A stretch of 64,000 bases of DNA, from assembly GCF_001375555.1 (NCBI RefSeq), contig NZ_CTDZ01000009.1, positions 248,001 through 312,000 of the forward strand, written 5' to 3'. This document shows, piece after piece, positions 1-64,000 of this stretch; position 1 is the stretch's first letter; each line of letters starts with the position of its first letter. The notes under the pieces are model-generated. The model had not been told where the DNA came from. It did not search any database and worked only from the letters and a program-made list of their open reading frames with translations. The position numbers were made by a program, and so were the translations under genes. This stretch comes from Numidum massiliense. Its GTDB lineage: Bacteria; Bacillota; Bacilli; Thermoactinomycetales; Novibacillaceae.

Positions 1-2
1 AT

Positions 3-62
3 CACAAGGAAGGCATCCAAGCGTTTCTGGAAAAGCGCAAGCCGCAGTTTAGCGGCAACTAG
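3..62 (+). CDS. Enoyl-CoA hydratase/isomerase (crotonase), C-terminal fragment
   Basis: Only the last 19 codons and the TAG stop lie in the window. The frame reads HKEGIQAFLEKRKPQFSGN, the typical C-terminus of crotonase-family enoyl-CoA hydratases (EGxxAFLEKRxPxF). The genes that follow encode a dehydrogenase, hotdog thioesterases, phenylacetate-CoA ligase and PaaX, so this is probably a PaaF- or PaaG-type hydratase/isomerase of phenylacetate degradation. The fragment is too short to choose between these, and the paa assignment rests on context. Confidence 0.7.
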   Translation, partial: HKEGIQAFLEKRKPQFSGN

Positions 63-162
63 CTTTTTTCAGTAAAGATTTTGTAGAGGACGTAGTAAAA
101 GACTTATAGGTTACGAGAATAGTTGTTAAACATCATCATCACCATCTATAGGAGTGAATCCA

Positions 163-1683
163 TTGAATGAAGTAGTAGAAAAAGCACCTGACGTACAACC
201 GATGAAACGCGACGCGTACAAAATGATCATCGGCGGGGAATCAGTCGACGCGATCTCCGGCGAGACGTTTACGACGTACAATCCCGCTACAGGGAAGGCT
301 CTCGCACAAGTTCCACGTGCAGACAAAGAAGATGTCGACCGCGCAGTGAAAGCGGCGCGCGACGCGTTCGAAAATGGCAAGTGGCGCCGTTACCCCGTTG
401 GGAAGCGGGCGCGCGTCATGAACAAAATCGCCGCGATGATGCGCGCCCGTTTCGATGAACTCGTCGAACTGGAAGTGTTGAACAGCGGCAAAACAGTGAC
501 AGCGGCACAAGGGCAAGTCATGCAGGCGATTGAGAATTTCGAGTTTTTCGCAGGAGCAATCGTCGGCTTTCGCGGGCACGTCAACAACATGCCGGGTCCT
601 TTTCACAACTATACGTTAAAAGAGCCGATCGGCGTCGCGGGGCAAATTATTCCGTGGAACTATCCGTTCATGATGGCGGCGTGGAAAGTGGCGCCAGCGA
701 TCGCTGTCGGCTGTTCCGTCGTGTTAAAGCCAGCTAGCCTGACTCCGATTACAGCGATCGTAATGACGGAAATATGCCATGAAGCCGGCGTGCCGGCGGG
801 GGTCGTCAACATCGTCACCGGGCCAGGTTCTAGTATCGGTTCGTACCTCGTCGAACACGAAGGAATTGATAAAATCGCCTTTACCGGGGAAACGGAAACC
901 GGTAAGGACATTATGGCACGCGCCTCTAACACCCTTAAGCGCGTCACGCTCGAACTCGGCGGCAAGTCGCCGAACCTCATTTTCCCGGACGCCGATTTGG
1001 ACGGCGCCGTCGACGGGTCGATCTTCGGCATTTACTACAACACGGGGCAGTCGTGTGAAGCGCGTTCCCGCTTACTCGTGCACGAAAGTATTTACGACGA
1101 ATTTGTCGAGAAGTTCATCGCCAAGACGAAAAAGTTAACACTCGGGAACCCGCTAGCGAAAGAAACGCACGTCGGGGCAGTGATTAGTCAAGGGCAACTC
1201 GACGTCATCGACGGCTATGTGCAATCGGCGAAAGAGGAAGGAGCGACGGTTGCCGTAGGCGGTCGCACGGTGAAAGTGGACGGATTTGAAGGTGGCTACT
1301 GGTATGCCCCGACGGTCATTACGAACGTGACGCGTGACATGAAAGTCGTTCAAGAGGAAATCTTCGGGCCGGTCGTCGTCGTCATGCCGTTTAAAGATGA
1401 GCGCGAAGCGATTGCATTGGCGAATGACACGAAGTACGGATTAGCTGCCGCGATTTGGGCCAAAGACCAGGGGCTCATCCACCGCGTCGCCGGTGGGATT
1501 CAGGCGGGCACGATTATGGTCAACTCCCCGTTCTCTGCGTTCCCGGGCACGCCCTTCGGCGGGTATAAACAGTCGGGCTTTGGTCGCGAGCTATCGATCG
1601 AAGCGCTCGAGTTGTATACGGAAACGAAGAGCATCCTCTCCTACACGGGGCGGCGCCCGCTCAATCCGTTCGGCATTGAGTGA
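163..1683 (+). CDS. NAD(P)-dependent aldehyde dehydrogenase, paa cluster
   Basis: A full-length aldehyde dehydrogenase of about 506 residues. Family landmarks are IIPWNYPFMM and VVLKPAS in the cofactor domain, FTGETETGK, the general-base segment LELGGKSPNL, and the catalytic cysteine in NTGQSCEARSR near residue 298, followed by EEIFGPVV. TTG at 163 is preferred because AGGAG at 150-154 sits eight bases upstream; the in-frame GTG at 154 overlaps that ribosome-binding site. It lies between a crotonase and PaaI-type thioesterases. It may oxidise the semialdehyde formed on ring opening (the dehydrogenase job of PaaZ) or phenylacetaldehyde; the substrate cannot be read from sequence. Confidence 0.9.
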   Translation: MNEVVEKAPDVQPMKRDAYKMIIGGESVDAISGETFTTYNPATGKALAQVPRADKEDVDRAVKAARDAFENGKWRRYPVGKRARVMNKIAAMMRARFDELVELEVLNSGKTVTAAQGQVMQAIENFEFFAGAIVGFRGHVNNMPGPFHNYTLKEPIGVAGQIIPWNYPFMMAAWKVAPAIAVGCSVVLKPASLTPITAIVMTEICHEAGVPAGVVNIVTGPGSSIGSYLVEHEGIDKIAFTGETETGKDIMARASNTLKRVTLELGGKSPNLIFPDADLDGAVDGSIFGIYYNTGQSCEARSRLLVHESIYDEFVEKFIAKTKKLTLGNPLAKETHVGAVISQGQLDVIDGYVQSAKEEGATVAVGGRTVKVDGFEGGYWYAPTVITNVTRDMKVVQEEIFGPVVVVMPFKDEREAIALANDTKYGLAAAIWAKDQGLIHRVAGGIQAGTIMVNSPFSAFPGTPFGGYKQSGFGRELSIEALELYTETKSILSYTGRRPLNPFGIE

Positions 1684-1726
1684 GTGGGTCGCGCGCCGTA
1701 ATAACGATCCGAAGCAGGTGAATCGT

Positions 1727-2134
1727 GTGGATAAGTTAACAACAATTTTCCAGCGGGACCCGTATGCGCAGTTACTGCGTATGGAACTCGTCCGCTGTGA
1801 ACCCGGCTATGCAATGACGCGTGTGACAATTACAGATGACATGCTGAACTTCCACGGTACGGCAAACGGCGGGCTCATTTTTTCGCTCGCCGACTATGCC
1901 TTTGCCGCTGCGAGTAACGCATACGGGCAAACTGCGGTCGGCATTAACACACACATGTCTTATCACGCTGCGGGAAAGGTAGGCGACGTACTTACGTGCG
2001 CCGCCCATGAAGTGAAGCGGAGTCGCCGCCTCGCCGTATATGACATGCGTACGATCAACGCAAAGGGTGAACTCGTCTCGACAATGGAGGGCACGGTTTA
2101 TATAAAAAATGAACGCGTGACAGGCGAGACGTAG
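1727..2134 (+). CDS. paaI: PaaI-type hotdog-fold acyl-CoA thioesterase
   Basis: About 135 residues, the normal size of PaaI. The hotdog signature is clear: HGTANGGLIFSLADYAFAAA, with the HG..GG helix entry and the catalytic Asp in LAD. PaaI hydrolyses ring-hydroxylated phenylacetyl-CoA and dead-end intermediates to release trapped CoA, in the cytoplasm as a tetramer. GTG at 1727 is chosen because AGGTGA (1716-1721) precedes it by five bases; a GTG at 1718 is also in frame. The much longer open frame upstream only shadows the aldehyde dehydrogenase gene. The start lies 43 bases after that gene, so cotranscription is likely. Confidence 0.85.
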   Translation: MDKLTTIFQRDPYAQLLRMELVRCEPGYAMTRVTITDDMLNFHGTANGGLIFSLADYAFAAASNAYGQTAVGINTHMSYHAAGKVGDVLTCAAHEVKRSRRLAVYDMRTINAKGELVSTMEGTVYIKNERVTGET

Positions 2135-2244
2135 GCAGTATGTGACAGTCGATGTAGGCCGTGTGATGCAGTCGATTATAATAGGTGAAGGAAAGTAACG
2201 ACCTACGGCATGAGCTGTAAAGTAGGGGGTTGAAGGAGGCGCGC

Positions 2245-2667
2245 ATGCTAAAAAAATTTACTGTTACCGATTTACAAAATGTCGCGAGGGGGGGAATGGC
2301 GCCTCCACCTTGCGACGACACGATGCAGCTTACTGTCCACAGCGCGGAAAACGGCGTTGCGAAAGGGACTTGGTGCGTCGATCGGAAGTACATCAACGGA
2401 TTAGGCGTCGCGATGGGCGGGTTTTTATCCGCAGCTGCCGACATTATGATGGCCTACGCCATCTCGTCGATGCTAAAGGAACCGGAAGGGTTTGCCTCGA
2501 TCGACCTAGATACGACGTTCCACCGCCCGACGTTCGAAGGAGAAGTAGCGATTGAGGCAGTCGTAGAAAAGCGCGGCCGGAAATTGGCCTATGTCGTCGC
2601 CGACTTGACGCAGAACGATAAGTTGGTAGCTACGTGTGTGTCGTCGATCCTTATTCATGGCGGATGA
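2245..2667 (+). CDS. Second hotdog-fold thioesterase (PaaI/4HBT family)
   Basis: A 140-residue protein. The segment NGLGVAMGGFLSAAADIMMA matches the hotdog entry to the central helix, with a Gly-Gly turn and a downstream acidic residue, and FASIDLDTTFHRPTFEGEV is the typical following strand pair. ATG 2245 is preceded by a strong AAGGAGG at 2233-2239; the TTG at 2230 lies before that site and is unlikely. It is the second thioesterase in a row in the paa cluster and diverges well from the first, so it is a paralogous family member and not a recent copy. The acyl-CoA it hydrolyses is unknown. Confidence 0.75.
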   Translation: MLKKFTVTDLQNVARGGMAPPPCDDTMQLTVHSAENGVAKGTWCVDRKYINGLGVAMGGFLSAAADIMMAYAISSMLKEPEGFASIDLDTTFHRPTFEGEVAIEAVVEKRGRKLAYVVADLTQNDKLVATCVSSILIHGG

Positions 2668-2863
2668 TCACGTGGCAAATTGATTCTGGACAAGTTGAAT
2701 GTGCGATGTCCGGCGGTTAACCGTAGCGGTTCTGCACGGATGTGCAGCATACTTTTTTTACAGTTCAATTTCAGACTTTATGAACAAAAAAGTTTTGTTA
2801 GTTAACGTGTGTAAGGGGATTCGTTAAATTAAATGACTATTTTTATACAAGGAGTGACGAAAA

Positions 2864-4189
2864 GTGATTTTCAATGAAACGATCGAGACGATGTCACCAG
2901 AGGAGATGAAAGCGCTACAGACCGAGCGTCTGAAAAAAACAGTGGCTACAGTCTATGAACGCGTCCCTTTTTACAAGCAGTTGTTCGATGAGTTAGAAGT
3001 TAAGCCAGAACATATTCGTTCGCTGGACGACATTCAAAAGCTGCCGTTCACGACAAAAAAAGACTTGCACGCCAATTATCCGTTTGGGTTGTTTTCGGCG
3101 TCGATGAATGAAATTGTCCGTGTGCACGCCTCGTCGGGAACGAGCGGTAAGCCGACCGTCGTCGGTTATACGCGCCACGACCTCGACGTGTGGGCAGAAG
3201 TAACTGCGCGGGCGATCGTCGCTGCAGGTGGTCGGCCCGGAAACGTGCTCCACAACGCTTACGGTTACGGCTTGTTCACAGGAGGCATGGGTTTGCACTA
3301 CGGGTCGGAAAAATTAGGCATGGTCACGGTGCCAGTATCGGGTGGGAATACGGAGCGACAAATGTTACTCATCGAAGACTTCAAACCACAAGTCATTTGC
3401 GGGACGCCCTCGTACATATTGAATATCGCAGAAACGATGGAAAGTCGTGGGAAAGATCCGCGCGACACGAGTTTGCAGTACGGCATCTTCGGAGCGGAAC
3501 CGTGGTCGGAGGAACTGCGTCGCACATTGGAAGAACGGTTCGCGATTAAAGCTGTCGACATTTACGGTTTAAGTGAAGTGATGGGGCCCGGCGTCTCGAT
3601 CGAATGTCACGAAGTGCAAGACGGGTTACACATCGCGGAAGACCACTTTTACGTGGAAGTGATCGATCCGGAGACGCTGGAACACGTACCGGAAGGGGAA
3701 GACGGAGAACTCGTATTTACGAGCCTGACGAAAGAAGGCTTCCCGATCCTTCGTTACCGGACGGGCGATTTGGCGTCGATTACGCGAGGTAAGTGCGCGT
3801 GCGGACGGACGACGGTGAAAATGTCGCGCGTCAAAGGCAGAATTGACGACATGCTCATCATTCGCGGGGTGAACGTATTCCCGTCGGAAATTGAAAACCA
3901 CTTGCTCACTGTGGAAGAAATTGAACCGTTTTATCAAATTGTGTTGAGCAAAAAAGGGCCACTCGACCAAGTGGAATTGAAGGTCGAATTGAAGGAGCTG
4001 TTCTTCCAACAAATCGGACAGTCGCTCACTTCCGATGCAGTCATCGCATTGCAGCGTAAAGTGGGGCGCATCATTCAATCGAAATGTCTCGTCTCGATGC
4101 GCATAAGCATTAACACGCCAAAGTCGCTCCCACGCTCTGAAGGTAAAGCGGTGCGCATCGTCGACTTGCGCAATACGGCCGCGATGTAA
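2864..4189 (+). CDS. paaK: Phenylacetate-CoA ligase
   Basis: 441 residues, the usual length of PaaK. The enzyme activates phenylacetate to phenylacetyl-CoA with ATP, the first step of the aerobic paa pathway. Visible adenylate-forming motifs are the P-loop SSGTSGKPTVV (about residues 90-100), IYGLSEVMGPGVSIEC, LRYRTGDLASI with a following Cys-x-Cys, and GRIDDMLIIRGVNVFPSEIE leading into the C-terminal AMP-binding lobe. GTG 2864 follows AGGAG at 2850-2854. About 195 bases separate it from the thioesterase, room for its own promoter, though none stands out. Confidence 0.93.
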   Translation: MIFNETIETMSPEEMKALQTERLKKTVATVYERVPFYKQLFDELEVKPEHIRSLDDIQKLPFTTKKDLHANYPFGLFSASMNEIVRVHASSGTSGKPTVVGYTRHDLDVWAEVTARAIVAAGGRPGNVLHNAYGYGLFTGGMGLHYGSEKLGMVTVPVSGGNTERQMLLIEDFKPQVICGTPSYILNIAETMESRGKDPRDTSLQYGIFGAEPWSEELRRTLEERFAIKAVDIYGLSEVMGPGVSIECHEVQDGLHIAEDHFYVEVIDPETLEHVPEGEDGELVFTSLTKEGFPILRYRTGDLASITRGKCACGRTTVKMSRVKGRIDDMLIIRGVNVFPSEIENHLLTVEEIEPFYQIVLSKKGPLDQVELKVELKELFFQQIGQSLTSDAVIALQRKVGRIIQSKCLVSMRISINTPKSLPRSEGKAVRIVDLRNTAAM

Positions 4190-4508
4190 GCATAAACTCT
4201 TTTCGGGTGTACGGATCAGCGGGGGACTATGCGCGTCGATGGAGACGACCGGTTAAGCAATGGTGGGCGCGTGCTCGTCGATAGAGACGTGCGGCTAATC
4301 AATGGTGGTGATCACTGATTAATGTGACGAACTGCAAAATGTCCCCCGCCTGCGGCGCATGCCGGTTGATTAACCGTTGTGCCGGGGCGCGGCTTTGGTA
4401 TACTAGATGGCAGGTGTCGTCAAAAACGATACGGGTGCACAGTATGAGATGCCTTAAAACGACTCACTGTGCGCAAAGAAATACCTTCTAAAAAAAGGGA
4501 TGTGACGT
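4190..4508 (+). promoter_or_regulatory. paaK-paaX intergenic control region with direct repeats, promoter and inverted repeat
   Basis: 319 bases without a gene. A direct repeat of 37 bases (4231-4267 and 4273-4309, 30 of 37 identical, 42-base period) lies in the first half. A sigma-A type promoter follows: -35 TTGTGC at 4377-4382, 16-base spacer, -10 TATACT at 4399-4404. Downstream of the predicted start is an inverted repeat, GCACAGT (4437-4443) and ACTGTGC (4466-4472), suitably placed for autoregulation of paaX. Which element binds PaaX is not known. Confidence 0.5.
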
Positions 4509-5396
4509 ATGCCTGCAAAGAGTTTAAACACGCGATCGATGATTTTTACGCTTTACGGCGATTATATTCGGCACTACGGGAACGAAATATGGGTCGGTAG
4601 TTTGATTCGGCTACTCGAACCGTTCGGCCACAATGAACAGTCGGTGCGTGCAGCCGTTTCACGTATGAGCAAGCAAGGGTGGATCGCCGCGCGGCGCGAA
4701 GGGAACAAAAGCTACTACTATTTGACGGATATTGGGGTCAAACGGATTGACGAAGCAGGAAAGCGCATTTTTAAACTGCGACCGACGCATTGGGACGGCA
4801 AGTGGCGCATGTTGATTTACACGATTCCGGAAGAGAAGCGGCACATACGCGACGAATTGCGGCAGGAACTCGTTTGGAGCGGGTTTGGCATGTTGGAGAG
4901 CAGCATATGGATTACGCCTAATGCGTTAGAAAAAGAGACACAGGCGATCATCGACCGTTACGAGATTGAACCGTATGTCCACTTTTTCCAAGCGGCGTAC
5001 AACGGGCCGTTATCGAACGAGCAACTCGTGCAAAGTTGTTGGAATATTGACGACATTAGTGCTCGCTACAATGCATTTATTCAAGCGTACAGCAAGAAGT
5101 ATGTCGTCGATAAAGAAAAACTGAAAAATCACGTGATGAGTGACGAAGACTGTTTTGTCGAGCGGACGAAGTTAGTACACGAGTACCGCAAGTTTTTGTT
5201 CGTCGATCCCGGCTTGCCGGAAGAGTTGTTACCGGAAGAGTGGATGGGTAAACACGCCGCCGCCCTTTTTGCCGACTATTACCGACTGTTGGCGGGTCCG
5301 GCCAACCGCTTTTTTGAGAAAACTTTTGCCTCTGAGAACGATTTGTCCCACCGCAGTGAGGCGTACGACGAGTTGGACCATCCGTATATGGTTTGA
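4509..5396 (+). CDS. paaX: PaaX-family transcriptional repressor
   Basis: 295 residues. The N-terminus has the PaaX winged-helix pattern: RSMIFTLYGDYIRHYG, then SVRAAVSRMSKQGWIAARR and a YYLTDIG wing. The rest matches the PaaX central and C-terminal domains (WDGKWRMLIYTIPEEKRHIR, LRQELVWSGFGMLESSIWI). In Escherichia coli PaaX represses the paa catabolic genes and is released by phenylacetyl-CoA. Standing directly after paaK it is the expected local regulator. ATG 4509 follows AAAAAGGGATGTG. The gene converges on the aldo/keto reductase gene, with 48 bases between the stops. Confidence 0.9.
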   Translation: MPAKSLNTRSMIFTLYGDYIRHYGNEIWVGSLIRLLEPFGHNEQSVRAAVSRMSKQGWIAARREGNKSYYYLTDIGVKRIDEAGKRIFKLRPTHWDGKWRMLIYTIPEEKRHIRDELRQELVWSGFGMLESSIWITPNALEKETQAIIDRYEIEPYVHFFQAAYNGPLSNEQLVQSCWNIDDISARYNAFIQAYSKKYVVDKEKLKNHVMSDEDCFVERTKLVHEYRKFLFVDPGLPEELLPEEWMGKHAAALFADYYRLLAGPANRFFEKTFASENDLSHRSEAYDELDHPYMV

Positions 5397-5444
5397 ACGG
5401 TATTGTCCGTGACAATCGGGGGATTTTGCTTCAGCGAGGCAACC

Positions 5445-6314
5445 TCATTTTTGCGGAAAAGGGTGCGTGATGAGTGGCATACCTTCTTTCGGCAGTGGAA
5501 ACGCGCGGTCGATCTCGGCAGCATCGGCCGCGCGCAGTTCAAAGTCCACGGCAGTTGCGTTCGCGGCGAGGTGGGCTCTCGTCCCAGCTTTCGGGATGGC
5601 GATGAGAGACGGTTGCCTGAGCAACCAATTGAGAGCGACTTGGTGTACCGTTTTGTCATATTTGTCGCCAATCGTTTGCAACAGCTTGCGTGCGTGTGCA
5701 CTGATATCATTGAACGTGCCTTGCGCGAAGGGCGAGTAGCCGATCACAGAGATGTCGTGTGCGGCACAGTAAGGGATGACGTTATTCTCGATGGCGCGTT
5801 TTTGTAAGCTGTAAGAGACTTGATTCGCCACGATGACGTTGTCTTGTAAGTAATTGGCCGCCTTAGTGAGTAACTCCGGCGTAAAATTGCTAACGCCGAT
5901 ATAGCGAGTGAAGCCTTCGCGCACAACGGCGTCCATGGCGCGCATCGTCTCTTGGAGCGGATGCACACTACTCGGCCAGTGCACGAGGTAAAGATCCGCC
6001 GGCGTGCCGCCTAGGCGCTTCACACTGCGCTCGGCTGCCCGCAGCACGTTGTCGTATGCACTGTTCGTCGGCCACACTTTCGTCACGACGAACACGTCGT
6101 CTCGGCAGTCGCTAATCGCCTCTCCGACAATTTCTTCCGCCTTTCCGTCGGCGTACATTTCGGCCGTATCGATTAACGTCATCCCTTGCGCGATGCCGTA
6201 GCGGATCGCTTCTACTTCTTCCGCAGCGCGAGAAGGGTCTTGTCCGAAACCGTATGTGCCTTGTCCGACCGCAGGCACTTGCACACCCGTATTTCCTAAC
6301 GTCCGATACTTCAT
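5445..6314 (-). CDS. Aldo/keto reductase
   Basis: 289 residues with the full aldo/keto reductase tetrad: Asp49 and Tyr54 in LIDTAEMYADGKAEE, Lys79 in VVTKVW, and His112 in LYLVHWPSS. The GVSNF motif and the NADPH-binding C-terminal segment (IAIPKAGT) are also present. The start is ATG at 6314, preceded by GAGGTGATT; a GTG nine bases upstream overlaps the ribosome-binding site. The protein reduces aldehydes or ketones with NADPH in the cytosol; the natural substrate cannot be told. It is most like the YtbE/YvgN-type AKR5 group. It stands alone between convergent paaX and the transporter gene. Confidence 0.9.
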   Translation of the reverse strand: MKYRTLGNTGVQVPAVGQGTYGFGQDPSRAAEEVEAIRYGIAQGMTLIDTAEMYADGKAEEIVGEAISDCRDDVFVVTKVWPTNSAYDNVLRAAERSVKRLGGTPADLYLVHWPSSVHPLQETMRAMDAVVREGFTRYIGVSNFTPELLTKAANYLQDNVIVANQVSYSLQKRAIENNVIPYCAAHDISVIGYSPFAQGTFNDISAHARKLLQTIGDKYDKTVHQVALNWLLRQPSLIAIPKAGTRAHLAANATAVDFELRAADAAEIDRAFPLPKEGMPLITHPFPQK

Positions 6315-6442
6315 CGTAATCACCTCTTCGCTAAGTTACTTGGTACTGTTATAAAAAAACCGTATTTTTACAAGCTAGTGGATGTCATTTATTACAAACG
6401 CCGTTCATTACAATGGATAACGACATTACGATGATTTAAGTT

Positions 6443-7366
6443 TTATACTTTTTTCGCCTGCGTGCGCATGAAGGCATAGACGCCGATGAGAATAAGGGTG
6501 CCCCCGATCCACTGACTCGTAGTGAGCGTTTCGTCGAGTATATAATACGCTAAAACGGCTGCGCCGATCGGTTCGAGTAAAATGCTAACCGAAACGGTAG
6601 CAGCACCGACCCACTTTAGTGACCAGTTGAGCACCGTATGGCCGAGCAACGTTGGAAAGACGGCTAAGCCGACAAACACCCACCAGTCCTTTGCGGCGTA
6701 GTTTGTGAACGAGGCACCCTCTACAAGGTTGTACGCGAATAGCGTGACTGTGCTCGCGGCGTAGACGACAAAGGTGTACACCGCTAGGGACATCGTTTTG
6801 CGCATTTGTTGCCCGAACAGCCAGTAAACCGTTACTAACGCGGCAGCGAGCAAGGCGAGTGCGTCGCCAAAGAAGGCCATACCGCCGATGTGGAAATCGC
6901 CCCAGCCGATAATCGCGCTGCCGCCGACAGCGATCGCTGTGCCGATTAACGCGTGTAACTTCGTGCGTTCCTTAAAAAAATAGTAAGCGCCGACGAAGGC
7001 GAACAGCGGTTGCAAGGCGACGAGCACGACCGAGCTGGCGACTGAGGTGTAATTTAACGAAGCAAACCACAAGATGAAGTGGAAAGCTAAAAATACGCCG
7101 GAACAGACCGCGAAGAGCCAGTCTTTTGCGCGCAAACTGATTAACTCGCGCCAGTAGTAGACGGCGATCCACGGCGACATCGCCAAAACAGAGAAAAGCA
7201 ACCGATAAAAAGCGGAAATACCGACGGGCGCATCGGTCAATTTAACGAATATGGCCGAAGAAGAGATAGCGATGTTTCCGAGAATTAAAGCGATGTAAGG
7301 TTTTACAGAGCGGGTTTCTACCCCAGTCTGTGGCATCGCCGTTTGCACGCGCTCCATTCCTTTCAT
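6443..7366 (-). CDS. EamA/DMT-family transporter, 10 transmembrane helices
   Basis: 307 residues with two tandem EamA repeats of about five hydrophobic segments each. The first repeat ends near QPLFAFVGAYYFFKERTK, the second at LLEPIGAAVLAYYILDETLT, the two classic EamA repeat ends. Drug/metabolite transporters of this family export amino acids or other small metabolites across the cytoplasmic membrane; no substrate can be read here. ATG 7366 follows GAAAGGAAATTATA. The same strand carries the aldo/keto reductase gene 128 bases downstream. Confidence 0.88.
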   Translation of the reverse strand: MKGMERVQTAMPQTGVETRSVKPYIALILGNIAISSSAIFVKLTDAPVGISAFYRLLFSVLAMSPWIAVYYWRELISLRAKDWLFAVCSGVFLAFHFILWFASLNYTSVASSVVLVALQPLFAFVGAYYFFKERTKLHALIGTAIAVGGSAIIGWGDFHIGGMAFFGDALALLAAALVTVYWLFGQQMRKTMSLAVYTFVVYAASTVTLFAYNLVEGASFTNYAAKDWWVFVGLAVFPTLLGHTVLNWSLKWVGAATVSVSILLEPIGAAVLAYYILDETLTTSQWIGGTLILIGVYAFMRTQAKKV

Positions 7367-7632
7367 TATAATTTCCTTTCATTATAAGAAGTCATAACGG
7401 TGACAGCTGAAGTCAGAGGGGGATCGCCGTGAGGCGTTGGCGCGGGTAACGTGGAATGCGCTCTTCCCTCATGATACAATAACATAGATTACGTTCCTTT
7501 CGTGCGATTATGTCGTTCTTTGCACGTAAAAAAGTTGTGCGCCACGACTATCCCTAAACGTTCTCTTTCGTTCGCACGCGTGAAACATTTTGCCGATAGC
7601 GTGCGATTTTTATAAGTGGAGGCTAATAATTG

Positions 7633-10281
7633 ATGAACAAACTGATGTTAATCGACGGGAGCAGTATTGCGTACCGGGCGTTTTACGCTTTGCCGATGTT
7701 GACGAATGCTAGCGGCGTGCCGACGAATGCGGTATACGGTTTTTCACTCATGTTATTGAAGCTATTAGAAGAGGAACAGCCGACTCACCTACTCGTCGCC
7801 TTCGACGCAAGTGCGAAAACGTTCCGGCACGACGACTACAAAGACTATAAAAGTACGCGCATGAAGACACCGAGCGAACTTTCCGGCCAGTTTCCGCTCA
7901 TTCGCGAACTGCTCGACGCGGCGAGCGTACCTTTTTTTGAATTGGAAAATTACGAAGCCGACGACATTATCGGTACGTTGGCTAAACAGGCGCAAGCCGC
8001 CAACTTGTCGACGCGCATCGTCACCGGAGATAAAGACTTACTGCAGCTCGTGGCTCCGGGAGTGGAAGTACTGCTCACGCGCAAAGGGGTAACAGAAGTC
8101 GACGCGTACACGGTAGACGCTGTGCAGGAAAAGTACGGCATCACCCCGTTGCAAATTATAGACTTAAAAGGGTTGATGGGTGACAACTCCGACAACATCC
8201 CCGGTATTCCCGGCGTCGGGGAAAAGACGGCGCTAAAGCTGCTGAAACAGTTCGCCTCGGTGGAAGAAGTGCTCGAAAACGTCGACAAACTATCTGGTAA
8301 AAAACTACAGCAGAACGTCCGCGAGCACGCTGACATCGCCCGACTCAGTAAACAGTTAGCGACGATTTACCGCGACGTGCCGATGGACATGGCGGTGAGT
8401 AACTTAGCGTACGACGGGTTTGAGCGGGAGACGCTGGCTCAGTTTTTTAAAAAATGGTCGTTTAAAACGTTGGAGCAGCGGATTATGGGCGATGAGGCCA
8501 CCCAGTCGACGGAGACAGAAGCGATTGAAGCGACAATCGTCACGGTAGACACGGTGGACAAATGGGCGCGAACGCTAGGCGAGTTGAAAACTCCGCTCGC
8601 TGTTTACGTCGAAACGGAAACCGGTCCATATTTCGACGCGGAGGTGCTCGGGATCGCTGTATCGGACGGCAAGCAGCACACGTACGTGCCGTTTGCGCTT
8701 GTACGGGAGAGCGAAGCGCTGTTAACGTGGCTCGCCGACGACAGCCGTGAAAAGCTCGGTTACGATGTGAAAAAAGCGACGGTCGTCTTGGAAAAAAGCG
8801 GCGTACCCATGCGAGGCTTTACTTTTGACGTCATGCTTGCCTCTTATTTGCTCAACCCGACAGAAACGGATCACGCGTTAAGTGAGATTGCGCAGCGGGA
8901 GATCGCCTATCCGTTGCCGCACGACGACGAAGTGTACGGTAAGGGGGCGAAGCGCAAACAGCTTACCGGTCAGCCGCTGGCTGAACATTTGGCGCGCAAA
9001 ACGGAAGCGATGCACCGCTTGCGCGAGAAGTTGGACGAAGCGCTAACGGACAGCGGCATGCACAGTTTGTATTACGACTTGGAGTTGCCACTAGCGCTCG
9101 TGCTCTCCGACATGGAACTGGCAGGCGTAAAGGTTGACCCCTCGCGCCTAAAGGCGTTAGGCGATCAGTTAGAAGCGCAACTCGCACAGTTGACGGCTGA
9201 CATTTACGAACTAGCTGGTACACAGTTTAACATCAATTCGCCGAAACAGTTAGGCGAAATTTTGTTCGACAAGTTAAACCTCCCAGTCATTAAAAAGACG
9301 AAGACGGGTTATTCGACGAGTGCCGACGTGCTAGAGAAGTTAGAACCACAGCACGAGATCGTCGGAAAAATTTTACACTACCGGCAAGTCGGTAAACTGC
9401 TTTCGACGTACGTCGAAGGGTTGTTAAAAGTGATTCAGCCGGAGACGGGTAAAATCCATACGAACTTTCAACAGACGGTGACAGCGACGGGACGGCTTAG
9501 CAGCACCGATCCGAACTTGCAAAACATCCCGATTCGCCTCGAAGAAGGGCGGCGCATTCGCGAAGTGTTCGTGCCGTCGCATACCGGGTGGAAGATCCTT
9601 GCAGCGGACTACTCCCAGATCGAATTGCGCGTGCTCGCTCATTATTCCAGAGACGAGGCGTTGCTCAAGGCGTTCCACGACGGCATGGACATCCATACGC
9701 GGACGGCAATGGATGTATTCGGCGTAGAGGCCGTAGAAGTCACGCCGCTCATGCGCCGTACGGCAAAGGCGGTCAACTTCGGAATCGTCTACGGGATAAG
9801 CGATTACGGTTTATCGCAAAACTTGAACATCACGCGCAAGGAGGCGGCACAATTTATTGCGAAGTATTTTACCAGCTTCCCCGGTGTGAAGCGGTACATG
9901 GAAGAGATCGTCCAAATGGCGAAAAAACAAGGTTACGTTTCGACACTGTTACAGCGGCGGCGTTATTTGCCAGACATTAACAGTAAAAACTTCAACCGCC
10001 GCAGTTTTGCTGAACGGACAGCGATGAACACGCCGATTCAAGGGTCGGCAGCCGACATTATTAAACGGGCGATGGTGCAACTTGCGGACAAGTTAGCGGC
10101 GCAAAAGCTTCAGAGCAAGATGATATTACAAGTGCACGACGAACTCATCTTTGAAGTGCCGCCGGAAGAGCTCGCTGTGCTCGAGACACTTGTCACCGAG
10201 ACGATGGAACAGGCATTGGCGCTCGACGTCCCGCTGAAAGTGGATGTGAATGTCGGCGATACGTGGTATAGTGCTAAGTAG
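7633..10281 (+). CDS. polA: DNA polymerase I
   Basis: About 882 residues in the usual three blocks. Residues 1-290 are the 5'-3' exonuclease (FDASAKTFRHDDYKDYKSTR, GLMGDNSDNIPGIPGVGEKT). About 300-470 is a 3'-5' exonuclease-like domain. The rest is the polymerase: motif A DYSQIELR from residue 659, motif B RRTAKAVNFGIVYG from 708, motif C VHDE at 834-837. The proofreading domain looks inactive: its first motif reads VETET where an active enzyme has DTET, as in other Bacillus-type Pol I. It fills gaps in repair and removes Okazaki primers. GGAGG (7618-7622) precedes; ATG 7633 is taken, TTG 7630 is possible. It heads a run with mutM, coaE and a transglycosylase. Confidence 0.95.
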   Translation: MNKLMLIDGSSIAYRAFYALPMLTNASGVPTNAVYGFSLMLLKLLEEEQPTHLLVAFDASAKTFRHDDYKDYKSTRMKTPSELSGQFPLIRELLDAASVPFFELENYEADDIIGTLAKQAQAANLSTRIVTGDKDLLQLVAPGVEVLLTRKGVTEVDAYTVDAVQEKYGITPLQIIDLKGLMGDNSDNIPGIPGVGEKTALKLLKQFASVEEVLENVDKLSGKKLQQNVREHADIARLSKQLATIYRDVPMDMAVSNLAYDGFERETLAQFFKKWSFKTLEQRIMGDEATQSTETEAIEATIVTVDTVDKWARTLGELKTPLAVYVETETGPYFDAEVLGIAVSDGKQHTYVPFALVRESEALLTWLADDSREKLGYDVKKATVVLEKSGVPMRGFTFDVMLASYLLNPTETDHALSEIAQREIAYPLPHDDEVYGKGAKRKQLTGQPLAEHLARKTEAMHRLREKLDEALTDSGMHSLYYDLELPLALVLSDMELAGVKVDPSRLKALGDQLEAQLAQLTADIYELAGTQFNINSPKQLGEILFDKLNLPVIKKTKTGYSTSADVLEKLEPQHEIVGKILHYRQVGKLLSTYVEGLLKVIQPETGKIHTNFQQTVTATGRLSSTDPNLQNIPIRLEEGRRIREVFVPSHTGWKILAADYSQIELRVLAHYSRDEALLKAFHDGMDIHTRTAMDVFGVEAVEVTPLMRRTAKAVNFGIVYGISDYGLSQNLNITRKEAAQFIAKYFTSFPGVKRYMEEIVQMAKKQGYVSTLLQRRRYLPDINSKNFNRRSFAERTAMNTPIQGSAADIIKRAMVQLADKLAAQKLQSKMILQVHDELIFEVPPEELAVLETLVTETMEQALALDVPLKVDVNVGDTWYSAK

Positions 10282-10366
10282 TTATTACTACTCGAAGTCA
10301 CGTCATTCGTTCGTCGAATATCGTTTACTCGCTTATAGTGCATAAAGGTAGAAAGAGGAGAAGGCT

Positions 10367-11191
10367 TTGCCGGAATTACCAGAAGTAGAAACTGTCCGCC
10401 GTACGTTAGAAAAACTCGTCGTAGGCAAGAGGATTGCCCGCGTATCGGTGCACTTGCCGCGCATCGTACGCGAGCCGGCGGACAGTGCCCAATTTGCGCT
10501 CATGTTGCAAGACGAGACTATTCGCGCCGTGAGGCGTCGGGGGAAGTTTTTGCAGTTTTACTTTGACAATTACGTCCTCGTTTCCCACTTGCGCATGGAG
10601 GGACGCTACAGTGTCGCTCCGGCGGAAGAGGAGATGGAAAAGCACACGCACGTCGTGTTTCACTTTAATGACGGGGAAGAGCTGCGCTACCGCGACGTGC
10701 GCCAGTTTGGCACGATGCAGCTCGTGCGGCAGGACGAGATCGAGACGAAGACGTCGATCGGCAAACTCGGTCCCGAACCGCTGACAGACGACTTTCACCC
10801 GGATTGGTTGACGACCGAACTCGGGCGGCGGAAGAGTCGGTTAAAGCCGCTGCTGCTCAATCAAGAATTTATTGCCGGACTGGGGAATATTTATGTAGAT
10901 GAGGCGCTGTTTACGGCGCGGTTGCATCCGGAGCGTCGAGCTGATAGCTTGACTAAGGCGGAAGCAGAGCGTTTGTACGAAGCAATTAACAAGGTGATTG
11001 CACGGGGGATTGCAGCAGGTGGGGCATCTGTCCGTTCCTATGTAAACGGCGAAGGGGAAATGGGCATGTTCCAACTGCAGATTCAAGTATACGGGAAAAA
11101 AGAGGAACCTTGTCCGGCTTGCGGGGAACCGATTGTGCGAACCGTCGTGGCGGGACGAGGCACTCACCTTTGCGAGCAGTGTCAAAAGTAG
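10367..11191 (+). CDS. mutM: Formamidopyrimidine-DNA glycosylase
   Basis: 274 residues. MPELPEVETVRR at the N-terminus gives the catalytic Pro2 and Glu3 after Met removal, so TTG 10367 must be the start; GAGGAG lies six bases upstream. Lys60 in RRRGKFLQF is the conserved catalytic lysine. The C-terminal zinc finger has Cys249, Cys252, Cys269 and Cys272 (CPACGEP and HLCEQCQK). The enzyme excises 8-oxoguanine and other oxidised purines and cleaves the abasic site. It follows polA by about 85 bases, the order seen in many Bacillales. Confidence 0.95.
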   Translation: MPELPEVETVRRTLEKLVVGKRIARVSVHLPRIVREPADSAQFALMLQDETIRAVRRRGKFLQFYFDNYVLVSHLRMEGRYSVAPAEEEMEKHTHVVFHFNDGEELRYRDVRQFGTMQLVRQDEIETKTSIGKLGPEPLTDDFHPDWLTTELGRRKSRLKPLLLNQEFIAGLGNIYVDEALFTARLHPERRADSLTKAEAERLYEAINKVIARGIAAGGASVRSYVNGEGEMGMFQLQIQVYGKKEEPCPACGEPIVRTVVAGRGTHLCEQCQK

Positions 11192-11293
11192 CTTCGTCAC
11201 TTACAGGTGCACGTAAAAGTAAGGTAACCGAAGTAAGGGAAATCGCAGCGAGTATCAATAAATAAATATCAATAAATAAAAGGAGGCGTCAGT

Positions 11294-11905
11294 GTGCGCG
11301 TCGGTTTGACGGGGGGGATCGCCTCCGGAAAAAGCACTGTCCTCGCCCACTTTAAAAAGTGTGGCGCTGCCGTGATCGATGCAGACGTTATCGCACGGCA
11401 AGTGGTGGAGCCGGGGACAGAAGGGTTACAGCGGATTGTGGAAGCGTTCGGTGCAGCGTACGTGCGTGGTGACGGCACACTCGACCGCGCCAAGCTAGGG
11501 CAACTCATTTTTGCTGACGAGGCGAAGCGCAAGGCCTTAAACGCGCTGTTGCACCCGCTTATTAACGCGGACATGCGTCGGCAGATGGTAGCCCACGAAC
11601 AAGCGGCTCCGCACGTTCCCGTTCTCGTCGACATTCCACTCTTGATCGAAAACGACTTAATGCACCTTTTTGAACGTATCGTGTTAGTGTACGTACCTCT
11701 CCACGTACAGCTTGAGCGTTTAATGGCACGCAACGCGCTTAGCGAAACGGAAGCAAGGCAGCGCATCGCGGCACAAATGTCGCTCGACGAGAAAAAACCG
11801 TACGCCGATTACGTCGTGGACAACTCAGCAAACATAGCCAATACGAAACGACAGGTGGAAGCGATATGGGATTTTTTGTGCCGAGAAAGCGGACAAGTCG
11901 AGTAA
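11294..11905 (+). CDS. coaE: Dephospho-CoA kinase
   Basis: 203 residues. The Walker A loop GLTGGIASGKST sits at residues 4-15, DADVIARQVVEPG supplies the family aspartates, and the CoA-domain segment VLVDIPLLIEN follows. It phosphorylates dephospho-CoA at the 3' hydroxyl, the last step of CoA biosynthesis, in the cytosol. GTG 11294 follows AAAGGAGGCG. Its 3' end overlaps the next gene by 40 bases, which implies translational coupling. Confidence 0.95.
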   Translation: MRVGLTGGIASGKSTVLAHFKKCGAAVIDADVIARQVVEPGTEGLQRIVEAFGAAYVRGDGTLDRAKLGQLIFADEAKRKALNALLHPLINADMRRQMVAHEQAAPHVPVLVDIPLLIENDLMHLFERIVLVYVPLHVQLERLMARNALSETEARQRIAAQMSLDEKKPYADYVVDNSANIANTKRQVEAIWDFLCRESGQVE

Positions 11906-12480
11906 CGTTCAAATGGTCGTGGAGAACTGCCTTTCTTCTGCTCGTCGTCATGTTGTTCCTGCTTTTTTTGCTCATTCAATCCCCGTTTGTCCAAAAGACG
12001 ATGTATCCTGTCGAATATACGGAAGAGGTCGAAATTAGTGCACGCGCCTTCGACGTCGATCCGTTCCTCATTTTGGCGATCATCCGCGTTGAAAGCAATT
12101 TTAGTCCGGATGTGAGCTCGCATAAAGGCGCACACGGGCTCATGCAGCTTATGCCCGAGACCGTGGAGTGGATGGTTAGCGACGGGCACTTCGAGCGTTC
12201 GTTTTTGGATCGCATCGGGGAACCGGCCGCCAACATTCATATGGGCAGTTGGTATATCGGGCAATTAATGCACCAGTTTAAGGGGAAGCCGATCGCAGCG
12301 ATTGCTGCGTATAACGCCGGTCCCGGGCGTGTGGCGACGTGGCTGAAAGAGAAGCGATGGGACGGCGAGGAAGAGAGCATTAAGGCGATTCCGTTCGGCG
12401 AAACGCGTAAATACGTGAAGAAGGTGTTGTACTATTACGAGAAGTATCGCGAGATACACCATGAACTGGAAATAGACTAG
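11866..12480 (+). CDS. Membrane-anchored lytic transglycosylase (SLT family)
   Basis: 204 residues: a basic N-terminus, one transmembrane segment at about 21-38, then a Slt70-type catalytic domain outside the membrane. The catalytic glutamate is Glu76 in IIRVESNFSP, followed by GLMQLMPET and AIAAYNAGPGRV, the three standard SLT motifs. Such enzymes cleave peptidoglycan to 1,6-anhydromuropeptides. ATG 11866 lies inside the end of coaE, in another frame, with AGGTGG upstream. The coaE-transglycosylase pairing is common in Bacillales. Its physiological role (growth or sporulation) is not shown by the sequence. Confidence 0.9.
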   Translation: MGFFVPRKRTSRVTFKWSWRTAFLLLVVMLFLLFLLIQSPFVQKTMYPVEYTEEVEISARAFDVDPFLILAIIRVESNFSPDVSSHKGAHGLMQLMPETVEWMVSDGHFERSFLDRIGEPAANIHMGSWYIGQLMHQFKGKPIAAIAAYNAGPGRVATWLKEKRWDGEEESIKAIPFGETRKYVKKVLYYYEKYREIHHELEID

Positions 12481-12506
12481 CGACGGGAACTGTATAAATT
12501 AAGTCA

Positions 12507-12579
12507 TATAATGGTACCCGTTAAGGATCGAATGTGTTATACTAATTGTGATGATACGCGTATTAGTGTATGACATTCG
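12507..12579 (+). promoter_or_regulatory. gapB control region with CcpN-type operator
   Basis: TGTGTTATACT at 12533-12543 fits every position of the CcpN consensus TRTGHYATAYW reported for B. subtilis, and it contains a possible -10 hexamer TATACT. A second, imperfect match (9 of 11) is TATGACATTCG at 12569-12579. Between them is the palindrome ATACGCGTAT (12554-12563). A TATAAT also occurs at 12507-12512. In B. subtilis CcpN represses gapB and pckA on glycolytic carbon sources. Assigning CcpN here is inference from consensus and gene identity. Confidence 0.5.
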
Positions 12580-12594
12580 GGAAGGTGACAATAA

Positions 12595-13731
12595 ATGACA
12601 GTACGTGTGGCCATTAACGGGTTTGGCCGAATTGGAAGAATGGTATTTAGACGGTTATGCGAACAAACTGTGTCCGAAGTTGTTGCGATTAACGCGAGCT
12701 ATCCCGTCGAAACGTTAGCCCACCTAACACAGTACGACACGGTGCACGGTACGTTTCGCCATCCGGTCACTGCCGACGGCGAATTTCTGTGTGCAGGTGG
12801 GCAACGTGCGCGCATCGTGAACGAACGCGAACCGGATCGATTGCCGTGGAAAGCGTTAGGCGTCGACGTCGTGATCGAGGCGACTGGACAATTTCGCACG
12901 CGTCAAGGCGCAGCTCGTCACCTCGCCGCCGGAGCAAAAAAGGTGCTCATTACAGCACCGGGGAAAGAGGAAGACCTAACCGTTGTCGTGGGGGTGAACG
13001 ACCACGCATACGACGACAGTAAACACCACATCGTTTCGAACGCCTCGTGCACGACGAACTGCTTAGCGCCAGCTGTGAAAGTGTTACACGATTCGTTCGG
13101 CGTCGAACAATTAATGATGACAACTGTGCATGCGTTTACGAGCGACCAACGCAGTTTAGATAATCCGCACAAAGACTTGCGCCGTGCCCGAGCCGCGACA
13201 CAAGCGATCGTCCCGACGTCCACTGGAGCGGCTGAGGCTGTAGCGAAAGTGTTGCCGGAACTCGAGGGGCGTTTAACTGGAATGGCGCTGCGCGTACCGA
13301 CCCCCAACGTGTCAGTCGTCGACGTCGTCGCCGATTTGAAGCGCGACACCGACCTTACGGAAATCGTAAACGTTTATAAACAGGCGAGTGCAGGCGAAAT
13401 GAAAGGGATCGTCGATGTATGTGAAGCGCCGCTCGTTTCGACCGATTTTGTCGGCAACGACCATTCGGCCATTTTAGACGCTGGTGCCAGCATGATGTTA
13501 GGCAAGCGCAAAGTAAAGTTACTCCTTTGGTACGACAACGAATGGGGCTACTCTTGTCGCGTCGTCGACATGGTACAGCGCATGGCCGGCAACTGGAGCA
13601 GCCATTCGGCTAGTTCGACCAGCTCAATAGGTTCGAGCGACACTTCCGATTCAATCGACTCGACTGACCGTGCATCCGGTACGTGCTGCCAGCAAGCGCA
13701 GCGCGAAGAAAAGGTGCCCGTCACGACGTGA
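12595..13731 (+). CDS. gapB: Glyceraldehyde-3-phosphate dehydrogenase, gluconeogenic GapB type
   Basis: 378 residues. NAD(P)-binding INGFGRIGR is at the start, the catalytic pair is Cys152 (SNASCTTNCLAP) and His179 (TTVHAFT), and WYDNEWGYSCRVVD closes the fold. VVAINASYPVETLAHL matches GapB (INASYSAETLAHL in B. subtilis) and not the Asp-containing NAD-specific GapA, so NADPH-linked gluconeogenic function is likely. The fold ends near residue 332; residues 333-378 form an extra tail rich in Ser, Thr and Asp with a Cys-Cys pair, not expected in this family. The CcpN-like site upstream supports the GapB call. Confidence 0.92.
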   Translation: MTVRVAINGFGRIGRMVFRRLCEQTVSEVVAINASYPVETLAHLTQYDTVHGTFRHPVTADGEFLCAGGQRARIVNEREPDRLPWKALGVDVVIEATGQFRTRQGAARHLAAGAKKVLITAPGKEEDLTVVVGVNDHAYDDSKHHIVSNASCTTNCLAPAVKVLHDSFGVEQLMMTTVHAFTSDQRSLDNPHKDLRRARAATQAIVPTSTGAAEAVAKVLPELEGRLTGMALRVPTPNVSVVDVVADLKRDTDLTEIVNVYKQASAGEMKGIVDVCEAPLVSTDFVGNDHSAILDAGASMMLGKRKVKLLLWYDNEWGYSCRVVDMVQRMAGNWSSHSASSTSSIGSSDTSDSIDSTDRASGTCCQQAQREEKVPVTT

Positions 13732-13805
13732 GGCGAATAAGAGGATTAGTCACTTCGTAACCGCTCTCCAAAACAGTTTCTGATCGTTTTTCGTATAGCT
13801 AAAGT

Positions 13806-13852
13806 TAAAAAAAGCCGTCCGTGCCTATAAGACTGCAGGGGCGGCTTTTTTC
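13806..13852. terminator. Bidirectional terminator between gapB and the Na/Pi cotransporter
   Basis: A stem pairs AAAAAAGCCGTCC (ending 13820) with GGGGCGGCTTTTTT (13838-13852) around a loop of about 17 bases. It has U-runs on both strands and sits between two convergent genes. Confidence 0.8.
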
Positions 13853-13869
13853 CTTTTCTTAACTACTTC

Positions 13870-15498
13870 TCAATATTCGCCGAGCACGGACTGGGCGATA
13901 TTCATGGCGTGGTCACCGATCCGTTCCAAGTTACTGATAAAGTCTAAAAAGATGACGCCGGCACTGCCGTTGCACAGTCCTCGTTCCAAGCGACAAATGT
14001 GCGATTTGCGAAATTCCCGTTCCATTTTATCGATTTGTTCTTCGTTTTCTACGACGCGGCGAGCGAGCCCTTCATCGAGTGTATGCAGGGCTTGTAGTGA
14101 CATTTGAAAGGTTTCCATCGTCACTTGAAACATGTTGCTAAGTTCGTTCGTCGCCTCTTCAGAAAAGGCGACTTTATGCCGTTTGCGATGGTCGCCGAGC
14201 TCTTTAATGTTGGTGGCGTGATCGCCGACGCGTTCAATATCGTTGATCGTTTGCATCAGCGTCGTATGTTTTCGCGATTCGACGGGAGAAAAGTTACTCG
14301 TGGAAATATTTGTTAAATAATCGGTGATTTTTTCTTCTAAGTCGTTAACAACTTGTTCACACTTGGCAACCATTTCCGCCTTTTTGCTGTTGCCTTCGAA
14401 AAAATACGTGGTCGCATAATCAAACGCCTGTTGTGACAAGTTGCCCATGCGGTCTAATTCTTTACTCGCTTGTCCGAGGGCGACCGAAGAGTTGGCCAAG
14501 AGGCGCACGTCCAAGTTTTTGGCGCCGTAAGTGATCGCCGGTTCCTCACCGGGCATAATTTTTGTCACGAGTAGCGCCAGTAGGGAGACGAAGGGCAGTT
14601 GAATGAGTGCATTGCCAACGTTAAAGAACCCGTGGGCATAAGCGATTTGCATGCGTATATCGGCACCAGTCGCGTCCCCTAACCAAGTGACGCCGATCGC
14701 GACGAGTGGCAAGGCGAGCATAAAAATAACTGTCCCGATGACGTTAAAGATGACGTGAGCACACGCGGCGCGGCGGGCGGCGAGGGAAGCGCCAATCGAC
14801 GCGATGACCGCGGTTATCGTCGTCCCGATGTTGTCCCCAAACAAAATCGGCAGTGCCGTGTGTAAATCGATGCCGCCGTTTTCCGCTAACTGCTGCAAAA
14901 CGCCAATCGTTGCACTACTACTTTGTACGACGACGGTGAACAGCGTCCCGGCGAGCACCCCTAAAATCGGCTGCTGCCCGAGCGTCGTCATCATATCGTG
15001 AAAAAAGGATAAGTCTTTCAACGGTTTAAGACCGGATCCCATCGTCTGTAACCCTAAAAAAAGTACCCCGAAGCCGAAAATGATTTGTCCGACGTTTTTG
15101 ACGCGCGGTTGTTTTATAAAAAAGAGAATGATTGCCCCACAAGCAATAATTGGTAAGGAATATTCCTCAATTTTCACCCCAATAATAAACGACGTTACCG
15201 TGGTGCCGATATTTGCCCCCATGATGACGCCAATCGCTTGTCGCAGCGACATGAGACCAGCGTTGACGAAACCGATGACCATGACCGTCGTGCCGGAGCT
15301 CGACTGAATAATTCCAGTAACAAAGATGCCGACGAGTACGCCCATGACGGGATTTTTCGTCAAGCGGTCAAGAATTTGGCGAAGCCGATCGCCCGCCGCT
15401 TTTTCTAGTCCGTCCCCCATGTACTTGATGCCAAATAAAAAAAGACCTAAGCCACCGAGGAATAGAAAAATGACTTCGCGTATGGAAATGCCGTCCAT
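13870..15498 (-). CDS. Na/Pi cotransporter family protein with PhoU-like C-terminal domain
   Basis: 542 residues. The membrane half holds the two inverted Na/Pi-cotransporter repeats, each with the QSSS signature (IIQSSSGTTV, residues 65-68, and VVQSSSATIGV, 192-195). The C-terminal 200 residues are a PhoU-like helical bundle (NDIERVGDHATNIKEL and ISNLERIGDHAMNIAQ). It probably moves phosphate with sodium across the cytoplasmic membrane. ATG 15498 follows GGGAGGATCGTA; an upstream in-frame ATG lies before that site. It is divergent from nrdR. Confidence 0.9.
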   Translation of the reverse strand: MDGISIREVIFLFLGGLGLFLFGIKYMGDGLEKAAGDRLRQILDRLTKNPVMGVLVGIFVTGIIQSSSGTTVMVIGFVNAGLMSLRQAIGVIMGANIGTTVTSFIIGVKIEEYSLPIIACGAIILFFIKQPRVKNVGQIIFGFGVLFLGLQTMGSGLKPLKDLSFFHDMMTTLGQQPILGVLAGTLFTVVVQSSSATIGVLQQLAENGGIDLHTALPILFGDNIGTTITAVIASIGASLAARRAACAHVIFNVIGTVIFMLALPLVAIGVTWLGDATGADIRMQIAYAHGFFNVGNALIQLPFVSLLALLVTKIMPGEEPAITYGAKNLDVRLLANSSVALGQASKELDRMGNLSQQAFDYATTYFFEGNSKKAEMVAKCEQVVNDLEEKITDYLTNISTSNFSPVESRKHTTLMQTINDIERVGDHATNIKELGDHRKRHKVAFSEEATNELSNMFQVTMETFQMSLQALHTLDEGLARRVVENEEQIDKMEREFRKSHICRLERGLCNGSAGVIFLDFISNLERIGDHAMNIAQSVLGEY

Positions 15499-15575
15499 TA
15501 CGATCCTCCCGTTCATTCATAAAATAGTTAGAGAACTAACGGTACACATAAATAAGTAAAGAACAAACCGAATTA

Positions 15576-15604
15576 ATTATACCTGTTACAAGGTGTAAAT
15601 GAAA
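15576..15604 (-). promoter_or_regulatory. Candidate promoter for the Na/Pi cotransporter gene
   Basis: On the minus strand, -10 TATAAT (15576-15581) stands 17 bases from -35 TTTCAT (15599-15604). The -10 is perfect and the -35 is weak. Position fits the gene starting at 15498. Confidence 0.4.
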
Positions 15605-15774
15605 CAAGCATTCGATGATGTTTATGGCCATTTTTTATTATTTTCTTGCAAAACGCTTACATTTCCTTTTTGTGGAATATACCGTGCTGTTTTTGTGGAA
15701 AAGCCGCTAGTTTTTCGATACAATAGAGAGAAATCCTAAAGTCTAAGAGACTCCTATGAATGGATGTGTTTCGA

Positions 15775-16239
15775 GTGCGATGCCCTTATTGTGACCACAA
15801 CGGGTCGCGAGTGCTCGACTCGCGGCCGGCTCACGAAGGCAAATCGATCCGCAGACGGCGCGAGTGCGAAGCGTGTAACCGACGGTTTACCACTTTTGAG
15901 ATGGTGGAACAGAAGCCGTTAATCGTCATTAAAAAAGACAACTCGCGGGAAGAGTTCAGTCAGGAAAAGTTGTTGCGCGGCCTCGTGCGCGCGTGTGAAA
16001 AACGACCGGTGCCGTTCGCCGAGTTGGAAAATCTCGTGTCGCGCATCGTCCGCGACTTGCAAGGATCGTCAGAACAAGAAATTTCCAGTCGGAAAATTGG
16101 CGAGATGGCGATGGAAGGACTGTACCCGTTGGACGAAGTCGCGTACGTCCGCTTTGCGTCAGTGTACCGCCAGTTTAAAGATATTAGTGTGTTTATGAAA
16201 GAGTTGACGGACTTACTCGATAAAGCGAACGGACAGTAG
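15775..16239 (+). CDS. nrdR: Transcriptional repressor NrdR
   Basis: 154 residues. The N-terminal zinc ribbon has Cys3, Cys6, Cys31 and Cys34 ([23 protein letters not shown]). An ATP-cone domain follows (about 46-136: [20 protein letters not shown] to [17 protein letters not shown]). NrdR senses ATP/dATP and represses ribonucleotide reductase genes. GTG 15775 is chosen because family members begin MKCP or MRCP and GGATG lies eight bases upstream; an ATG five codons earlier has no ribosome-binding site. It heads nrdR-dnaB-dnaI, the usual Bacillales order. Confidence 0.95.
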
Positions 16240-16335
16240 CGGGACAGATGCTACTAAATCGTTTCAGGGACGCTTTCTAGGTGGTTAACGTCTGTCATTT
16301 TCAACTAACGTTTCAAATGTGGAGGGCAGCAATTG

Positions 16336-17946
16336 ATGAGTTGGGCATGGCAAGAATTGAGCCCGGGCGACAGTTGGACCGTGAAAACGCACCGTCCGCT
16401 GCAAGCTGCGGAGATCAGTGCGCTGATGCATTTGTACCAACCGATCATCGGGGTCGAAGCGGCCGCCCTATACATTACGCTTGCACTGCAGGGCAGTTTT
16501 TACGTTGCCGCGGAATCGCCTGCGCATACACACCGTTTTTTGCTAGGACTGCTAGCATTGCCCCTAGACCGCATCCTCGCAGCACGCCACAAATTAGAAG
16601 CAGTCGGCTTACTCAAAACGTTCAAACGGGGTGAGGAATTAGGCAATCACTACCGTTATGTCGTGATGCCACCGCTCGAACCGAGCACTTTTTTTAAGAC
16701 AGACGTGTTAAGTATTACGTTGTTGAACCGGTTAGGCAAAGAACGTTTTCGCTTTTTGCGGGAGCAGTTCACAGCGGGGGAGCAAGCGGAAGGGGAAACA
16801 GAGGCACAAGAAGTAACGAAAAAATTTGGCGAAGTGTTTACGAGCATTACGCCGTCCGAATTAACCGTCGGCGAGGACAGCGAGTTACAGCCGCTCGTCG
16901 CGCAGTTGGAAACGGCCGCCGCTACAGACGTTGAAACGGGGCCGAATTTTACAGGGGATACGCTAGACTGGTCGTTTTTAGAGGCACACGCCGCTGCCGT
17001 CGGGTCGCTTGAGGCATTGACGGCGGAAGAGCGAGACATCATCGCCGGGTGGGCTTTTTTTTATCAGTTGGAGGAAATAGAACTGGCTAAGGCACTGCAA
17101 AATCCACGCCTATACGATGAAGCAAACACGCTTAAGCTAGACCGCCTACACGCATTCATTAAGCAGGAGTATCGGTTTCGTTACGGCGTGGCGCCCGATT
17201 TACGCGTGAAGCAACCGATGGTGCCCGCTGTAGAGCCGTTGCCTGGGCCTACCGCTGATCGATCGACTGATCAAACGAAGAATCAATCGGCTGCCTCCCA
17301 TCCAGCGAATCAACCCGCTGCTTCTCATCCAGCGAATCAAGCGGCAGCTTCTCCCGACAGCCAAGCGGACGGCGGGCGCGGGACGGGTGAAGGTGCGCAA
17401 GGCGGGGAGCGACAGCCGCGGGAACAACAGAGCGTGGAAGACATGCACCGTCAGTGGTTGTCCAAACTGTCGCCACTGGAATTGTTGGAACGATATCAGC
17501 GCGGAGGAAAAATCCCCGAAGCAGACATCGAACTCGTCGAAGCGCTGTACGAACAGTATGGCTTACCGACGGGTGTCATTAACGTGCTCATCGAGTACGT
17601 GCTCTTGACCAACGAGTATAAACTACCGCGTCCGCTCGTAGAAAAAATGGCGGGACATTGGCGCCGCGCCAACGTAAAGACGGTGGAAGAAGCGCAGGCA
17701 TTAGCGCTACGGCAGCAACAACAGCCGCGGACTCGCGCAGGGCGGGACCCGTACACAAAGGCGCGGAAAGGGCCGTATGCGACAAAGGCAAAATCGCGCG
17801 GTACCTCCTCCGCCAGCCGCTCAACCGGGTCGCGGCGTGAACAGGCGCGCAATCCCGCGCGGAACGAAACGGAAGAAGTGACCGCAGAGGATGAGGCGCA
17901 GTTTGCGGCCATTTTGCAAAAGCTGCGGAAAAACAGAGGGGGGTAG
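16336..17946 (+). CDS. dnaB: Replication initiation and membrane attachment protein DnaB
   Basis: 536 residues. In Bacillota this DnaB (not the helicase) works with DnaD and DnaI to load the replicative helicase. The N-terminal winged-helix domain (about 1-120) begins with a typical LSPGDSWTVKTHRPL, and a DnaB/DnaD C-terminal helical domain is seen near 370-450 (LSPLELLERYQRGGKIPEAD). Between them is a long Ala/Gln/Ser linker with a degenerate SHPANQ-type repeat (17281-17350). The C-terminus is very basic. GGAGGG at 16321-16326 supports ATG 16336, with TTG 16333 as the alternative. It ends six bases before dnaI. Confidence 0.88.
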   Translation: MSWAWQELSPGDSWTVKTHRPLQAAEISALMHLYQPIIGVEAAALYITLALQGSFYVAAESPAHTHRFLLGLLALPLDRILAARHKLEAVGLLKTFKRGEELGNHYRYVVMPPLEPSTFFKTDVLSITLLNRLGKERFRFLREQFTAGEQAEGETEAQEVTKKFGEVFTSITPSELTVGEDSELQPLVAQLETAAATDVETGPNFTGDTLDWSFLEAHAAAVGSLEALTAEERDIIAGWAFFYQLEEIELAKALQNPRLYDEANTLKLDRLHAFIKQEYRFRYGVAPDLRVKQPMVPAVEPLPGPTADRSTDQTKNQSAASHPANQPAASHPANQAAASPDSQADGGRGTGEGAQGGERQPREQQSVEDMHRQWLSKLSPLELLERYQRGGKIPEADIELVEALYEQYGLPTGVINVLIEYVLLTNEYKLPRPLVEKMAGHWRRANVKTVEEAQALALRQQQQPRTRAGRDPYTKARKGPYATKAKSRGTSSASRSTGSRREQARNPARNETEEVTAEDEAQFAAILQKLRKNRGG

Positions 17947-17952
17947 AAACCG

Positions 17953-18891
17953 ATGCATTCGTTTCAAGATGCGGTGCGTTCACTGGCCGAACAATTGCCG
18001 CGTAAGCGAGGGGACAGTGCGGAGGCGCATTTACAAACATTGTTGCGCCACCCGCTCGTGCAACAGTTTCGGCGCGAGCACCCGGAACTTACGCGCGACG
18101 CATTCGAGCGCTCGCTCAACAGGATTGCGCAGTATGTACGAGAGCGGGATCATTGTGATCGCTGTCCAGGGCTAACGCAATGTCCGAATGTCGTTTCGGG
18201 GCACCAGCCTACTCTCGTGCCGTATGCCGGGTACATCGACTTACACGTGCAGCCTTGTGCACTCAAACGGCAAGAAGAGCAGGAAAAAAAGCGCCGGGCG
18301 CGCATTCGCAGTCACTACGTACCGGCAGACGTCTTGGCCGTAACGTTTGAAACGCTCGATTTTGACGGCGCGCGCAAGGAGGCGATCATCGCCGCATCGA
18401 CGTTCGCGGCGAGTTTTCAACCGTCAGAGCACGCACGCGGTCTTTACTTGTACGGCGACTTCGGCGTCGGAAAAAGCTGTATCGCCGCAGCAATGGCGCA
18501 CGAGCTAGCGCAACGGGACATTTCTGTATTTATGGTTTACGTGCCCGAGTTTTTTCGCGAGCTCAAAGAATCGCTACAAGATGGGTCCTCTGCGCACAAA
18601 ATTGAGGCAGTCAAAACGGTCGACGTGCTCATTCTCGACGATCTCGGAGCAGAAGTGATTTCCCCGTGGGTTCGCGACGAAGTGTTGGGCAGTATTTTGC
18701 AATATCGCGTAGCCAATAAGTTGGCGACGGTGTACACGTCTAATTTGTCTTACGAAGAACTGGAAGAGCATTTGGCGTATTCGCAAAAAAATGGGTTCGA
18801 GGCGTTGAAGGCGAAGCGCATCATGGAACGCATTCGCCACGAAACGGACGCGTACTACGTCGGTGGTCCTAACCGTCGCGGCGGCGCATAG
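17953..18891 (+). CDS. dnaI: Primosomal protein / helicase loader DnaI
   Basis: 312 residues. A cysteine-containing N-terminal helicase-binding region (CDRCPGLTQC from residue 68) precedes a AAA+ domain with Walker A GDFGVGKS (168-175) and Walker B LILDDLG (about 226-232), then a YTSNLSYEEL sensor segment. DnaI loads the replicative helicase at oriC with DnaB and DnaD. It is almost contiguous with dnaB and so translationally linked. The C-terminal ERIRHETDAYYVGGPNRR is typical. Confidence 0.93.
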   Translation: MHSFQDAVRSLAEQLPRKRGDSAEAHLQTLLRHPLVQQFRREHPELTRDAFERSLNRIAQYVRERDHCDRCPGLTQCPNVVSGHQPTLVPYAGYIDLHVQPCALKRQEEQEKKRRARIRSHYVPADVLAVTFETLDFDGARKEAIIAASTFAASFQPSEHARGLYLYGDFGVGKSCIAAAMAHELAQRDISVFMVYVPEFFRELKESLQDGSSAHKIEAVKTVDVLILDDLGAEVISPWVRDEVLGSILQYRVANKLATVYTSNLSYEELEEHLAYSQKNGFEALKAKRIMERIRHETDAYYVGGPNRRGGA

Positions 18892-18933
18892 CGGCGCGCA
18901 AAGAAAAAAAGATTGTCCTGTCGTAGCAGATGG

Positions 18934-19545
18934 TTATGCAAAGTAGATCTGGTATACGCCGATGGCGATAAGCAAGACGCCGGCAACGAGGTTTGAATAA
19001 CTACCGAACAACGTCTTGACTACCTTATTGCCGAGACTGGCGCCACCACCGAGAGCAAGCAATGAGAAAGCACCGGCTGCTAGCGTCGTCCAAAGCGGGG
19101 AAAGGCCTGCGGCCCCGGCGCCGATTCCCATGGCAACATTGTTTAAAGCGAGTGCTGTACCGAGCAAAAACGATTCTTTCCAAGAAATAACGGCGTTCGC
19201 GTCGCGGTCGGCAGTCGCGGGGTTGCGCAGCACGCTTGACAGTGAAGCTGGGACGTGGCTTACTGTTAAGGCGGTCATTTTTTTGTGCACGTTACTAATG
19301 ATCGACCAGAGCCCGATCGCGACGATGAACGTTCCGCCAGCGGTCTGAGCCCACCTCTCCGGAAGCAAATGGGTGAAAGTGTTCCCCGCCACTAGGGCGA
19401 CGTAAGTGACCGTCATCGTAATCGCGGCAATAATCGCGTTGGACAAGAGCGGAATGTGCGTGCGGCGGATGCCGAAGGAGATGCCGACAGCTAAGTTGTC
19501 TAAACTGGCGGCGGCAGCAAATAATAAAATGGTTAACGCGTTCAC
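18934..19545 (-). CDS. ytaF: YtaF, sporulation-associated MntP-like membrane protein
   Basis: 203 residues with about six transmembrane segments in two halves, each opening with an Asn/Asp-containing helix (AAAASLDNLAVGISFGIR and GTALALNNVAMGIGAGAAG), the pattern of the MntP/YtaF manganese-efflux superfamily. YtaF is annotated as a sporulation membrane protein in Bacillus, and its cargo is uncertain. GTG 19545 has a strong GGAGGGGG eight bases upstream. The neighbourhood near dnaI agrees with Bacillales gene order. Confidence 0.82.
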   Translation of the reverse strand: MNALTILLFAAAASLDNLAVGISFGIRRTHIPLLSNAIIAAITMTVTYVALVAGNTFTHLLPERWAQTAGGTFIVAIGLWSIISNVHKKMTALTVSHVPASLSSVLRNPATADRDANAVISWKESFLLGTALALNNVAMGIGAGAAGLSPLWTTLAAGAFSLLALGGGASLGNKVVKTLFGSYSNLVAGVLLIAIGVYQIYFA

Positions 19546-19701
19546 CGGGAAGACCCCCTCCGCAAGCCGTCAATCTCGTTACGCACCTAGAATATGCGGT
19601 AAAGACGCGATGCGTTCGCTGAAATCGCGTCACGTGGGGGACACGGTGGCTTACAACACTTGGCGTATTGATTACTAAATGAGGGCAGAGGTGAGCGCGC
19701 A

Positions 19702-20205
19702 ATGTGTCCCGAGCAAAGTGAGCAGCGCAACATCGATCAAAGTGAGAAGTGGTCGCCGTTATTAAAAGGCGATATTGGCAAAATTGCCGCTATGACCGCT
19801 CTGTTGCTGGGCGGCAACAACGAGCAACAGTTAATTGACGCTGTTAGAAAAAAAGGTTATTTAATTGTTACCGGCCATGTCGGCGCGATGGAATCACAAA
19901 AAGTCGTCGGCGCGATCGAGTCGGCGGCAAAGCGTTCGGCTCTCGTCGACAGTGACTTGTACCGGGAGCAACACGCGCTATACCACGCCTTGATGGAGGC
20001 GCTCTCCGGCATTAGTCGCGGGCAAATTTCGTTTGGCGGCGTCCTTCGTACAGTCGGTTTACGCTATACCGTCGTGCGCGGTTTAAAGTCGCCTGCTGCG
20101 CGTGCGGAAGGTGAGTGGATTGCCGTCGCTCTTTACGGCACAATCGGCGCGCCGATTAAAGGCGCAGAGCACGAAGTGCTCGGCCTCGGCATCAACCACA
20201 TTTGA
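19702..20205 (+). CDS. hutP: HutP, histidine-responsive RNA-binding antiterminator
   Basis: 167 residues. The core matches B. subtilis HutP almost block for block: MESQKVVGAIESAAKRS, HALYHALMEALSGISRGQ, VGLRYTVVRG, and the C-terminus ALYGTIGAPIKGAEHE to GINHI. The metal/histidine ligands His91, His95 and His157 correspond to His73, His77 and His138 of the B. subtilis protein. HutP binds UAG-repeat RNA with L-His and Mg2+ and lets transcription pass a terminator. Its N-terminus is about 18 residues longer than in B. subtilis. No hut catabolic gene is in this window, so the RNA target is elsewhere. Confidence 0.88.
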   Translation: MCPEQSEQRNIDQSEKWSPLLKGDIGKIAAMTALLLGGNNEQQLIDAVRKKGYLIVTGHVGAMESQKVVGAIESAAKRSALVDSDLYREQHALYHALMEALSGISRGQISFGGVLRTVGLRYTVVRGLKSPAARAEGEWIAVALYGTIGAPIKGAEHEVLGLGINHI

Positions 20206-20215
20206 ATAAAAGAAA

Positions 20216-20251
20216 ACCTCCAACTCCGGGCAAACGGAATTGAAGGTTTTG
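20216..20251. terminator. Bidirectional terminator between hutP and the peptide gene
   Basis: AAAACCTCCAACTCCG pairs with CGGAATTGAAGGTTTT around a short loop with two mismatches. T-runs lie on both strands, so it can end hutP transcription and that of the minus-strand regulator-peptide pair. Confidence 0.7.
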
Positions 20252-20275
20252 TGCGGGTACTTGCCACAACTGTCG

Positions 20276-20371
20276 CTACATCACGATCGGATAAGCTTCG
20301 CCGAACAAATAATCGGGAGTCCGCAGCACGAACAGAATAGCGGTCACGATACCCACTAACATATTCGCCAT
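20276..20371 (-). CDS. Small hydrophobic peptide (31 aa), candidate signalling peptide of the RNPP type
   Basis: A 31-codon frame opening with MANMLVGIVTAILFVL, a short hydrophobic export-like segment, and ending RTPDYLFGEAYPIVM. Its ATG overlaps the TAA of the regulator gene by one base (TAATG), and AAGGAGGT lies eight bases upstream, among the best ribosome-binding sites in the window. Small frames of this design directly after an HTH-TPR gene are the hallmark of PlcR-PapR, NprR-NprX and Rap-Phr systems, in which the peptide is exported, trimmed and re-imported to bind the TPR domain. No homology to a named peptide is recognised. Function is inferred from architecture. Confidence 0.7.
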   Translation of the reverse strand: MANMLVGIVTAILFVLRTPDYLFGEAYPIVM

Positions 20372-21693
20372 TAAACGATACCTCCTTCCAGTAAGCTTTC
20401 TTTTTCAATCGTGTAAAGTTCATCCGTATACTTGCGGAACTTCTCCTTATCGCTTTTCTCGTACAGTTGGGCCAACCAGACAGTCGCTTCCCGCAGCTCT
20501 TTTGTAAAGGAGTGCCTTTTCGCAAAACTGTAGGCGGTTTCCAAGACGTCTTTGGCATTGTCTGTCTCTTTACACGTCAAATAAACTTTCGTCAAAGACA
20601 ATAGCGACTCCACTAAATACTTTTGGTTACCTGCCTTTTTGGAGAGAGCGATCGCCTCATGCAAGTACGTTTTCGCTTGGCTGTAATTGCCCCGCTTGGC
20701 GCAAATTTGTCCGAGAAACATATAGGATCGAATGAGAAACTCGTCTTCCAAATGTTTTTGCTTGATCGCGACCGACGTTTCAAAGCACAGTTCCGCCATG
20801 TCGTAGTTGCCGAGCAAGAAATAGTTCTCCCCGAGGTTGTTCCACACGATACCCGTCAGTTTTGGGTCATTCGTCAAGTGCAAAAACTTTTGCGCTTCCT
20901 TGAGGGATTCGAGTGCGTCGTTAATGTTGAAGTAGTTTTGTTGAATGATCGACTTTAAAATGTACACGTTAATCATGCTGGAATAGTCGCCGTTTTCTTT
21001 AGCGATGGCGAGTGCTTGCGACGTTAATCCGTACGCTTTATTCGCTTTCCCCATGCTTTCGTAAAACAACGCTAAATTGTACAGTTGACGCCCTTTTAAA
21101 TAGCGCCGTTCCCCGGTCGCCTCGAAGGTGTGTAACGCTTTGTTCGTGTGCTTAATGGCGTTGTTGTAGTTGCCTTGGTGGTAAGCGATGTAACCTAAGT
21201 TACCATAAGCTTCGGACACGAGGTTACTGTCCGACGGTACGTCGAACTCTTCGCAGCGGCGGATGACATTGTGAAATTCCCACTCAGCGCGGTCAAACTT
21301 TTTTTCGTACATAAACAGTTTGCCGCGGTACAGACTGAGGCGGCACGTATGCACGGCATTGCTCATTTTCTTCACTTCTTGCTCCAATGCTTTCAGACGC
21401 TCGTCGGCCTCGTCAAAACAGTTGTTCAAAATTAGGGCGTTCACTTGATTTAGTTTAACGGTAAAAAAGTCTTCGAGCTCGGATTCCTCCTGCTCGACAT
21501 CGAGCAACTCAGCTAAATTTATGCCAAGTTTGTGCAAAATGTAATCCAGCTTTTTTTGCGAGACGTTGCGGGTGATCCCGCGTTCGATATTGCTGATCGT
21601 CGGTACGGACAACGTCGGACCAGCTATATCTTGCAACGTTAACCCGAGTTCTTTTCGCTTCCGTCGAATGAGTTCTCCTACATGGTGCTTCAC
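20371..21693 (-). CDS. HTH-TPR transcriptional regulator (RNPP-like)
   Basis: 440 residues. Residues 1-62 form a Cro/CI-type helix-turn-helix (GELIRRKRKELGLTLQDIAG, VPTISNIERG). The remainder is a superhelix of tetratricopeptide-like repeats (for example AYGNLGYIAYHQGNYNNAIK, WNNLGENYFLLGNYDMAELC, MFLGQICAKRGNYSQAKTYL). This is the layout of peptide-binding RNPP regulators such as PlcR and NprR. GTG 21693 has AGGGGGA eight bases upstream; a TTG seven codons earlier is less well placed. The stop overlaps the start of a 31-codon peptide gene, so the two are translationally coupled. Target genes are unknown. Confidence 0.85.
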   Translation of the reverse strand: MKHHVGELIRRKRKELGLTLQDIAGPTLSVPTISNIERGITRNVSQKKLDYILHKLGINLAELLDVEQEESELEDFFTVKLNQVNALILNNCFDEADERLKALEQEVKKMSNAVHTCRLSLYRGKLFMYEKKFDRAEWEFHNVIRRCEEFDVPSDSNLVSEAYGNLGYIAYHQGNYNNAIKHTNKALHTFEATGERRYLKGRQLYNLALFYESMGKANKAYGLTSQALAIAKENGDYSSMINVYILKSIIQQNYFNINDALESLKEAQKFLHLTNDPKLTGIVWNNLGENYFLLGNYDMAELCFETSVAIKQKHLEDEFLIRSYMFLGQICAKRGNYSQAKTYLHEAIALSKKAGNQKYLVESLLSLTKVYLTCKETDNAKDVLETAYSFAKRHSFTKELREATVWLAQLYEKSDKEKFRKYTDELYTIEKESLLEGGIV

Positions 21694-21764
21694 CGCATAT
21701 CTCCCCCTAAGCAATTGTTTTTTCCTGAGCAGCGACTACCGAAACATTCCGCTATTTATAAACA

Positions 21765-21794
21765 ATTATAAAGAGAGATGCACCGTTTTGTAAA
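21765..21794 (-). promoter_or_regulatory. Promoter of the HTH-TPR regulator/peptide pair
   Basis: On the minus strand: -35 TTTACA (21789-21794), 18-base spacer, -10 TATAAT (21765-21770). About 70 bases separate the -10 from the GTG at 21693. The flanks are AT-rich. Confidence 0.65.
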
Positions 21795-22214
21795 CTAAAT
21801 TTTTAGCTAAATTAAAAGTGTCGCTGTGCTGAGGAGAGGGTTAGCCAATACTGACAAAAGATTGTATCCGTTTACAAGGCAGGTCGCGGCGTTACCCGTC
21901 TCGTAAACGAGCGACAATTCGCGCTGTACCTTTACAGTATGGCGGCTTCTTGTCATTTATTCCGATTTGTCGCTATCATTTTATAGATGGACAGAAAATA
22001 ATTGTCTTAACAGAGCACTTGCCTCATTAAACGAAAATAATTAAAACCTAATGAGTAGGATTAATTGTAACGAGGCAATTAAATACGGTACGTTAAATTT
22101 GTCTAAATGGTGACAATGAGTCGTCGTGGCGAGTTAAACTACAAAGCTGTCTGTTTTTTTGATAGGATAGTAATATATATGGAAAGTATGAGTTCGTGTG
22201 GAGGAGGATCATCA
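21795..22214 (+). promoter_or_regulatory. Intergenic region with a candidate promoter for the secreted coiled-coil gene
   Basis: About 420 bases with no supported gene. A promoter is readable at -35 TTGTCA (21950-21955), 18-base spacer, -10 TATCAT (21974-21979), giving a leader of about 230 bases. An inverted repeat CTCATTA (22023-22029) / TAATGAG (22049-22055) lies in that leader. No riboswitch class is recognised. Confidence 0.4.
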
Positions 22215-22931
22215 GTGCGGAAAATCGCCCTAATGTCTTTATTGCTACTTTTGCTTGCGACCCCCGTGTTTGCCGCCGAACAGAAAGCTTCGCAGCAGCA
22301 GGCGCAAGACTGGAACAAATTAGTGAAGGGGCAGTACACGAGTAAGTACAAGGGAGACGACAGCTACGACGAAAAATACGTTAGCATTAGCAATTGGACG
22401 CTCATCGATGTCGATGCGTCGCCGTTAAAGGCAGACGATCAGGAGCAAATTGAAAAATTAAACGGCGAAATAGAGAAGGAGCGGCCAAAGGAAGAAGTGG
22501 CTCAGAAAAAAGTCGACGACCTGAAGGAGCTCGCCCGGAAAAGCTCTGACGACAACGCAAAAAAAGACGTCGAGTCGCTCTTGAAGAAGACGGAGAAAGA
22601 TTTAGAGAAAGTCCAAAAAGAAATTAAAGGGAAAGAAGATCAAGTGAAAGAACTAGCGGAAAAGGAATATCCGCAGCAAGTTGCCGTGGCAGTCGCCGAT
22701 GTTAACTTCGGGGGGAACACGCTCGGCACGATGACGAAAAGCGAGTACGTGTTCGTCAGCCCAGCCGACAACCAACAGTTAGAAGATTCCGCGGGACAAC
22801 AGTTCGCTGAAGTCGCCGACTTCTTGAAGAAAAACCCGATCGAGGCGCAACAGTACCACCACGAAACGTTAGGATTTGGGATGCTCGTGCTCGCGCTCGG
22901 CGGCTGGTGGGTCGTCAACCGCAAGTTGTAA
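22215..22931 (+). CDS. Secreted, membrane-anchored coiled-coil protein, function unknown
   Basis: 238 residues, family not recognised. A clear signal peptide (MRKIALMSLLLLLLATPVFA, cleavage probably after residue 20) is followed by a Gln/Lys-rich stretch and a highly charged Glu/Lys coiled coil at about 72-152. A globular segment (PQQVAVAVADVNFGGNTLGT to about 215) comes next, and a C-terminal hydrophobic helix (220-234) ends in NRKL. So it is probably held outside the cell membrane by its C-terminus. GTG 22215 has AGGAGG seven bases upstream; the longer open frame to 22107 lacks such a site. It may have its own promoter and ends before the thrS leader. Confidence 0.7.
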   Translation: MRKIALMSLLLLLLATPVFAAEQKASQQQAQDWNKLVKGQYTSKYKGDDSYDEKYVSISNWTLIDVDASPLKADDQEQIEKLNGEIEKERPKEEVAQKKVDDLKELARKSSDDNAKKDVESLLKKTEKDLEKVQKEIKGKEDQVKELAEKEYPQQVAVAVADVNFGGNTLGTMTKSEYVFVSPADNQQLEDSAGQQFAEVADFLKKNPIEAQQYHHETLGFGMLVLALGGWWVVNRKL

Positions 22932-23107
22932 GTGGAAGTGACTGTGTCATCACATCCAGCATGTGGTTTGGCATGTTGTTTAGTATCCAGTTTAGTATCC
23001 GGGCGAAAGTTCTTTTCGGATGAAGGCGACGATTAGTTTGTAGGCGAAGATGAGCCCGTCGTCATCTGTATGAGCTGTACGGCTAATGTTAATAATTAGT
23101 CTTACAG

Positions 23108-23145
23108 AACGAAGGTTGACGGAAGGAATAGACCTTCGTTACAAT
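23108..23145 (+). promoter_or_regulatory. thrS (first copy) promoter overlapped by a perfect inverted repeat
   Basis: -35 TTGACG (23116-23121), 18-base spacer, -10 TACAAT (23140-23145). The arms AACGAAGGT (23108-23116) and ACCTTCGTT (23132-23140) form a perfect 9-base inverted repeat that touches both promoter elements, as an operator would. No regulator is known to fit it. Confidence 0.6.
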
Positions 23146-23173
23146 AGTGACTAATATGAAGAGCGATAGATGT

Positions 23174-23624
23174 AAGCGATGAGAAGGACAACGGTGTGGA
23201 AGCTCCGGTTGCCAGAGAGAGGGATCGCGGCTGCAAGTCCCTTAACACGGTTCCCACACTTACCCCCTTGGAGCTGCAGTAGGAAAAACTATGGCACTTC
23301 GCGTGAACGACTGCGCGGGGAGTCGCCTCGGCTCATGCGATCTGTCGCATTGGTACGGGTGACTGTCCGCTTTGGCAGACGGTGCCGGTCGCATCGACAG
23401 ACAGACGGTGCGATGAAGGTGGGGCGATGCACGTGGATCGTGCATGTAGTCTTGGCCAGCGACGCGCAAGTGCTTTCGATAGTGAGTAACTGCTGCCGGT
23501 GTAAACCGTTAGAGACGATTAGAGGGCTTGCCTGACCGTGACCGATGACGGTATGTTAGGCATGCTGAATAAGGGTGGAACCGCGACGCACACGTCCCTT
23601 GCCGGGATGTGGTGCGTTTTTTTA
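23174..23624 (+). promoter_or_regulatory. T-box leader of the first thrS gene, Thr (ACC) specifier
   Basis: The T-box AGGGTGGAACCGCG is at 23572-23585. It is followed by a terminator whose arms pair ACGCACACGTCCC with GGGATGTGGTGCGT before a T-run (to 23624). In stem I the specifier ACC (23262-23264) lies five bases before GGAGCTGCAG, the same spacing seen in the other leaders of this window. Uncharged tRNA-Thr should stabilise the antiterminator and switch on thrS. Confidence 0.9.
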
Positions 23625-23663
23625 TTTTTGAATCTAACGATCGTTTAAGGAGTGGAAAGACGA

Positions 23664-25592
23664 ATGAGTATTGATATACAACTGCCAGACGGTTCAGTCA
23701 AACAGTATGACTCCACGGTAACCGTCGCCGATGTGGCAGCTTCGATTAGTAAAAGCTTGGAAAAAAACGCGGTGGCCGGGGTCGTCGACGGAAAAGTGGT
23801 CGATTTATCCCGCACGATTGACGCGGATGCCGCCGTCAAAATAGTGACGACGAACGACGAAGAAGGGCTCGAAGTGCTCCGGCACAGCTGCGCCCACTTG
23901 ATGGCGCAAGCGATTAAGCGGCTCTATCCCGAGGTGAAACTCGGCATCGGTCCGGTGATCGAGAACGGATTTTATTACGACATCGCTTTGCCGGAACGAC
24001 TGACGCCGGAAGACTTGCCGAAGATCGAAAAAGAGATGCACAAAATCGTGAAAGAAAATTTGCGGATTACGCGTAAAGTCGTCTCGCGGGAAGAAGCGCT
24101 CGCGCTGTACGAGGAAGCGGGCGATGAGCTTAAATTGGAACTCATTCGCGAATTGCCGGACGAGGAAGAGATTACGATTTACGAGCAAGGCGAGTTTTAC
24201 GATTTGTGCCGCGGGCCACACGTGCCGTCGACGGGTAAGTTCAAGGCGTTTAAGTTACTCAGTATCGCTGGCGCGTACTGGCGCGGTGACAGCGACCGAC
24301 AAATGCTCACGCGCATCTACGGGACCGTCTGGCCGAAAAAATCACAGTTGGACGAGTACCTAAAACAACTAGAAGAGGCGAAAAAACGGGATCACCGCAA
24401 ACTCGGTAAGCAGTTAGGCATTTTTACGCTGTCGCAAGAAGTCGGGCAAGGATTGCCGCTCTGGTTGCCGAACGGGGCGACGGTTAGACGAGAGATCGAG
24501 CGGTACATCGTCGATTTGGAAGAGCGGCTCGGCTATAAGCACGTATATACGCCGCACTTGGCGAGTGTCGAATTGTACAAAATCTCCGGACACTGGGATC
24601 ATTATCAAGACGATATGTACCCGCCGATGAAGATGGACAACGAAGAGCTCGTACTGCGCCCGATGAACTGTCCACACCATATGATGATTTACCGTAACGA
24701 CATGCGCAGCTACCGCGATTTGCCGTTGCGCATCGCCGAGCTGGGGATGATGCACCGCCACGAAATGTCCGGTGCGCTCACTGGTTTGCAGCGCGTGCGG
24801 GCGATGACGCTCAACGATGCCCACATCTTTTGCCGTACGGAACAGTTAAAGGATGAATTCAAGCGCGTCGTGGAATTGATTGCGCACGTGTATCGCGATT
24901 TCGGCATCGAGGATTACTATTTCCGCTTGTCTTATCGCGATCCGGAGGATAAGGAAAAGTACGTACAAAACGACGAGATGTGGGAAAAGGCACAAGCGAT
25001 GTTGAAGGAAACGATGGACGAGATGGCGCTCGAGTACGTCGAGGCAGAAGGGGAAGCTGCTTTCTACGGGCCGAAACTCGATGTGCAAGTGCGGACGGCG
25101 CTCGGGAAAGACGAGACGCTGTCGACCGTGCAGTTGGACTTCCACTTGCCGAACAAGTTTGATCTCGAATATATCGGCGAAGACGGACAACCGCACCGCC
25201 CGGTCGTCATTCACCGCGGCATCGTCGGCACGATGGAACGGTTTGTCGCGTTTCTGCTCGAATATTACATCGGCAACTTACCCGTGTGGCTGTCGCCTGA
25301 ACAAGCGCGCGTTATTCCGGTCTCCGACCAATTTCTCGACTATGCGAACGGAGTGGAAGATTATTTGCGCGAAAAAGGCATTCGCGTCACGGTCGACCGC
25401 CGCGATGAAAAAATGGGGTATAAAATTCGCGAAGCGCAAATACAAAAAATCCCCTACATGTTGATCGTCGGCGGGGAAGAAGTGAAAAACCGTACGGTTG
25501 CGGTGCGGGAACGGTCGGAAGGGGACGTGGGGGCAAAAGCGTTGGAGCAGTTTGCCGCAGAAGTTGCGGCACAAATCGCACGGCACGAATAA
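23664..25592 (+). CDS. thrS: Threonyl-tRNA synthetase, first copy
   Basis: 642 residues: TGS domain (1-62), second additional/editing domain with His74 and His78 (HSCAHLMAQ) and [12 protein letters not shown], class II core (about 270-535) with the zinc cysteine in [11 protein letters not shown] and [16 protein letters not shown], and anticodon-binding domain (about 540-642). It charges tRNA-Thr with threonine. The core sequence ([27 protein letters not shown]) follows the B. subtilis ThrS type. ATG 23664 has AAGGAG 11 bases upstream; a GTG at 23652 overlaps that site. Controlled by the T-box leader just upstream. Confidence 0.95.
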
Positions 25593-25647
25593 GTGATTGA
25601 ATAAGTAGAACTATAACCGGCACCAATAACAACTTAAGATGATCGCG

Positions 25648-26236
25648 CGATGAAAAGGACACGAGGACCAATGGATGGTTAGCAGAGAGAGGGTTCACCG
25701 GCTGCGAGACCCTTAATGAGAAATTGGCCCTTACCACCTTGGAGCTGCAGCAGGGAAAGCGTGAAAGTGCACACTTAGTGTACGGGGAAGTTGCACAGGG
25801 AAGGACCGTACGGGAAGGATGGCACAGACAGGATCGCACAGGGAAGTATCGGACGGGTGATCTATGCGCGAGTATGTGACCTACGCGAATTTTCCTTACA
25901 CCCGCAAGTAACTGCTGCCGGTTAAAGACCGTTAACCTTGTCAATGAAGGGCCTCCCATTCATACGATCGATATTAGGTTCACGATCTATATCAGGTTCA
26001 CTGTACAAAAATACGACCTGTATGAGGTTCGTCTACCGTACGAAAGTGAGATCCGTACGCTGTTAGTCGACTGTACGAATGTACGATTCGTATGAATGAC
26101 CTGACCGTACGTATGCGTGATCTGTATTGAATGCTCCTACCGGTACGTAAGCGAAGTGCGAGTATTGGTAAGGGTGGCCGAATTAGGGTGGAACCACGAC
26201 GCTCACTCGTCCCTAGAGGATGGTGGGCGTTTTTGT
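25648..26236 (+). promoter_or_regulatory. T-box leader of the second thrS gene, Thr (ACC) specifier, expanded
   Basis: T-box AGGGTGGAACCACG at 26185-26198, with the usual final GCG changed to ACG, followed by a terminator pairing ACGCTCACTCGTCC with GGATGGTGGGCGT and a T-run. The specifier ACC is at 25733-25735, five bases before GGAGCTGCAG. The stretch between stem I and the antiterminator is unusually long and contains two perfectly adjacent 18-base repeats (25964-25981, 25982-25999; 16 of 18 identical) and many CGTACGA-like words. No clear own promoter was found, so readthrough from the first thrS is possible. Confidence 0.85.
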
Positions 26237-26315
26237 ATGTTTTTAGACATGTTTTTAGGAACCGATTATTAAGACCCGTATGACTAACTATTTGTGAAAC
26301 AGGAGTGATGGCACC

Positions 26316-28250
26316 ATGTATGTACACGTTACGTTGCCGGATGGGGCAGTTAAACAGTTTCGCTCCGGCACGACGGCAGGAGAAGTCGCTGCAGCGATCA
26401 GTAAAAGTTTGTCCAAGGTGGCAGTAGCGGCCAAAGTTAACGGCGAACTCGTCGATTTACAGACGAAGCTTACCCAAGATGCACACGTAGCGATTTTGAC
26501 GCTCAAAGACGAAGAAGGGTTGGAAGTGTACCGACATAGTACGACCCACTTGATGGCGCAAGCAGTGAAACGGCTGTACCCTGGGGCGAAGTTAGGTGTC
26601 GGTCCGGTCATCGCTGACGGTTTTTACTACGACATTGAGCTGCCACAGCATGTGACCGAGGAGGATTTACCGAAGATTGAACAGGAAATGGCAAACATTG
26701 TCCAAGAAGATTTGCCGATTGAGCGGCACGTCGTTTCCCGGGAGGAAGCACTCTGTTTGTACGAAGAAGCCGGTGATCCGCTCAAGCTGGAACTCATTCG
26801 CGACTTACCGGAAAAAGCGGTCATTACGATTTACCGGCAGGGAGAGTTTTTTGACTTGTGTCGCGGGCCGCATGTGCCGTCGACGGGGCGGATCAAGGCG
26901 TTTAAGCTGCTCAGTATTGCCGGTGCCTACTGGCGCGGCGACAGCGAGCGGCAAATGCTCACGCGCATCTACGGCACAGTCTGGCCGAAAAAAACGGATT
27001 TAGACGCGTATTTACAGCGACGGGAAGAGGTGAAAAAGCGCGACCACCGCAAACTCAGCCGTCAACTAAAGTTATTTATGTTTTCCGACCAGGCGCCGGG
27101 CATGCCGTTCTACTTGCCCAACGGGATGGTCTTGCGCAATGAGTTGGAACAATTATCTCGCGAACGACAAGCGCGTGTCGGATACGAGGAAGTGCTTACG
27201 CCCGTCATGATGAACCGCGGCCTGTGGGAGCAGTCGGGGCACTGGGACCACTACCGGGAAAATATGTATTTTACGGAAGTGGATGCGACAGCTTTTGCAC
27301 TGAAGCCGATGAACTGTCCGGGGCATATGCTCATTTTTAAAAATGAGCGGCGTTCGTACCGGGATTTGCCGCTGCGCTTGTCCGAGTTTGGCCACGTGCA
27401 CCGGCACGAACTGTCCGGGTCGCTCAACGGGATGCTGCGGGTACGCGGCTTTACGCAGGACGACGCGCACATTTTCGTCCGTCCGGATCAAATTGAGGCA
27501 GAAGTGGCCCACGCGATGGCGCTCGTCGACGATATTTACCGTGTGTTCGGCTTTCCGTACGCGATCGAACTGTCGACGCGGCCGGAAGATTCGATGGGCG
27601 ACGATGCGCTCTGGGAACAGGCGGAAACAGCCCTACAGCGCGTACTCGAGGCGCGCGGGGTCCTGTATCGCGTCAACGAAGGAGACGGTGCCTTCTACGG
27701 TCCGAAGATCGACTTTCATATCGAAGATGCGATCGGGCGTAGCCACCAATGTGCGACGATCCAGCTCGACTTCCAAATGCCGCAGAAGTTTGACCTCACA
27801 TACGTCGGGGAAGACAACGACCGCCACCGTCCCGTCGTCATTCACCGCGCCATTTTTGGCTCGCTTGACCGCTTTATCGGCATTTTGGTCGAGCATTACG
27901 GTGGGGCGTTTCCGACGTGGCTCGCACCGGTGCAAGTGAAAGCTTTGCCGATTGCCGACAACTACGCCGGTTTTGGGCAGGACGTTGTCAATGAGTTAAC
28001 AGCGGCAGGCATACGCGCCGAGTTGGATGCGCGTGACGAGAAGATCGGGTACAAAGTGCGCGAAGCAGAAATGCAAAAAGTGCCGTACATGCTCATCGTC
28101 GGCCAAGCGGAAGCGGCGAGCGGCACGGTCGCGGTACGGAAGCGCGGTGTCGGCGATCAGGGGGCGCTGCCGGTGGCTCAATTTGTCGCTGATGTGCGGG
28201 CGGAAGTTGCTACGCGGGGTGCAGTTGGCGTGAGCGTGACTGATGCTTAA
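26316..28250 (+). CDS. thrS: Threonyl-tRNA synthetase, second copy
   Basis: 644 residues with the same domain order as the first copy: TGS (1-62), editing domain (His74, His78 in HSTTHLMAQ), class II core with the zinc cysteine in LKPMNCPGHMLIFKNE, and anticodon-binding domain. The first 240 residues resemble copy one closely ([32 protein letters not shown]). The core does not: it reads SEFGHVHRHELSGSLNGMLR and FTQDDAHIF, the type widespread outside Bacillus. ATG 26316 follows AGGAGTGATGG. B. subtilis also has a second, starvation-induced enzyme, ThrZ; whether this copy plays that role is inference. No catalytic residue appears lost. Confidence 0.93.
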   Translation: MYVHVTLPDGAVKQFRSGTTAGEVAAAISKSLSKVAVAAKVNGELVDLQTKLTQDAHVAILTLKDEEGLEVYRHSTTHLMAQAVKRLYPGAKLGVGPVIADGFYYDIELPQHVTEEDLPKIEQEMANIVQEDLPIERHVVSREEALCLYEEAGDPLKLELIRDLPEKAVITIYRQGEFFDLCRGPHVPSTGRIKAFKLLSIAGAYWRGDSERQMLTRIYGTVWPKKTDLDAYLQRREEVKKRDHRKLSRQLKLFMFSDQAPGMPFYLPNGMVLRNELEQLSRERQARVGYEEVLTPVMMNRGLWEQSGHWDHYRENMYFTEVDATAFALKPMNCPGHMLIFKNERRSYRDLPLRLSEFGHVHRHELSGSLNGMLRVRGFTQDDAHIFVRPDQIEAEVAHAMALVDDIYRVFGFPYAIELSTRPEDSMGDDALWEQAETALQRVLEARGVLYRVNEGDGAFYGPKIDFHIEDAIGRSHQCATIQLDFQMPQKFDLTYVGEDNDRHRPVVIHRAIFGSLDRFIGILVEHYGGAFPTWLAPVQVKALPIADNYAGFGQDVVNELTAAGIRAELDARDEKIGYKVREAEMQKVPYMLIVGQAEAASGTVAVRKRGVGDQGALPVAQFVADVRAEVATRGAVGVSVTDA

Positions 28251-28447
28251 ACCAGGGATTTATGAAATAGCATGTCCATGAAGACGGTAAATAGTAGGAC
28301 TTGATCAAATAGTATTGCATCTACTTAATATTTCCGTTACAATACTCACAAAGACTGTCCGTCACTTTTTCACTGCAGGGTGACAAGACGACAATATGAC
28401 AATATCTCTAACGAACAACACTTTTTTTCTTTCCACGAGTTCATCCC

Positions 28448-28476
28448 TTGACAGCTGCCACCCCGTATGATACATT
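28448..28476 (+). promoter_or_regulatory. Promoter of the infC-rpmI-rplT operon
   Basis: -35 TTGACA (28448-28453), exact 17-base spacer, -10 TACATT (28471-28476). The start of transcription would be near 28483, placing the whole leader in the transcript. Confidence 0.75.
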
Positions 28477-28479
28477 TAA

Positions 28480-28718
28480 TCAGGTGACTATGGTTGTCTA
28501 GGGGCGATTGATTCGCTCGTTGCAAAAAAAGTCGCCATAATAGTTGAATACAGGACTGGTTTTAAGTAGAAGCGCCCGCTTCTCACCTTGTCGACGCTGT
28601 TTAAGCACCCCTCGATTTGACGTGCTTTAAGGTTGTTGGCAGGTTACGAGTAATAATTTTTCACTGCATATGTGTGAGGAGACGTGTGGGCGATTTCGTC
28701 CGCACTTTTTTATTTTTC
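28480..28718 (+). promoter_or_regulatory. infC operon leader with terminator (L20-leader type)
   Basis: A leader of about 240 bases ends in a terminator, GTGTGGGCGA/TCGTCCGCAC (28684-28705), followed by a T-rich run, only 38 bases before the infC start codon. In B. subtilis the same operon is controlled by ribosomal protein L20 binding the leader and causing termination. Position, gene order and terminator fit; the L20-binding fold was not derived base by base. Confidence 0.7.
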
Positions 28719-28755
28719 TAAAAAAACGATCAAGCCAATGTGGAGGTGGCGCACT

Positions 28756-29274
28756 ATTAGCAAGGATATGTTAGTTAACGAGAACATACGGGCGCGGGAA
28801 GTGCGGTTAATTGGTCCGAAAGGTGACCAGTTGGGGATCCGGTCGTTGCGCGATGCGCTGCAACTGGCACGGGAGTCAAACTTAGATTTGGTCAATGTCG
28901 CACCGAATGCGAGGCCACCTGTATGTCGGGTAATGGATTACGGGAAGTACCGCTACGAACAATCCAAGCGGGAAAAAGAAGCGCGTAAAAAACAAAAGGT
29001 GATTTCCCTTAAAGAGGTTCGCCTCAGTTCAACAATCGAGGAACACGACTTTCAGACGAAACTCCGCAACGCGAAGAAGTTCATCAAAGCTGGGGACAAA
29101 GTGAAATGCTCCATCCGCTTCCGCGGGCGGGAAATTACGCACCAAGACATTGGGCGCGAAATTTTGGGCCGCATTGCGGAAGAGTTGAAAGATGAGGCGG
29201 AAGTCGAGCGCCGTCCGAAACTCGAAGGGCGGAGCATGATTATGATTTTAGTTCCTAAAACACCAAAACAGTAG
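28756..29274 (+). CDS. infC: Translation initiation factor IF-3, ATT start
   Basis: 172 residues. The protein aligns from its first codon with B. subtilis IF-3 ([20 protein letters not shown]), so the start is ATT 28756, the rare codon by which infC is autoregulated in many bacteria. GGAGGTGG lies six bases upstream. An N-terminal domain (1-75), basic linker ([13 protein letters not shown]) and C-terminal domain ([15 protein letters not shown]) are all present. IF-3 binds the 30S subunit, blocks 50S joining and proofreads the start codon. Upstream in-frame codons from 28684 lie inside the leader terminator and are not coding. Confidence 0.95.
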
Positions 29275-29287
29275 GAGGGCGTTCGTT

Positions 29288-29485
29288 ATGCCAAAAATGA
29301 AAACACACAGCGGTGCAGCAAAACGATTCCGCAAAACCGCAACGGGGAAAATTAAACGTTTCAAAGCATACAGCAACCACAATTTCGGTTGCAAAACGGC
29401 CAAGCAAAAGCGCAGTTTGCGCAGTTCGGCGATTATGGCCAGCGGCGATGTGAAACGTACGAAGCAATTGATCGCATATAAATAA
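29288..29485 (+). CDS. rpmI: 50S ribosomal protein L35
   Basis: 65 residues, [20 protein letters not shown], the canonical L35 start, very basic throughout. It follows infC by 13 bases with GGAGGGCG upstream and precedes rplT, the conserved infC-rpmI-rplT order. Confidence 0.97.
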
Positions 29486-29519
29486 TTATTTTTGCGTAAT
29501 TTTTTAGGAGGGAACGACT

Positions 29520-29879
29520 ATGCCGAGAGTAAAAGGTGGCCCGGTGACGCGTCAGCGCCGCAAACGGGTATTAAAGCTTGCAAAAGGATATTACGGTTCA
29601 AAACATAGCTTGTTTAAAACAGCAAAGCAACAAGTGATGAAATCTCACATGTACGCATACCGCGATCGTCGGGTGCGCAAGCGCGAATTCCGCAAGTTGT
29701 GGATTACGCGTATTAATGCAGCTGCGCGTTCGAACGGATTGTCGTACAACAAATTAATGCACGGTTTGAAAGTGGCTGGCGTCGACATTAACCGCAAAAT
29801 GCTGGCGGACTTAGCCGTGTACGATGAAAAGGCGTTTTCTGAACTCGTCAATCTTGCAAAAGCGCAAGGTAACGCGTAA
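29520..29879 (+). CDS. rplT: 50S ribosomal protein L20
   Basis: 119 residues, [20 protein letters not shown], with the [20 protein letters not shown] helix that binds 23S rRNA. L20 is an early assembly protein and, in Bacillus, the repressor of this operon through the leader RNA. GGAGGGAACGACT precedes the ATG. It is the last gene of the operon; no convincing terminator was found just after it. Confidence 0.97.
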
Positions 29880-30246
29880 GTAGGCTGACTGTGAACGTGG
29901 TTTGTGACACAGTGAACTAGTAGGCTGTCGCCGTGTACCACTACGACGTGTGGCTGGCCTTCGGCATGAAGCAGTAGAAGTGTACGACTACGGGATGTGG
30001 GCACCGAACGATATATGACGTATGAAACAGTGAAACTAGTCACGCATTCACTGGACGTTCACCAGTGTTTACTGGACGTTTATGCTGATGCGGACGCCTT
30101 CGCGTGTCGATTTGTTGCATGGTGATATTTCTAATGTTTTTTAGATAATTTTACTGACGGGTATGTCAGTGAAAAAAGAGCTAGGTGGGACATTGCGGAA
30201 CATATGTTTCGCAACGCGTCCTGCTTGGCTTTTTATGTTTATACAA
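29880..30246 (+). other. Intergenic region after rplT, no gene recognised
   Basis: About 370 bases with short repeated words (AGTAGGCTG twice; GTGAAC and CACTGG several times) but no supported coding frame, RNA family or clear terminator. Frames here on both strands lack ribosome-binding sites. Confidence 0.5.
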
Positions 30247-30372
30247 CCCTTTTTACGTTTATTATTCATTTTTTCCCCGTTTCCCTCTTCTTTTCTCTGT
30301 TTTCCTCCTTTTTCCTCTGCTTTCCCCATTTTCCTCCGTTTTCCCTCGTTTTCTCCCCCAATTCCCCCCTAC
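30247..30372 (+). repeat. Polypyrimidine tract of degenerate 20-base repeats upstream of ilvD
   Basis: About nine in ten bases are C or T on the plus strand. Four units can be read at 30277-30296, 30297-30316, 30317-30335 and 30336-30355, each opening CYG and carrying a CCTC-like core between T-runs. It ends about 130 bases before the ilvD start. G is nearly absent, so the RNA would be unstructured and C-rich. Confidence 0.8.
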
Positions 30373-30501
30373 TTAATGACAGAAACGCTTTTTTGCGTTA
30401 AACTAGCATATAACCTTTTTACGTCTTTTTTTGGTACGATGAATGGTCATCTTTGTACGGTCAAAAAAGCGACTATTTTAAACAGAAAGGAAACGAGGCG
30501 G

Positions 30502-32193
30502 ATGTCAGACACAAAAGAGACGAAAGATTTGCGAATCAAAAGCCGCGTCATTAGTGAAGGGGAGCAGCGCACGCCGAACCGCGCCTACTTACGCGCTGTC
30601 GGTTTTAGTGACGACGATTTTAAAAAACCGATGATCGGCGTCGCCAGTACGTGGAGCGAAGTGACGCCTTGCAACATGCACATCGACAAGTTAGCGCTCG
30701 AGGCGAAGGCCGGTGCGCGCGACGCGGGTGGGGCGCCGCTCGTCTTTAACACGATTACAGTATCAGACGGGATTTCGATGGGGACGGAAGGGATGCGTTA
30801 CTCGCTCCCGAGCCGCGAAGTGATCGCCGACTCGATCGAAACGGTCGTCGGCGGGGAGCGGCTGGACGGGTTTGTCGCCATCGGCGGTTGCGACAAAAAC
30901 ATGCCCGGCTGTATGATTGCCATCGGCCGTTTGAACTTGCCGGCCGTGTTCGTGTACGGCGGGACGATTAAACCCGGAAAGTTGCACGGTAAAGACATCG
31001 ACATCGTTTCTGCTTTTGAGGGAGTCGGGCAGTACAACAGCGGACAGATCGACCGTGCCGAATTGCACCAGATCGAGTGTCACGCTTGCCCAGGCGCCGG
31101 TTCGTGCGGCGGGATGTATACGGCGAATACGATGGCGTCGGCGATTGAGGCGATGGGGATGAGCTTGCCGAGCAGTGCCTCTAACCCTGCCGAATCAGCG
31201 GAGAAGGTGGACGACTGCCGCAAGGCGGGCGAAGCAGTGCTCGAGCTGTTGCGCAAAAGGATTACGCCCCGGGATATCATGACGAAAGAGGCGTTTGAGA
31301 ACGCGATTACGGTCGTCATGGCGCTCGGCGGGTCGACGAATGCGATTTTGCACTTAATGGCGATGGCACACGCTGTCGACGTCGACCTGCAATTGGAAGA
31401 TTTTGAGCGCATTCAAAAACGGGTACCACACCTCGCCGACTTAAAACCGAGCGGCCGCTATGTGATGCAAAACTTGCACGAAGTAGGTGGCGTGCCTGCG
31501 GTAATGAAGCTATTGCTTGCAGAAGGGCTGCTACACGGCGATTGCTTGACGGTCACCGGCAAGACGTTGGCAGAAAACTTACAGGGGCAGCCGTCACTCA
31601 GTAAAGGGCAAGATGTCATTCGTTCACTGGACAACCCGATGCGGGAAGATGGGCCACTCGTCGTTTTGCGCGGGAATTTGGCACCGGAAGGCGCCGTCGC
31701 CAAAGTGTCGGGTTTGAAGGTGCCATCGATCACCGGACCGGCGAAAGTGTTTGACACCGAGGAAGCGGCGACCGAGGCGGTTGTGAATGACCGCGTCCAA
31801 GCGGGGGATGTCGTCGTCATTCGCTACGAAGGGCCGAAAGGCGGTCCCGGTATGCCGGAAATGTTGTCACTGACGGCGATTCTCGTCGGCAAAGGGTTAG
31901 GGGAGAAGGTTGGCTTAATTACGGACGGTCGTTTTTCCGGCGGTACGCACGGCCTCGTCGTCGGTCACGTCGCGCCGGAAGCGCAAGTCGGTGGGCCGAT
32001 TGCGCTCCTCCGCGACGGCGATCTCGTGACGATCGACAGCGACAAACAACAACTGTCCGTTGCCCTAAGCGAGGAGGAGCTCGCCGCGCGGCGGAAAGAG
32101 TGGCAAGCGCCGCCGCTGCGCTACGAGAAAGGCGTGCTGTACAAGTATGCGACTCTCGTCTCTTCCGCGTCGAAAGGAGCCATTACGGATTAA
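30502..32193 (+). CDS. ilvD: Dihydroxy-acid dehydratase
   Basis: 563 residues, the usual length. Iron-sulfur ligands are visible as Cys57 (SEVTPCNMH), Cys130 ([12 protein letters not shown]) and Cys202 ([10 protein letters not shown]). The enzyme converts dihydroxy-isovalerate and dihydroxy-methylvalerate to the 2-oxo acids of valine/leucine and isoleucine synthesis. ATG 30502 fits the family N-terminus; AAAGGA lies ten bases upstream. The frame stays open to 30163 only because the polypyrimidine tract has few stops. It sits directly before the ilvBHC-leuAB unit, but 900 bases and a separate promoter lie between. Confidence 0.95.
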
Positions 32194-32221
32194 GACGTTC
32201 GACGGATCGCACGCGTGCGTC

Positions 32222-32257
32222 GCATGTTTATAGTGCATGTTTATAGTGCATGTTTAT
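32222..32257 (+). repeat. 13-base tandem repeat downstream of ilvD
   Basis: GCATGTTTATAGT is repeated exactly at 32222-32234 and 32235-32247, with a third truncated copy GCATGTTTAT at 32248-32257. Confidence 0.85.
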
Positions 32258-32312
32258 CACGCGGATTGGAGGGCATGTCTTCGCCCTCCAATCCCACGTG
32301 TAAGTTTTTCGT
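32258..32312 (+). terminator. Strong hairpin after ilvD, probable terminator
   Basis: GGATTGGAGGGC (32263-32274) pairs perfectly with GCCCTCCAATCC (32283-32294), and CACG/CGTG extends the base of the stem. A TTTTTC run follows at 32305, slightly distant for a textbook terminator. Confidence 0.65.
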
Positions 32313-32486
32313 TTTCGTTGTGAACTCGTGAGCGTGTGAAGCCCCTTCTGCACTAGCCTCTTTTTACAGAAAGCGCCAGATGTGTTCGTGTATCTTTATA
32401 CAATTATATGCATATATTCCAATGATAACGTTTCCACCCAGGAGCGAAATTTTCCCGTCGTTATTGCGATTGTGCCTAATTCCGCA

Positions 32487-32553
32487 TGTAAGCGCTTATA
32501 CAAAATTTATTTATAAAAACCTATTGACACAAGTGGTGGATACCGCCTATAAT
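32487..32553 (+). promoter_or_regulatory. ilvB promoter with upstream cre-like site
   Basis: -35 TTGACA (32524-32529), 18-base spacer, -10 TATAAT (32548-32553). About 60 bases above the likely start is TGTAAGCGCTTATA (32487-32500), which differs from the CcpA cre consensus TGWNANCGNTNWCA at one position. In B. subtilis CcpA activates the ilv-leu operon from an upstream cre, so the position makes sense; binding is untested. Confidence 0.65.
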
Positions 32554-32649
32554 AGCATCTAAATAAATTCAAAAGGTAATTGTTTTCAGACAACACACGT
32601 TCGCACTTTAATGCGTGTTTGTAACAAAGCGAATGTGTTCGTGAAAAAA

Positions 32650-32770
32650 TAATATCGGGTTGGAAAAGAGTCGCACCGCCGATACCGGAGGTTATGGATT
32701 AACCTGTAGCTGACTAAGGCGTAAACGGCGCTCACGTTATCGCCTAGACTTCAGAAAATTCCAACCCAAG
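32650..32770 (+). ncRNA. Unclassified structured RNA element between the ilvB promoter and T-box
   Basis: A closing helix GGGTTGGAA (32657-32665) / TTCCAACCC (32759-32767) encloses a hairpin AGGTTA/TAACCT with a short loop and a second stem GGCG...CGCC with inner pairs AAC/GTT. TATCGG (32653-32658) can instead pair with CCGATA (32679-32684), and this excludes part of the closing helix, so two states are possible. A CodY-box-like word (AGACTTCAGAAAATT, 32746-32760; 12 of 15 positions) lies inside. No known riboswitch consensus was matched. Confidence 0.45.
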
Positions 32771-32776
32771 GAAAAA

Positions 32777-33060
32777 ACGCGATGATGGGGACATAGACAT
32801 TGGAATGCCGGTGCAACAGAGAATCCTGGATGCTGAGAACAGGATCACCGCTTCAATGATCTGCTCACCTCGGAGCATTCCGCTGAACCGATAGGACGAA
32901 GTAGGCTGTGAACGGGTCGTTCCCGATATGAACGAAAAGTGCGAGATTGCACTTACCGAGGTCACGTCCGCAAGGGTGTGGCGAAATTGGGTGGTACCGC
33001 GAAATCCTTCGCCCCAATCCGGAAACGTATGCTGTTTTCCGGAGGGCGTAGGATTTTTTT
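32777..33060 (+). promoter_or_regulatory. T-box leader of ilvB, Leu (CTC) specifier
   Basis: T-box TGGGTGGTACCGCG at 32988-33001. The terminator pairs AAATCCTTCGCCC with GGGCGTAGGATTT and is followed by a run of T. The specifier CTC (32864-32866) stands five bases before CGGAGCA, the same register as ACC and TTC in the thrS and pheS leaders. Leucine control of ilv-leu by a CUC specifier is also found in B. subtilis. Confidence 0.9.
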
Positions 33061-33109
33061 ATTGGCATTGCAAGTCTGGGATCACGTGAACGTAAAGGAG
33101 GAGACGAAC

Positions 33110-34852
33110 ATGAGTGCACAGGCTATGCCAGCCGAAAATTTTTTGGAACGGATTAAGGAGGAACAGGGAGAGGAGCTAAGCGGAGCGGAAATTTTACTGC
33201 GCTGTCTCATACAAGAGGGCGTGGAGCACATTTTCGGATATCCGGGTGGGGCGGTTCTGCCGATTTACGATTCGCTGTACGCAAGTGCACTAAACCACCT
33301 CCTCACTCGGCACGAACAAGGCGCCGTGCACGCTGCCGACGGTTACGCGCGCGCCTCGGGTAAGCCGGGGGTCGTCATTGCGACATCGGGTCCGGGGGCG
33401 ACTAACTTAGTGACGGGCATCGCCACGGCGCATATGGATTCGATTCCGCTCGTCTGTATAACCGGGAACGTGGCGACGACGGCAATTGGCACGGACGCGT
33501 TTCAGGAGGCGGACATTACGGGTATTACGATGCCGATTACGAAACACAGCTATTTGGTGCGCGACACGCGCGACTTACCGCGCATCGTGAAGGAAGCTTT
33601 TCACATTGCGACGACAGGAAGGCCCGGTCCGGTGTTGATTGACATTCCGAAAGACGTCGCCAACAATAAAATTCGCTTCCAGATGGAGGAGCGCGTCTCG
33701 CTCCGCGGATACAATCCGACGACGAAGCCGCACCCGCTTCAAGTCGAGCGGTTGCGCCAAGCGGTTGCTGAGGCGAAACGGCCAGTCATTTTGGCTGGAG
33801 GCGGCGTCATCACTGCCGGCGCCGATGCGGAGTTGGTCGCTTTTGCCGAAGCGGCGCACATTCCGGTGACGACGTCGTTAATGGGGCTCGGCGGCTTTCC
33901 CGGGCAGCACCCGCTATTTTTAGGGATGCCGGGGATGCACGGCACGTACGCGGCGAACCAAGCGCTACTCAACTGCGATTTGCTCATAGGCATCGGGGCG
34001 CGCTTCGACGATCGAATTACGATGGGGCGTCTCGACAAATTTGCGACTAAGGCAAAAATTGTCCACATCGATATCGATCCGGCGGAAATCGGCAAAGTCG
34101 TCGAGACATACATCCCGCTTGTCGGCGATGTGAAACGCGTCTTGCAAGCTGTGAACGAGCGCGTACCGCAAACTGAGTCGGAGGACTGGCACGCCCAGAT
34201 TAACGCGTGGAAGCGAGAGTATCCCCTTTCGTACAAAAAGCATCCGAATACGTTGATGCCGCAGTGGGTGATTGAGCATTTGTATGAATCGACAGGTGGC
34301 GACGCGATTGTAGCGGTCGACGTCGGGCAGCACCAAATGTGGGTCGCGCAGTACTTTCATTTTGCCAAAACGCGTTCGCTATTATCCTCTAGCGGCCTAG
34401 GGACGATGGGCTTCGGCTTTCCGGCAGCAATCGGTGCGCAAATGGCAAACCCCGGGAAAACAGTTATTGCCGTAACCGGAGACGGCGGTTTTCAAATGAA
34501 CGCCCAAGAGTTGGCTATCTGCGCAATTCACAATATACCGGTAAAAGTGGCAATTATTAATAACCAATGTCTCGGGATGGTGCGGCAGTGGCAAGAGTTG
34601 TTCTATGAAAATCGGTACAGTCAGATCGATTTGTCCGGTAGCCCCGACTTCGTTAAGTTGGCCGAAGCGCACGGCGTACGCGGCTTCCGGGCGACGACGG
34701 AGGAAGAAGCGGCCGACGTGTGGCGGCAAGCGCTCGCCTTTCCGGGACCAGCCGTCGTCGACTTCCACGTCCGTCCGGAAGAAAACGTGTATCCAATGGT
34801 GGCGGCGGGCACCGGCCTCGACGAGATGATCATGGGGGAGGATGACGAATGA
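33110..34852 (+). CDS. ilvB: Acetolactate synthase, large (catalytic) subunit
   Basis: 580 residues, thiamine-diphosphate enzyme. The catalytic glutamate is Glu69 in [16 protein letters not shown]; the ThDP/Mg motif begins GDGGF (457 onward) and runs to [15 protein letters not shown]. It condenses pyruvate with pyruvate or 2-oxobutyrate, the first common step of branched-chain amino acid synthesis, with the IlvH regulatory subunit. ATG 33110 follows AAAGGAGGAG; open codons upstream are T-box leader. The stop overlaps the ilvH start (ATGA). Confidence 0.96.
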
Positions 34853-35334
34853 AACACGTGTTATCCGTACTCGTCAACAACACACCTGGGGTGTTAGCAC
34901 GGGTCGCCAGCTTGTTTGGCCGGCGCAACTTCAACATCGACAGCATCAGTGTCGGCGAGTCAGAAGAATCCGGACTGTCGCGTATGATCATCGTCTCCGA
35001 CGGGGACGACCAGACGATGGAGCAAGTGAAAAAGCAGCTACACAAGCTCGTCGACGTCATTAAAGTGCTCGATTTAAGTGAAAACCCGATGGTGGCGCGT
35101 GAGTTGATGTTGCTGAAAGTGGACGTCGCACCGGCGCAGCGCACCGAGGTGAACGGCATTTTAGAACCGTTCCGCGCCGCTGTCGTCGATGTCGGGGCTC
35201 ATTCGCTTGTCATCCAAGCGACTGGCGAAAGGCAGAAACTCGATGCCCTCGTCGAATTAATGGCTCCGTACGGGGTGAAAGAAATTTGCCGTACAGGCGT
35301 GACAGCAATGGCGCGAGCGCCGCTAAGTCGGTAA
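34849..35334 (+). CDS. ilvH: Acetolactate synthase, small (regulatory) subunit
   Basis: 161 residues. An N-terminal ACT domain (about 3-74: [38 protein letters not shown]) binds valine for feedback inhibition. The C-terminal ferredoxin-like domain ([10 protein letters not shown] to the end) stabilises the large subunit. The four-base overlap ATGA with ilvB couples their translation and stoichiometry; GGGGGAGGATG is the ribosome-binding site inside ilvB. Confidence 0.95.
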
Positions 35335-35508
35335 CTCGTGCGGCAGGCAGAGTGCAAAAGGCGACATCAGACATTATGCGGTAGAACCCGTCCAGCGCTG
35401 TCGCCATTGACACGAGACATTATTACCTTGCGTCAGTCACACGATGCAACCTCAAAGGCGTTATTTTGATTTTTAACTAACTTTTCTTAATTACAGGAGG
35501 CACACACA

Positions 35509-36498
35509 ATGGTAAAAATGTACTACGAAAACGATGCAGATTTGAATGTATTGCAAGGGAAGACGGTCGCGGTCGTCGGTTACGGGAGCCAAGGACACGC
35601 GCACGCACAAAATTTGCGCGACAGCGGGGTGCAAGTGATCATCGGCGCGCGTCCCGGAAAATCGTGGAAACAGGCGGAAAAAGACGGCTTTACCGTTAAA
35701 ACGGTGGCAGAGGCGACCGAAGCGAGTGACGTCATTCAACTGTTGTTGCCGGACGAAGTGCAACCCGACACGTACAAAGAAGCGATCGAACCGCATTTAC
35801 AGCCAGGAAAAATGCTCATGTTCGCGCACGGCTTTAACATTCACTTCCAACAAATCGTGCCGCCGGAAAACGTCGACGTCGTACTCATCGCGCCGAAAGG
35901 TCCGGGTCACTTAGTGCGTCGCGTGTACGAAGAAGGGTTTGGCGTGCCAGCGTTAATCGCGGTTGAACAAAATGCGAGTGGGCAGGCGTTCGAGATCGGT
36001 ATGGCTTATGCGAAAGGGATCGGGGCGACGAAAGCGGGCGTTTTGGAAACGACGTTTAAAGAAGAGACGGAAACAGACTTGTTCGGCGAGCAAACAGTGC
36101 TGTGCGGCGGTGTGACCGAACTCGTCAAAGCCGGGTTCAAAACGTTAGTCGACGCCGGTTACCAACCGGAAATCGCCTATTTCGAATGTTTCCACGAGTT
36201 AAAGCTCATCGTTGACCTCATGTACGAGGGCGGACTGAGCGGGATGCGCTACTCCATTAGCGATACGGCCGAGTTCGGCGACTACTCGAGCGGCAAGCGC
36301 GTCATCGGGGAAGCGTCGAAGCAAGCGATGGAAGACGTATTGAAAGACATTCAAAACGGGACGTTCGCCAAAAAGTGGATCGAGGAACATAAGAGTGGTC
36401 GGCCAAACTTTAACCGCATGAGACAAGAGGATCAAGATAGCCAATTAGAACAAGTAGGGAAAGAGTTGCGCGACATGATGTCGTGGATCGAGAAGTAA
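35509..36498 (+). CDS. ilvC: Ketol-acid reductoisomerase (NADP+)
   Basis: 329 residues, class I. The Rossmann motif [13 protein letters not shown] starts near residue 24, and [10 protein letters not shown] is the cofactor-specificity loop. The Mg-binding C-terminal knotted domain includes [18 protein letters not shown] and [17 protein letters not shown]. It isomerises and reduces acetolactate and acetohydroxybutyrate. ATG 35509 has AGGAGG 8 bases upstream. About 174 bases separate it from ilvH with no terminator. Confidence 0.97.
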
Positions 36499-36525
36499 CG
36501 GACACACATAAAGTCGCAAATGGTC

Positions 36526-36595
36526 GGCGTCCCCGGCGAGGCGTTGAGGGAGTTGAGGGATTAAGGAAGGCATTAACGGTGGACCCGGGGACGCC
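36526..36595 (+). other. Long-range perfect inverted repeat between ilvC and leuA
   Basis: GGCGTCCCCGG (36526-36536) and CCGGGGACGCC (36585-36595) form a perfect 11-base, very GC-rich stem around 48 bases. There is no T-run, so it is more likely an mRNA processing or stability element than a terminator. Differential mRNA processing of the B. subtilis ilv-leu transcript is known. Confidence 0.6.
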
Positions 36596-36642
36596 GCAGC
36601 AAGTGGATACAAGGCAAGTAATCATACGGAGGAGGTAACAAC

Positions 36643-38211
36643 GTGCGAACGATAAAAATATTTGATACGACATTGCGCGACGGTGAGCAGTCCCCAGGGG
36701 TCAACTTAAGCCAAAAAGAAAAGGTGGAGATTGCGCTCCAACTCGAGCGTTTAGGCGTCGATCTCATCGAAGCGGGGTTCGCGGCGGCCTCACCCGGTGA
36801 CTTCGCCTCGGTTCAAGCGGTCGCCAAAGCTGTGAAAAACTCGAGCGTCGTCAGTCTCGCCCGCTCGGTAAAAAAAGATATCGACGCGGCGCGAGAGGCG
36901 CTTAAAGATGCCGAACACCCTTGTTTGCACATCTTTCTCGCGACGTCGCCGATTCACCGCGAGTACAAGCTTTGCATGACGAAGGAGCAGGTGCTGGAAC
37001 AAGCAGCCGAAGCGATTGCGTACGGAAAGAAGTTTTTCTCAGAAATTGAGTTTTCCGCCGAAGACGCGGGACGTACCGAATTGGATTTTTTAGTCGAAGT
37101 GGCGCAAATGGCTGTTAAGAACGGTGCGACCGTCCTTAACTTGCCTGACACCGTCGGCTACTTAACACCGGCAGAGTACGCGCACATTTTTAAATATGTC
37201 GCCGAACAAGTGCCAGACCTCGGTAAGTTGCGCCTCAGCGCCCACTGTCACGACGACTTAGGGATGGCGGTTGCTAATAGCTTAGCCGCGGTTGAAGCGG
37301 GCGTGGGGCAAATCGAAGGGACGATTAACGGCATCGGTGAGCGAGCCGGTAACGCGGCGATCGAAGAAGTAGCCGTTGCGATAGAGACGCGCAAAGATTT
37401 TTATCCGGCTGCAACTAGGCTCAATTTAAGGGAAATTGCCCGCACGAGCCGCTTAGTGAGTAAGTTGACGGGGATGTTCGTCCCCGGGAACAAAGCGGTC
37501 GTCGGTGCGAACGCATTTGCCCACGAATCGGGTATCCACCAAGACGGCATGTTGAAAAACGAAGCGACGTACGAAATTATGCGTCCGGAATTGGTCGGAC
37601 ACGATCGGACGAATTTGGTACTCGGAAAACACTCGGGACGGCACGCCTTCCGCGAACGGTTAAAAGACCTGGGCTATACGCTCGCCGACGAGCAAGTGAA
37701 TCAACTGTTTGTCCGTTTCAAAAAATTGGCCGACCGCAAAAAGACGATGGATGACGACGATGTGATTGCGTTAGTCGAAGAGCGATTGGACGATAGTGCA
37801 GAAATATTTAGCTTGGAGTACTTCCATTTGTCTTACGGGACACAATCGGTACCGACAGCGACGGTACGCGTCACCTATAAAGGTGAACAGGTGATCGGGG
37901 AAGCGGCGTGTGGCAACGGTTCGGTTGACGCCATTTACAAAGCGATCGACCGCGTCGTTGGGGTCGACGTCGAACTCGTCGATTACAAAATCGCTTCCGT
38001 GACACACGGTAAGGACGCGCTCGGCGAGGTGTTCGTCCAGCTGCGCAAAGACGGTGTCACGGTGCAAGGGCGCGGCGTCAGTACCGATGTGCTCGAAGCG
38101 AGTGCCCGTGCCTATATTGAAGCGGTGAACCGTTTGTTCGTGCGCCTCGGCCACGACAGCCGTCCAGCCGCAGTTGGCGCTGTGGCGGGTGCGAGCGCTT
38201 TGGGAAGCTAA
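36643..38211 (+). CDS. leuA: 2-Isopropylmalate synthase
   Basis: 522 residues. The HMGL-like TIM barrel opens [16 protein letters not shown] and includes [16 protein letters not shown] (metal-binding His residues) and [15 protein letters not shown]. The C-terminal LeuA regulatory domain (about 390-510: [20 protein letters not shown]) gives leucine feedback. It condenses acetyl-CoA with 2-oxoisovalerate, committing to leucine. GTG 36643 has GGAGGAGG about 9 bases upstream. Confidence 0.96.
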
Positions 38212-38235
38212 ACGGGCGAACGAGGCACTCACTCG

Positions 38236-38342
38236 GGCGAATTCAGCGCAAACTGAATGCGAATTAGGCACCAATTCAGCGCAAAGACGGCGCGAACGAC
38301 GGCCAGCGGCAAACGGCGAGTAGCGACATGCTGCCGCTGGCC
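38236..38342 (+). other. leuA-leuB intercistronic repeats and hairpin
   Basis: AATTCAGCGCAAA occurs twice (about 38239 and 38273). GGCCAGCGGCA (38301-38311) pairs perfectly with TGCCGCTGGCC (38332-38342) around 20 bases, without a T-run. The 240-base gap has no supported gene. A role in mRNA stability is possible. Confidence 0.6.
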
Positions 38343-38451
38343 TGCCGCGCGAGCTGCAGCAATGGCGCAATGGACTGAGAAGCGAACGCTGCTAGCGAAT
38401 AGACAGCAGGTGAAACAAAGATGACATCGTATACGGAAGGGTGCACGTGTA

Positions 38452-39531
38452 GTGGCGAAAGAGAAGCGAATCGCAGTATTGCCCGGTGACGGGATCGGGG
38501 CAGAAATAGTTGCAGAAGCCGTCAAAGTACTGGAACGTGTGGCAGACATTTTTGATTACGAGTTTACGTTTGATTACGGCAGCATCGGCGGTGCGGCGAT
38601 CGATGAGACGGGCGCCCCGCTCCCCGCTGAAACGTTGGAACTCGCTAAACAGGCGGACGCGGTGTTGCTTGGCGCGGTCGGCGGTCCGAAGTGGGATCAG
38701 TTGCCGGGTCATTTGCGGCCGGAAAAAGCGCTGCTCACCTTGCGCAAGGAGCTAGAACTGTACGCCAACTTGCGACCGGCAGCGCCGCACGAAGAACTCA
38801 TCGCCAGTTCGACGTTAAAAGAAGCTGTCGTGCGCGGAGTCGACTTACTCGTCGTGCGGGAGTTGACGGGCGGCCTATACTTCGGGGAGAAAAAGCGTGA
38901 GCAGTCGGCTGATGGCGAAGTGGCGATCGATACGCTCGTATACAGTGAACGCGAAGTGGAACGCATCGTGCGCAAGGCGTTTGACATCGCCCGCTTGCGC
39001 CGCAAGCACTTGACGTCGGTCGATAAGGCGAACGTGTTAGAGAGCTCGCGCCTGTGGCGTTCCGTCGTGGAACAGGTCGCGCCGGATTACCCCGACGTGA
39101 CGCTTGAGCATATGTTAGTCGACAACTGTGCCATGCAACTCGTACGCCGACCGAAGGCGTTCGACGTCATCGTGACTGAAAATATGTTTGGTGATATTCT
39201 AAGCGATGAAGCTGCAATTTTAACAGGATCGATCGGTATGTTGCCTTCTGCCAGTTTAGGTGTCGGCAATCGCGGACTGTACGAACCGGTACACGGCTCT
39301 GCTCCCGACATCGCAGGGCTGGGAAAGGCTAACCCAATGGCGACCGTCCTGTCCGTTGCGATGATGCTCAAGTACTCGTTCGGCGACGAGGCTGCAGCAG
39401 ACGCGATCGAACGAGCGGTGGCGCGCGTTCTAAGCAGTGGATTGCGTACGGCCGATCTCGTAGCACCGGGGCAAAAGGCGCTCAGTACGGAAGCATGTGG
39501 CGACAAAATTGTCGCTAATCTAGAACAGTAA
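38452..39531 (+). CDS. leuB: 3-Isopropylmalate dehydrogenase
   Basis: 359 residues. [20 protein letters not shown] opens the fold, [13 protein letters not shown] and [14 protein letters not shown] carry the substrate and metal contacts, and [20 protein letters not shown] binds NAD. It oxidises and decarboxylates 3-isopropylmalate. GTG 38452 fits the family N-terminus, with GGAAGGGTG about ten bases upstream. leuC and leuD do not follow; the next gene is unrelated. Confidence 0.95.
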
Positions 39532-39794
39532 CAGCGTGGTTAAGTGGAAGTGTGCTAGAATATAGCCGCTAGCTGGGTGTAAATTTCTTCCTCACTCACT
39601 GTGAGTTTGTGCGTTGCAGATTTGTCTACTGACGGCTGTCGCCGTTGTTTTCGCTTTGCTCGTCCAAACATCGCTTAGCCGCAATGTTGTTCCGAACGGC
39701 AATTTAGACTCCTCTTAGCGGGCGTGCGTCCATTCCCTCCCCCTATCTTCACCATACGTTAATTAAGAGAAGGGATCGGGAAGGAGGGAGTACC

Positions 39795-39992
39795 TTGCCT
39801 GCAAAAACGAAGGGGGGCTTCTTCGGAGGATTCGCCTGGTGGTGGGTCCTGATCATTTTATTTTTTTTCTTCCTCGTTTTTTGGTGGGGCTGGTGGGGCT
39901 TCGGCTGGAATGGATACGGCTATTACCCTTACGACGGATACGACGGTTTCGATGGTGCCGACGGTTACGGCGGCTACCCGCCAGTATACTAA
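39795..39992 (+). CDS. Small aromatic- and glycine-rich membrane protein (65 aa), function unknown
   Basis: A very short N-terminus (MPAKTKGG) is followed by a hydrophobic helix packed with Trp and Phe (WWWVLIILFFFFLVFWWGWW, about residues 15-34) and then a Tyr/Gly/Asp-rich tail with YDG-like repeats ending PPVY. TTG 39795 has an excellent GGAAGGAGGGAG upstream, and a terminator follows at once, so it is a single-gene unit. It loosely resembles small YjcZ-type sporulation or coat proteins; that resemblance is compositional only. Confidence 0.7.
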   Translation: MPAKTKGGFFGGFAWWWVLIILFFFFLVFWWGWWGFGWNGYGYYPYDGYDGFDGADGYGGYPPVY

Positions 39993-40005
39993 ACAAAGTT
40001 GCGCC

Positions 40006-40046
40006 AAAAAGAGCTCCCTGTCCGATAAACAGGAGGGCTCTTTTTT
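40006..40046 (+). terminator. Terminator after the small aromatic protein gene
   Basis: AAAAAGAGCTCCCTGT pairs with ACAGGAGGGCTCTTTTTT around a six-base loop, with T-runs on both strands. Confidence 0.85.
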
Positions 40047-40136
40047 CTATAAAAAACAACTTGGGTGTGTACGCGGTACACGTCCTCTTGCGGCGGTGAA
40101 TACAATGTGGAAAAACTGTTCCTAGGGGTGGTGTGC

Positions 40137-40562
40137 GTGCCCAAACTAACGCCGTGGTTTTCTTCTCCTAACGACATCTTGCGCATGTGGCGCGATATGT
40201 TAGGCCACGCCTTTTCCCAGTCGCTAGAACTGCCAGCGTGGCTAAACAGCGATACGTATGAGACCGATTCCGAGTGGGTGTGTATGATGGAAATTCCCGG
40301 GCTCACCCCGCAGCACGAAGTGGACGTGCGCGTACAGAACGGGTCGCTCGTCGTAACCGGAAACAGCCAGGACGTTCGGAAAAATGCCTTCGACTGCGGA
40401 AAAACGCATTACCAAATGGCGATGTCGTTTAGTCAGGTGATCCCGCTTCCTAATCATTTACAGGTGGAAAAGCTTGCAACTGAATTAGACGGCCAGGTAC
40501 TTACCGTACGCATTCCGAAACGGCATAGGGGAAAAAGACATCGCCGCATGCACGGCCGTTGA
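40137..40562 (+). CDS. Hsp20/alpha-crystallin family small heat-shock protein
   Basis: About 141 residues. The alpha-crystallin core runs about 45-130: YETDSEWVCMMEIPGL, VDVRVQNGSLVVTGN, a MSFSQVIPLP segment, and ELDGQVLTVRIPK near the end. Small heat-shock proteins hold unfolded proteins in large oligomers without ATP. The C-terminus is very basic (RHRGKRHRRMHGR) and lacks a clear I-x-I motif. GTG 40137 follows AGGGG by eight bases; GTG 40131 and 40128 are alternatives. No heat-shock operator was identified. Confidence 0.8.
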   Translation: MPKLTPWFSSPNDILRMWRDMLGHAFSQSLELPAWLNSDTYETDSEWVCMMEIPGLTPQHEVDVRVQNGSLVVTGNSQDVRKNAFDCGKTHYQMAMSFSQVIPLPNHLQVEKLATELDGQVLTVRIPKRHRGKRHRRMHGR

Positions 40563-40584
40563 ACATAAAGAGTTACGAAACGCT

Positions 40585-40662
40585 AACAGTTGCAGAGTAA
40601 AAAAGTAAGCCTCCCTTGCCGCAAACAGTTGCACAGTAAAAAAAGTAAGCCCCCCTTGCCGC
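40585..40662 (+). repeat. Tandem 38-base repeat upstream of the M42 peptidase
   Basis: AACAGTTGCAGAGTAAAAAA and the following GTAAGCCTCCCTTGCCGC (40585-40622) is repeated at 40624-40662 with two substitutions and one inserted A. A TATAAT (40670-40675) follows directly, so the second copy lies in the -35 region of a likely promoter. Confidence 0.8.
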
Positions 40663-40712
40663 GTTGCGATATAATAAGAAAGTAGCTATTTTCGTTAGGG
40701 GGCTTATACATA

Positions 40713-41816
40713 GTGGGAGAGCAATGCGAGAAAGAACAACAGACGTTAAATTTATACCGGCGCTTAACGGAAGCGCCTGGCGTTCCCGGGCACGAGGCAC
40801 CGGTGCGTCACATCATGAGCGAGCTGATGGCGCCGTACGCGGACGAACTGACCGTGGACAACTTGGGTAGCTTGATTGCGCGCAAGCAAGGTGAGGCGAA
40901 CGGACCGCGCATTATGTTAGCCGGACATATGGACGAGGTCGGCTTTATGGTCACGCGCATTACCGAAGGAGGGTTCCTGAAGTTTTTACCGCTCGGCGGC
41001 TGGTGGAATCAAGTCATGCTCGCGCAGCGCGTACGCGTACTCACGCGCAAAGGTGAATTGATGGGCGTGATCGGTTCTAAACCGCCACACGTGCTACCGG
41101 CAGAGGAGCGGAAAAAACCGGTCAAAATCGAAGACATGTTCATCGATGTCGGCGCGTTAAGTAAAGAAGAAGCCGAATCGTTCGGCATCCGTCCCGGCGA
41201 CTCTGTCGTTCCAGACTGTCCGTTTACGGAAATGGCCAATCCAAAAATGCTGATGGCAAAAGCGTGGGACAACCGCTTCGGTTGTATCGTCGCCTTGGAG
41301 GTGCTGCGCCAACTGCACGAGCAGCAGCATCCAAATACCGTCTTCAGCGTCGCCACAGTGCAAGAAGAGGTCGGCCTGCGCGGGGCGCAAACGTCGGTTC
41401 ACACCGTCAAACCGGACATCGCCTTTGCGATCGACGTCGGAATCGACGGCTCGACCCCGGGGATGAAGCCGGACGATTCGCAAGGGGAAATTGGTAAAGG
41501 ACCGCAAATTACGCTGTACGACGCGACGATGATCGCACACCGCGGCTTGCGGGAATTCGTCATTGAAACAGCGGAAAGCGAAGGCATTCCGTACCAATTT
41601 GAAGCGATGCCAGGCGGCGGCACAGACGCCGGGAGATTCTTTTTGCACGGTCAAGGCGTACCTTCACTCGCCATTTGCGTGCCGACTCGTTACATTCATT
41701 CGCATGCGTCGATCATTCACCGCGACGACATCGACCATACGGTGCGTCTACTCGTCGCTCTCATAAAGAAAATGGATCGCCAGGCGGTCGACCACATTAT
41801 GAATAACCCGCATTAA
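40713..41816 (+). CDS. M42-family aminopeptidase
   Basis: 367 residues. Metal and catalytic residues of M42 peptidases are visible: His in LAGHMDEVGF, bridging Asp in AKAWDNRFGC, Glu-Glu in VQEEVGLRGAQ, Asp in AIDVGIDG, and the terminal His in RYIHSHASIIH. These are cobalt- or zinc-dependent cytosolic aminopeptidases forming tetrahedral dodecamers. B. subtilis YsdC, near rplT, is the closest expected relative. GTG 40713 follows TTAGGGGGC by about ten bases. Confidence 0.9.
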   Translation: MGEQCEKEQQTLNLYRRLTEAPGVPGHEAPVRHIMSELMAPYADELTVDNLGSLIARKQGEANGPRIMLAGHMDEVGFMVTRITEGGFLKFLPLGGWWNQVMLAQRVRVLTRKGELMGVIGSKPPHVLPAEERKKPVKIEDMFIDVGALSKEEAESFGIRPGDSVVPDCPFTEMANPKMLMAKAWDNRFGCIVALEVLRQLHEQQHPNTVFSVATVQEEVGLRGAQTSVHTVKPDIAFAIDVGIDGSTPGMKPDDSQGEIGKGPQITLYDATMIAHRGLREFVIETAESEGIPYQFEAMPGGGTDAGRFFLHGQGVPSLAICVPTRYIHSHASIIHRDDIDHTVRLLVALIKKMDRQAVDHIMNNPH

Positions 41817-41868
41817 GCGACAAATATCTTTATACGATCCCTGTACAGGGTGAGCGTTATATCCTAAA

Positions 41869-42105
41869 CTAAAACGGTTTTTGTGGTTCCTGCGGCAAAT
41901 GTTCGTGCAGTGTCTCGATCATTTGCCGCTTGTTTTCAGTGTCGCTGTTTTGCCAAATGAGTTCAAACACGACTCCTAGGCCAGGTAACAGTTTTTCCTC
42001 GTGCTGTTCGATTGAATCGACGACCATCTCGTGCAGCTGTTTTTCATCCATTTCGTAAATGTTGTGAATGACTGCCTGACGAATATCGATACTTTCCAGT
42101 CCCAA
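41869..42105 (-). CDS. sspI: Small acid-soluble spore protein SspI
   Basis: 78 residues. DIRQAVIHNI, VVDSIEQHEEKLLPGLGVVF and ELIWQ match B. subtilis SspI (RHAVIANV, EEKMLPGLGVLFEVIWQ). SspI is a minor forespore protein. TTG 42105 has GGGAGGAT six to eight bases upstream. As in B. subtilis the gene lies beside the SpoU-type methylase/pheS region. It is the only minus-strand gene between 22 and 52 kb. Confidence 0.9.
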   Translation of the reverse strand: MGLESIDIRQAVIHNIYEMDEKQLHEMVVDSIEQHEEKLLPGLGVVFELIWQNSDTENKRQMIETLHEHLPQEPQKPF

Positions 42106-42197
42106 GGTAAAATCCTCCCTTACGTTTGAAGTTCTCTGCTCGTTGTCGTTGTTAAACCTTGCTTAGTATGCCACGGGCAGAAGAAAATATGAGCATC

Positions 42198-42226
42198 TTG
42201 TCATCGTCCCCCGCTTCGACTACACT
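42198..42226 (+). promoter_or_regulatory. Promoter of the ktr gene
   Basis: -35 TTGTCA (42198-42203), 17-base spacer, -10 TACACT (42221-42226), with the GTG start 65 bases further on. Confidence 0.6.
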
Positions 42227-42290
42227 TAAGAAATGAACGAACGCACGAGGGGTTGGACGACCTCTTTCGTGGAAAAAAGGGGAGCGCATC

Positions 42291-42944
42291 GTGAAGAAAC
42301 AGTTCGCCGTCATCGGCTTAGGTCGCTTCGGGGGGAGTGTCGCCCAGACGCTCAGTGACATGGGTTACGAGGTGTTGGCAATCGACCGAAGTGAGCAGCG
42401 CATACAAGACTTTGCCAACGTCGTGACACACGCCGTCGAAGCGGATTCGACGGATGAGAACGTATTAAAGGCGCTCGGCATTCGCAACTTTGACATCGCC
42501 GTCGTCTCGATCGGCGAAAATATTCAAGCGAGCATTTTAACGACACTCATATTAAAAGAGCTCGGCGTTGGAAAAATCGTCGTAAAAGCACAAAACGACC
42601 TTCACGGTAAAGTGTTGTTTAAAATCGGCGCCGATAAAGTTGTCTACCCGGAACGGGATATGGGCATTCGCGTCGTACACAATCTCATCTCGCCGAACAT
42701 TCTCGACATCATTGAACTGGCAGACGACTACAGCATCGTAGAAATAAGTGCTGGCGATTTTTTTGCGGGAAAAACGTTAATGGAATTAGATATCCGGGCG
42801 AAGTTTGGCTGTAACGTGATGGCGATTAAGAGCGGCGATAACATTAATATTGCGCCGCTGGCGACAGATGTGATACAAAAAGGCGATGTGTTAGTCGTCA
42901 TCGGACACAATAACGATTTACAACAACTGGAGGAGCGCGCATAG
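42291..42944 (+). CDS. ktrA: Potassium uptake regulatory subunit KtrA/KtrC (RCK protein)
   Basis: 217 residues. RCK_N Rossmann domain with GLGRFGGSV (9-17) and the adenine-binding acid in LAIDRSEQR, then an RCK_C domain (about 135-217: DIIELADDYSIVEISAGDF). These cytosolic rings bind ATP/ADP and c-di-AMP and gate the Ktr potassium channel. No membrane subunit (KtrB/KtrD) is adjacent. GTG 42291 follows GGGGAGCG. It ends two bases before the methylase gene. KtrA and KtrC cannot be told apart by eye. Confidence 0.9.
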   Translation: MKKQFAVIGLGRFGGSVAQTLSDMGYEVLAIDRSEQRIQDFANVVTHAVEADSTDENVLKALGIRNFDIAVVSIGENIQASILTTLILKELGVGKIVVKAQNDLHGKVLFKIGADKVVYPERDMGIRVVHNLISPNILDIIELADDYSIVEISAGDFFAGKTLMELDIRAKFGCNVMAIKSGDNINIAPLATDVIQKGDVLVVIGHNNDLQQLEERA

Positions 42945-42946
42945 CG

Positions 42947-43750
42947 ATGCAAGTCATCGAGATAACTTCACCACAGAACGACAAGCTGAAACAGTGGCGT
43001 AAATTGCAGCAAAGCCGCAAAGAGCGATACCGCCGAAGGCAACTCCTTGTCGAAGGGGACAAGCTGCTCGCCGAGGCGCGGGCGAGCGATTGTGCGTTTC
43101 ACGCTGTTTTATGCGACGCGGACGCAGATCAGTCTCCCGTGCGCGACTGGCAACAGTGGGCGCTTAGGCAGCACATCCCGTTTTACCGCGTGCGCGGCGC
43201 CCTTTTTCGCCAGCTAATGGAGACAGACACGCCGCAAGGGATCGCTGCCGTCATCGACATGCCAGCAAGGCCGCGTTTTCAACCGGATCGCGTGCCATCG
43301 CTCGTCTTGCTGCTCGACCGCATTCAAGATCCCGGTAACCTCGGCGCGATTTTGCGTACTGCGGACGCTGCGGGCGTATCGTTTGTCGGCCTCGGAAAAG
43401 GAACGGTGGATCCGTTTAACCCGAAAGTCGTCCGTTCAGCCGCGGGCGCACTGTTCCACTTAGCTTTCGATACCGTCGATCTGCCGCAGTGGATGGCGCA
43501 GTTTCGCCAAGCGGGCGGCACCGTCTTCGGGACAGAAGTGCGCGAGGGGGACGTGCATTACCGCGTACACTACCCGTTGCAGACGGCGATCTTAATGGGG
43601 AACGAAGGGCAAGGGGTCGCGTCCGGCTTATTGCAGTTAATCGACCGCAAGGTGCGGATCCCACTCCCTGGCCGGGCGGAGTCCCTTAACGTGGCGACGG
43701 CGAGTGCCGTGCTGTTATACGAAGTCGTACGGCAGTGGGATAAGATTTAA
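42947..43750 (+). CDS. SpoU/TrmH-family RNA 2'-O-methyltransferase
   Basis: 267 residues. A substrate-binding N-terminal domain (SPQNDKLKQWRKLQQSRKER, LVEGDKLLAEA) precedes the SPOUT knot with motif 1 LLDRIQDPGNLGAILRTADA, motif 2 ILMGNEGQGV and motif 3 IPLPGRAESLNVATASAVLL. It methylates a ribose in rRNA or tRNA with S-adenosylmethionine. The position directly before pheS matches B. subtilis ysgA. Two bases separate it from ktrA, so they are cotranscribed. Confidence 0.92.
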   Translation: MQVIEITSPQNDKLKQWRKLQQSRKERYRRRQLLVEGDKLLAEARASDCAFHAVLCDADADQSPVRDWQQWALRQHIPFYRVRGALFRQLMETDTPQGIAAVIDMPARPRFQPDRVPSLVLLLDRIQDPGNLGAILRTADAAGVSFVGLGKGTVDPFNPKVVRSAAGALFHLAFDTVDLPQWMAQFRQAGGTVFGTEVREGDVHYRVHYPLQTAILMGNEGQGVASGLLQLIDRKVRIPLPGRAESLNVATASAVLLYEVVRQWDKI

Positions 43751-43777
43751 GATCGCGGCCAATTTTTATGGCGTCAC

Positions 43778-43806
43778 TTGCATGTTATGGAAAATTCGCT
43801 TATACT
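43778..43806 (+). promoter_or_regulatory. Promoter of the pheST leader
   Basis: -35 TTGCAT (43778-43783), exact 17-base spacer, -10 TATACT (43801-43806), about 110 bases before stem I of the T-box. Confidence 0.65.
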
Positions 43807-43914
43807 GGTAAACAAACTTTGCACATGTTCATTCGTGTTCAACTATCTTTAAACGAGGCGGCTTTGATCCGCTAGTTTGGACACACTAGTCTAACCAATT
43901 TTAATACGTGTAGA

Positions 43915-44218
43915 GCGACGAAGGAGAAGGGTGCCGGTACTTACTGTCAGGGACGGGATGTCTCAGACTGGAAGCATTCCGCAGAAAAAGGCCGAACACG
44001 TTCACTCCGGAGCTGTCCCTTGAACGGTCGACAAGGCGATTGGATTTGGAAGTGACTGTAACCAAGAGCTGTTCGATCAGTAGGGGGGGAACCGGTAATT
44101 TTACCGTTATCTAAAAGGAAGTGTCTGCGCACGTGGCCCGATCACAGTGTCCGTGCGTTGGAACAAGGGTGGTACCGCGGCTTTTCGCCCCTTACTGGGA
44201 CGGAAGGCTTTTTTTGTT
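43915..44218 (+). promoter_or_regulatory. T-box leader of pheS-pheT, Phe (TTC) specifier
   Basis: T-box AGGGTGGTACCGCG at 44166-44179. The terminator pairs GCTTTTCGCCCC with GGGACGGAAGGC before seven T. The specifier TTC (44001-44003) precedes CGGAGCTGTCC with the same five-base spacing as in the other leaders. Uncharged tRNA-Phe would permit readthrough. Confidence 0.92.
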
Positions 44219-44296
44219 TTGTAAAAGTGGACCGCGTAAGAAGTGTGTCCATATGTGTTTGTCAAGAACATACGTGGAACAAAGGAGGACATTAGT

Positions 44297-45331
44297 ATGC
44301 GCGAGCGACTGTTAGCGTTGAAGGACAAAGCGTTAGAGGCAGTGCAACGCATTAGTACGACAAAAGAGTTATCCGATTTGTCAGTGAAATATTTAGGAAA
44401 AAAAGGCGACCTCACGCAACTGATGCGGCAAATCGGCAAGCTGGCTCCCGAGGAGCGACCAGCGATGGGGCAGCACGTGAACGACGTGCGGCGTGCAATG
44501 GAACAGGCTTTTGCGACGCGAGAGGCAGAACTGAAAGAACGGGCGTTAGCGGAGCAGTTGGCCAAAGAGGAGATCGACGTCACCTTGCCGGGGCGCGCCT
44601 TCGACTTGGGCAGTATCCATCCGTTAACGGGCATAATTGAACAAATTGAAGACATTTTTATTGGCATGGGATTTGAAGTTGCCGACGGACCGCTCGTCGA
44701 GTGGGACTATTACAACTTTGAAGCGATGAACATGCCGAAACACCACCCAGCCCGCGATATGCAGGATACGTTTTACATTACAGAAGACATCTTGCTGCGG
44801 ACGCATACGTCGGCGGTACAGGCGCGGGTCATGGAGAGCCGCAAAGGTGAAGTACCGGTAAAAATTATTTGTCCTGGATTCGTTTTTCGCCGCGACGACG
44901 ATGACGCGACCCACTCACATATGTTTACGCAAATCGAAGGGTTGGTCGTCGACGAAGGGGTTTCGATGAGCCACTTAAACGGCGTGCTAGAAACGTTTGT
45001 GCATAAAATGTACGGCGAGGAACGGCGCGTGCGCTTCCGGCCGAGCTTCTTCTCCTTCGTCGAGCCGGGGACAGAAGTCGACGTATCGTGTGCCAACTGC
45101 GGCGGCGAAGGATGTCGCATCTGCAAACATACCGGATGGTTAGAAATATTAGGTGCGGGAATGGTTCATCCGCGCGTACTCGAAATGTGTGGCTACGATG
45201 CGGAAAAATATACCGGGTTCGCCTTTGGCATGGGCATTGAGCGCGTGGCGATGCTCAAATACGGTATTGACAATATTCGCGATTACTTTAACAGCGACCT
45301 GCGCTTTTTGCGGCAGTTTAGTACTCTATAA
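44297..45331 (+). CDS. pheS: Phenylalanyl-tRNA synthetase, alpha subunit
   Basis: 344 residues. An N-terminal coiled coil ([15 protein letters not shown]) precedes the class II catalytic core: motif 2 in [20 protein letters not shown], substrate-binding [20 protein letters not shown], and motif 3 [17 protein letters not shown]. It forms an alpha2-beta2 enzyme with PheT. ATG 44297 has AAAGGAGG upstream; earlier in-frame codons belong to the leader. pheT begins 190 bases later. Confidence 0.96.
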
Positions 45332-45521
45332 CGGATCAATGGCACGCGGTAGCACGTGGAAGCGAATGGTGTCAGAACGAGTGCCAGCAGTCGTTCGGAG
45401 ATCAGTCAAGAAACGATCAGTGAAGAAATGATCAGTGGAAAAACAGTGAAACGAAAAAAGATCGTGCAAGAAGGAAGATCGTGTCAGAGTATAGATCGCC
45501 CTAAGTAGGAGGAATAAAAAG

Positions 45522-47963
45522 ATGCTCGTTTCGATGGAATGGTTAGCGCAATACGTCGACATCGAAGGCCTAACGGCCCGCGATATTGCCGACAAGCTGA
45601 CGCTGGGTGGGGTAGAAGTCGACCTTATCCACGCGCGCGATACCGGGTTAAAAAATGTCGTTGTCGGCTACGTCACCGATAAAGAGGCACATCCGAACGC
45701 GGACAAACTAAGCGTGTGCCAAGTGGACATCGGCGAAGGAGATCCGGTGACGATCGTTTGCGGGGCGCCGAACGTGGCGCAAGGGCAGTACGTTCCGGTA
45801 GCAAAAGTCGGCGGTGTACTACCCGATATAAAAATAAAAAAAGCGAAATTGCGCGGCGTCGAGTCGCAAGGGATGATATGCTCGGCGCAAGAACTCGGAC
45901 TCGATGAAAAAATGCTCAGTAAAGAGCAGGCGGAAGGCATTCTCGCGTTGTCGGGGACGCCGGAAGTCGGTACAGACATCACCGACCATTTGGGTCTCAA
46001 CGATGAAGTGTTGGAACTCGATTTGACCCCGAATCGCGCCGACTGTTTAAGTATGATCGGCGTCGCTTACGAAGTGGCGGCTTTGTTTGACCGGGAGTTA
46101 AAGTTACCGGAAGTGGATCAGGAAAGTCAAGGTGAGCCGCAGTCTGTAACGGAAGGTACCGGTGAGGAGTTGCCGGCGGCGGTTCGCTTGGAAGCGGGTG
46201 ACGACTGTCCGCTGTACGCATTGCAAGTGGTGAAAAATGTGAGCCTCGGGCCTTCACCGCAATGGATGCAAAACCGGTTGACGGCGGCCGGCATTCGTCC
46301 GATCAACAACGTCGTCGACATTACGAACTACGTCATGCTCGAATACGGGCAACCGCTGCACGCTTTTGATTATGAAAAAGTGACGAACGGAACGATCGTC
46401 GTGCGACACGCGGCGGATGGGGAAACGTTCGTCACGTTGGACGGCGTCGAACGCACCCTGGGCGCATCGACAGTACTCATTACTGACGGCGAGCGGCCAG
46501 TCGCCATCGGCGGTGTGATGGGCGGGGAAAACTCGGAAATTACGTCTGATACACATACGGTGTTGCTTGAATCGGCCTATTTTAACGCCCCATCGATTAG
46601 TAAAACGTCGCGGCAGCTCGGCTTACGGACAGAAGCGAGTGCGCGGTTTGAGAAAAAAGTCGACCCGGAGCGAGTGCTTCCGGCGCTACGGCGGGCGACG
46701 GCGCTCCTTTGTGCGTACGCCGGTGGCAAAGTCGCATCGAGAGAAGTAAGCGAACAAGTCGGTGAGGCCGCACCGAAGGCGGTGAGGCTCAGCTATAAGC
46801 GGATGGAGGAACTACTCGGGACGGCGATTGCCCGAGAACAAGTGAAAGCTATTTTTGATCGCCTGCGCTTCTCGTATGAGGAACAAGGGGATCATCTACT
46901 CGTGACGGCACCGACGCGGCGGCCGGACATCTCCATCGAAGTCGATCTTATCGAAGAGGTAGCGCGCCTGTACGGTTACGATAACATCCCGAAAAAGCTG
47001 CTCGAAGGGCGTGGCACGATCGGACGTTTAACGGGTGAACAAAAAGTGAAGCGGAACATCCGCCGCACATTGCAAGGGCTTGGGCTTAACGAAGTCGTCA
47101 CGTACGCCTTGACCTCCCCGGAAAAGGCGCAAGAAGTCGCTTCGCTACACGAAGACGTGCGCCCGGTGCGCCTACAGTTGCCGATGAGTGAAGCGCGCAG
47201 TGAACTAAGGACGGGACTCCTTCCACACCTCATCGAAGCGGCTGAATACAACGCGCACCGCCAGCAAGAGCGGGTCGCCCTGTTTGAACTGGGGCGGACG
47301 TTTACGACCGAAGAAGAAGAGCTGACGGAGTTGCCACAAGAGACGGAAGAGTTGGCTGGTATCTTTTACGGTCCGCGGCAAACGCCCGACTGGTTGGAAA
47401 AAGAGAAGCAACTTGACTTTTATGCGGTGAAGGGTGTCCTCGACGCGCTGTTTGCGCGATTAGGGATCGAAGGAACTAGTTACGTCACGCGCGAATACAG
47501 CGGGTTCCACCCGGGGAGGACGGCGGAAATCCGGCTAGGAGACACTTCTCTCGGCTGTATAGGGCAACTTCATCCGCACGTTGCTGCGGCACACGATTTG
47601 CCGGACTGTTACGCCTTTCAGTTGCAGCTTAAGCCGATCTACAAGGCGGCGACGGCCGATACGGTCCGTTATGCGGCCTTGCCCCGTTACCCAGCAGTGA
47701 CGCGCGACATGGCTGTCGTCGTCGACAGAGGTGTCCCCGTCGCCGCACTTGTCGAGACGATTAAACGTACGGGGCGGCAATTAGAGTCGGTCGCCGTGTT
47801 CGACGTCTTTACCGGCATCCAAATTGGCAGTGACAAAAAAAGTGTCGCCTTCTCCCTCGTTTACCGCGATCCCGTACGGACGCTCACCGATGACGAGATT
47901 AGCGCACAACATAAAGAGGTCGTTGAGGCGCTTCGAGCGCAGCACGGGGCGAAGCTTCGCTAA
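45522..47963 (+). CDS. pheT: Phenylalanyl-tRNA synthetase, beta subunit
   Basis: 813 residues. An OB-fold tRNA-binding domain (about 40-150: HPNADKLSVCQVDIG), B3/B4 editing domain (about 200-385: NNVVDITNYVMLEYGQPLHA), B5 (about 400-475), catalytic-like core and C-terminal FDX-ACB anticodon domain (about 720-813: LPRYPAVTRDMAVVVD) all appear in order. GGAGGAATAAAAAG precedes ATG 45522. The 190-base spacer after pheS holds short GATCAGTG/GATCGTG repeats and no terminator. Confidence 0.96.
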   Translation: MLVSMEWLAQYVDIEGLTARDIADKLTLGGVEVDLIHARDTGLKNVVVGYVTDKEAHPNADKLSVCQVDIGEGDPVTIVCGAPNVAQGQYVPVAKVGGVLPDIKIKKAKLRGVESQGMICSAQELGLDEKMLSKEQAEGILALSGTPEVGTDITDHLGLNDEVLELDLTPNRADCLSMIGVAYEVAALFDRELKLPEVDQESQGEPQSVTEGTGEELPAAVRLEAGDDCPLYALQVVKNVSLGPSPQWMQNRLTAAGIRPINNVVDITNYVMLEYGQPLHAFDYEKVTNGTIVVRHAADGETFVTLDGVERTLGASTVLITDGERPVAIGGVMGGENSEITSDTHTVLLESAYFNAPSISKTSRQLGLRTEASARFEKKVDPERVLPALRRATALLCAYAGGKVASREVSEQVGEAAPKAVRLSYKRMEELLGTAIAREQVKAIFDRLRFSYEEQGDHLLVTAPTRRPDISIEVDLIEEVARLYGYDNIPKKLLEGRGTIGRLTGEQKVKRNIRRTLQGLGLNEVVTYALTSPEKAQEVASLHEDVRPVRLQLPMSEARSELRTGLLPHLIEAAEYNAHRQQERVALFELGRTFTTEEEELTELPQETEELAGIFYGPRQTPDWLEKEKQLDFYAVKGVLDALFARLGIEGTSYVTREYSGFHPGRTAEIRLGDTSLGCIGQLHPHVAAAHDLPDCYAFQLQLKPIYKAATADTVRYAALPRYPAVTRDMAVVVDRGVPVAALVETIKRTGRQLESVAVFDVFTGIQIGSDKKSVAFSLVYRDPVRTLTDDEISAQHKEVVEALRAQHGAKLR

Positions 47964-48125
47964 CGGCTCTGACGTGAGTGCGTCCTAAAAAGTGAGCTCG
48001 TCTTCAAAAAACGCTAGCACGTCACTCGTAGTTATATCTGTCCTCAGTCGTATATATAGAGGGAAAATAGAGGAACAGTGACGATAGAGGCGTTTCGCTT
48101 TCGACTTGTTCATCGACACTGTAGA

Positions 48126-48158
48126 GACCGCTGGCAGGGGACAGCGGTCGTTTTTTAT
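48126..48158 (+). terminator. Terminator after pheT
   Basis: GACCGCTG (48126-48133) pairs with CAGCGGTC (48142-48149) around eight bases, followed by GTTTTTTATTT. The rest of the 304-base gap between pheT and zapA (47964-48267) holds no supported gene; a weak promoter-like TTGACG is near 48184. Confidence 0.85.
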
Positions 48159-48267
48159 TTAGCAAAATCAGTCGCTTCTTCCTTGACGAACAGTAAGAAA
48201 TTGCATAAGGTAATAACGAACTATTATTTGTTGCTACTCGTCTTAGAGCGAGAACGGAGGGGCAGCG

Positions 48268-48564
48268 GTGGGAGAAGGAAAAAAAAGGTTGACGGTAACG
48301 ATCTTTGGTCAAAAATATACGCTAGTTGGCAGTGAAAGCCCTGAATATATGCGTGCGTTAGCGAGTTACGTCGATGAGACGATGAATCGCATCGGACAAG
48401 CAAATGCGCGTTTAGATACGGTGAGACTTGCAATTTTAACCGCGGTGAACATCGCCGACGACTATCAACAGCTACGACTTTATTGTGAAGAATTAGAGAA
48501 ACAACTTGCTGCTGAGCGCCAACAGAAACAAGAGAACCATACGAATAAGAAAAAACATCCATAA
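48268..48564 (+). CDS. zapA: Cell division protein ZapA
   Basis: 98 residues. LTVTIFGQKYTLVGSESPEY is the ZapA N-terminal strand pair, MRALASYVDETMNRI the family helix, and the C-terminal part is a long coiled coil (YQQLRLYCEELEKQLAAERQ). ZapA bundles FtsZ filaments at the division site. GTG 48268 has GGAGGGG upstream. The stop overlaps the ribosome-binding site of the CvpA-family gene. Confidence 0.9.
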   Translation: MGEGKKRLTVTIFGQKYTLVGSESPEYMRALASYVDETMNRIGQANARLDTVRLAILTAVNIADDYQQLRLYCEELEKQLAAERQQKQENHTNKKKHP

Positions 48565-48579
48565 GGAGGCGCCTTAAAA

Positions 48580-49116
48580 CTGAACGTATTAGACGTTATT
48601 ATTATCGTTATAATAACAAGAACGGTTTTAGTAGGAGTCCGGCGCGGCTTCATTTTGCAGGCCGCTCGTTTACTTGGTTTTTTGTTAGTCATTTATGTCG
48701 CCTTTACCTATGGTCCGTCTCTTGCAGATTTTCTATCGAAGTATATTCAGTTTCCGAAGGCGACGACCGAGTCTACGTCATGGTTTGCCGGGCTACCGAC
48801 CGACGCACTGTTAACACGGCTCGTGGCTTTTGCCATACTCGTTTTACTTACGAAATACATCGTGAACTTACTCGCTAACACAATGAACAAATTTATGAAT
48901 TTGCCTGGTTTAAACACTGTAAACCGGGTAGCCGGTGTCGCGCTCGCCCTCGTACAAATGACCATTATTCTTTTGCTAGTGTTGAACACGCTCAATTTAC
49001 TTTCGGGACCGAAAATGGAGTCGCTGCTACACCATTCGTTTATCGCTTCGTGGCTCCTCGCCATCTCCCCGAAAATTTCCGAGTGGTTGATTCAGTGGAC
49101 GACAGGGTTGCCGTAA
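48580..49116 (+). CDS. CvpA-family membrane protein, probable CTG start
   Basis: 178 residues if started at CTG 48580, with four or so transmembrane segments. The sequence from that codon, MNVLDVIIIVIITRTVLVGV then RRGFILQAARLLG, is the usual CvpA N-terminus, and AAGGAGG (48563-48569) lies ten bases upstream. No ATG, GTG or TTG occurs in frame before 48655, which would remove the first helix. CvpA proteins are tied to colicin V export in E. coli; B. subtilis YshB is the equivalent here, between zapA and polX. Function in Bacillota is uncertain. Confidence 0.8.
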   Translation: MNVLDVIIIVIITRTVLVGVRRGFILQAARLLGFLLVIYVAFTYGPSLADFLSKYIQFPKATTESTSWFAGLPTDALLTRLVAFAILVLLTKYIVNLLANTMNKFMNLPGLNTVNRVAGVALALVQMTIILLLVLNTLNLLSGPKMESLLHHSFIASWLLAISPKISEWLIQWTTGLP

Positions 49117-49180
49117 TCCTCGCGCCAGGCGGATCTTTCGGAGCTTAATTACAATGGAAGAGGTACGATGGAGGCGAAGA

Positions 49181-50899
49181 GTGTTGCTCAGTAATCGGGA
49201 TGTGGCTACGATCATCTTTACGTTAGCAGACTATATGGAAGTCGACGGCGCGAACCCGTTCCGCGTGAACGCTTACCGGCGCGCAGCGCAGGCGGTTGAA
49301 AATTTGAAAAGCCCATTAAACGAGCAACTGGACGAATTGACGTCCATCGAGGGGATCGGCCGAGGAACTGCCGCCGTGATTCGGGAAATCGCCCTAACGG
49401 GTGAGTTGCAACTGTTGGACGAATACAAGGCGAAGGTGCCCGCGAGTGTGATGCAATTACTACACATTCCCGGCCTTGGACCAAAAACGGTGAAAACAGT
49501 CTTCCAAAAGCTAGGTGTTACCGACATTCCTTCTCTCAAACAGGCGATTGTGGCAGGGAACGTGCGTAAGTTACCCGGGTTCGGCCCGAAGAAAGAGGCC
49601 AACATCTTAGCGGGCATTGAGCGGTTCGGTAAGCGTCCGGAACGGTTGCTGCTCGGACAAGCGTTGCCGCTTGCGGAAGCGTTGCACGCGCACATTCAAG
49701 TAATCCCCGGGGTGGAAAAGGCTTGCTTGGCGGGAAGTGTACGGCGCATGCGCGAGACGGTAAAAGACGTCGACCTGATCGTCGCGACGACGGATCCGGT
49801 ACGCGTGGCGACTGCGATCGTCCGGCTACCAGATGTTGCGGAAGTTATTAGTCACGGGGAGACGAAGGTCACGATTTTGTTCGATAGTGAACAGCTGTTG
49901 CAAGTCGATGTGCGACTCGTGAAGCCCGCGCAGTTTGCGACGACGTTGCACCACTTCACCGGTTCGAAAGAACATAACGTGCGCATACGGCAACTCGCTA
50001 AGCAAAAAGGGTGGAAGGTGAATGAATACGGTGTGGAGCGACAGAGTGATGCGGAGATCGTGACGTTCCCATCGGAGACTGCTTTTTACGAACAACTCGG
50101 TCTCCCTTATATACCGCCGGAATTGCGGGAAGGGGAAGCTTTACCTGATGACGTGCCAGCACTCGTGCAACTTAGCGACATTAAGGGCGATTTGCACATG
50201 CACACCGTGTGGAGTGACGGTCACCATTCGGTTCGCCAGATGGCAGAAGCTGCGCGGGCGAAGGGTTATAAGTACATTGCGATTACAGACCATTCGCGAT
50301 CGTTGCGCGTTGCAGGCGGACTAAGTATTGAGGAGCTACTCGCGCAACGAGAAGAAATTGTTGCGGTAAACCGCGAACTAACTGACATTCGCGTACTTGC
50401 CGGAGTGGAGATGGACATTTTAGCCGACGGGCGACTCGACTACCCGGACGACGTCTTGCAATCGCTCGATTACGTCATCGCGGCCGTGCACAGTGGGCTG
50501 CAACAAGATGCGCGCACGATGACGAGGCGTTTGTTAGCAGCGATCGAAAACCCGTACGTGCACCAGATCGCCCACCCGACGGGCCGACTATTGAACCGGC
50601 GCGACCCGTACGCTTTCGATGTGGAGGAAGTGTTTAGACGAGCTGGAGAGACGGGAACAATTCTCGAGTTGAACGCCAATCCGAACCGCCTTGACTTGAA
50701 CGATCGCTTACTCCGGCGGGCGACCGAAGATTTTGGGGTAAAAATTGCCGTCAATACGGATGCGCACCGCGTGGAAAATTTAGATTTGATGCGTTACGGC
50801 ATCGGCACCGCCCGCCGCGGATGGCTCACGGGCGCCGACGTCGTCAACGCGTGGTCGCCTGACAAGTTGTTCGCTTATTTACAAAGGAAGCGACATTAA
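49181..50899 (+). CDS. polX: DNA polymerase/3'-5' exonuclease PolX
   Basis: About 572 residues, the B. subtilis PolX length. Helix-hairpin-helix 8-kDa region (ADYMEVDGANPFRVNAYRRA, IEGIGRGTAAVI, IPGLGPKTVKTVF), nucleotidyltransferase domain with GSVRRMRETVKDVDLIV, and a C-terminal PHP exonuclease domain starting DLHMHTVWSDG (Asp337, His339, His341). It fills short gaps in base-excision repair and trims 3' ends. GTG 49181 is chosen by GGAGG six bases upstream and fit to the family; ATG 49154 would add nine residues. Near-adjacent to the cvpA gene. Confidence 0.92.
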   Translation: MLLSNRDVATIIFTLADYMEVDGANPFRVNAYRRAAQAVENLKSPLNEQLDELTSIEGIGRGTAAVIREIALTGELQLLDEYKAKVPASVMQLLHIPGLGPKTVKTVFQKLGVTDIPSLKQAIVAGNVRKLPGFGPKKEANILAGIERFGKRPERLLLGQALPLAEALHAHIQVIPGVEKACLAGSVRRMRETVKDVDLIVATTDPVRVATAIVRLPDVAEVISHGETKVTILFDSEQLLQVDVRLVKPAQFATTLHHFTGSKEHNVRIRQLAKQKGWKVNEYGVERQSDAEIVTFPSETAFYEQLGLPYIPPELREGEALPDDVPALVQLSDIKGDLHMHTVWSDGHHSVRQMAEAARAKGYKYIAITDHSRSLRVAGGLSIEELLAQREEIVAVNRELTDIRVLAGVEMDILADGRLDYPDDVLQSLDYVIAAVHSGLQQDARTMTRRLLAAIENPYVHQIAHPTGRLLNRRDPYAFDVEEVFRRAGETGTILELNANPNRLDLNDRLLRRATEDFGVKIAVNTDAHRVENLDLMRYGIGTARRGWLTGADVVNAWSPDKLFAYLQRKRH

Positions 50900-51058
50900 A
50901 CGAGGTCGCGCGTCGCAAACCGCGTTGCTACGATAGCCTAATTCGAGCAAGGGCCGTGCAGCCACACAAAAAATAGCGCATAGTTACTCCGTCGACTAGG
51001 GATAATAGGGGACAACATTAGGTGTACTTCTATTCCCTAACGAGAGAGGTTGATGTGA

Positions 51059-51925
51059 GTGAGTAAGCGCAACATTGTGCTCGGTTTGGTGTTGCTCGCC
51101 TTTTGTGCCGCGTGTGTCATTAGCGCTTACGCTGGTGCAGTAAACACGGCGCAAGCTGTCGGCACACAAGCGACGAAACAAATGTTTGCGAAACGAGAAA
51201 CATTGAGCCGACAGACGTCGCAGCAAGCGTTTGGCAAACACACGTTGAAAGTCGGCGCGCGGGGGGGGGACGTTTACGAATTGCAAGGCCGGTTAAAATT
51301 ACTCGGTTTTTATACCGGTAAAATCGACGGCATTTTTAGTTGGCGCACGTACTGGGCCGTCCGCCATTTTCAATATGAGTTCCGCCTTCGGGTGGACGGG
51401 ATTGTCGGTCCGAAGACAAAATTAAAACTGTGGAAGGCAACAAAACATTGGCGTCCGGGACCTTCGGCGCGGGGGCCGAAGGTCGTACCGCGAAAAGGTG
51501 CAAGGCGGGCGGCTCCGCGGGTGACTGCTTGGACAAAACGCAAGACGGTGATTCAAAACAGCAATGGATTTTCGAAGAACGACATTCGAATCATCGCCAA
51601 CGCGGTACACGGAGAGGCGAGAGGTGAACCTTATATCGGGAAAGTGGCTGTTGCCGCCGTCATTTTGAACCGCATCGACAATAGTCAATTTCCGAACACG
51701 CCATCACAAGTCATTTTTGAGCCGCGTGCGTTTACTGCTGTTTCCGACGGACAAATATGGTTGGCACCGAACAAAGAGGCGGTCAAGGCAGTGCGCGATG
51801 CGATCAACGGATGGGATCCGACGGGTGGCGCACTGTACTACTACAACCCGGCGAAGACGACGAGTATGTGGATTTACAGTCGTCCAGTCATTAAACGGAT
51901 TGGCAAGCACATTTTTGCCCACTGA
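51059..51925 (+). CDS. sleB: Spore cortex-lytic enzyme SleB
   Basis: 288 residues. An N-terminal signal/anchor (IVLGLVLLAFCAACVISAYA), a peptidoglycan-binding domain (about 60-125: GDVYELQGRLKLLGFYTG, VDGIVGPKTKLKLW), a basic linker, and the Hydrolase_2 catalytic domain with Glu186 in NAVHGEARGEPYIGK. SleB is a lytic transglycosylase acting on muramic-delta-lactam cortex during germination. GTG 51059 follows GAGAGGTTGATGT. Its usual partner ypeB is not next to it. Confidence 0.93.
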   Translation: MSKRNIVLGLVLLAFCAACVISAYAGAVNTAQAVGTQATKQMFAKRETLSRQTSQQAFGKHTLKVGARGGDVYELQGRLKLLGFYTGKIDGIFSWRTYWAVRHFQYEFRLRVDGIVGPKTKLKLWKATKHWRPGPSARGPKVVPRKGARRAAPRVTAWTKRKTVIQNSNGFSKNDIRIIANAVHGEARGEPYIGKVAVAAVILNRIDNSQFPNTPSQVIFEPRAFTAVSDGQIWLAPNKEAVKAVRDAINGWDPTGGALYYYNPAKTTSMWIYSRPVIKRIGKHIFAH

Positions 51926-52018
51926 CGGAAGGTTCCCGTTCAGGTTAACATGTTTCTAATGGCCAGTCGCATCGAGGTGCATCTTTAACTAACTGATTGT
52001 TTTTTACAGGGCTACAGG

Positions 52019-52054
52019 GCAAGAGGACACGGTCGTCATTCCATGTCCTCTTGC
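52019..52054 (+). other. Perfect hairpin after sleB
   Basis: GCAAGAGGACA (52019-52029) pairs perfectly with TGTCCTCTTGC (52044-52054). No T-run follows at once, so it may be a weak terminator or a 3' mRNA stabiliser. Confidence 0.55.
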
Positions 52055-52120
52055 TGTCTGTATCTTATCATTCACTGATACGAATATTCACTGATCTAAT
52101 GTAGATATTCGCCAACGTGA

Positions 52121-52166
52121 AAAGCGAAGGCCACGTCTGAGATGAGATGTGACCTTCGCTTGTTTA
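52121..52166. terminator. Terminator between sleB and the holin-like gene
   Basis: AAAGCGAAGG (52121-52130) pairs with CCTTCGCTT (52153-52161), with further pairs CAC/GTG and TCT/AGA inside. It sits between convergent genes and could serve both strands. Confidence 0.65.
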
Positions 52167-52184
52167 ACGTTTCACGCGATTCAT

Positions 52185-52553
52185 TTAATCTCTGCGCCCA
52201 TCTTCATTTCGATCTGGGGTAGCAAAGACTTTGGTCGGGATGAACAAGTCGACTACTCCGATGGCGAGCGCCGCGAGTAGCGCGCCGATGACGCTGGCGC
52301 GAACACCTCCGACGATAAATTGGGTAACGTAAATGACAGCTGCACTAACTAAAAAACCGACGACTCCGCGGCCAAAAGGGGAGATGTCCCGTCCGGCGAT
52401 CGCTTCGACACCCCAACCGATCGCGGCGATGACTAGCGCGGCGAGGAGAGCGCTCCAAAAGCCGGATACTTGGAAGCCGGGTACGATAAAACCGACGATC
52501 CATAGCACAATAGCTGCCACGGCAAAGCGGATAATGTGGCGGACAATGGTCAC
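52185..52553 (-). CDS. Phage holin superfamily IV-like membrane protein (YvlD type)
   Basis: 122 residues with four hydrophobic helices (IIRFAVAAIVLWIVGFIVPG, WSALLAALVIAAIGWGVEAI, GVVGFLVSAAVIYVTQFIVG, ASVIGALLAALAIGVVDLFI) and a charged C-terminus. This matches the mycobacterial-type four-TM phage holin family that includes B. subtilis YvlD. Despite the family name there is no phage gene nearby, and these are common chromosomal proteins of unknown role. GTG 52553 has GGAGGG about nine bases upstream. It is divergent from mutS2. Confidence 0.8.
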   Translation of the reverse strand: MTIVRHIIRFAVAAIVLWIVGFIVPGFQVSGFWSALLAALVIAAIGWGVEAIAGRDISPFGRGVVGFLVSAAVIYVTQFIVGGVRASVIGALLAALAIGVVDLFIPTKVFATPDRNEDGRRD

Positions 52554-52605
52554 AGTTTTTGTCCCTCCTTTAAACTGTTAATATGTATTAGCTTTACCTA
52601 ACTAC

Positions 52606-52633
52606 CTGCGAATTATTATTTCCGTGGTATAAT
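52606..52633 (+). promoter_or_regulatory. Candidate mutS2 promoter
   Basis: -10 TATAAT (52628-52633) with a weak -35 CTGCGA (52606-52611), 16-base spacer. mutS2 translation starts 20 bases downstream, so the leader would be very short. Confidence 0.4.
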
Positions 52634-52653
52634 ATGCCTAAGGAGTGACGCAT

Positions 52654-55053
52654 GTGGAATCGCGACTGTTTAGCACGTTAGAATACGATAAAGTTTTAAA
52701 GCAGCTCTTGCCTTTTGCCGCTTCGCGGTTAGGTAAAGAAAAAATTGAACAGCTGCGGCCAGCGTCCGATTTAGTGGTCGCACAGGACGCGCTAAAGGCG
52801 ACGGCAGAAGGCGCGGACGTACTGCGTCTGAAAGGTGGCGCCCCTTTCGGAGGCATTCGCGATTTGCGCCCAGCGCTGAAACGAGCAAAGATCGGGGCGA
52901 CGTTGTCGATTGGGCAATTGCTAGACGTCGCTGGTACCGTGGCGAGCGGCAGACGTTTAAAGCGGTTTTTGGAGCGTGCGAGCGAGGAAGAGACGCTGAA
53001 AATCCCGATTCTCGCCGCTTGGGCGGCGCAAATTACAGGATTAAAGGAACTGGAGCAAGCCATTTTGCGCGTCATCGACGAAAACGGCGACGTTCGGGAC
53101 GGGGCGAGTTCAGAACTGAGGCGCATTCGCATGGGCGTGCGACAAACGGAGCGCGACATTAAAGCGAAACTGGAGCAAATCGTCAAGGGCAGCCGCTTTC
53201 AAAAAATGTTACAAGAAGCGATTGTCACCGTGCGCAACGACCGGTACGTCATTCCAGTCAAGCAAGAATACCGTGCCCACTTCGGCGGTGTCGTGCACGA
53301 CGAGTCGGCATCCGGCGCAACGGTTTTTGTGGAACCTGAGGCGATTGTCGCCCTCAATCACCGCTTAAATGAGTGGCAGCTGAAAGAAGAGCGCGAAATC
53401 GAACGATTGCTGGCTGAATTGTCGGCAGAGGTCGCTTTGCACGTCGATGCGCTACAGGACAACTTGACAGCGATCGCTGAGTTGGAGTTTATTTTTGCCA
53501 AGGCGGGGTATGCCCGTCACATTGAGGCGACGATGCCCCGGCTGAACGATCGCGGTGTGATTGAATTAAAGGCGGCGCGCCATCCGCTCATCGCGCGCGA
53601 GCACGTCGTACCGATCGATGTCATACTCGGGGCCGAGTATTCGACTCTCGTCGTCACCGGTCCGAACACGGGCGGCAAGACGGTTACGTTAAAGACGATC
53701 GGGTTACACGTGTTAATGGCGATGTCCGGACTGTTTATTCCGGCTCAGGAGGAAAGCGAAGTCGCGGTGTTCGAGAACGTGTTTGCCGATATCGGGGACG
53801 AGCAGAGTATTGAACAAAACTTAAGCACGTTTTCCGGTCATATGACGAATATTATTCGCATTTTAAGCCAATTAAGTGCGAACAGTCTCGTGTTACTCGA
53901 CGAATTAGGGGCGGGGACTGATCCGTCAGAAGGTGCGGCCCTCGCCATCGCGCTGCTCGACGACATTCACCGCCGCGGCTGCCGCGTCGTGGCGACAACG
54001 CACTACAACGAACTGAAGGCGTACGCTTACAGTCGCGACAACGTGATGAATGCGAGTGTCGAATTTGACGTCGAGACGCTCAGCCCGACGTACCGCCTGC
54101 TCATCGGCGTCCCGGGACGTAGTAACGCCTTTTTGATTGCGCAGCGCCTCGGTTTGTCCGCAGAAATTATCGAGATTGCCAAAACACATCTATCGACCGA
54201 AGAGAACCGCGTCGAAGATATGATCGCTTCCCTCGAGGCCAATCGAAAAGCGGCGGAGAGGGAACGGGAAACAACGGCACGCTTGCGGCGCGAGGTGGAA
54301 CGGTTGCGCGCGGCGGCGGATCAGGAACGTGAGCAACTTGAACGGGAGAAGACGGCATTAAGGCGGCGCGCGGAGGAAGACGCGCGGGACATAGTGGCGA
54401 AAGCAAAGCGCGAGGCAGAGACAATCATAGAGGAATTACGCAAAATGCAAGCGTCGCAAACGACGGTTAAAGAGCATCGTCTCATCGAACTGAAAAAGCG
54501 CTTGGACGAACAGGACTACGCGCCACACGTCTGGAAAGGTACAACTGGGGTGCATAGTGAAGGCGAGGCAAAACAACCACAGCGAACGATGCGCATCGCC
54601 GACGTACCCGTCGGTGACGAAGTGTTCGTGCAGTCGTTTAACCAAAAAGGTGTCGTCGTGGAAAAAATGAACGACAAAGAGTGGCAAGTGCAGGTTGGGA
54701 TGATGAAAGTGAATGTCCCGGTAAGCAGCTTGGAGCCGATCCCGACAAAACGCACATCGGAAGCGCCCGTGCAGGCGCCAGCGACTACGGTGAAGCGGGC
54801 GAAGACCGATGTTGGTCTCAGTCTCGACTTGCGTGGGCAGACGATCGATGAAGCTGTGCTCGAGGTCGATAAATATTTGGACGATGCCGTCTTAGCCGGT
54901 TTGAAGCAGGTGTCTATCATTCACGGGAAAGGTACCGGAGCGCTGCGGGCAGGCATTCACCAATTTTTGCGCCGTCACCGGAGCGTAAACGGTTTTCGTC
55001 TCGGCGGGCAAGGCGAAGGCGGTTCCGGTGCGACAGTCGTGGAATTGAAATAA
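52654..55053 (+). CDS. mutS2: Endonuclease MutS2
   Basis: 799 residues. MutS core with helical levers, Walker A GPNTGGKT (336-343), Walker B LVLLDELGAGTDPSEG, a long Arg/Glu coiled coil (about 520-640), and a C-terminal Smr nuclease domain (about 722-799: LDLRGQTIDEAVLEV, IIHGKGTGAL). MutS2 acts on recombination intermediates and, in B. subtilis, on collided ribosomes. GTG 52654 has AGGAG (52641-52645) eight bases upstream; GTG 52645 overlaps that site. Confidence 0.95.
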   Translation: MESRLFSTLEYDKVLKQLLPFAASRLGKEKIEQLRPASDLVVAQDALKATAEGADVLRLKGGAPFGGIRDLRPALKRAKIGATLSIGQLLDVAGTVASGRRLKRFLERASEEETLKIPILAAWAAQITGLKELEQAILRVIDENGDVRDGASSELRRIRMGVRQTERDIKAKLEQIVKGSRFQKMLQEAIVTVRNDRYVIPVKQEYRAHFGGVVHDESASGATVFVEPEAIVALNHRLNEWQLKEEREIERLLAELSAEVALHVDALQDNLTAIAELEFIFAKAGYARHIEATMPRLNDRGVIELKAARHPLIAREHVVPIDVILGAEYSTLVVTGPNTGGKTVTLKTIGLHVLMAMSGLFIPAQEESEVAVFENVFADIGDEQSIEQNLSTFSGHMTNIIRILSQLSANSLVLLDELGAGTDPSEGAALAIALLDDIHRRGCRVVATTHYNELKAYAYSRDNVMNASVEFDVETLSPTYRLLIGVPGRSNAFLIAQRLGLSAEIIEIAKTHLSTEENRVEDMIASLEANRKAAERERETTARLRREVERLRAAADQEREQLEREKTALRRRAEEDARDIVAKAKREAETIIEELRKMQASQTTVKEHRLIELKKRLDEQDYAPHVWKGTTGVHSEGEAKQPQRTMRIADVPVGDEVFVQSFNQKGVVVEKMNDKEWQVQVGMMKVNVPVSSLEPIPTKRTSEAPVQAPATTVKRAKTDVGLSLDLRGQTIDEAVLEVDKYLDDAVLAGLKQVSIIHGKGTGALRAGIHQFLRRHRSVNGFRLGGQGEGGSGATVVELK

Positions 55054-55085
55054 CGTTAACGCTACGAAAAAGGTGAGATGGTTCA

Positions 55086-55499
55086 ATGGAGGCGTTTTGG
55101 CAAAATCCTTTTATAAAAACAGCTGGTTTTTACGCGGTCGCTGTCGTCGCGATTATCGTGTTTCTCGCCGTATTTGAACTCGTCACGCGATACCGCAATT
55201 GGCAGGAAATAAAAAGAGGCAACGTCGCGGTCGCTTTGGCAACCGGTGGAAAAATTTTTGGTATCGCCAATATTTTTAGTCACAGTATTGCGCATAACGA
55301 TACGATGTGGGAGGCGCTCCTCTGGAGTGGCTACGGGTTTATTTTGCTGCTCATCGCATATTTTTTATTCGAGTTTTTAACACCCGCCTTTCACGTCGAT
55401 CACGAGATTGAACAGGGTAATCTAGCCGTCGGGCTCATTTCGCTGCTCATCTCCGTCTCCCTCTCGTTTGTCATCGGGGCAAGCATTACGAGCATGTAG
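55086..55499 (+). CDS. DUF350-family membrane protein (YshE type)
   Basis: 137 residues, four transmembrane helices in two similar halves, each with a charged GNxAVAL/GNLAVGL motif (EIKRGNVAVALATGGKIFGI, EIEQGNLAVGLISLLISVSL), the DUF350 signature. Function unknown. B. subtilis yshE also follows mutS2. ATG 55086 has AAGGTGAGATGG upstream. Confidence 0.85.
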   Translation: MEAFWQNPFIKTAGFYAVAVVAIIVFLAVFELVTRYRNWQEIKRGNVAVALATGGKIFGIANIFSHSIAHNDTMWEALLWSGYGFILLLIAYFLFEFLTPAFHVDHEIEQGNLAVGLISLLISVSLSFVIGASITSM

Positions 55500-55586
55500 A
55501 TTGGCAGTCGTTTTAAGGGGGATTTTTTTGCCCGGTCCGGCATCGTTATCATCCTAACGAAAAGTATGTAGCAGAAAGGCTGGCGA

Positions 55587-55673
55587 TTGGCGATGAAACG
55601 GCTCCCTCGCTTGCTAGGTCTGATTGCACTGATTTTTTTAATCGTCGGCCTGGCATACATGTTTCTTGCATAA
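55587..55673 (+). CDS. Candidate membrane microprotein (28 aa)
   Basis: A short frame between the DUF350 gene and spoVAF reading MAMKRLPRLLGLIALI and ending FLIVGLAYMFLA: a basic N-terminus and one transmembrane helix. AAAGG (55575-55579) lies seven bases before TTG 55587; ATG 55593 is an alternative with poorer spacing. It could be a genuine small membrane protein, but no family is recognised. Confidence 0.4.
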   Translation: MAMKRLPRLLGLIALIFLIVGLAYMFLA

Positions 55674-55732
55674 AGACTACTCGTGCGGTTCATACTAACG
55701 TGGATTGTTTTTCCAGGAAGTGGGGGAACACC

Positions 55733-57211
55733 TTGAACCGCGAACAGAACCAAAAGCTTACGCAGCAAAACATTTCAACCGATCTCGCGGCTAACGTCGA
55801 GTTACTGAACGAGGTGCTCGGAGTCGGGAGCAACTATGACGTGATCTATCGGCCGCTCAAGTTTGCGAAAAAACCGTTTGCGATGTACTTTATTAACGGG
55901 TTTATCGATTCGCACACGTTGGACCTCGTCAACGCCCACTTGAGTGAGTTGAAGCCGGAACAGCTAACGCACGACACGATTGTGAAAATGCTCAAGACGT
56001 ATTTGTGCCACAGTCAAGTGGAACTGGTCGAGAAATTGAGTGACGTCGTCGACAACGTGTTAACTGGGCCGCTCGTGATGCTGATGGACGGCTCGGAGCG
56101 GGCCTTCGTCATCGATGTACGCCATTACCCGGGTCGCAGTCCGGAGGAACCGGACATCGAGCGCGTCGTGCGCGGCGCCCGCGATGGGTTTACGGAAAAC
56201 ATCGTCGTCAATACGGTCTTGACACGTCGGCGCCTGCGCGATCCGTCGCTACGCTTTGAAGTGCTGCACGTCGGTCAGCGCTCGAAGACAGATGTCGTCC
56301 TCGCGTATTTAAAAGACGTGGCCGACCCCGATCTCGTACACCTATTAAAAGATCGGATCGATCGCATCAGTATCGACGGACTGCCGATGGCTGAAAAAAG
56401 CTTGGAAGAATTTATTTTTAAACGCAATTGGAATCCGTATCCGCTGGCGCGTTACACGGAGCGCCCCGACGTCGCGGCGGTACACTTGTTGGAAGGGCAC
56501 GTACTCATGTACGTCGACACGTCCCCGAGCGTGATGATTACGCCAGCGACGTTGTTTCATCACGTGCAACACGCGGAAGAGTACCGGCAAAAGCCAATTG
56601 TCGGCGCATATTTGCGCTGGGTGCGTTTTTTTGCCATGTTGTTATCCCTCTTTTTATTGCCTGCTTGGTATTTACTCGCAAGCCACCCGGGAGGATTGCC
56701 GGCGTCGCTATCGTTTGTCGGGATCGAAAAACCGACGCCTATTCCGCTCATGGCTCAGTTTCTACTCGCGGAGGTCGGGGCCGATGTGTTGCGCCTAGCG
56801 TCCATTCACACCCCTTCACCGCTCGCTTCGGCTCTCGGTCTCGTCTCCGCCATTTTAATTGGACAAGTGGCGGTTACCGTCGGGTTATTCGTCAATGAAG
56901 TCATTTTGTACTTGGCGATTGCTGTCATTGGACAATTTGCGACGCCGAGCTACGAATTCGGGTTAGCGAACAAATTGGTGCGTATCTTTTTTCTGTTGTG
57001 CGCCTGGGCTGGCGGTTGGCTCGGGTTTGTCTTTGGGGTCGCTCTGTGGATTGCGTTGCTATTGTCGATGCGCTCCTTGAACGTGCCGTATTTGTGGCCG
57101 CTTATCCCCTTTAACGGCAGTGCCCTGCTCGACGTCCTCGTGCGTTCGCCGATTCCGATGCAGAAAAACCGACCCAGCGCACTTTCTCCGCAAGATGTCA
57201 CAAGACAGTGA
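55733..57211 (+). CDS. spoVAF: Stage V sporulation protein AF (GerA-like)
   Basis: 492 residues, the length of B. subtilis SpoVAF. A cytoplasmic N-terminal GerA domain (LNEVLGVGSNYDVIYRPL, VDNVLTGPLVMLMDGSERA, VVRGARDGFTENIVVNTVLT) precedes about five transmembrane segments from residue 290. TERPDVAAVHLLEGHVLMYV is characteristic of SpoVAF among GerA proteins. It takes part in spore germination; in B. subtilis it sits at the end of the spoVA operon, but no other spoVA gene is here. TTG 55733 follows GTGGGGGAA; GTG 55700 lacks a site. Confidence 0.85.
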   Translation: MNREQNQKLTQQNISTDLAANVELLNEVLGVGSNYDVIYRPLKFAKKPFAMYFINGFIDSHTLDLVNAHLSELKPEQLTHDTIVKMLKTYLCHSQVELVEKLSDVVDNVLTGPLVMLMDGSERAFVIDVRHYPGRSPEEPDIERVVRGARDGFTENIVVNTVLTRRRLRDPSLRFEVLHVGQRSKTDVVLAYLKDVADPDLVHLLKDRIDRISIDGLPMAEKSLEEFIFKRNWNPYPLARYTERPDVAAVHLLEGHVLMYVDTSPSVMITPATLFHHVQHAEEYRQKPIVGAYLRWVRFFAMLLSLFLLPAWYLLASHPGGLPASLSFVGIEKPTPIPLMAQFLLAEVGADVLRLASIHTPSPLASALGLVSAILIGQVAVTVGLFVNEVILYLAIAVIGQFATPSYEFGLANKLVRIFFLLCAWAGGWLGFVFGVALWIALLLSMRSLNVPYLWPLIPFNGSALLDVLVRSPIPMQKNRPSALSPQDVTRQ

Positions 57212-57229
57212 ACAAAAACACTATCTTTA

Positions 57230-57300
57230 TTCATCGTTTTGCCATACAATAGTAGAATAGTGAGGTGGGATATGTCTACAAATGAATGAGTAATCATTCA
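57230..57300 (+). promoter_or_regulatory. lcfA (first copy) promoter and FadR-type operator
   Basis: Probable -35 TTCATC (57230-57235), 17-base spacer, -10 TAGAAT (57253-57258). The palindrome TGAATGAGTAATCATTCA (57283-57300) fits the FadR box TGAATGAWTANTCATTCA of B. subtilis at all but one position and lies between the promoter and the gene, a repressing position. Confidence 0.75.
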
Positions 57301-57322
57301 CAAAATAAGGAGGGGGTAATGC

Positions 57323-59035
57323 ATGTTAGGGGTTCAAGCTCCGTGGACAGTGCATTACGAAAAAGAGGTGCCGCATGCGCTCGACTACGCACAAGTTCCT
57401 TTACATTCCTTTCTAGAAACTGCGAGTCGAGACTATGGGGCGCACCGCGCCTTACATTTTATGGGCAAAACGATTACCTACAGCGACTTGTTTCGCGCGA
57501 CGGAAACTTTTTCTCGCGGGTTACAACAGTTAGGGATCGAAAAGGGAGACAGCGTCGCCATTATGTTGCCGAACTGTCCACAGGCCGTCATCGCCTACTA
57601 CGGGGCACTGCAAGTCGGCGGCGTCGTCGTACAGACGAATCCGATGTACATGGCGCGGGAATTGGAACACCAATTGGTCGACTCGGGCGCAAAAGCCATT
57701 GTCTGTATCGATTTAGTGTATGAGAAAGTGGCCACTGTTTTGCCGAAGACTGCCATCGAGCACGTCATTGTGACGAGCGTGAAGGATTACCTTCCGTTTC
57801 CGAAAAACATTTTGTATCCGCTTAAACAACGCAAAGAAGGGATGCGTATAGACATCCCGAAAAGCGATGTGACTGTTCACTGGACCGACCTGATGCGCCG
57901 TGCGCTGCCTCCGCTGCAAAAAGTGGACGTCGCCGCGGGCGATTTGGCGCTTTTGCAGTATACAGGCGGCACGACGGGACTTTCCAAAGGCGTGATGCTC
58001 ACGCACGAAAACCTCGTCGCCAATGCGGAACAGCTAAAAGCGTGGTGTTACAAAGCGCAACCTGGGAAAGAACGTTTTTTAGCGGTCCTGCCGTTTTTTC
58101 ACGTGTACGGGATGACAACGACGATGAACTTGGCCGTGATCCTCGCTGCGGAATTGATATTGTTGCCTCGCTTTGAGGTGACAGAGGTGTTAAAAACGAT
58201 CAACAAGCTCAAACCGACGTTTTTCCCTGGCGTGCCGACGATGTATATCGGCCTGTTGAACCATCCTGAACTTCAAAACTACGATATTGGCTCGATTGAG
58301 GCATGCCTCAGCGGTGCTGCACCGCTACCACTCGAAGTACAGCAAAAGTTCGAGCAACTGACCGGGGGAAGTCTCGTCGAAGGGTACGGCTTAACGGAAG
58401 CGTCACCAGTGACACACGCCAATCCGATCTGGGGAAAACGCAAAAGTGGCAGTATCGGGCTCCCGCTCCCGAATACCGAGTGCCAAGTGATCGATCTAGA
58501 GACAGGAGAGGCGCTATCGCAAGGCGAAGTCGGCGAGCTGGCCGTGCGCGGACCACAGGTGATGGCGGGTTATTGGCAGCGTCCCGATGAAAACGCTATC
58601 GTGTTAAAAGATGGCTGGCTCTTGACGGGTGACATGGCGCGTATGGACGAAGACGGGTATTTTTACATTGTCGATCGCAAAAAAGATATGATTCTCGCTG
58701 GCGGCTTTAATATTTACCCGCGGGAGATTGAAGAAGTCCTTTACGAACACGAGGCAGTTAAAGAGGCAGTTGTCGCAGGGGTACCTGACCCGTACCGCGG
58801 TGAGACGATCAAAGCGTACATCGTACTAAAAGAAGGAAAAAATGTAAGCGCTCAGCAGTTTGAAACGTATTGCCGCGAGCGGTTAGCAGCATACAAAGTT
58901 CCGCGACTGTACGAGTTTCGCCAAGAACTGCCGAAAACGCTCGTCGGAAAAATACTCAGGCGCGCACTCGTCGAAGAAGAGATAAAAAAAGAGAAGCAGG
59001 GTGAAGCGGAACCGCCCGATACAGAAGACAAGTAA
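57323..59035 (+). CDS. lcfA: Long-chain-fatty-acid-CoA ligase, first copy
   Basis: 570 residues, adenylate-forming. P-loop LLQYTGGTTGLSKGVMLTH, VPTMYIGLLNHPE, the adenine motif VEGYGLTEASPVTH, the hinge-side GWLLTGDMARMDEDGYFYIV followed by DRKKDMILAGGFNIYPREIE, and catalytic Lys near the end (PKTLVGKILRRALV). It activates fatty acids to acyl-CoA for beta-oxidation. GGAGGGGGTAATGC precedes ATG 57323. A FadR operator is just upstream. The gene and its promoter recur downstream as a second copy. Confidence 0.93.
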   Translation: MLGVQAPWTVHYEKEVPHALDYAQVPLHSFLETASRDYGAHRALHFMGKTITYSDLFRATETFSRGLQQLGIEKGDSVAIMLPNCPQAVIAYYGALQVGGVVVQTNPMYMARELEHQLVDSGAKAIVCIDLVYEKVATVLPKTAIEHVIVTSVKDYLPFPKNILYPLKQRKEGMRIDIPKSDVTVHWTDLMRRALPPLQKVDVAAGDLALLQYTGGTTGLSKGVMLTHENLVANAEQLKAWCYKAQPGKERFLAVLPFFHVYGMTTTMNLAVILAAELILLPRFEVTEVLKTINKLKPTFFPGVPTMYIGLLNHPELQNYDIGSIEACLSGAAPLPLEVQQKFEQLTGGSLVEGYGLTEASPVTHANPIWGKRKSGSIGLPLPNTECQVIDLETGEALSQGEVGELAVRGPQVMAGYWQRPDENAIVLKDGWLLTGDMARMDEDGYFYIVDRKKDMILAGGFNIYPREIEEVLYEHEAVKEAVVAGVPDPYRGETIKAYIVLKEGKNVSAQQFETYCRERLAAYKVPRLYEFRQELPKTLVGKILRRALVEEEIKKEKQGEAEPPDTEDK

Positions 59036-59057
59036 TGCAGCAAAGCAGTCGTTAATA

Positions 59058-59199
59058 GACGGCTCGGAGCGAGTATGCGCTATTACCCGAGCCGTTGCCG
59101 CACCTACGTGAATCTCGTGATCAGGAAATTGGGCGCGCAACTTACTGTGTGCCTTCTCGCGAATTTGTTTAGCAACGCAGTTGGTGTAAGAAAAAGTGA
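59058..59199 (+). pseudogene. Decayed remnant of a second spoVAF copy
   Basis: GACGGCTCGGAGCG (59058-59071) is identical to spoVAF 56087-56100 (DGSER). After a deletion of about 16 bases, GTATGCGCTATTACCCGAG (from 59073) parallels spoVAF GTACGCCATTACCCGGG (from 56117). At the far end, TGAACAAAAACACTATC (from 59197) matches the spoVAF stop codon and the bases after it (from 57209). So the duplicated unit probably included spoVAF, of which only scraps remain. The middle of the scar aligns poorly. Confidence 0.55.
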
Positions 59200-59217
59200 A
59201 CAAAAACACTATCATTA

Positions 59218-59288
59218 TTCATTGTTTTGCCATACAATAGTAGAATACAGAGAAAAACTATACCAAAAAATGAATGAGCAATCATTCA
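59218..59288 (+). promoter_or_regulatory. lcfA (second copy) promoter and FadR-type operator
   Basis: The promoter is duplicated almost exactly: TTCATT (59218-59223), the same 17-base spacer, TAGAAT (59241-59246). The operator is TGAATGAGCAATCATTCA (59271-59288), palindromic in its outer six bases on each side. Confidence 0.72.
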
Positions 59289-59313
59289 AAAAAAAGGATA
59301 GGAGGGGTAATGC

Positions 59314-61065
59314 ATGCTAGGGGTTCAAGCTCCATGGACAGTGCATTACGAAAAAGAGGTGCCGCATTCGCTCAACGACGTGCAGGTCCCTTTACATCAC
59401 TTTTTAGAAACGGCGAGTCGAGAGTATGCATCGCACCGGGCCATCAACTTTTTAGGCATGTCAATGACGTACAGCGATTTATTTCGCGAAACAGAAACTT
59501 TTTCTCGAGGGTTACAACAACTAGGGGTTAAAAAGGGCGATCGCGTCGCCATTATGTTGCCGAATAGTCCGCAAGCCGTCATCGCCTACTACGGGACGCT
59601 GCAAGTTGGCGGCGTCGTCGTGCAAACGAATCCGATGTACATGGAACGAGAGTTGGAGCACCAATTAATCGACTCCGGTGCGACTGTTATTGTCTGTATC
59701 GACCAAGCTTACAAGAAAGTTGCCGACGTCTTGCCTAAGACGGCTATTGAGCACGTCATTGTAACGAGTGTGTATGATTATCTTCCGAAACACGTCTTGC
59801 AATCACTCTTACAACGCGAAGAAGGAGAGCGCAAAGGAGGAGGACTTGCGAAGCTTAAAGAAGGTGGAAAGTTAGGGGTAGACATTTCGCAAGGGGACCG
59901 AACGGTTCACTGGAAACAGTTTATGTGTTCCGACCAGCCGCCATTGCAAAAAGTAGACGTCGCCGCGAACGACTTGGCTTTGCTCCAGTATACTGGGGGC
60001 ACGACAGGACTGTCTAAAGGCGTCATGCTAACGCATGCAAACCTCGTCGCCAATACGGAACAGATCAAGGCGTGGTGTTACAAGATGCGTATGGGCGAAG
60101 AGAAGTTTTTAGGCGTCCTGCCGTTTTTTCACGTGTACGGGATGACGACGACGATGAACTTGGCGATCCGCCTCGCTTCAGAATTAATTTTGTTACCGCG
60201 TTTTGAAGCTACCGACGTGTTGAAAACGATTCACGCCTTCAAACCGACGTTTTTCCCCGGTGTGCCGACGATGTATATCGGTCTGTTGGCCCATCCCGAG
60301 TTTACAAAGTACGACACCAGCTCGATTGAGGCATGCATTAGTGGTGCCGCTCCGCTGCCCTTCGAAGTGCAGCAAAAGTTTGAGCAACTGACCGGTGGGC
60401 GTCTCGTCGAAGGTTACGGCTTGACGGAAGCGTCCCCCGTCACACACTTTAACCCGCTGTGGGGAACACGCAAAGCCGGTAGCATCGGCATCCCGCTATC
60501 CGACACACAATGCAAAATCATCGATTTAGAGACAGGAGAGGCGCTCCCACAAGGCGAAGTCGGCGAGCTCGCCGTGCGCGGACCGCAGGTGATGCAAGGG
60601 TATTGGCAACGCCCGTATGAAACCGCTGTCGTATTTAAGGACGGTTGGCTGCTCACAGGAGACATGGCGCGCATGGACGAAGACGGGTATTTTTACATTG
60701 TCGATCGCAAAAAAGACATGATTCTCGCTGGCGGCTTTAATATTTATCCGCGCGAGATCGAGGAAGTGCTTTACGAACACGAGGCGGTCAAAGAGGCTGT
60801 TGTCGCAGGGGTACCTGATCCGTATCGGGGTGAGACGATTAAAGCGTACATCGTACAGAAGGAAGGAAAAAATGTAAGCGCTCAGCAATTTGAAACGTAT
60901 TGTCGCGAGCGGTTAGCTGCGTATAAAGTCCCGCGGCTGTATGAATTTCGGGATGAACTGCCGCAAACGCTCGTCGGAAAAATACTCAGGCGCGCACTCG
61001 TCGAAGAAGAGATAAAGAAGGCACAGCTGGCTGAAACGGAACCGGCGCCGCCGACAGAGAAGTAA
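59314..61065 (+). CDS. lcfA: Long-chain-fatty-acid-CoA ligase, second copy
   Basis: 583 residues, a near paralogue of the preceding gene with the same motifs (LLQYTGGTTGLSKGVMLTH, VEGYGLTEASPVTH, DRKKDMILAGGFNIYPREIE, PQTLVGKILRRALV). It differs mainly by an insertion of about 13 residues after QREEGERKGGG (about residues 172-190) and scattered substitutions; all key residues are kept, so both are probably active, perhaps with different chain preference. GATAGGAGGGGTAATGC precedes ATG 59314. It carries its own copy of promoter and operator. Confidence 0.93.
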   Translation: MLGVQAPWTVHYEKEVPHSLNDVQVPLHHFLETASREYASHRAINFLGMSMTYSDLFRETETFSRGLQQLGVKKGDRVAIMLPNSPQAVIAYYGTLQVGGVVVQTNPMYMERELEHQLIDSGATVIVCIDQAYKKVADVLPKTAIEHVIVTSVYDYLPKHVLQSLLQREEGERKGGGLAKLKEGGKLGVDISQGDRTVHWKQFMCSDQPPLQKVDVAANDLALLQYTGGTTGLSKGVMLTHANLVANTEQIKAWCYKMRMGEEKFLGVLPFFHVYGMTTTMNLAIRLASELILLPRFEATDVLKTIHAFKPTFFPGVPTMYIGLLAHPEFTKYDTSSIEACISGAAPLPFEVQQKFEQLTGGRLVEGYGLTEASPVTHFNPLWGTRKAGSIGIPLSDTQCKIIDLETGEALPQGEVGELAVRGPQVMQGYWQRPYETAVVFKDGWLLTGDMARMDEDGYFYIVDRKKDMILAGGFNIYPREIEEVLYEHEAVKEAVVAGVPDPYRGETIKAYIVQKEGKNVSAQQFETYCRERLAAYKVPRLYEFRDELPQTLVGKILRRALVEEEIKKAQLAETEPAPPTEK

Positions 61066-61231
61066 CAAGGCCGAACGGTCGGGAAAAGCGGGGTTGCCAC
61101 ATGACCGACTGTCGCTTGTCTAGACGGTTGATCGAGTACAGGTGTGTTCACATGAGAAATAGTGTATAATAAACATATAAAACTGGCGACATGGCAGACG
61201 ATTTTAATGCACATAAACGGTGAAAGTGTGT

Positions 61232-61262
61232 GTCTCCTTACGACAGTAAGGGGATTTTTTTC
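61232..61262 (+). terminator. Terminator before fadR
   Basis: CTCCTTAC pairs with GTAAGGGG (G-T pairs at the base) around GACA, followed by ATTTTTTT. It isolates fadR transcription from lcfA. Confidence 0.75.
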
Positions 61263-61283
61263 GAGTAGCGGTGCATTTTTCGT

Positions 61284-61335
61284 TTGACATTCTCGTCAGA
61301 CCGTACTAAACTATAAATGAATGAACGGCCATTCA
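61284..61335 (+). promoter_or_regulatory. fadR promoter with overlapping FadR-type operator
   Basis: -35 TTGACA (61284-61289), exact 17-base spacer, -10 TAAACT (61307-61312). TGAATGAACGGCCATTCA (61318-61335), with the same outer six-base arms as the two lcfA operators, covers the likely start of transcription, so fadR-fadB-etfBA is probably autorepressed. Confidence 0.72.
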
Positions 61336-61520
61336 CTACAAACCATGTTCACACGACTGGCGTGCGGACGTCTAAGCGACCAGACCTGCACGTGTTAAGG
61401 ACGTTTAGTCGTTTAGATGTTCGGACGTTGGGGTGTTTAGATGAATTTGTATGTGCCGTGGGGTCTGTATACCGCGCTGACAACGGCTGCGGGGCTTAAG
61501 ACAGAGAAATGAGGATCGTT

Positions 61521-62105
61521 ATGGCGAAACGTACTGGAGAAAAATACGAGGCAATTATTGATGCCGCTGTGAGAGTGATCGCGCGCAACGGCTACCACAA
61601 CGCACAAGTGTCCAAAATTGCCCGCGAGGCAAATGTTGCCGACGGCACGATCTACCTTTATTTTGAAAATAAAAACGACGTGCTCATCTCGTTGTTTAAA
61701 GAAAAAATGGGGCGCTTCATCCAAGATATGGAGCGAACGATGATGACGATTGCCAATCCGGCGGAGCAGCTAAAAACGTTGATCACTTCCCATTTCCGCT
61801 ATTTAGAGACGGATGGGGAGCTTGCGATTGTGACGCAAATTGAGTTGCGGCAATCGAATCCGGAAGTGCGGGAAGAGATCGGACAAATATTAAAGTCGTA
61901 TTTGGGTGTCATCGACGAGATCGTCCGGGCAGGGCAAAGAATCGGCATGTTTCGGCAAAACCTTGACGTGAAGTTAGCGCGAAAGATGATTTTTGGTACG
62001 CTAGACGAAATTGTGACCTCGTGGATTATGAATGGGTGTAAGTATTCGATCACAGAGATGACCGAACCTGTGCACGATTTGTTTTTACAAGGTTTAAAAG
62101 CTTAG
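61521..62105 (+). CDS. fadR: TetR-family fatty-acid-degradation repressor FadR
   Basis: 194 residues, the length of B. subtilis FadR (YsiA). The N-terminal TetR helix-turn-helix is AIIDAAVRVIARNGYHNAQV then SKIAREANVADGTIYLYFEN. The C-terminal ligand domain is expected to bind long-chain acyl-CoA, releasing DNA. ATG 61521 has TGAGGAT upstream; ATG 61509 would place that site inside the gene. It is the likely ligand-sensing partner of the three TGAATG-N6-CATTCA palindromes in this window. Confidence 0.92.
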   Translation: MAKRTGEKYEAIIDAAVRVIARNGYHNAQVSKIAREANVADGTIYLYFENKNDVLISLFKEKMGRFIQDMERTMMTIANPAEQLKTLITSHFRYLETDGELAIVTQIELRQSNPEVREEIGQILKSYLGVIDEIVRAGQRIGMFRQNLDVKLARKMIFGTLDEIVTSWIMNGCKYSITEMTEPVHDLFLQGLKA

Positions 62106-62198
62106 CGTTAATTGGTATGATCATTATATAAATAAAGTGATTAGTAGCGCCGCAACTTGTGGCGCTCGCTATCACGTAACATTGCAAGGAGGGAGAGT

Positions 62199-62972
62199 GT
62201 GAACGACCTTATTCGGTTGGAAGTCATTCATCGCGTCGCTTATATCGCCATCGATCGACCCCCGGCCAATGCGTTAAGTCGGTCATTACTCGTACAGCTG
62301 CAGCAAGCGGTTACACGCGTAAAAGATGACAGCGCGATCAAGGTAGCTGTCATTAAAGGTTCTGGAAAAATGTTTGTCGCTGGTGCCGACATTAAGGAGA
62401 TGGCTGAGACAGCGAATGCGGCCGGCAGCGAACTGGCGAAAGGCGGCCAAGCTGTCCTAAACGACATTGAACAATCGCCGAAACCGTTTATCGCCGCACT
62501 CAACGGGCACTGTCTCGGCGGGGGATTGGAATTAGCGATGGCCTGTCATTTACGGTACGCCGTGGAGGGGGCAAAGCTTGGTCAGCCAGAGATCAATTTA
62601 GGGCTCATCCCCGGTTTCGGTGGCACGCAGCGCCTCACGCGTCTCGTCGGGGAGACAGTGGCGATGGAGATGATGTTAACGGGCGCACCGCTGTCAGCAG
62701 AGCGAGCGCATTCACTTCGCCTCGTCAACCGCGTGTTTCCCGCGGCGCAACTCGATCCGGAAGTTCGGCGCATTGCTGAGCTGATCGCCGGTAAAAGCGC
62801 AGTCGCCACGAGAGAAATTGTCGGCGCTGTGCGGGCGGCAGGTGACGTACCTCTGGCGGAAGGCCTTGATTTTGAGGCAGATGCGTTTGGTCGCGCGTTT
62901 GCTTCCGACGATAAGCGGGAAGGTATTGCAGCTTTTATCGAAAAGCGCGAACCGCATTTTAAGGATAAATAA
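62199..62972 (+). CDS. fadB: Enoyl-CoA hydratase
   Basis: 257 residues, crotonase fold. Oxyanion-hole segments KMFVAGADIKEMAE and ALNGHCLGGGLELAMACHLR are present, and GQPEINLGLIPGFGGTQRLT contains the catalytic glutamates. It hydrates trans-2-enoyl-CoA in beta-oxidation. GTG 62199 has AAGGAGGGAG upstream. B. subtilis has the same fadR-fadB-etfB-etfA order. Confidence 0.93.
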   Translation: MNDLIRLEVIHRVAYIAIDRPPANALSRSLLVQLQQAVTRVKDDSAIKVAVIKGSGKMFVAGADIKEMAETANAAGSELAKGGQAVLNDIEQSPKPFIAALNGHCLGGGLELAMACHLRYAVEGAKLGQPEINLGLIPGFGGTQRLTRLVGETVAMEMMLTGAPLSAERAHSLRLVNRVFPAAQLDPEVRRIAELIAGKSAVATREIVGAVRAAGDVPLAEGLDFEADAFGRAFASDDKREGIAAFIEKREPHFKDK

Positions 62973-62985
62973 GGAGGATTTATTC

Positions 62986-63753
62986 ATGAATATACTCGTG
63001 TGCATTAAGCAAACGTTCGACACAGAAGAGCGTATCGACATTCAAGACGGTCAAATTAGTGAAGACGGGGTAGAGTTCGTCATGAACCCGTACGACGAGT
63101 ACGCGGTCGAAGAAGCGATTAAGTTGAAAGAAGAACACGGCGGAGAAGTGACGGTCATTACGATTGGTCCCGACCGCGCTGAACAGGCCCTCCGCACCGC
63201 GCTAGCGATGGGCGCCGATAAAGGGATCATCGCCAGTGACGATTCTTTGTTCGGGGACGAGTATACGACGGCGAAAGTGTTGGCAGCGGTCATTAAAGAC
63301 CTCGAATACGACATCATTCTCGGGGGTTACATGGCTGTCGACGACGGTTCGGCACAAGTCGGGCCGCGCCTGGCGGAGGAATTGGGCATTCCGCACATTT
63401 CCACCATTACCGAACTCTCGATTGACGGTGACGAAGTGAAAGTGGCGAAAGACATCGAAGGTGATGTCGCTTACTTGAAGACGAAGCTACCCGTCCTATT
63501 AACGGCGCAACAAGGGCTCAACGACCCACGCTATCCGTCGCTACCCGGCATTATGAAAGCGAAACGCAAACCGCTCGACCGCTTAGACGCTGACGACCTC
63601 TCTCTCGACGCGGACGCCATCGCGGCGAAAACGGAGGAACTGGACGTTTTCTTACCACCGGAAAAAGCGGCTGGGCGCATTTTAACGGGTGAGTTGGACG
63701 AGCAAGTAGACGAATTGTTAGAGCTGCTGAAAAACGAGGCGAAAGTCATCTAA
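62986..63753 (+). CDS. etfB: Electron transfer flavoprotein, beta subunit
   Basis: 255 residues. MNILVCIKQTFDTEERI opens the ETF fold, NPYDEYAVEEAIKLKE and ALAMGADKGI follow, and AVDDGSAQVGPRLAEELG is the AMP-binding region. With EtfA it carries electrons from acyl-CoA dehydrogenases to the respiratory chain. AAGGAGGATT precedes ATG 62986, thirteen bases after fadB. Confidence 0.96.
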   Translation: MNILVCIKQTFDTEERIDIQDGQISEDGVEFVMNPYDEYAVEEAIKLKEEHGGEVTVITIGPDRAEQALRTALAMGADKGIIASDDSLFGDEYTTAKVLAAVIKDLEYDIILGGYMAVDDGSAQVGPRLAEELGIPHISTITELSIDGDEVKVAKDIEGDVAYLKTKLPVLLTAQQGLNDPRYPSLPGIMKAKRKPLDRLDADDLSLDADAIAAKTEELDVFLPPEKAAGRILTGELDEQVDELLELLKNEAKVI

Positions 63754-63844
63754 TTGGTTTGTTACCACACATGCGTGCGGAGCAGTTAGTGAACAAACGC
63801 GCATGACGCTTTTTGAAGGGGAAAACTAAGGAGGGAACCGACTT

Positions 63845-64000
63845 ATGAGTCGAAAAATATTAGTTTTTACAGAGCTAAGGGAGCAAACGCTCAGGCAAGT
63901 ATCTTTTGAGGCACTCACGGCTGCGCGGCGGTTAACGGATGGGGGGACGATCACGGCGGTTGTCACAGGAAACGGCCTACCGGACGTTACCGCGGAATTA
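63845..64000 (+). CDS. etfA: Electron transfer flavoprotein, alpha subunit (N-terminal part)
   Basis: The first 52 codons before the window ends: MSRKILVFTELREQTLRQVS, then FEALTAARRLTDG, the usual EtfA N-terminus. AAGGAGGGAACC lies upstream of ATG 63845. Order and spacing after etfB support the call; the FAD-binding C-terminal domain lies beyond the window. Confidence 0.9.
   Translation, partial: MSRKILVFTELREQTLRQVSFEALTAARRLTDGGTITAVVTGNGLPDVTAEL

Follow-up and report, generated by a model that had tools for sequence, protein, structure and literature searches.

We found that a 440-residue HTH-TPR regulator and a 31-codon frame joined to its stop codon, both on the minus strand of the window (the whole stretch of 64,000 nucleotides that was analysed), probably constitute an RRNPP-type cell-cell signalling unit, in which the regulator would act as receptor and the small frame would encode its cotranscribed pheromone precursor. 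Directly supported are the gene anatomy, family and fold, the conservation of the pair, the peptide core, the promoter and an upstream block, and the Opp-, EcsB- and M50-type families encoded by the genome. The features of the locus are:

20371..21693, minus strand: HTH-TPR regulator, putative peptide receptor, 440 aa; GTG start at 21693, TAA stop at 20371
20276..20371, minus strand: putative pro-peptide frame MANMLVGIVTAILFVLRTPDYLFGEAYPIVM, 31 codons; core GEAYPIVM at residues 24-31
20380..20387, minus strand: ribosome-binding site AAGGAGGT of the peptide frame, within the last codons of the regulator
21765..21794, minus strand: promoter of the regulator-peptide unit, TTTACA-18-TATAAT (11/12), conserved in the ortholog
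20213..20250, minus strand: intrinsic-terminator-like hairpin with a 16-bp stem and T-rich tail, downstream of the peptide frame

As described in the initial annotation, the regulator stop codon overlaps the ATG of the 31-codon frame in a TAATG, and the strong ribosome-binding site AAGGAGGT is spaced 8 nt upstream of this ATG. Promoter and hairpin flank the two genes. Their numbers in this region are not above those in shuffled sequence, so that the useful test for these elements is conservation.

The assignment of the upstream gene as an HTH-TPR regulator was confirmed by Pfam, which placed HTH_19 (4e-8) and HTH_3 (1.7e-7) at residues 6-69 and TPR_12 (6e-27), along with several other TPR families, in the C-terminal part; the protein thus has the at least five degenerate C-terminal TPRs in a superhelix by which RRNPP(A) receptors are defined. 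The AlphaFold2 model, calculated from an alignment of 37 family members, reached a mean pLDDT of 92.4 and consists of a helical HTH domain followed by paired helices, residues 60 to 437. It matched NprR (Z 28.3 over 348 residues, 17% identity), RapI (Z 27.6, 354 residues), the PlcR-PapR complex 2qfc (Z 20.6, 224 residues, 11% identity) as well as Rap-CSF and phage Rap-pheromone complexes, and several of the matched structures are peptide-bound. Eukaryotic LGN-type TPR proteins score as high as NprR, which means that the fold fits but is alone no proof of peptide-pheromone binding. LGN/Pins, first in rank in Foldseek/VIA, was rejected as kin of the regulator because TPR repeats match broadly. 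NprR was absent among the best 60 matches of a single-sequence search with the regulator (E <= 0.1) and ranked below LGN and designed TPRs in a profile search; judged by its sequence, the regulator lies outside the NprR subfamily.

Several known systems share parts of this architecture. NprR-NprX of the Bacillus cereus group likewise combines an HTH plus nine-TPR-type receptor with an adjacent small peptide gene, and the active heptapeptide of NprX, SKPDIVG (PMC4970707), is of similar size to the window peptide and has a P..IV stretch, which is a resemblance only. Unlike in that system, the peptide and leader are different here, no neutral-protease gene is found in the neighbourhood, and there is no evidence that the window receptor has a Rap-like phosphatase function. 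In PlcR-PapR, too, a small peptide gene lies downstream of that for an HTH-TPR transcription regulator, but PlcR has five TPRs only. Rap-Phr has the TPR fold in common, and its downstream Sec-leader pro-peptide resembles those of the paralogs and the ortholog described below, whereas Rap carries a three-helix bundle in place of the DNA-binding HTH. In RapF, the conserved TPR asparagine Asn227 holds the peptide backbone (PMC3601957). Asn286 of the window receptor, whose correspondence to RapF Asn227 is putative, occurs in 13/13 receptors of this genome's clade and in 0/24 order-level relatives in alignment A2, while Asn206 is present in most of these relatives; the clade-specific Asn286 may mark another mode of holding the peptide.

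Conservation of the receptor-peptide pair

A single ortholog, with a regulator 65% identical to that of the window, was found in G001, which was the one further genome of the taxonomic family among those searched; genome contigs, viral contigs, plasmids and phages yielded none beyond it. It sits in the same hutP-thrS slot, the gene order of which we take, from the sequences, to be nrdR, dnaB, dnaI, hutP, the peptide-regulator unit, a divergent exported protein and thrS; the identity of hutP is backed by Pfam (HutP). An origin in a mobile element was rejected on account of the syntenic core-genome position, the missing phage match and the absence of the ortholog from plasmids. The initial annotation had stated that promoter and terminator bracket exactly the two genes. 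Both elements are present, and the promoter has its counterpart in TTTACG-17-TATAAT of the ortholog; a counterpart of the terminator hairpin was looked for at the ortholog locus and not found. Since the hairpin is located between the convergent peptide gene and hutP, it may serve hutP too.

The ortholog peptide, MLKKTLLGFVVLALLSLPAVAFA-GESYPIGSHQPTVQSDN, is a canonical Sec-type pro-peptide that begins 1 nt past the regulator stop, and the GGAGG equivalent to AAGGAGGT sits in the terminal GG[IV] codons of the regulator. Aligning the peptides downstream of homologous HTH-TPR genes, the check that the initial annotation had proposed, gave a positive result: the core G-E-[AS]-Y-P-I occupies residues 24-29 of both frames, as GEAYPI in the window and GESYPI in the ortholog. 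Within this core, the codons for G and E carry synonymous changes, those for Y, P and I are identical and the third residue is Ala or Ser. Between the two peptides, the best six-residue identity is 5/6, a value that arose in 8 of 20000 shuffles, and 41 of 20000 shuffles that kept the hydrophobic/polar layout attained the gapped alignment score of the whole frames. Based on the shared core, its codons and the rarity of such matches among shuffles, the 31-codon frame is very probably a homologous pheromone-precursor gene and not a chance ORF.

The own genome (3.76 Mb) encodes 14 near-full-length members of this receptor family, i.e., the receptor of the window and 13 paralogs, and at E <= 1e-30 at least one receptor was detected in the one other genome of the taxonomic family and in each of 40 further genomes of the order, compared with 0/19 genomes from other parts of the class. 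In a midpoint-rooted tree, the ortholog falls together with the own-genome members in a single, well-supported clade separate from the relatives. Counting stop-linked frames of 22-85 codons with a ribosome-binding site and a hydrophobic leader, we found them after 42 of 80 family receptors, while dinucleotide shuffling of the sequence downstream of the receptors predicted 2.15; when the DNA downstream of the window receptor was shuffled, such a frame arose in 0/40 cases. Together with the core shared by the ortholog, this excess lends good support to the reading of the locus as a regulator with a cotranscribed pro-peptide. That the 31 codons are a chance frame and no gene, as their shortness and the single available ortholog might suggest, is hardly credible given that position, ribosome-binding site, leader and core are conserved in the ortholog and that such frames are enriched across the family.

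The pair is not unique: 10 of the 14 own-genome receptors carry a leader-bearing stop-linked frame, among them that of the window and L010, which has an in-frame TAG in the receptor gene. L007 is followed by a leader-like stretch after a CTG codon, and downstream of L003, L009 and L013 no recognisable peptide was seen; with at least three of 14 receptors lacking a peptide, orphaning does occur in the family. The pair had been called undescribed. RRNPP pairs are, however, a known kind, and RRNPP_detector has predicted receptor/pro-peptide pairs in silico and in bulk, with candidate clusters of pairs as here, some of them in Thermoactinomycetaceae (PMC10075063), so that the term can apply at most to this individual pair. 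Examples from the own genome are MKKIIASIVVIAILAIPLTSFA-GTRGPIVRSNNTVVEK, MKKIIASVVVIAVLVLPMTAFA-GTRAPIVMSHS... and MKKLLFAVVVVAVLSIPVSAFA-VDDAKPIVRANSTQQGK, in which the hyphens mark cuts according to our reading of the AxA rule; the PIVM word of the window peptide recurs in the paralogous peptide of L011. The genome thus appears to operate up to fourteen peptide-receptor channels in parallel, which would allow cross-talk, orphaning and specificity to be examined within a single organism. Receptor and mature-peptide distances were uncorrelated (Mantel r 0.10, ten pairs), a result that neither supports nor excludes the pairing.

Some receptor-peptide duplicates of the own genome are clustered or in tandem (L002/L005, C9 2711040-2714104; L007/L008, C9 2274268-2277160; L011/L018/L015, C9 2004484-2009178). 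Truncated copies occur in these clusters, and the interrupted L010 lies elsewhere; overall, the pattern suggests local expansion accompanied by decay. Among order-level relatives, several pro-peptides contain the putative signal in tandem copies, with repeats of the FPGPTSA type (L022), of NPGEY (L029) and of SEPGGL (L035, L083), and GDPIHT present twice (L079), and to judge from these repeats the pro-peptides look like multi-copy pheromone precursors.

The atypical leader and the route of export

Export signals, that is, a basic N-region, a hydrophobic core and a signal-peptidase site, are seen in the pro-peptides of the ortholog and of most own-genome paralogs, and KK occurs in 56% of RRNPPA precursors (PMC9765709). 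The window leader, in contrast to the ortholog and paralogs, lacks two of these signals. Alone among 42 candidate peptides, it has no Lys or Arg in residues 1-8, and it contains no AxA signal-peptidase site; the KK of the ortholog aligns with AN, and RTPDYLF stands in place of its AFA site. The hydrophobic core is kept, an Arg follows the hydrophobic stretch, and the frame ends right after GEAYPIVM, whereas the ortholog and paralog peptides run on. That a frameshift or an assembly error had produced the odd leader was considered and rejected because no KK/AFA leader is present in the other frames. Ahead of the window ATG, the open frame reads KRKLTGRRYRL and has no usual start codon, so that a basic N-region would require non-standard initiation. 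Since a basic N-terminus and a cleavage site are missing, it is uncertain whether the window peptide is active in its present form.

Having no early Lys or Arg, no AxA and a stop directly after the core, the peptide may still work as a pheromone, exported in an altered way, or it may be decaying, with its receptor left an orphan; we favour the former. For decay, which we regard as rather unlikely, one would posit a canonical exported ancestor of which the window copy has lost the export and cleavage signals and the tail, leaving a receptor that is constitutive or answers another peptide. The loss of the KK pair, the AFA site and the tail relative to the ortholog fits this scenario, as do the three own-genome paralogs already without a peptide. 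Yet the frame has stayed open and retains its start codon, the strong ribosome-binding site, a long hydrophobic leader and the GExYPI core, and at such a distance free decay is not expected to retain the core beside synonymous changes.

The favoured working pheromone could have changed its route. Its precursor would once have been of the Sec/signal-peptidase kind still found in the sister genus and would now resemble SHP/ComS, being short, leader-poor and terminated exactly at the active core; in this specific form, we consider the proposal unlikely. Precursors of the SHP type are shorter and more hydrophobic and exit via PptAB (PMC9765709). Like the window peptide, those of the PptAB-exported SHP/Rgg and ComS/ComR systems are short, very hydrophobic and without a classical signal-peptidase site, but their receptors are streptococcal and of the Rgg type. 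The genome encodes an EcsB family protein, M50 proteases and several Opp-type binding proteins, which makes an alternative route at least possible. With a canonical leader in the ortholog and none in the window peptide, a change of export route of an RRNPP pheromone is directly testable, and, if this reading is true, both export modes could be compared in one orthologous system.

The same leader raises the question of whether the product is secreted at all. As a membrane microprotein, it would stay at the membrane or inside the producer, either for self-sensing or as an antagonist of the receptor. The charge pattern of the leader is in line with this, in that an Arg after the hydrophobic stretch favours a cytoplasmic C-terminus according to the positive-inside rule, and so is the missing cleavage motif. 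However, the Sec leaders of the ortholog and paralogs look cleavable, from which the ancestral product would be a secreted peptide, and a cut of the window peptide after GEA would still meet the -3/-1 rule and release the pentapeptide YPIVM. We therefore judge a membrane microprotein to be very unlikely.

Candidate operator, target gene and proposed circuit

Two further features lie upstream of the regulator:

21882..21898, minus strand: 17-bp block CGGGTAACGCCGCGACC, candidate operator; the ortholog locus has the identical sequence
22215..22931, plus strand: divergent exported-protein gene, candidate target; neighbour of the ortholog as well, 44% identical

CGGGTAACGCCGCGACC is the longest word shared by intergenic regions that have otherwise diverged, and it lies 205 bp (window) and 203 bp (ortholog) ahead of the regulator start. 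Only one exact copy is present in either genome, that of the ortholog being framed by a CGGGT/ACCCG dyad. The block, which differs in sequence from the PlcR box, is the best operator candidate suggested by these comparisons. That it is a T-box or a different known RNA element was rejected, as the T-boxes shown by Rfam all precede the two thrS genes. The divergent protein is coiled-coil-like in its middle, carries a hydrophobic segment at the C-terminus and matches no Pfam family. It is present in 2 of 61 genomes, exactly the two with the receptor ortholog, and is the best candidate for a target, which two genomes cannot establish.

In our working model, the regulator would serve as a cytoplasmic DNA-binding receptor, and the 31-aa frame as the cotranscribed pheromone precursor, the translation of which is probably coupled to that of the regulator. 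The precursor would cross the membrane by Sec or by an EcsAB/PptAB-like ABC exporter, the latter being proposed because the leader is atypical, and proteases would trim it to about 5-8 residues containing YPIV(M). Re-imported by an Opp system, the mature peptide would bind to the TPR superhelix at its concave face and thereby change DNA binding by the HTH. The receptor would be likely to contact the DNA at the conserved 17-bp block in the divergent intergenic region, through which it may control its own unit and probably the divergent exported protein.

Beyond the divergent gene, two threonyl-tRNA-synthetase-like genes follow in tandem on the plus strand (23652-25592 and 26316-28250). Both have T-box-like leaders that score under the Rfam gathering cut-off, at 23170-23602 for the first, with an unusually long insert, and at 26092-26217 for the second.
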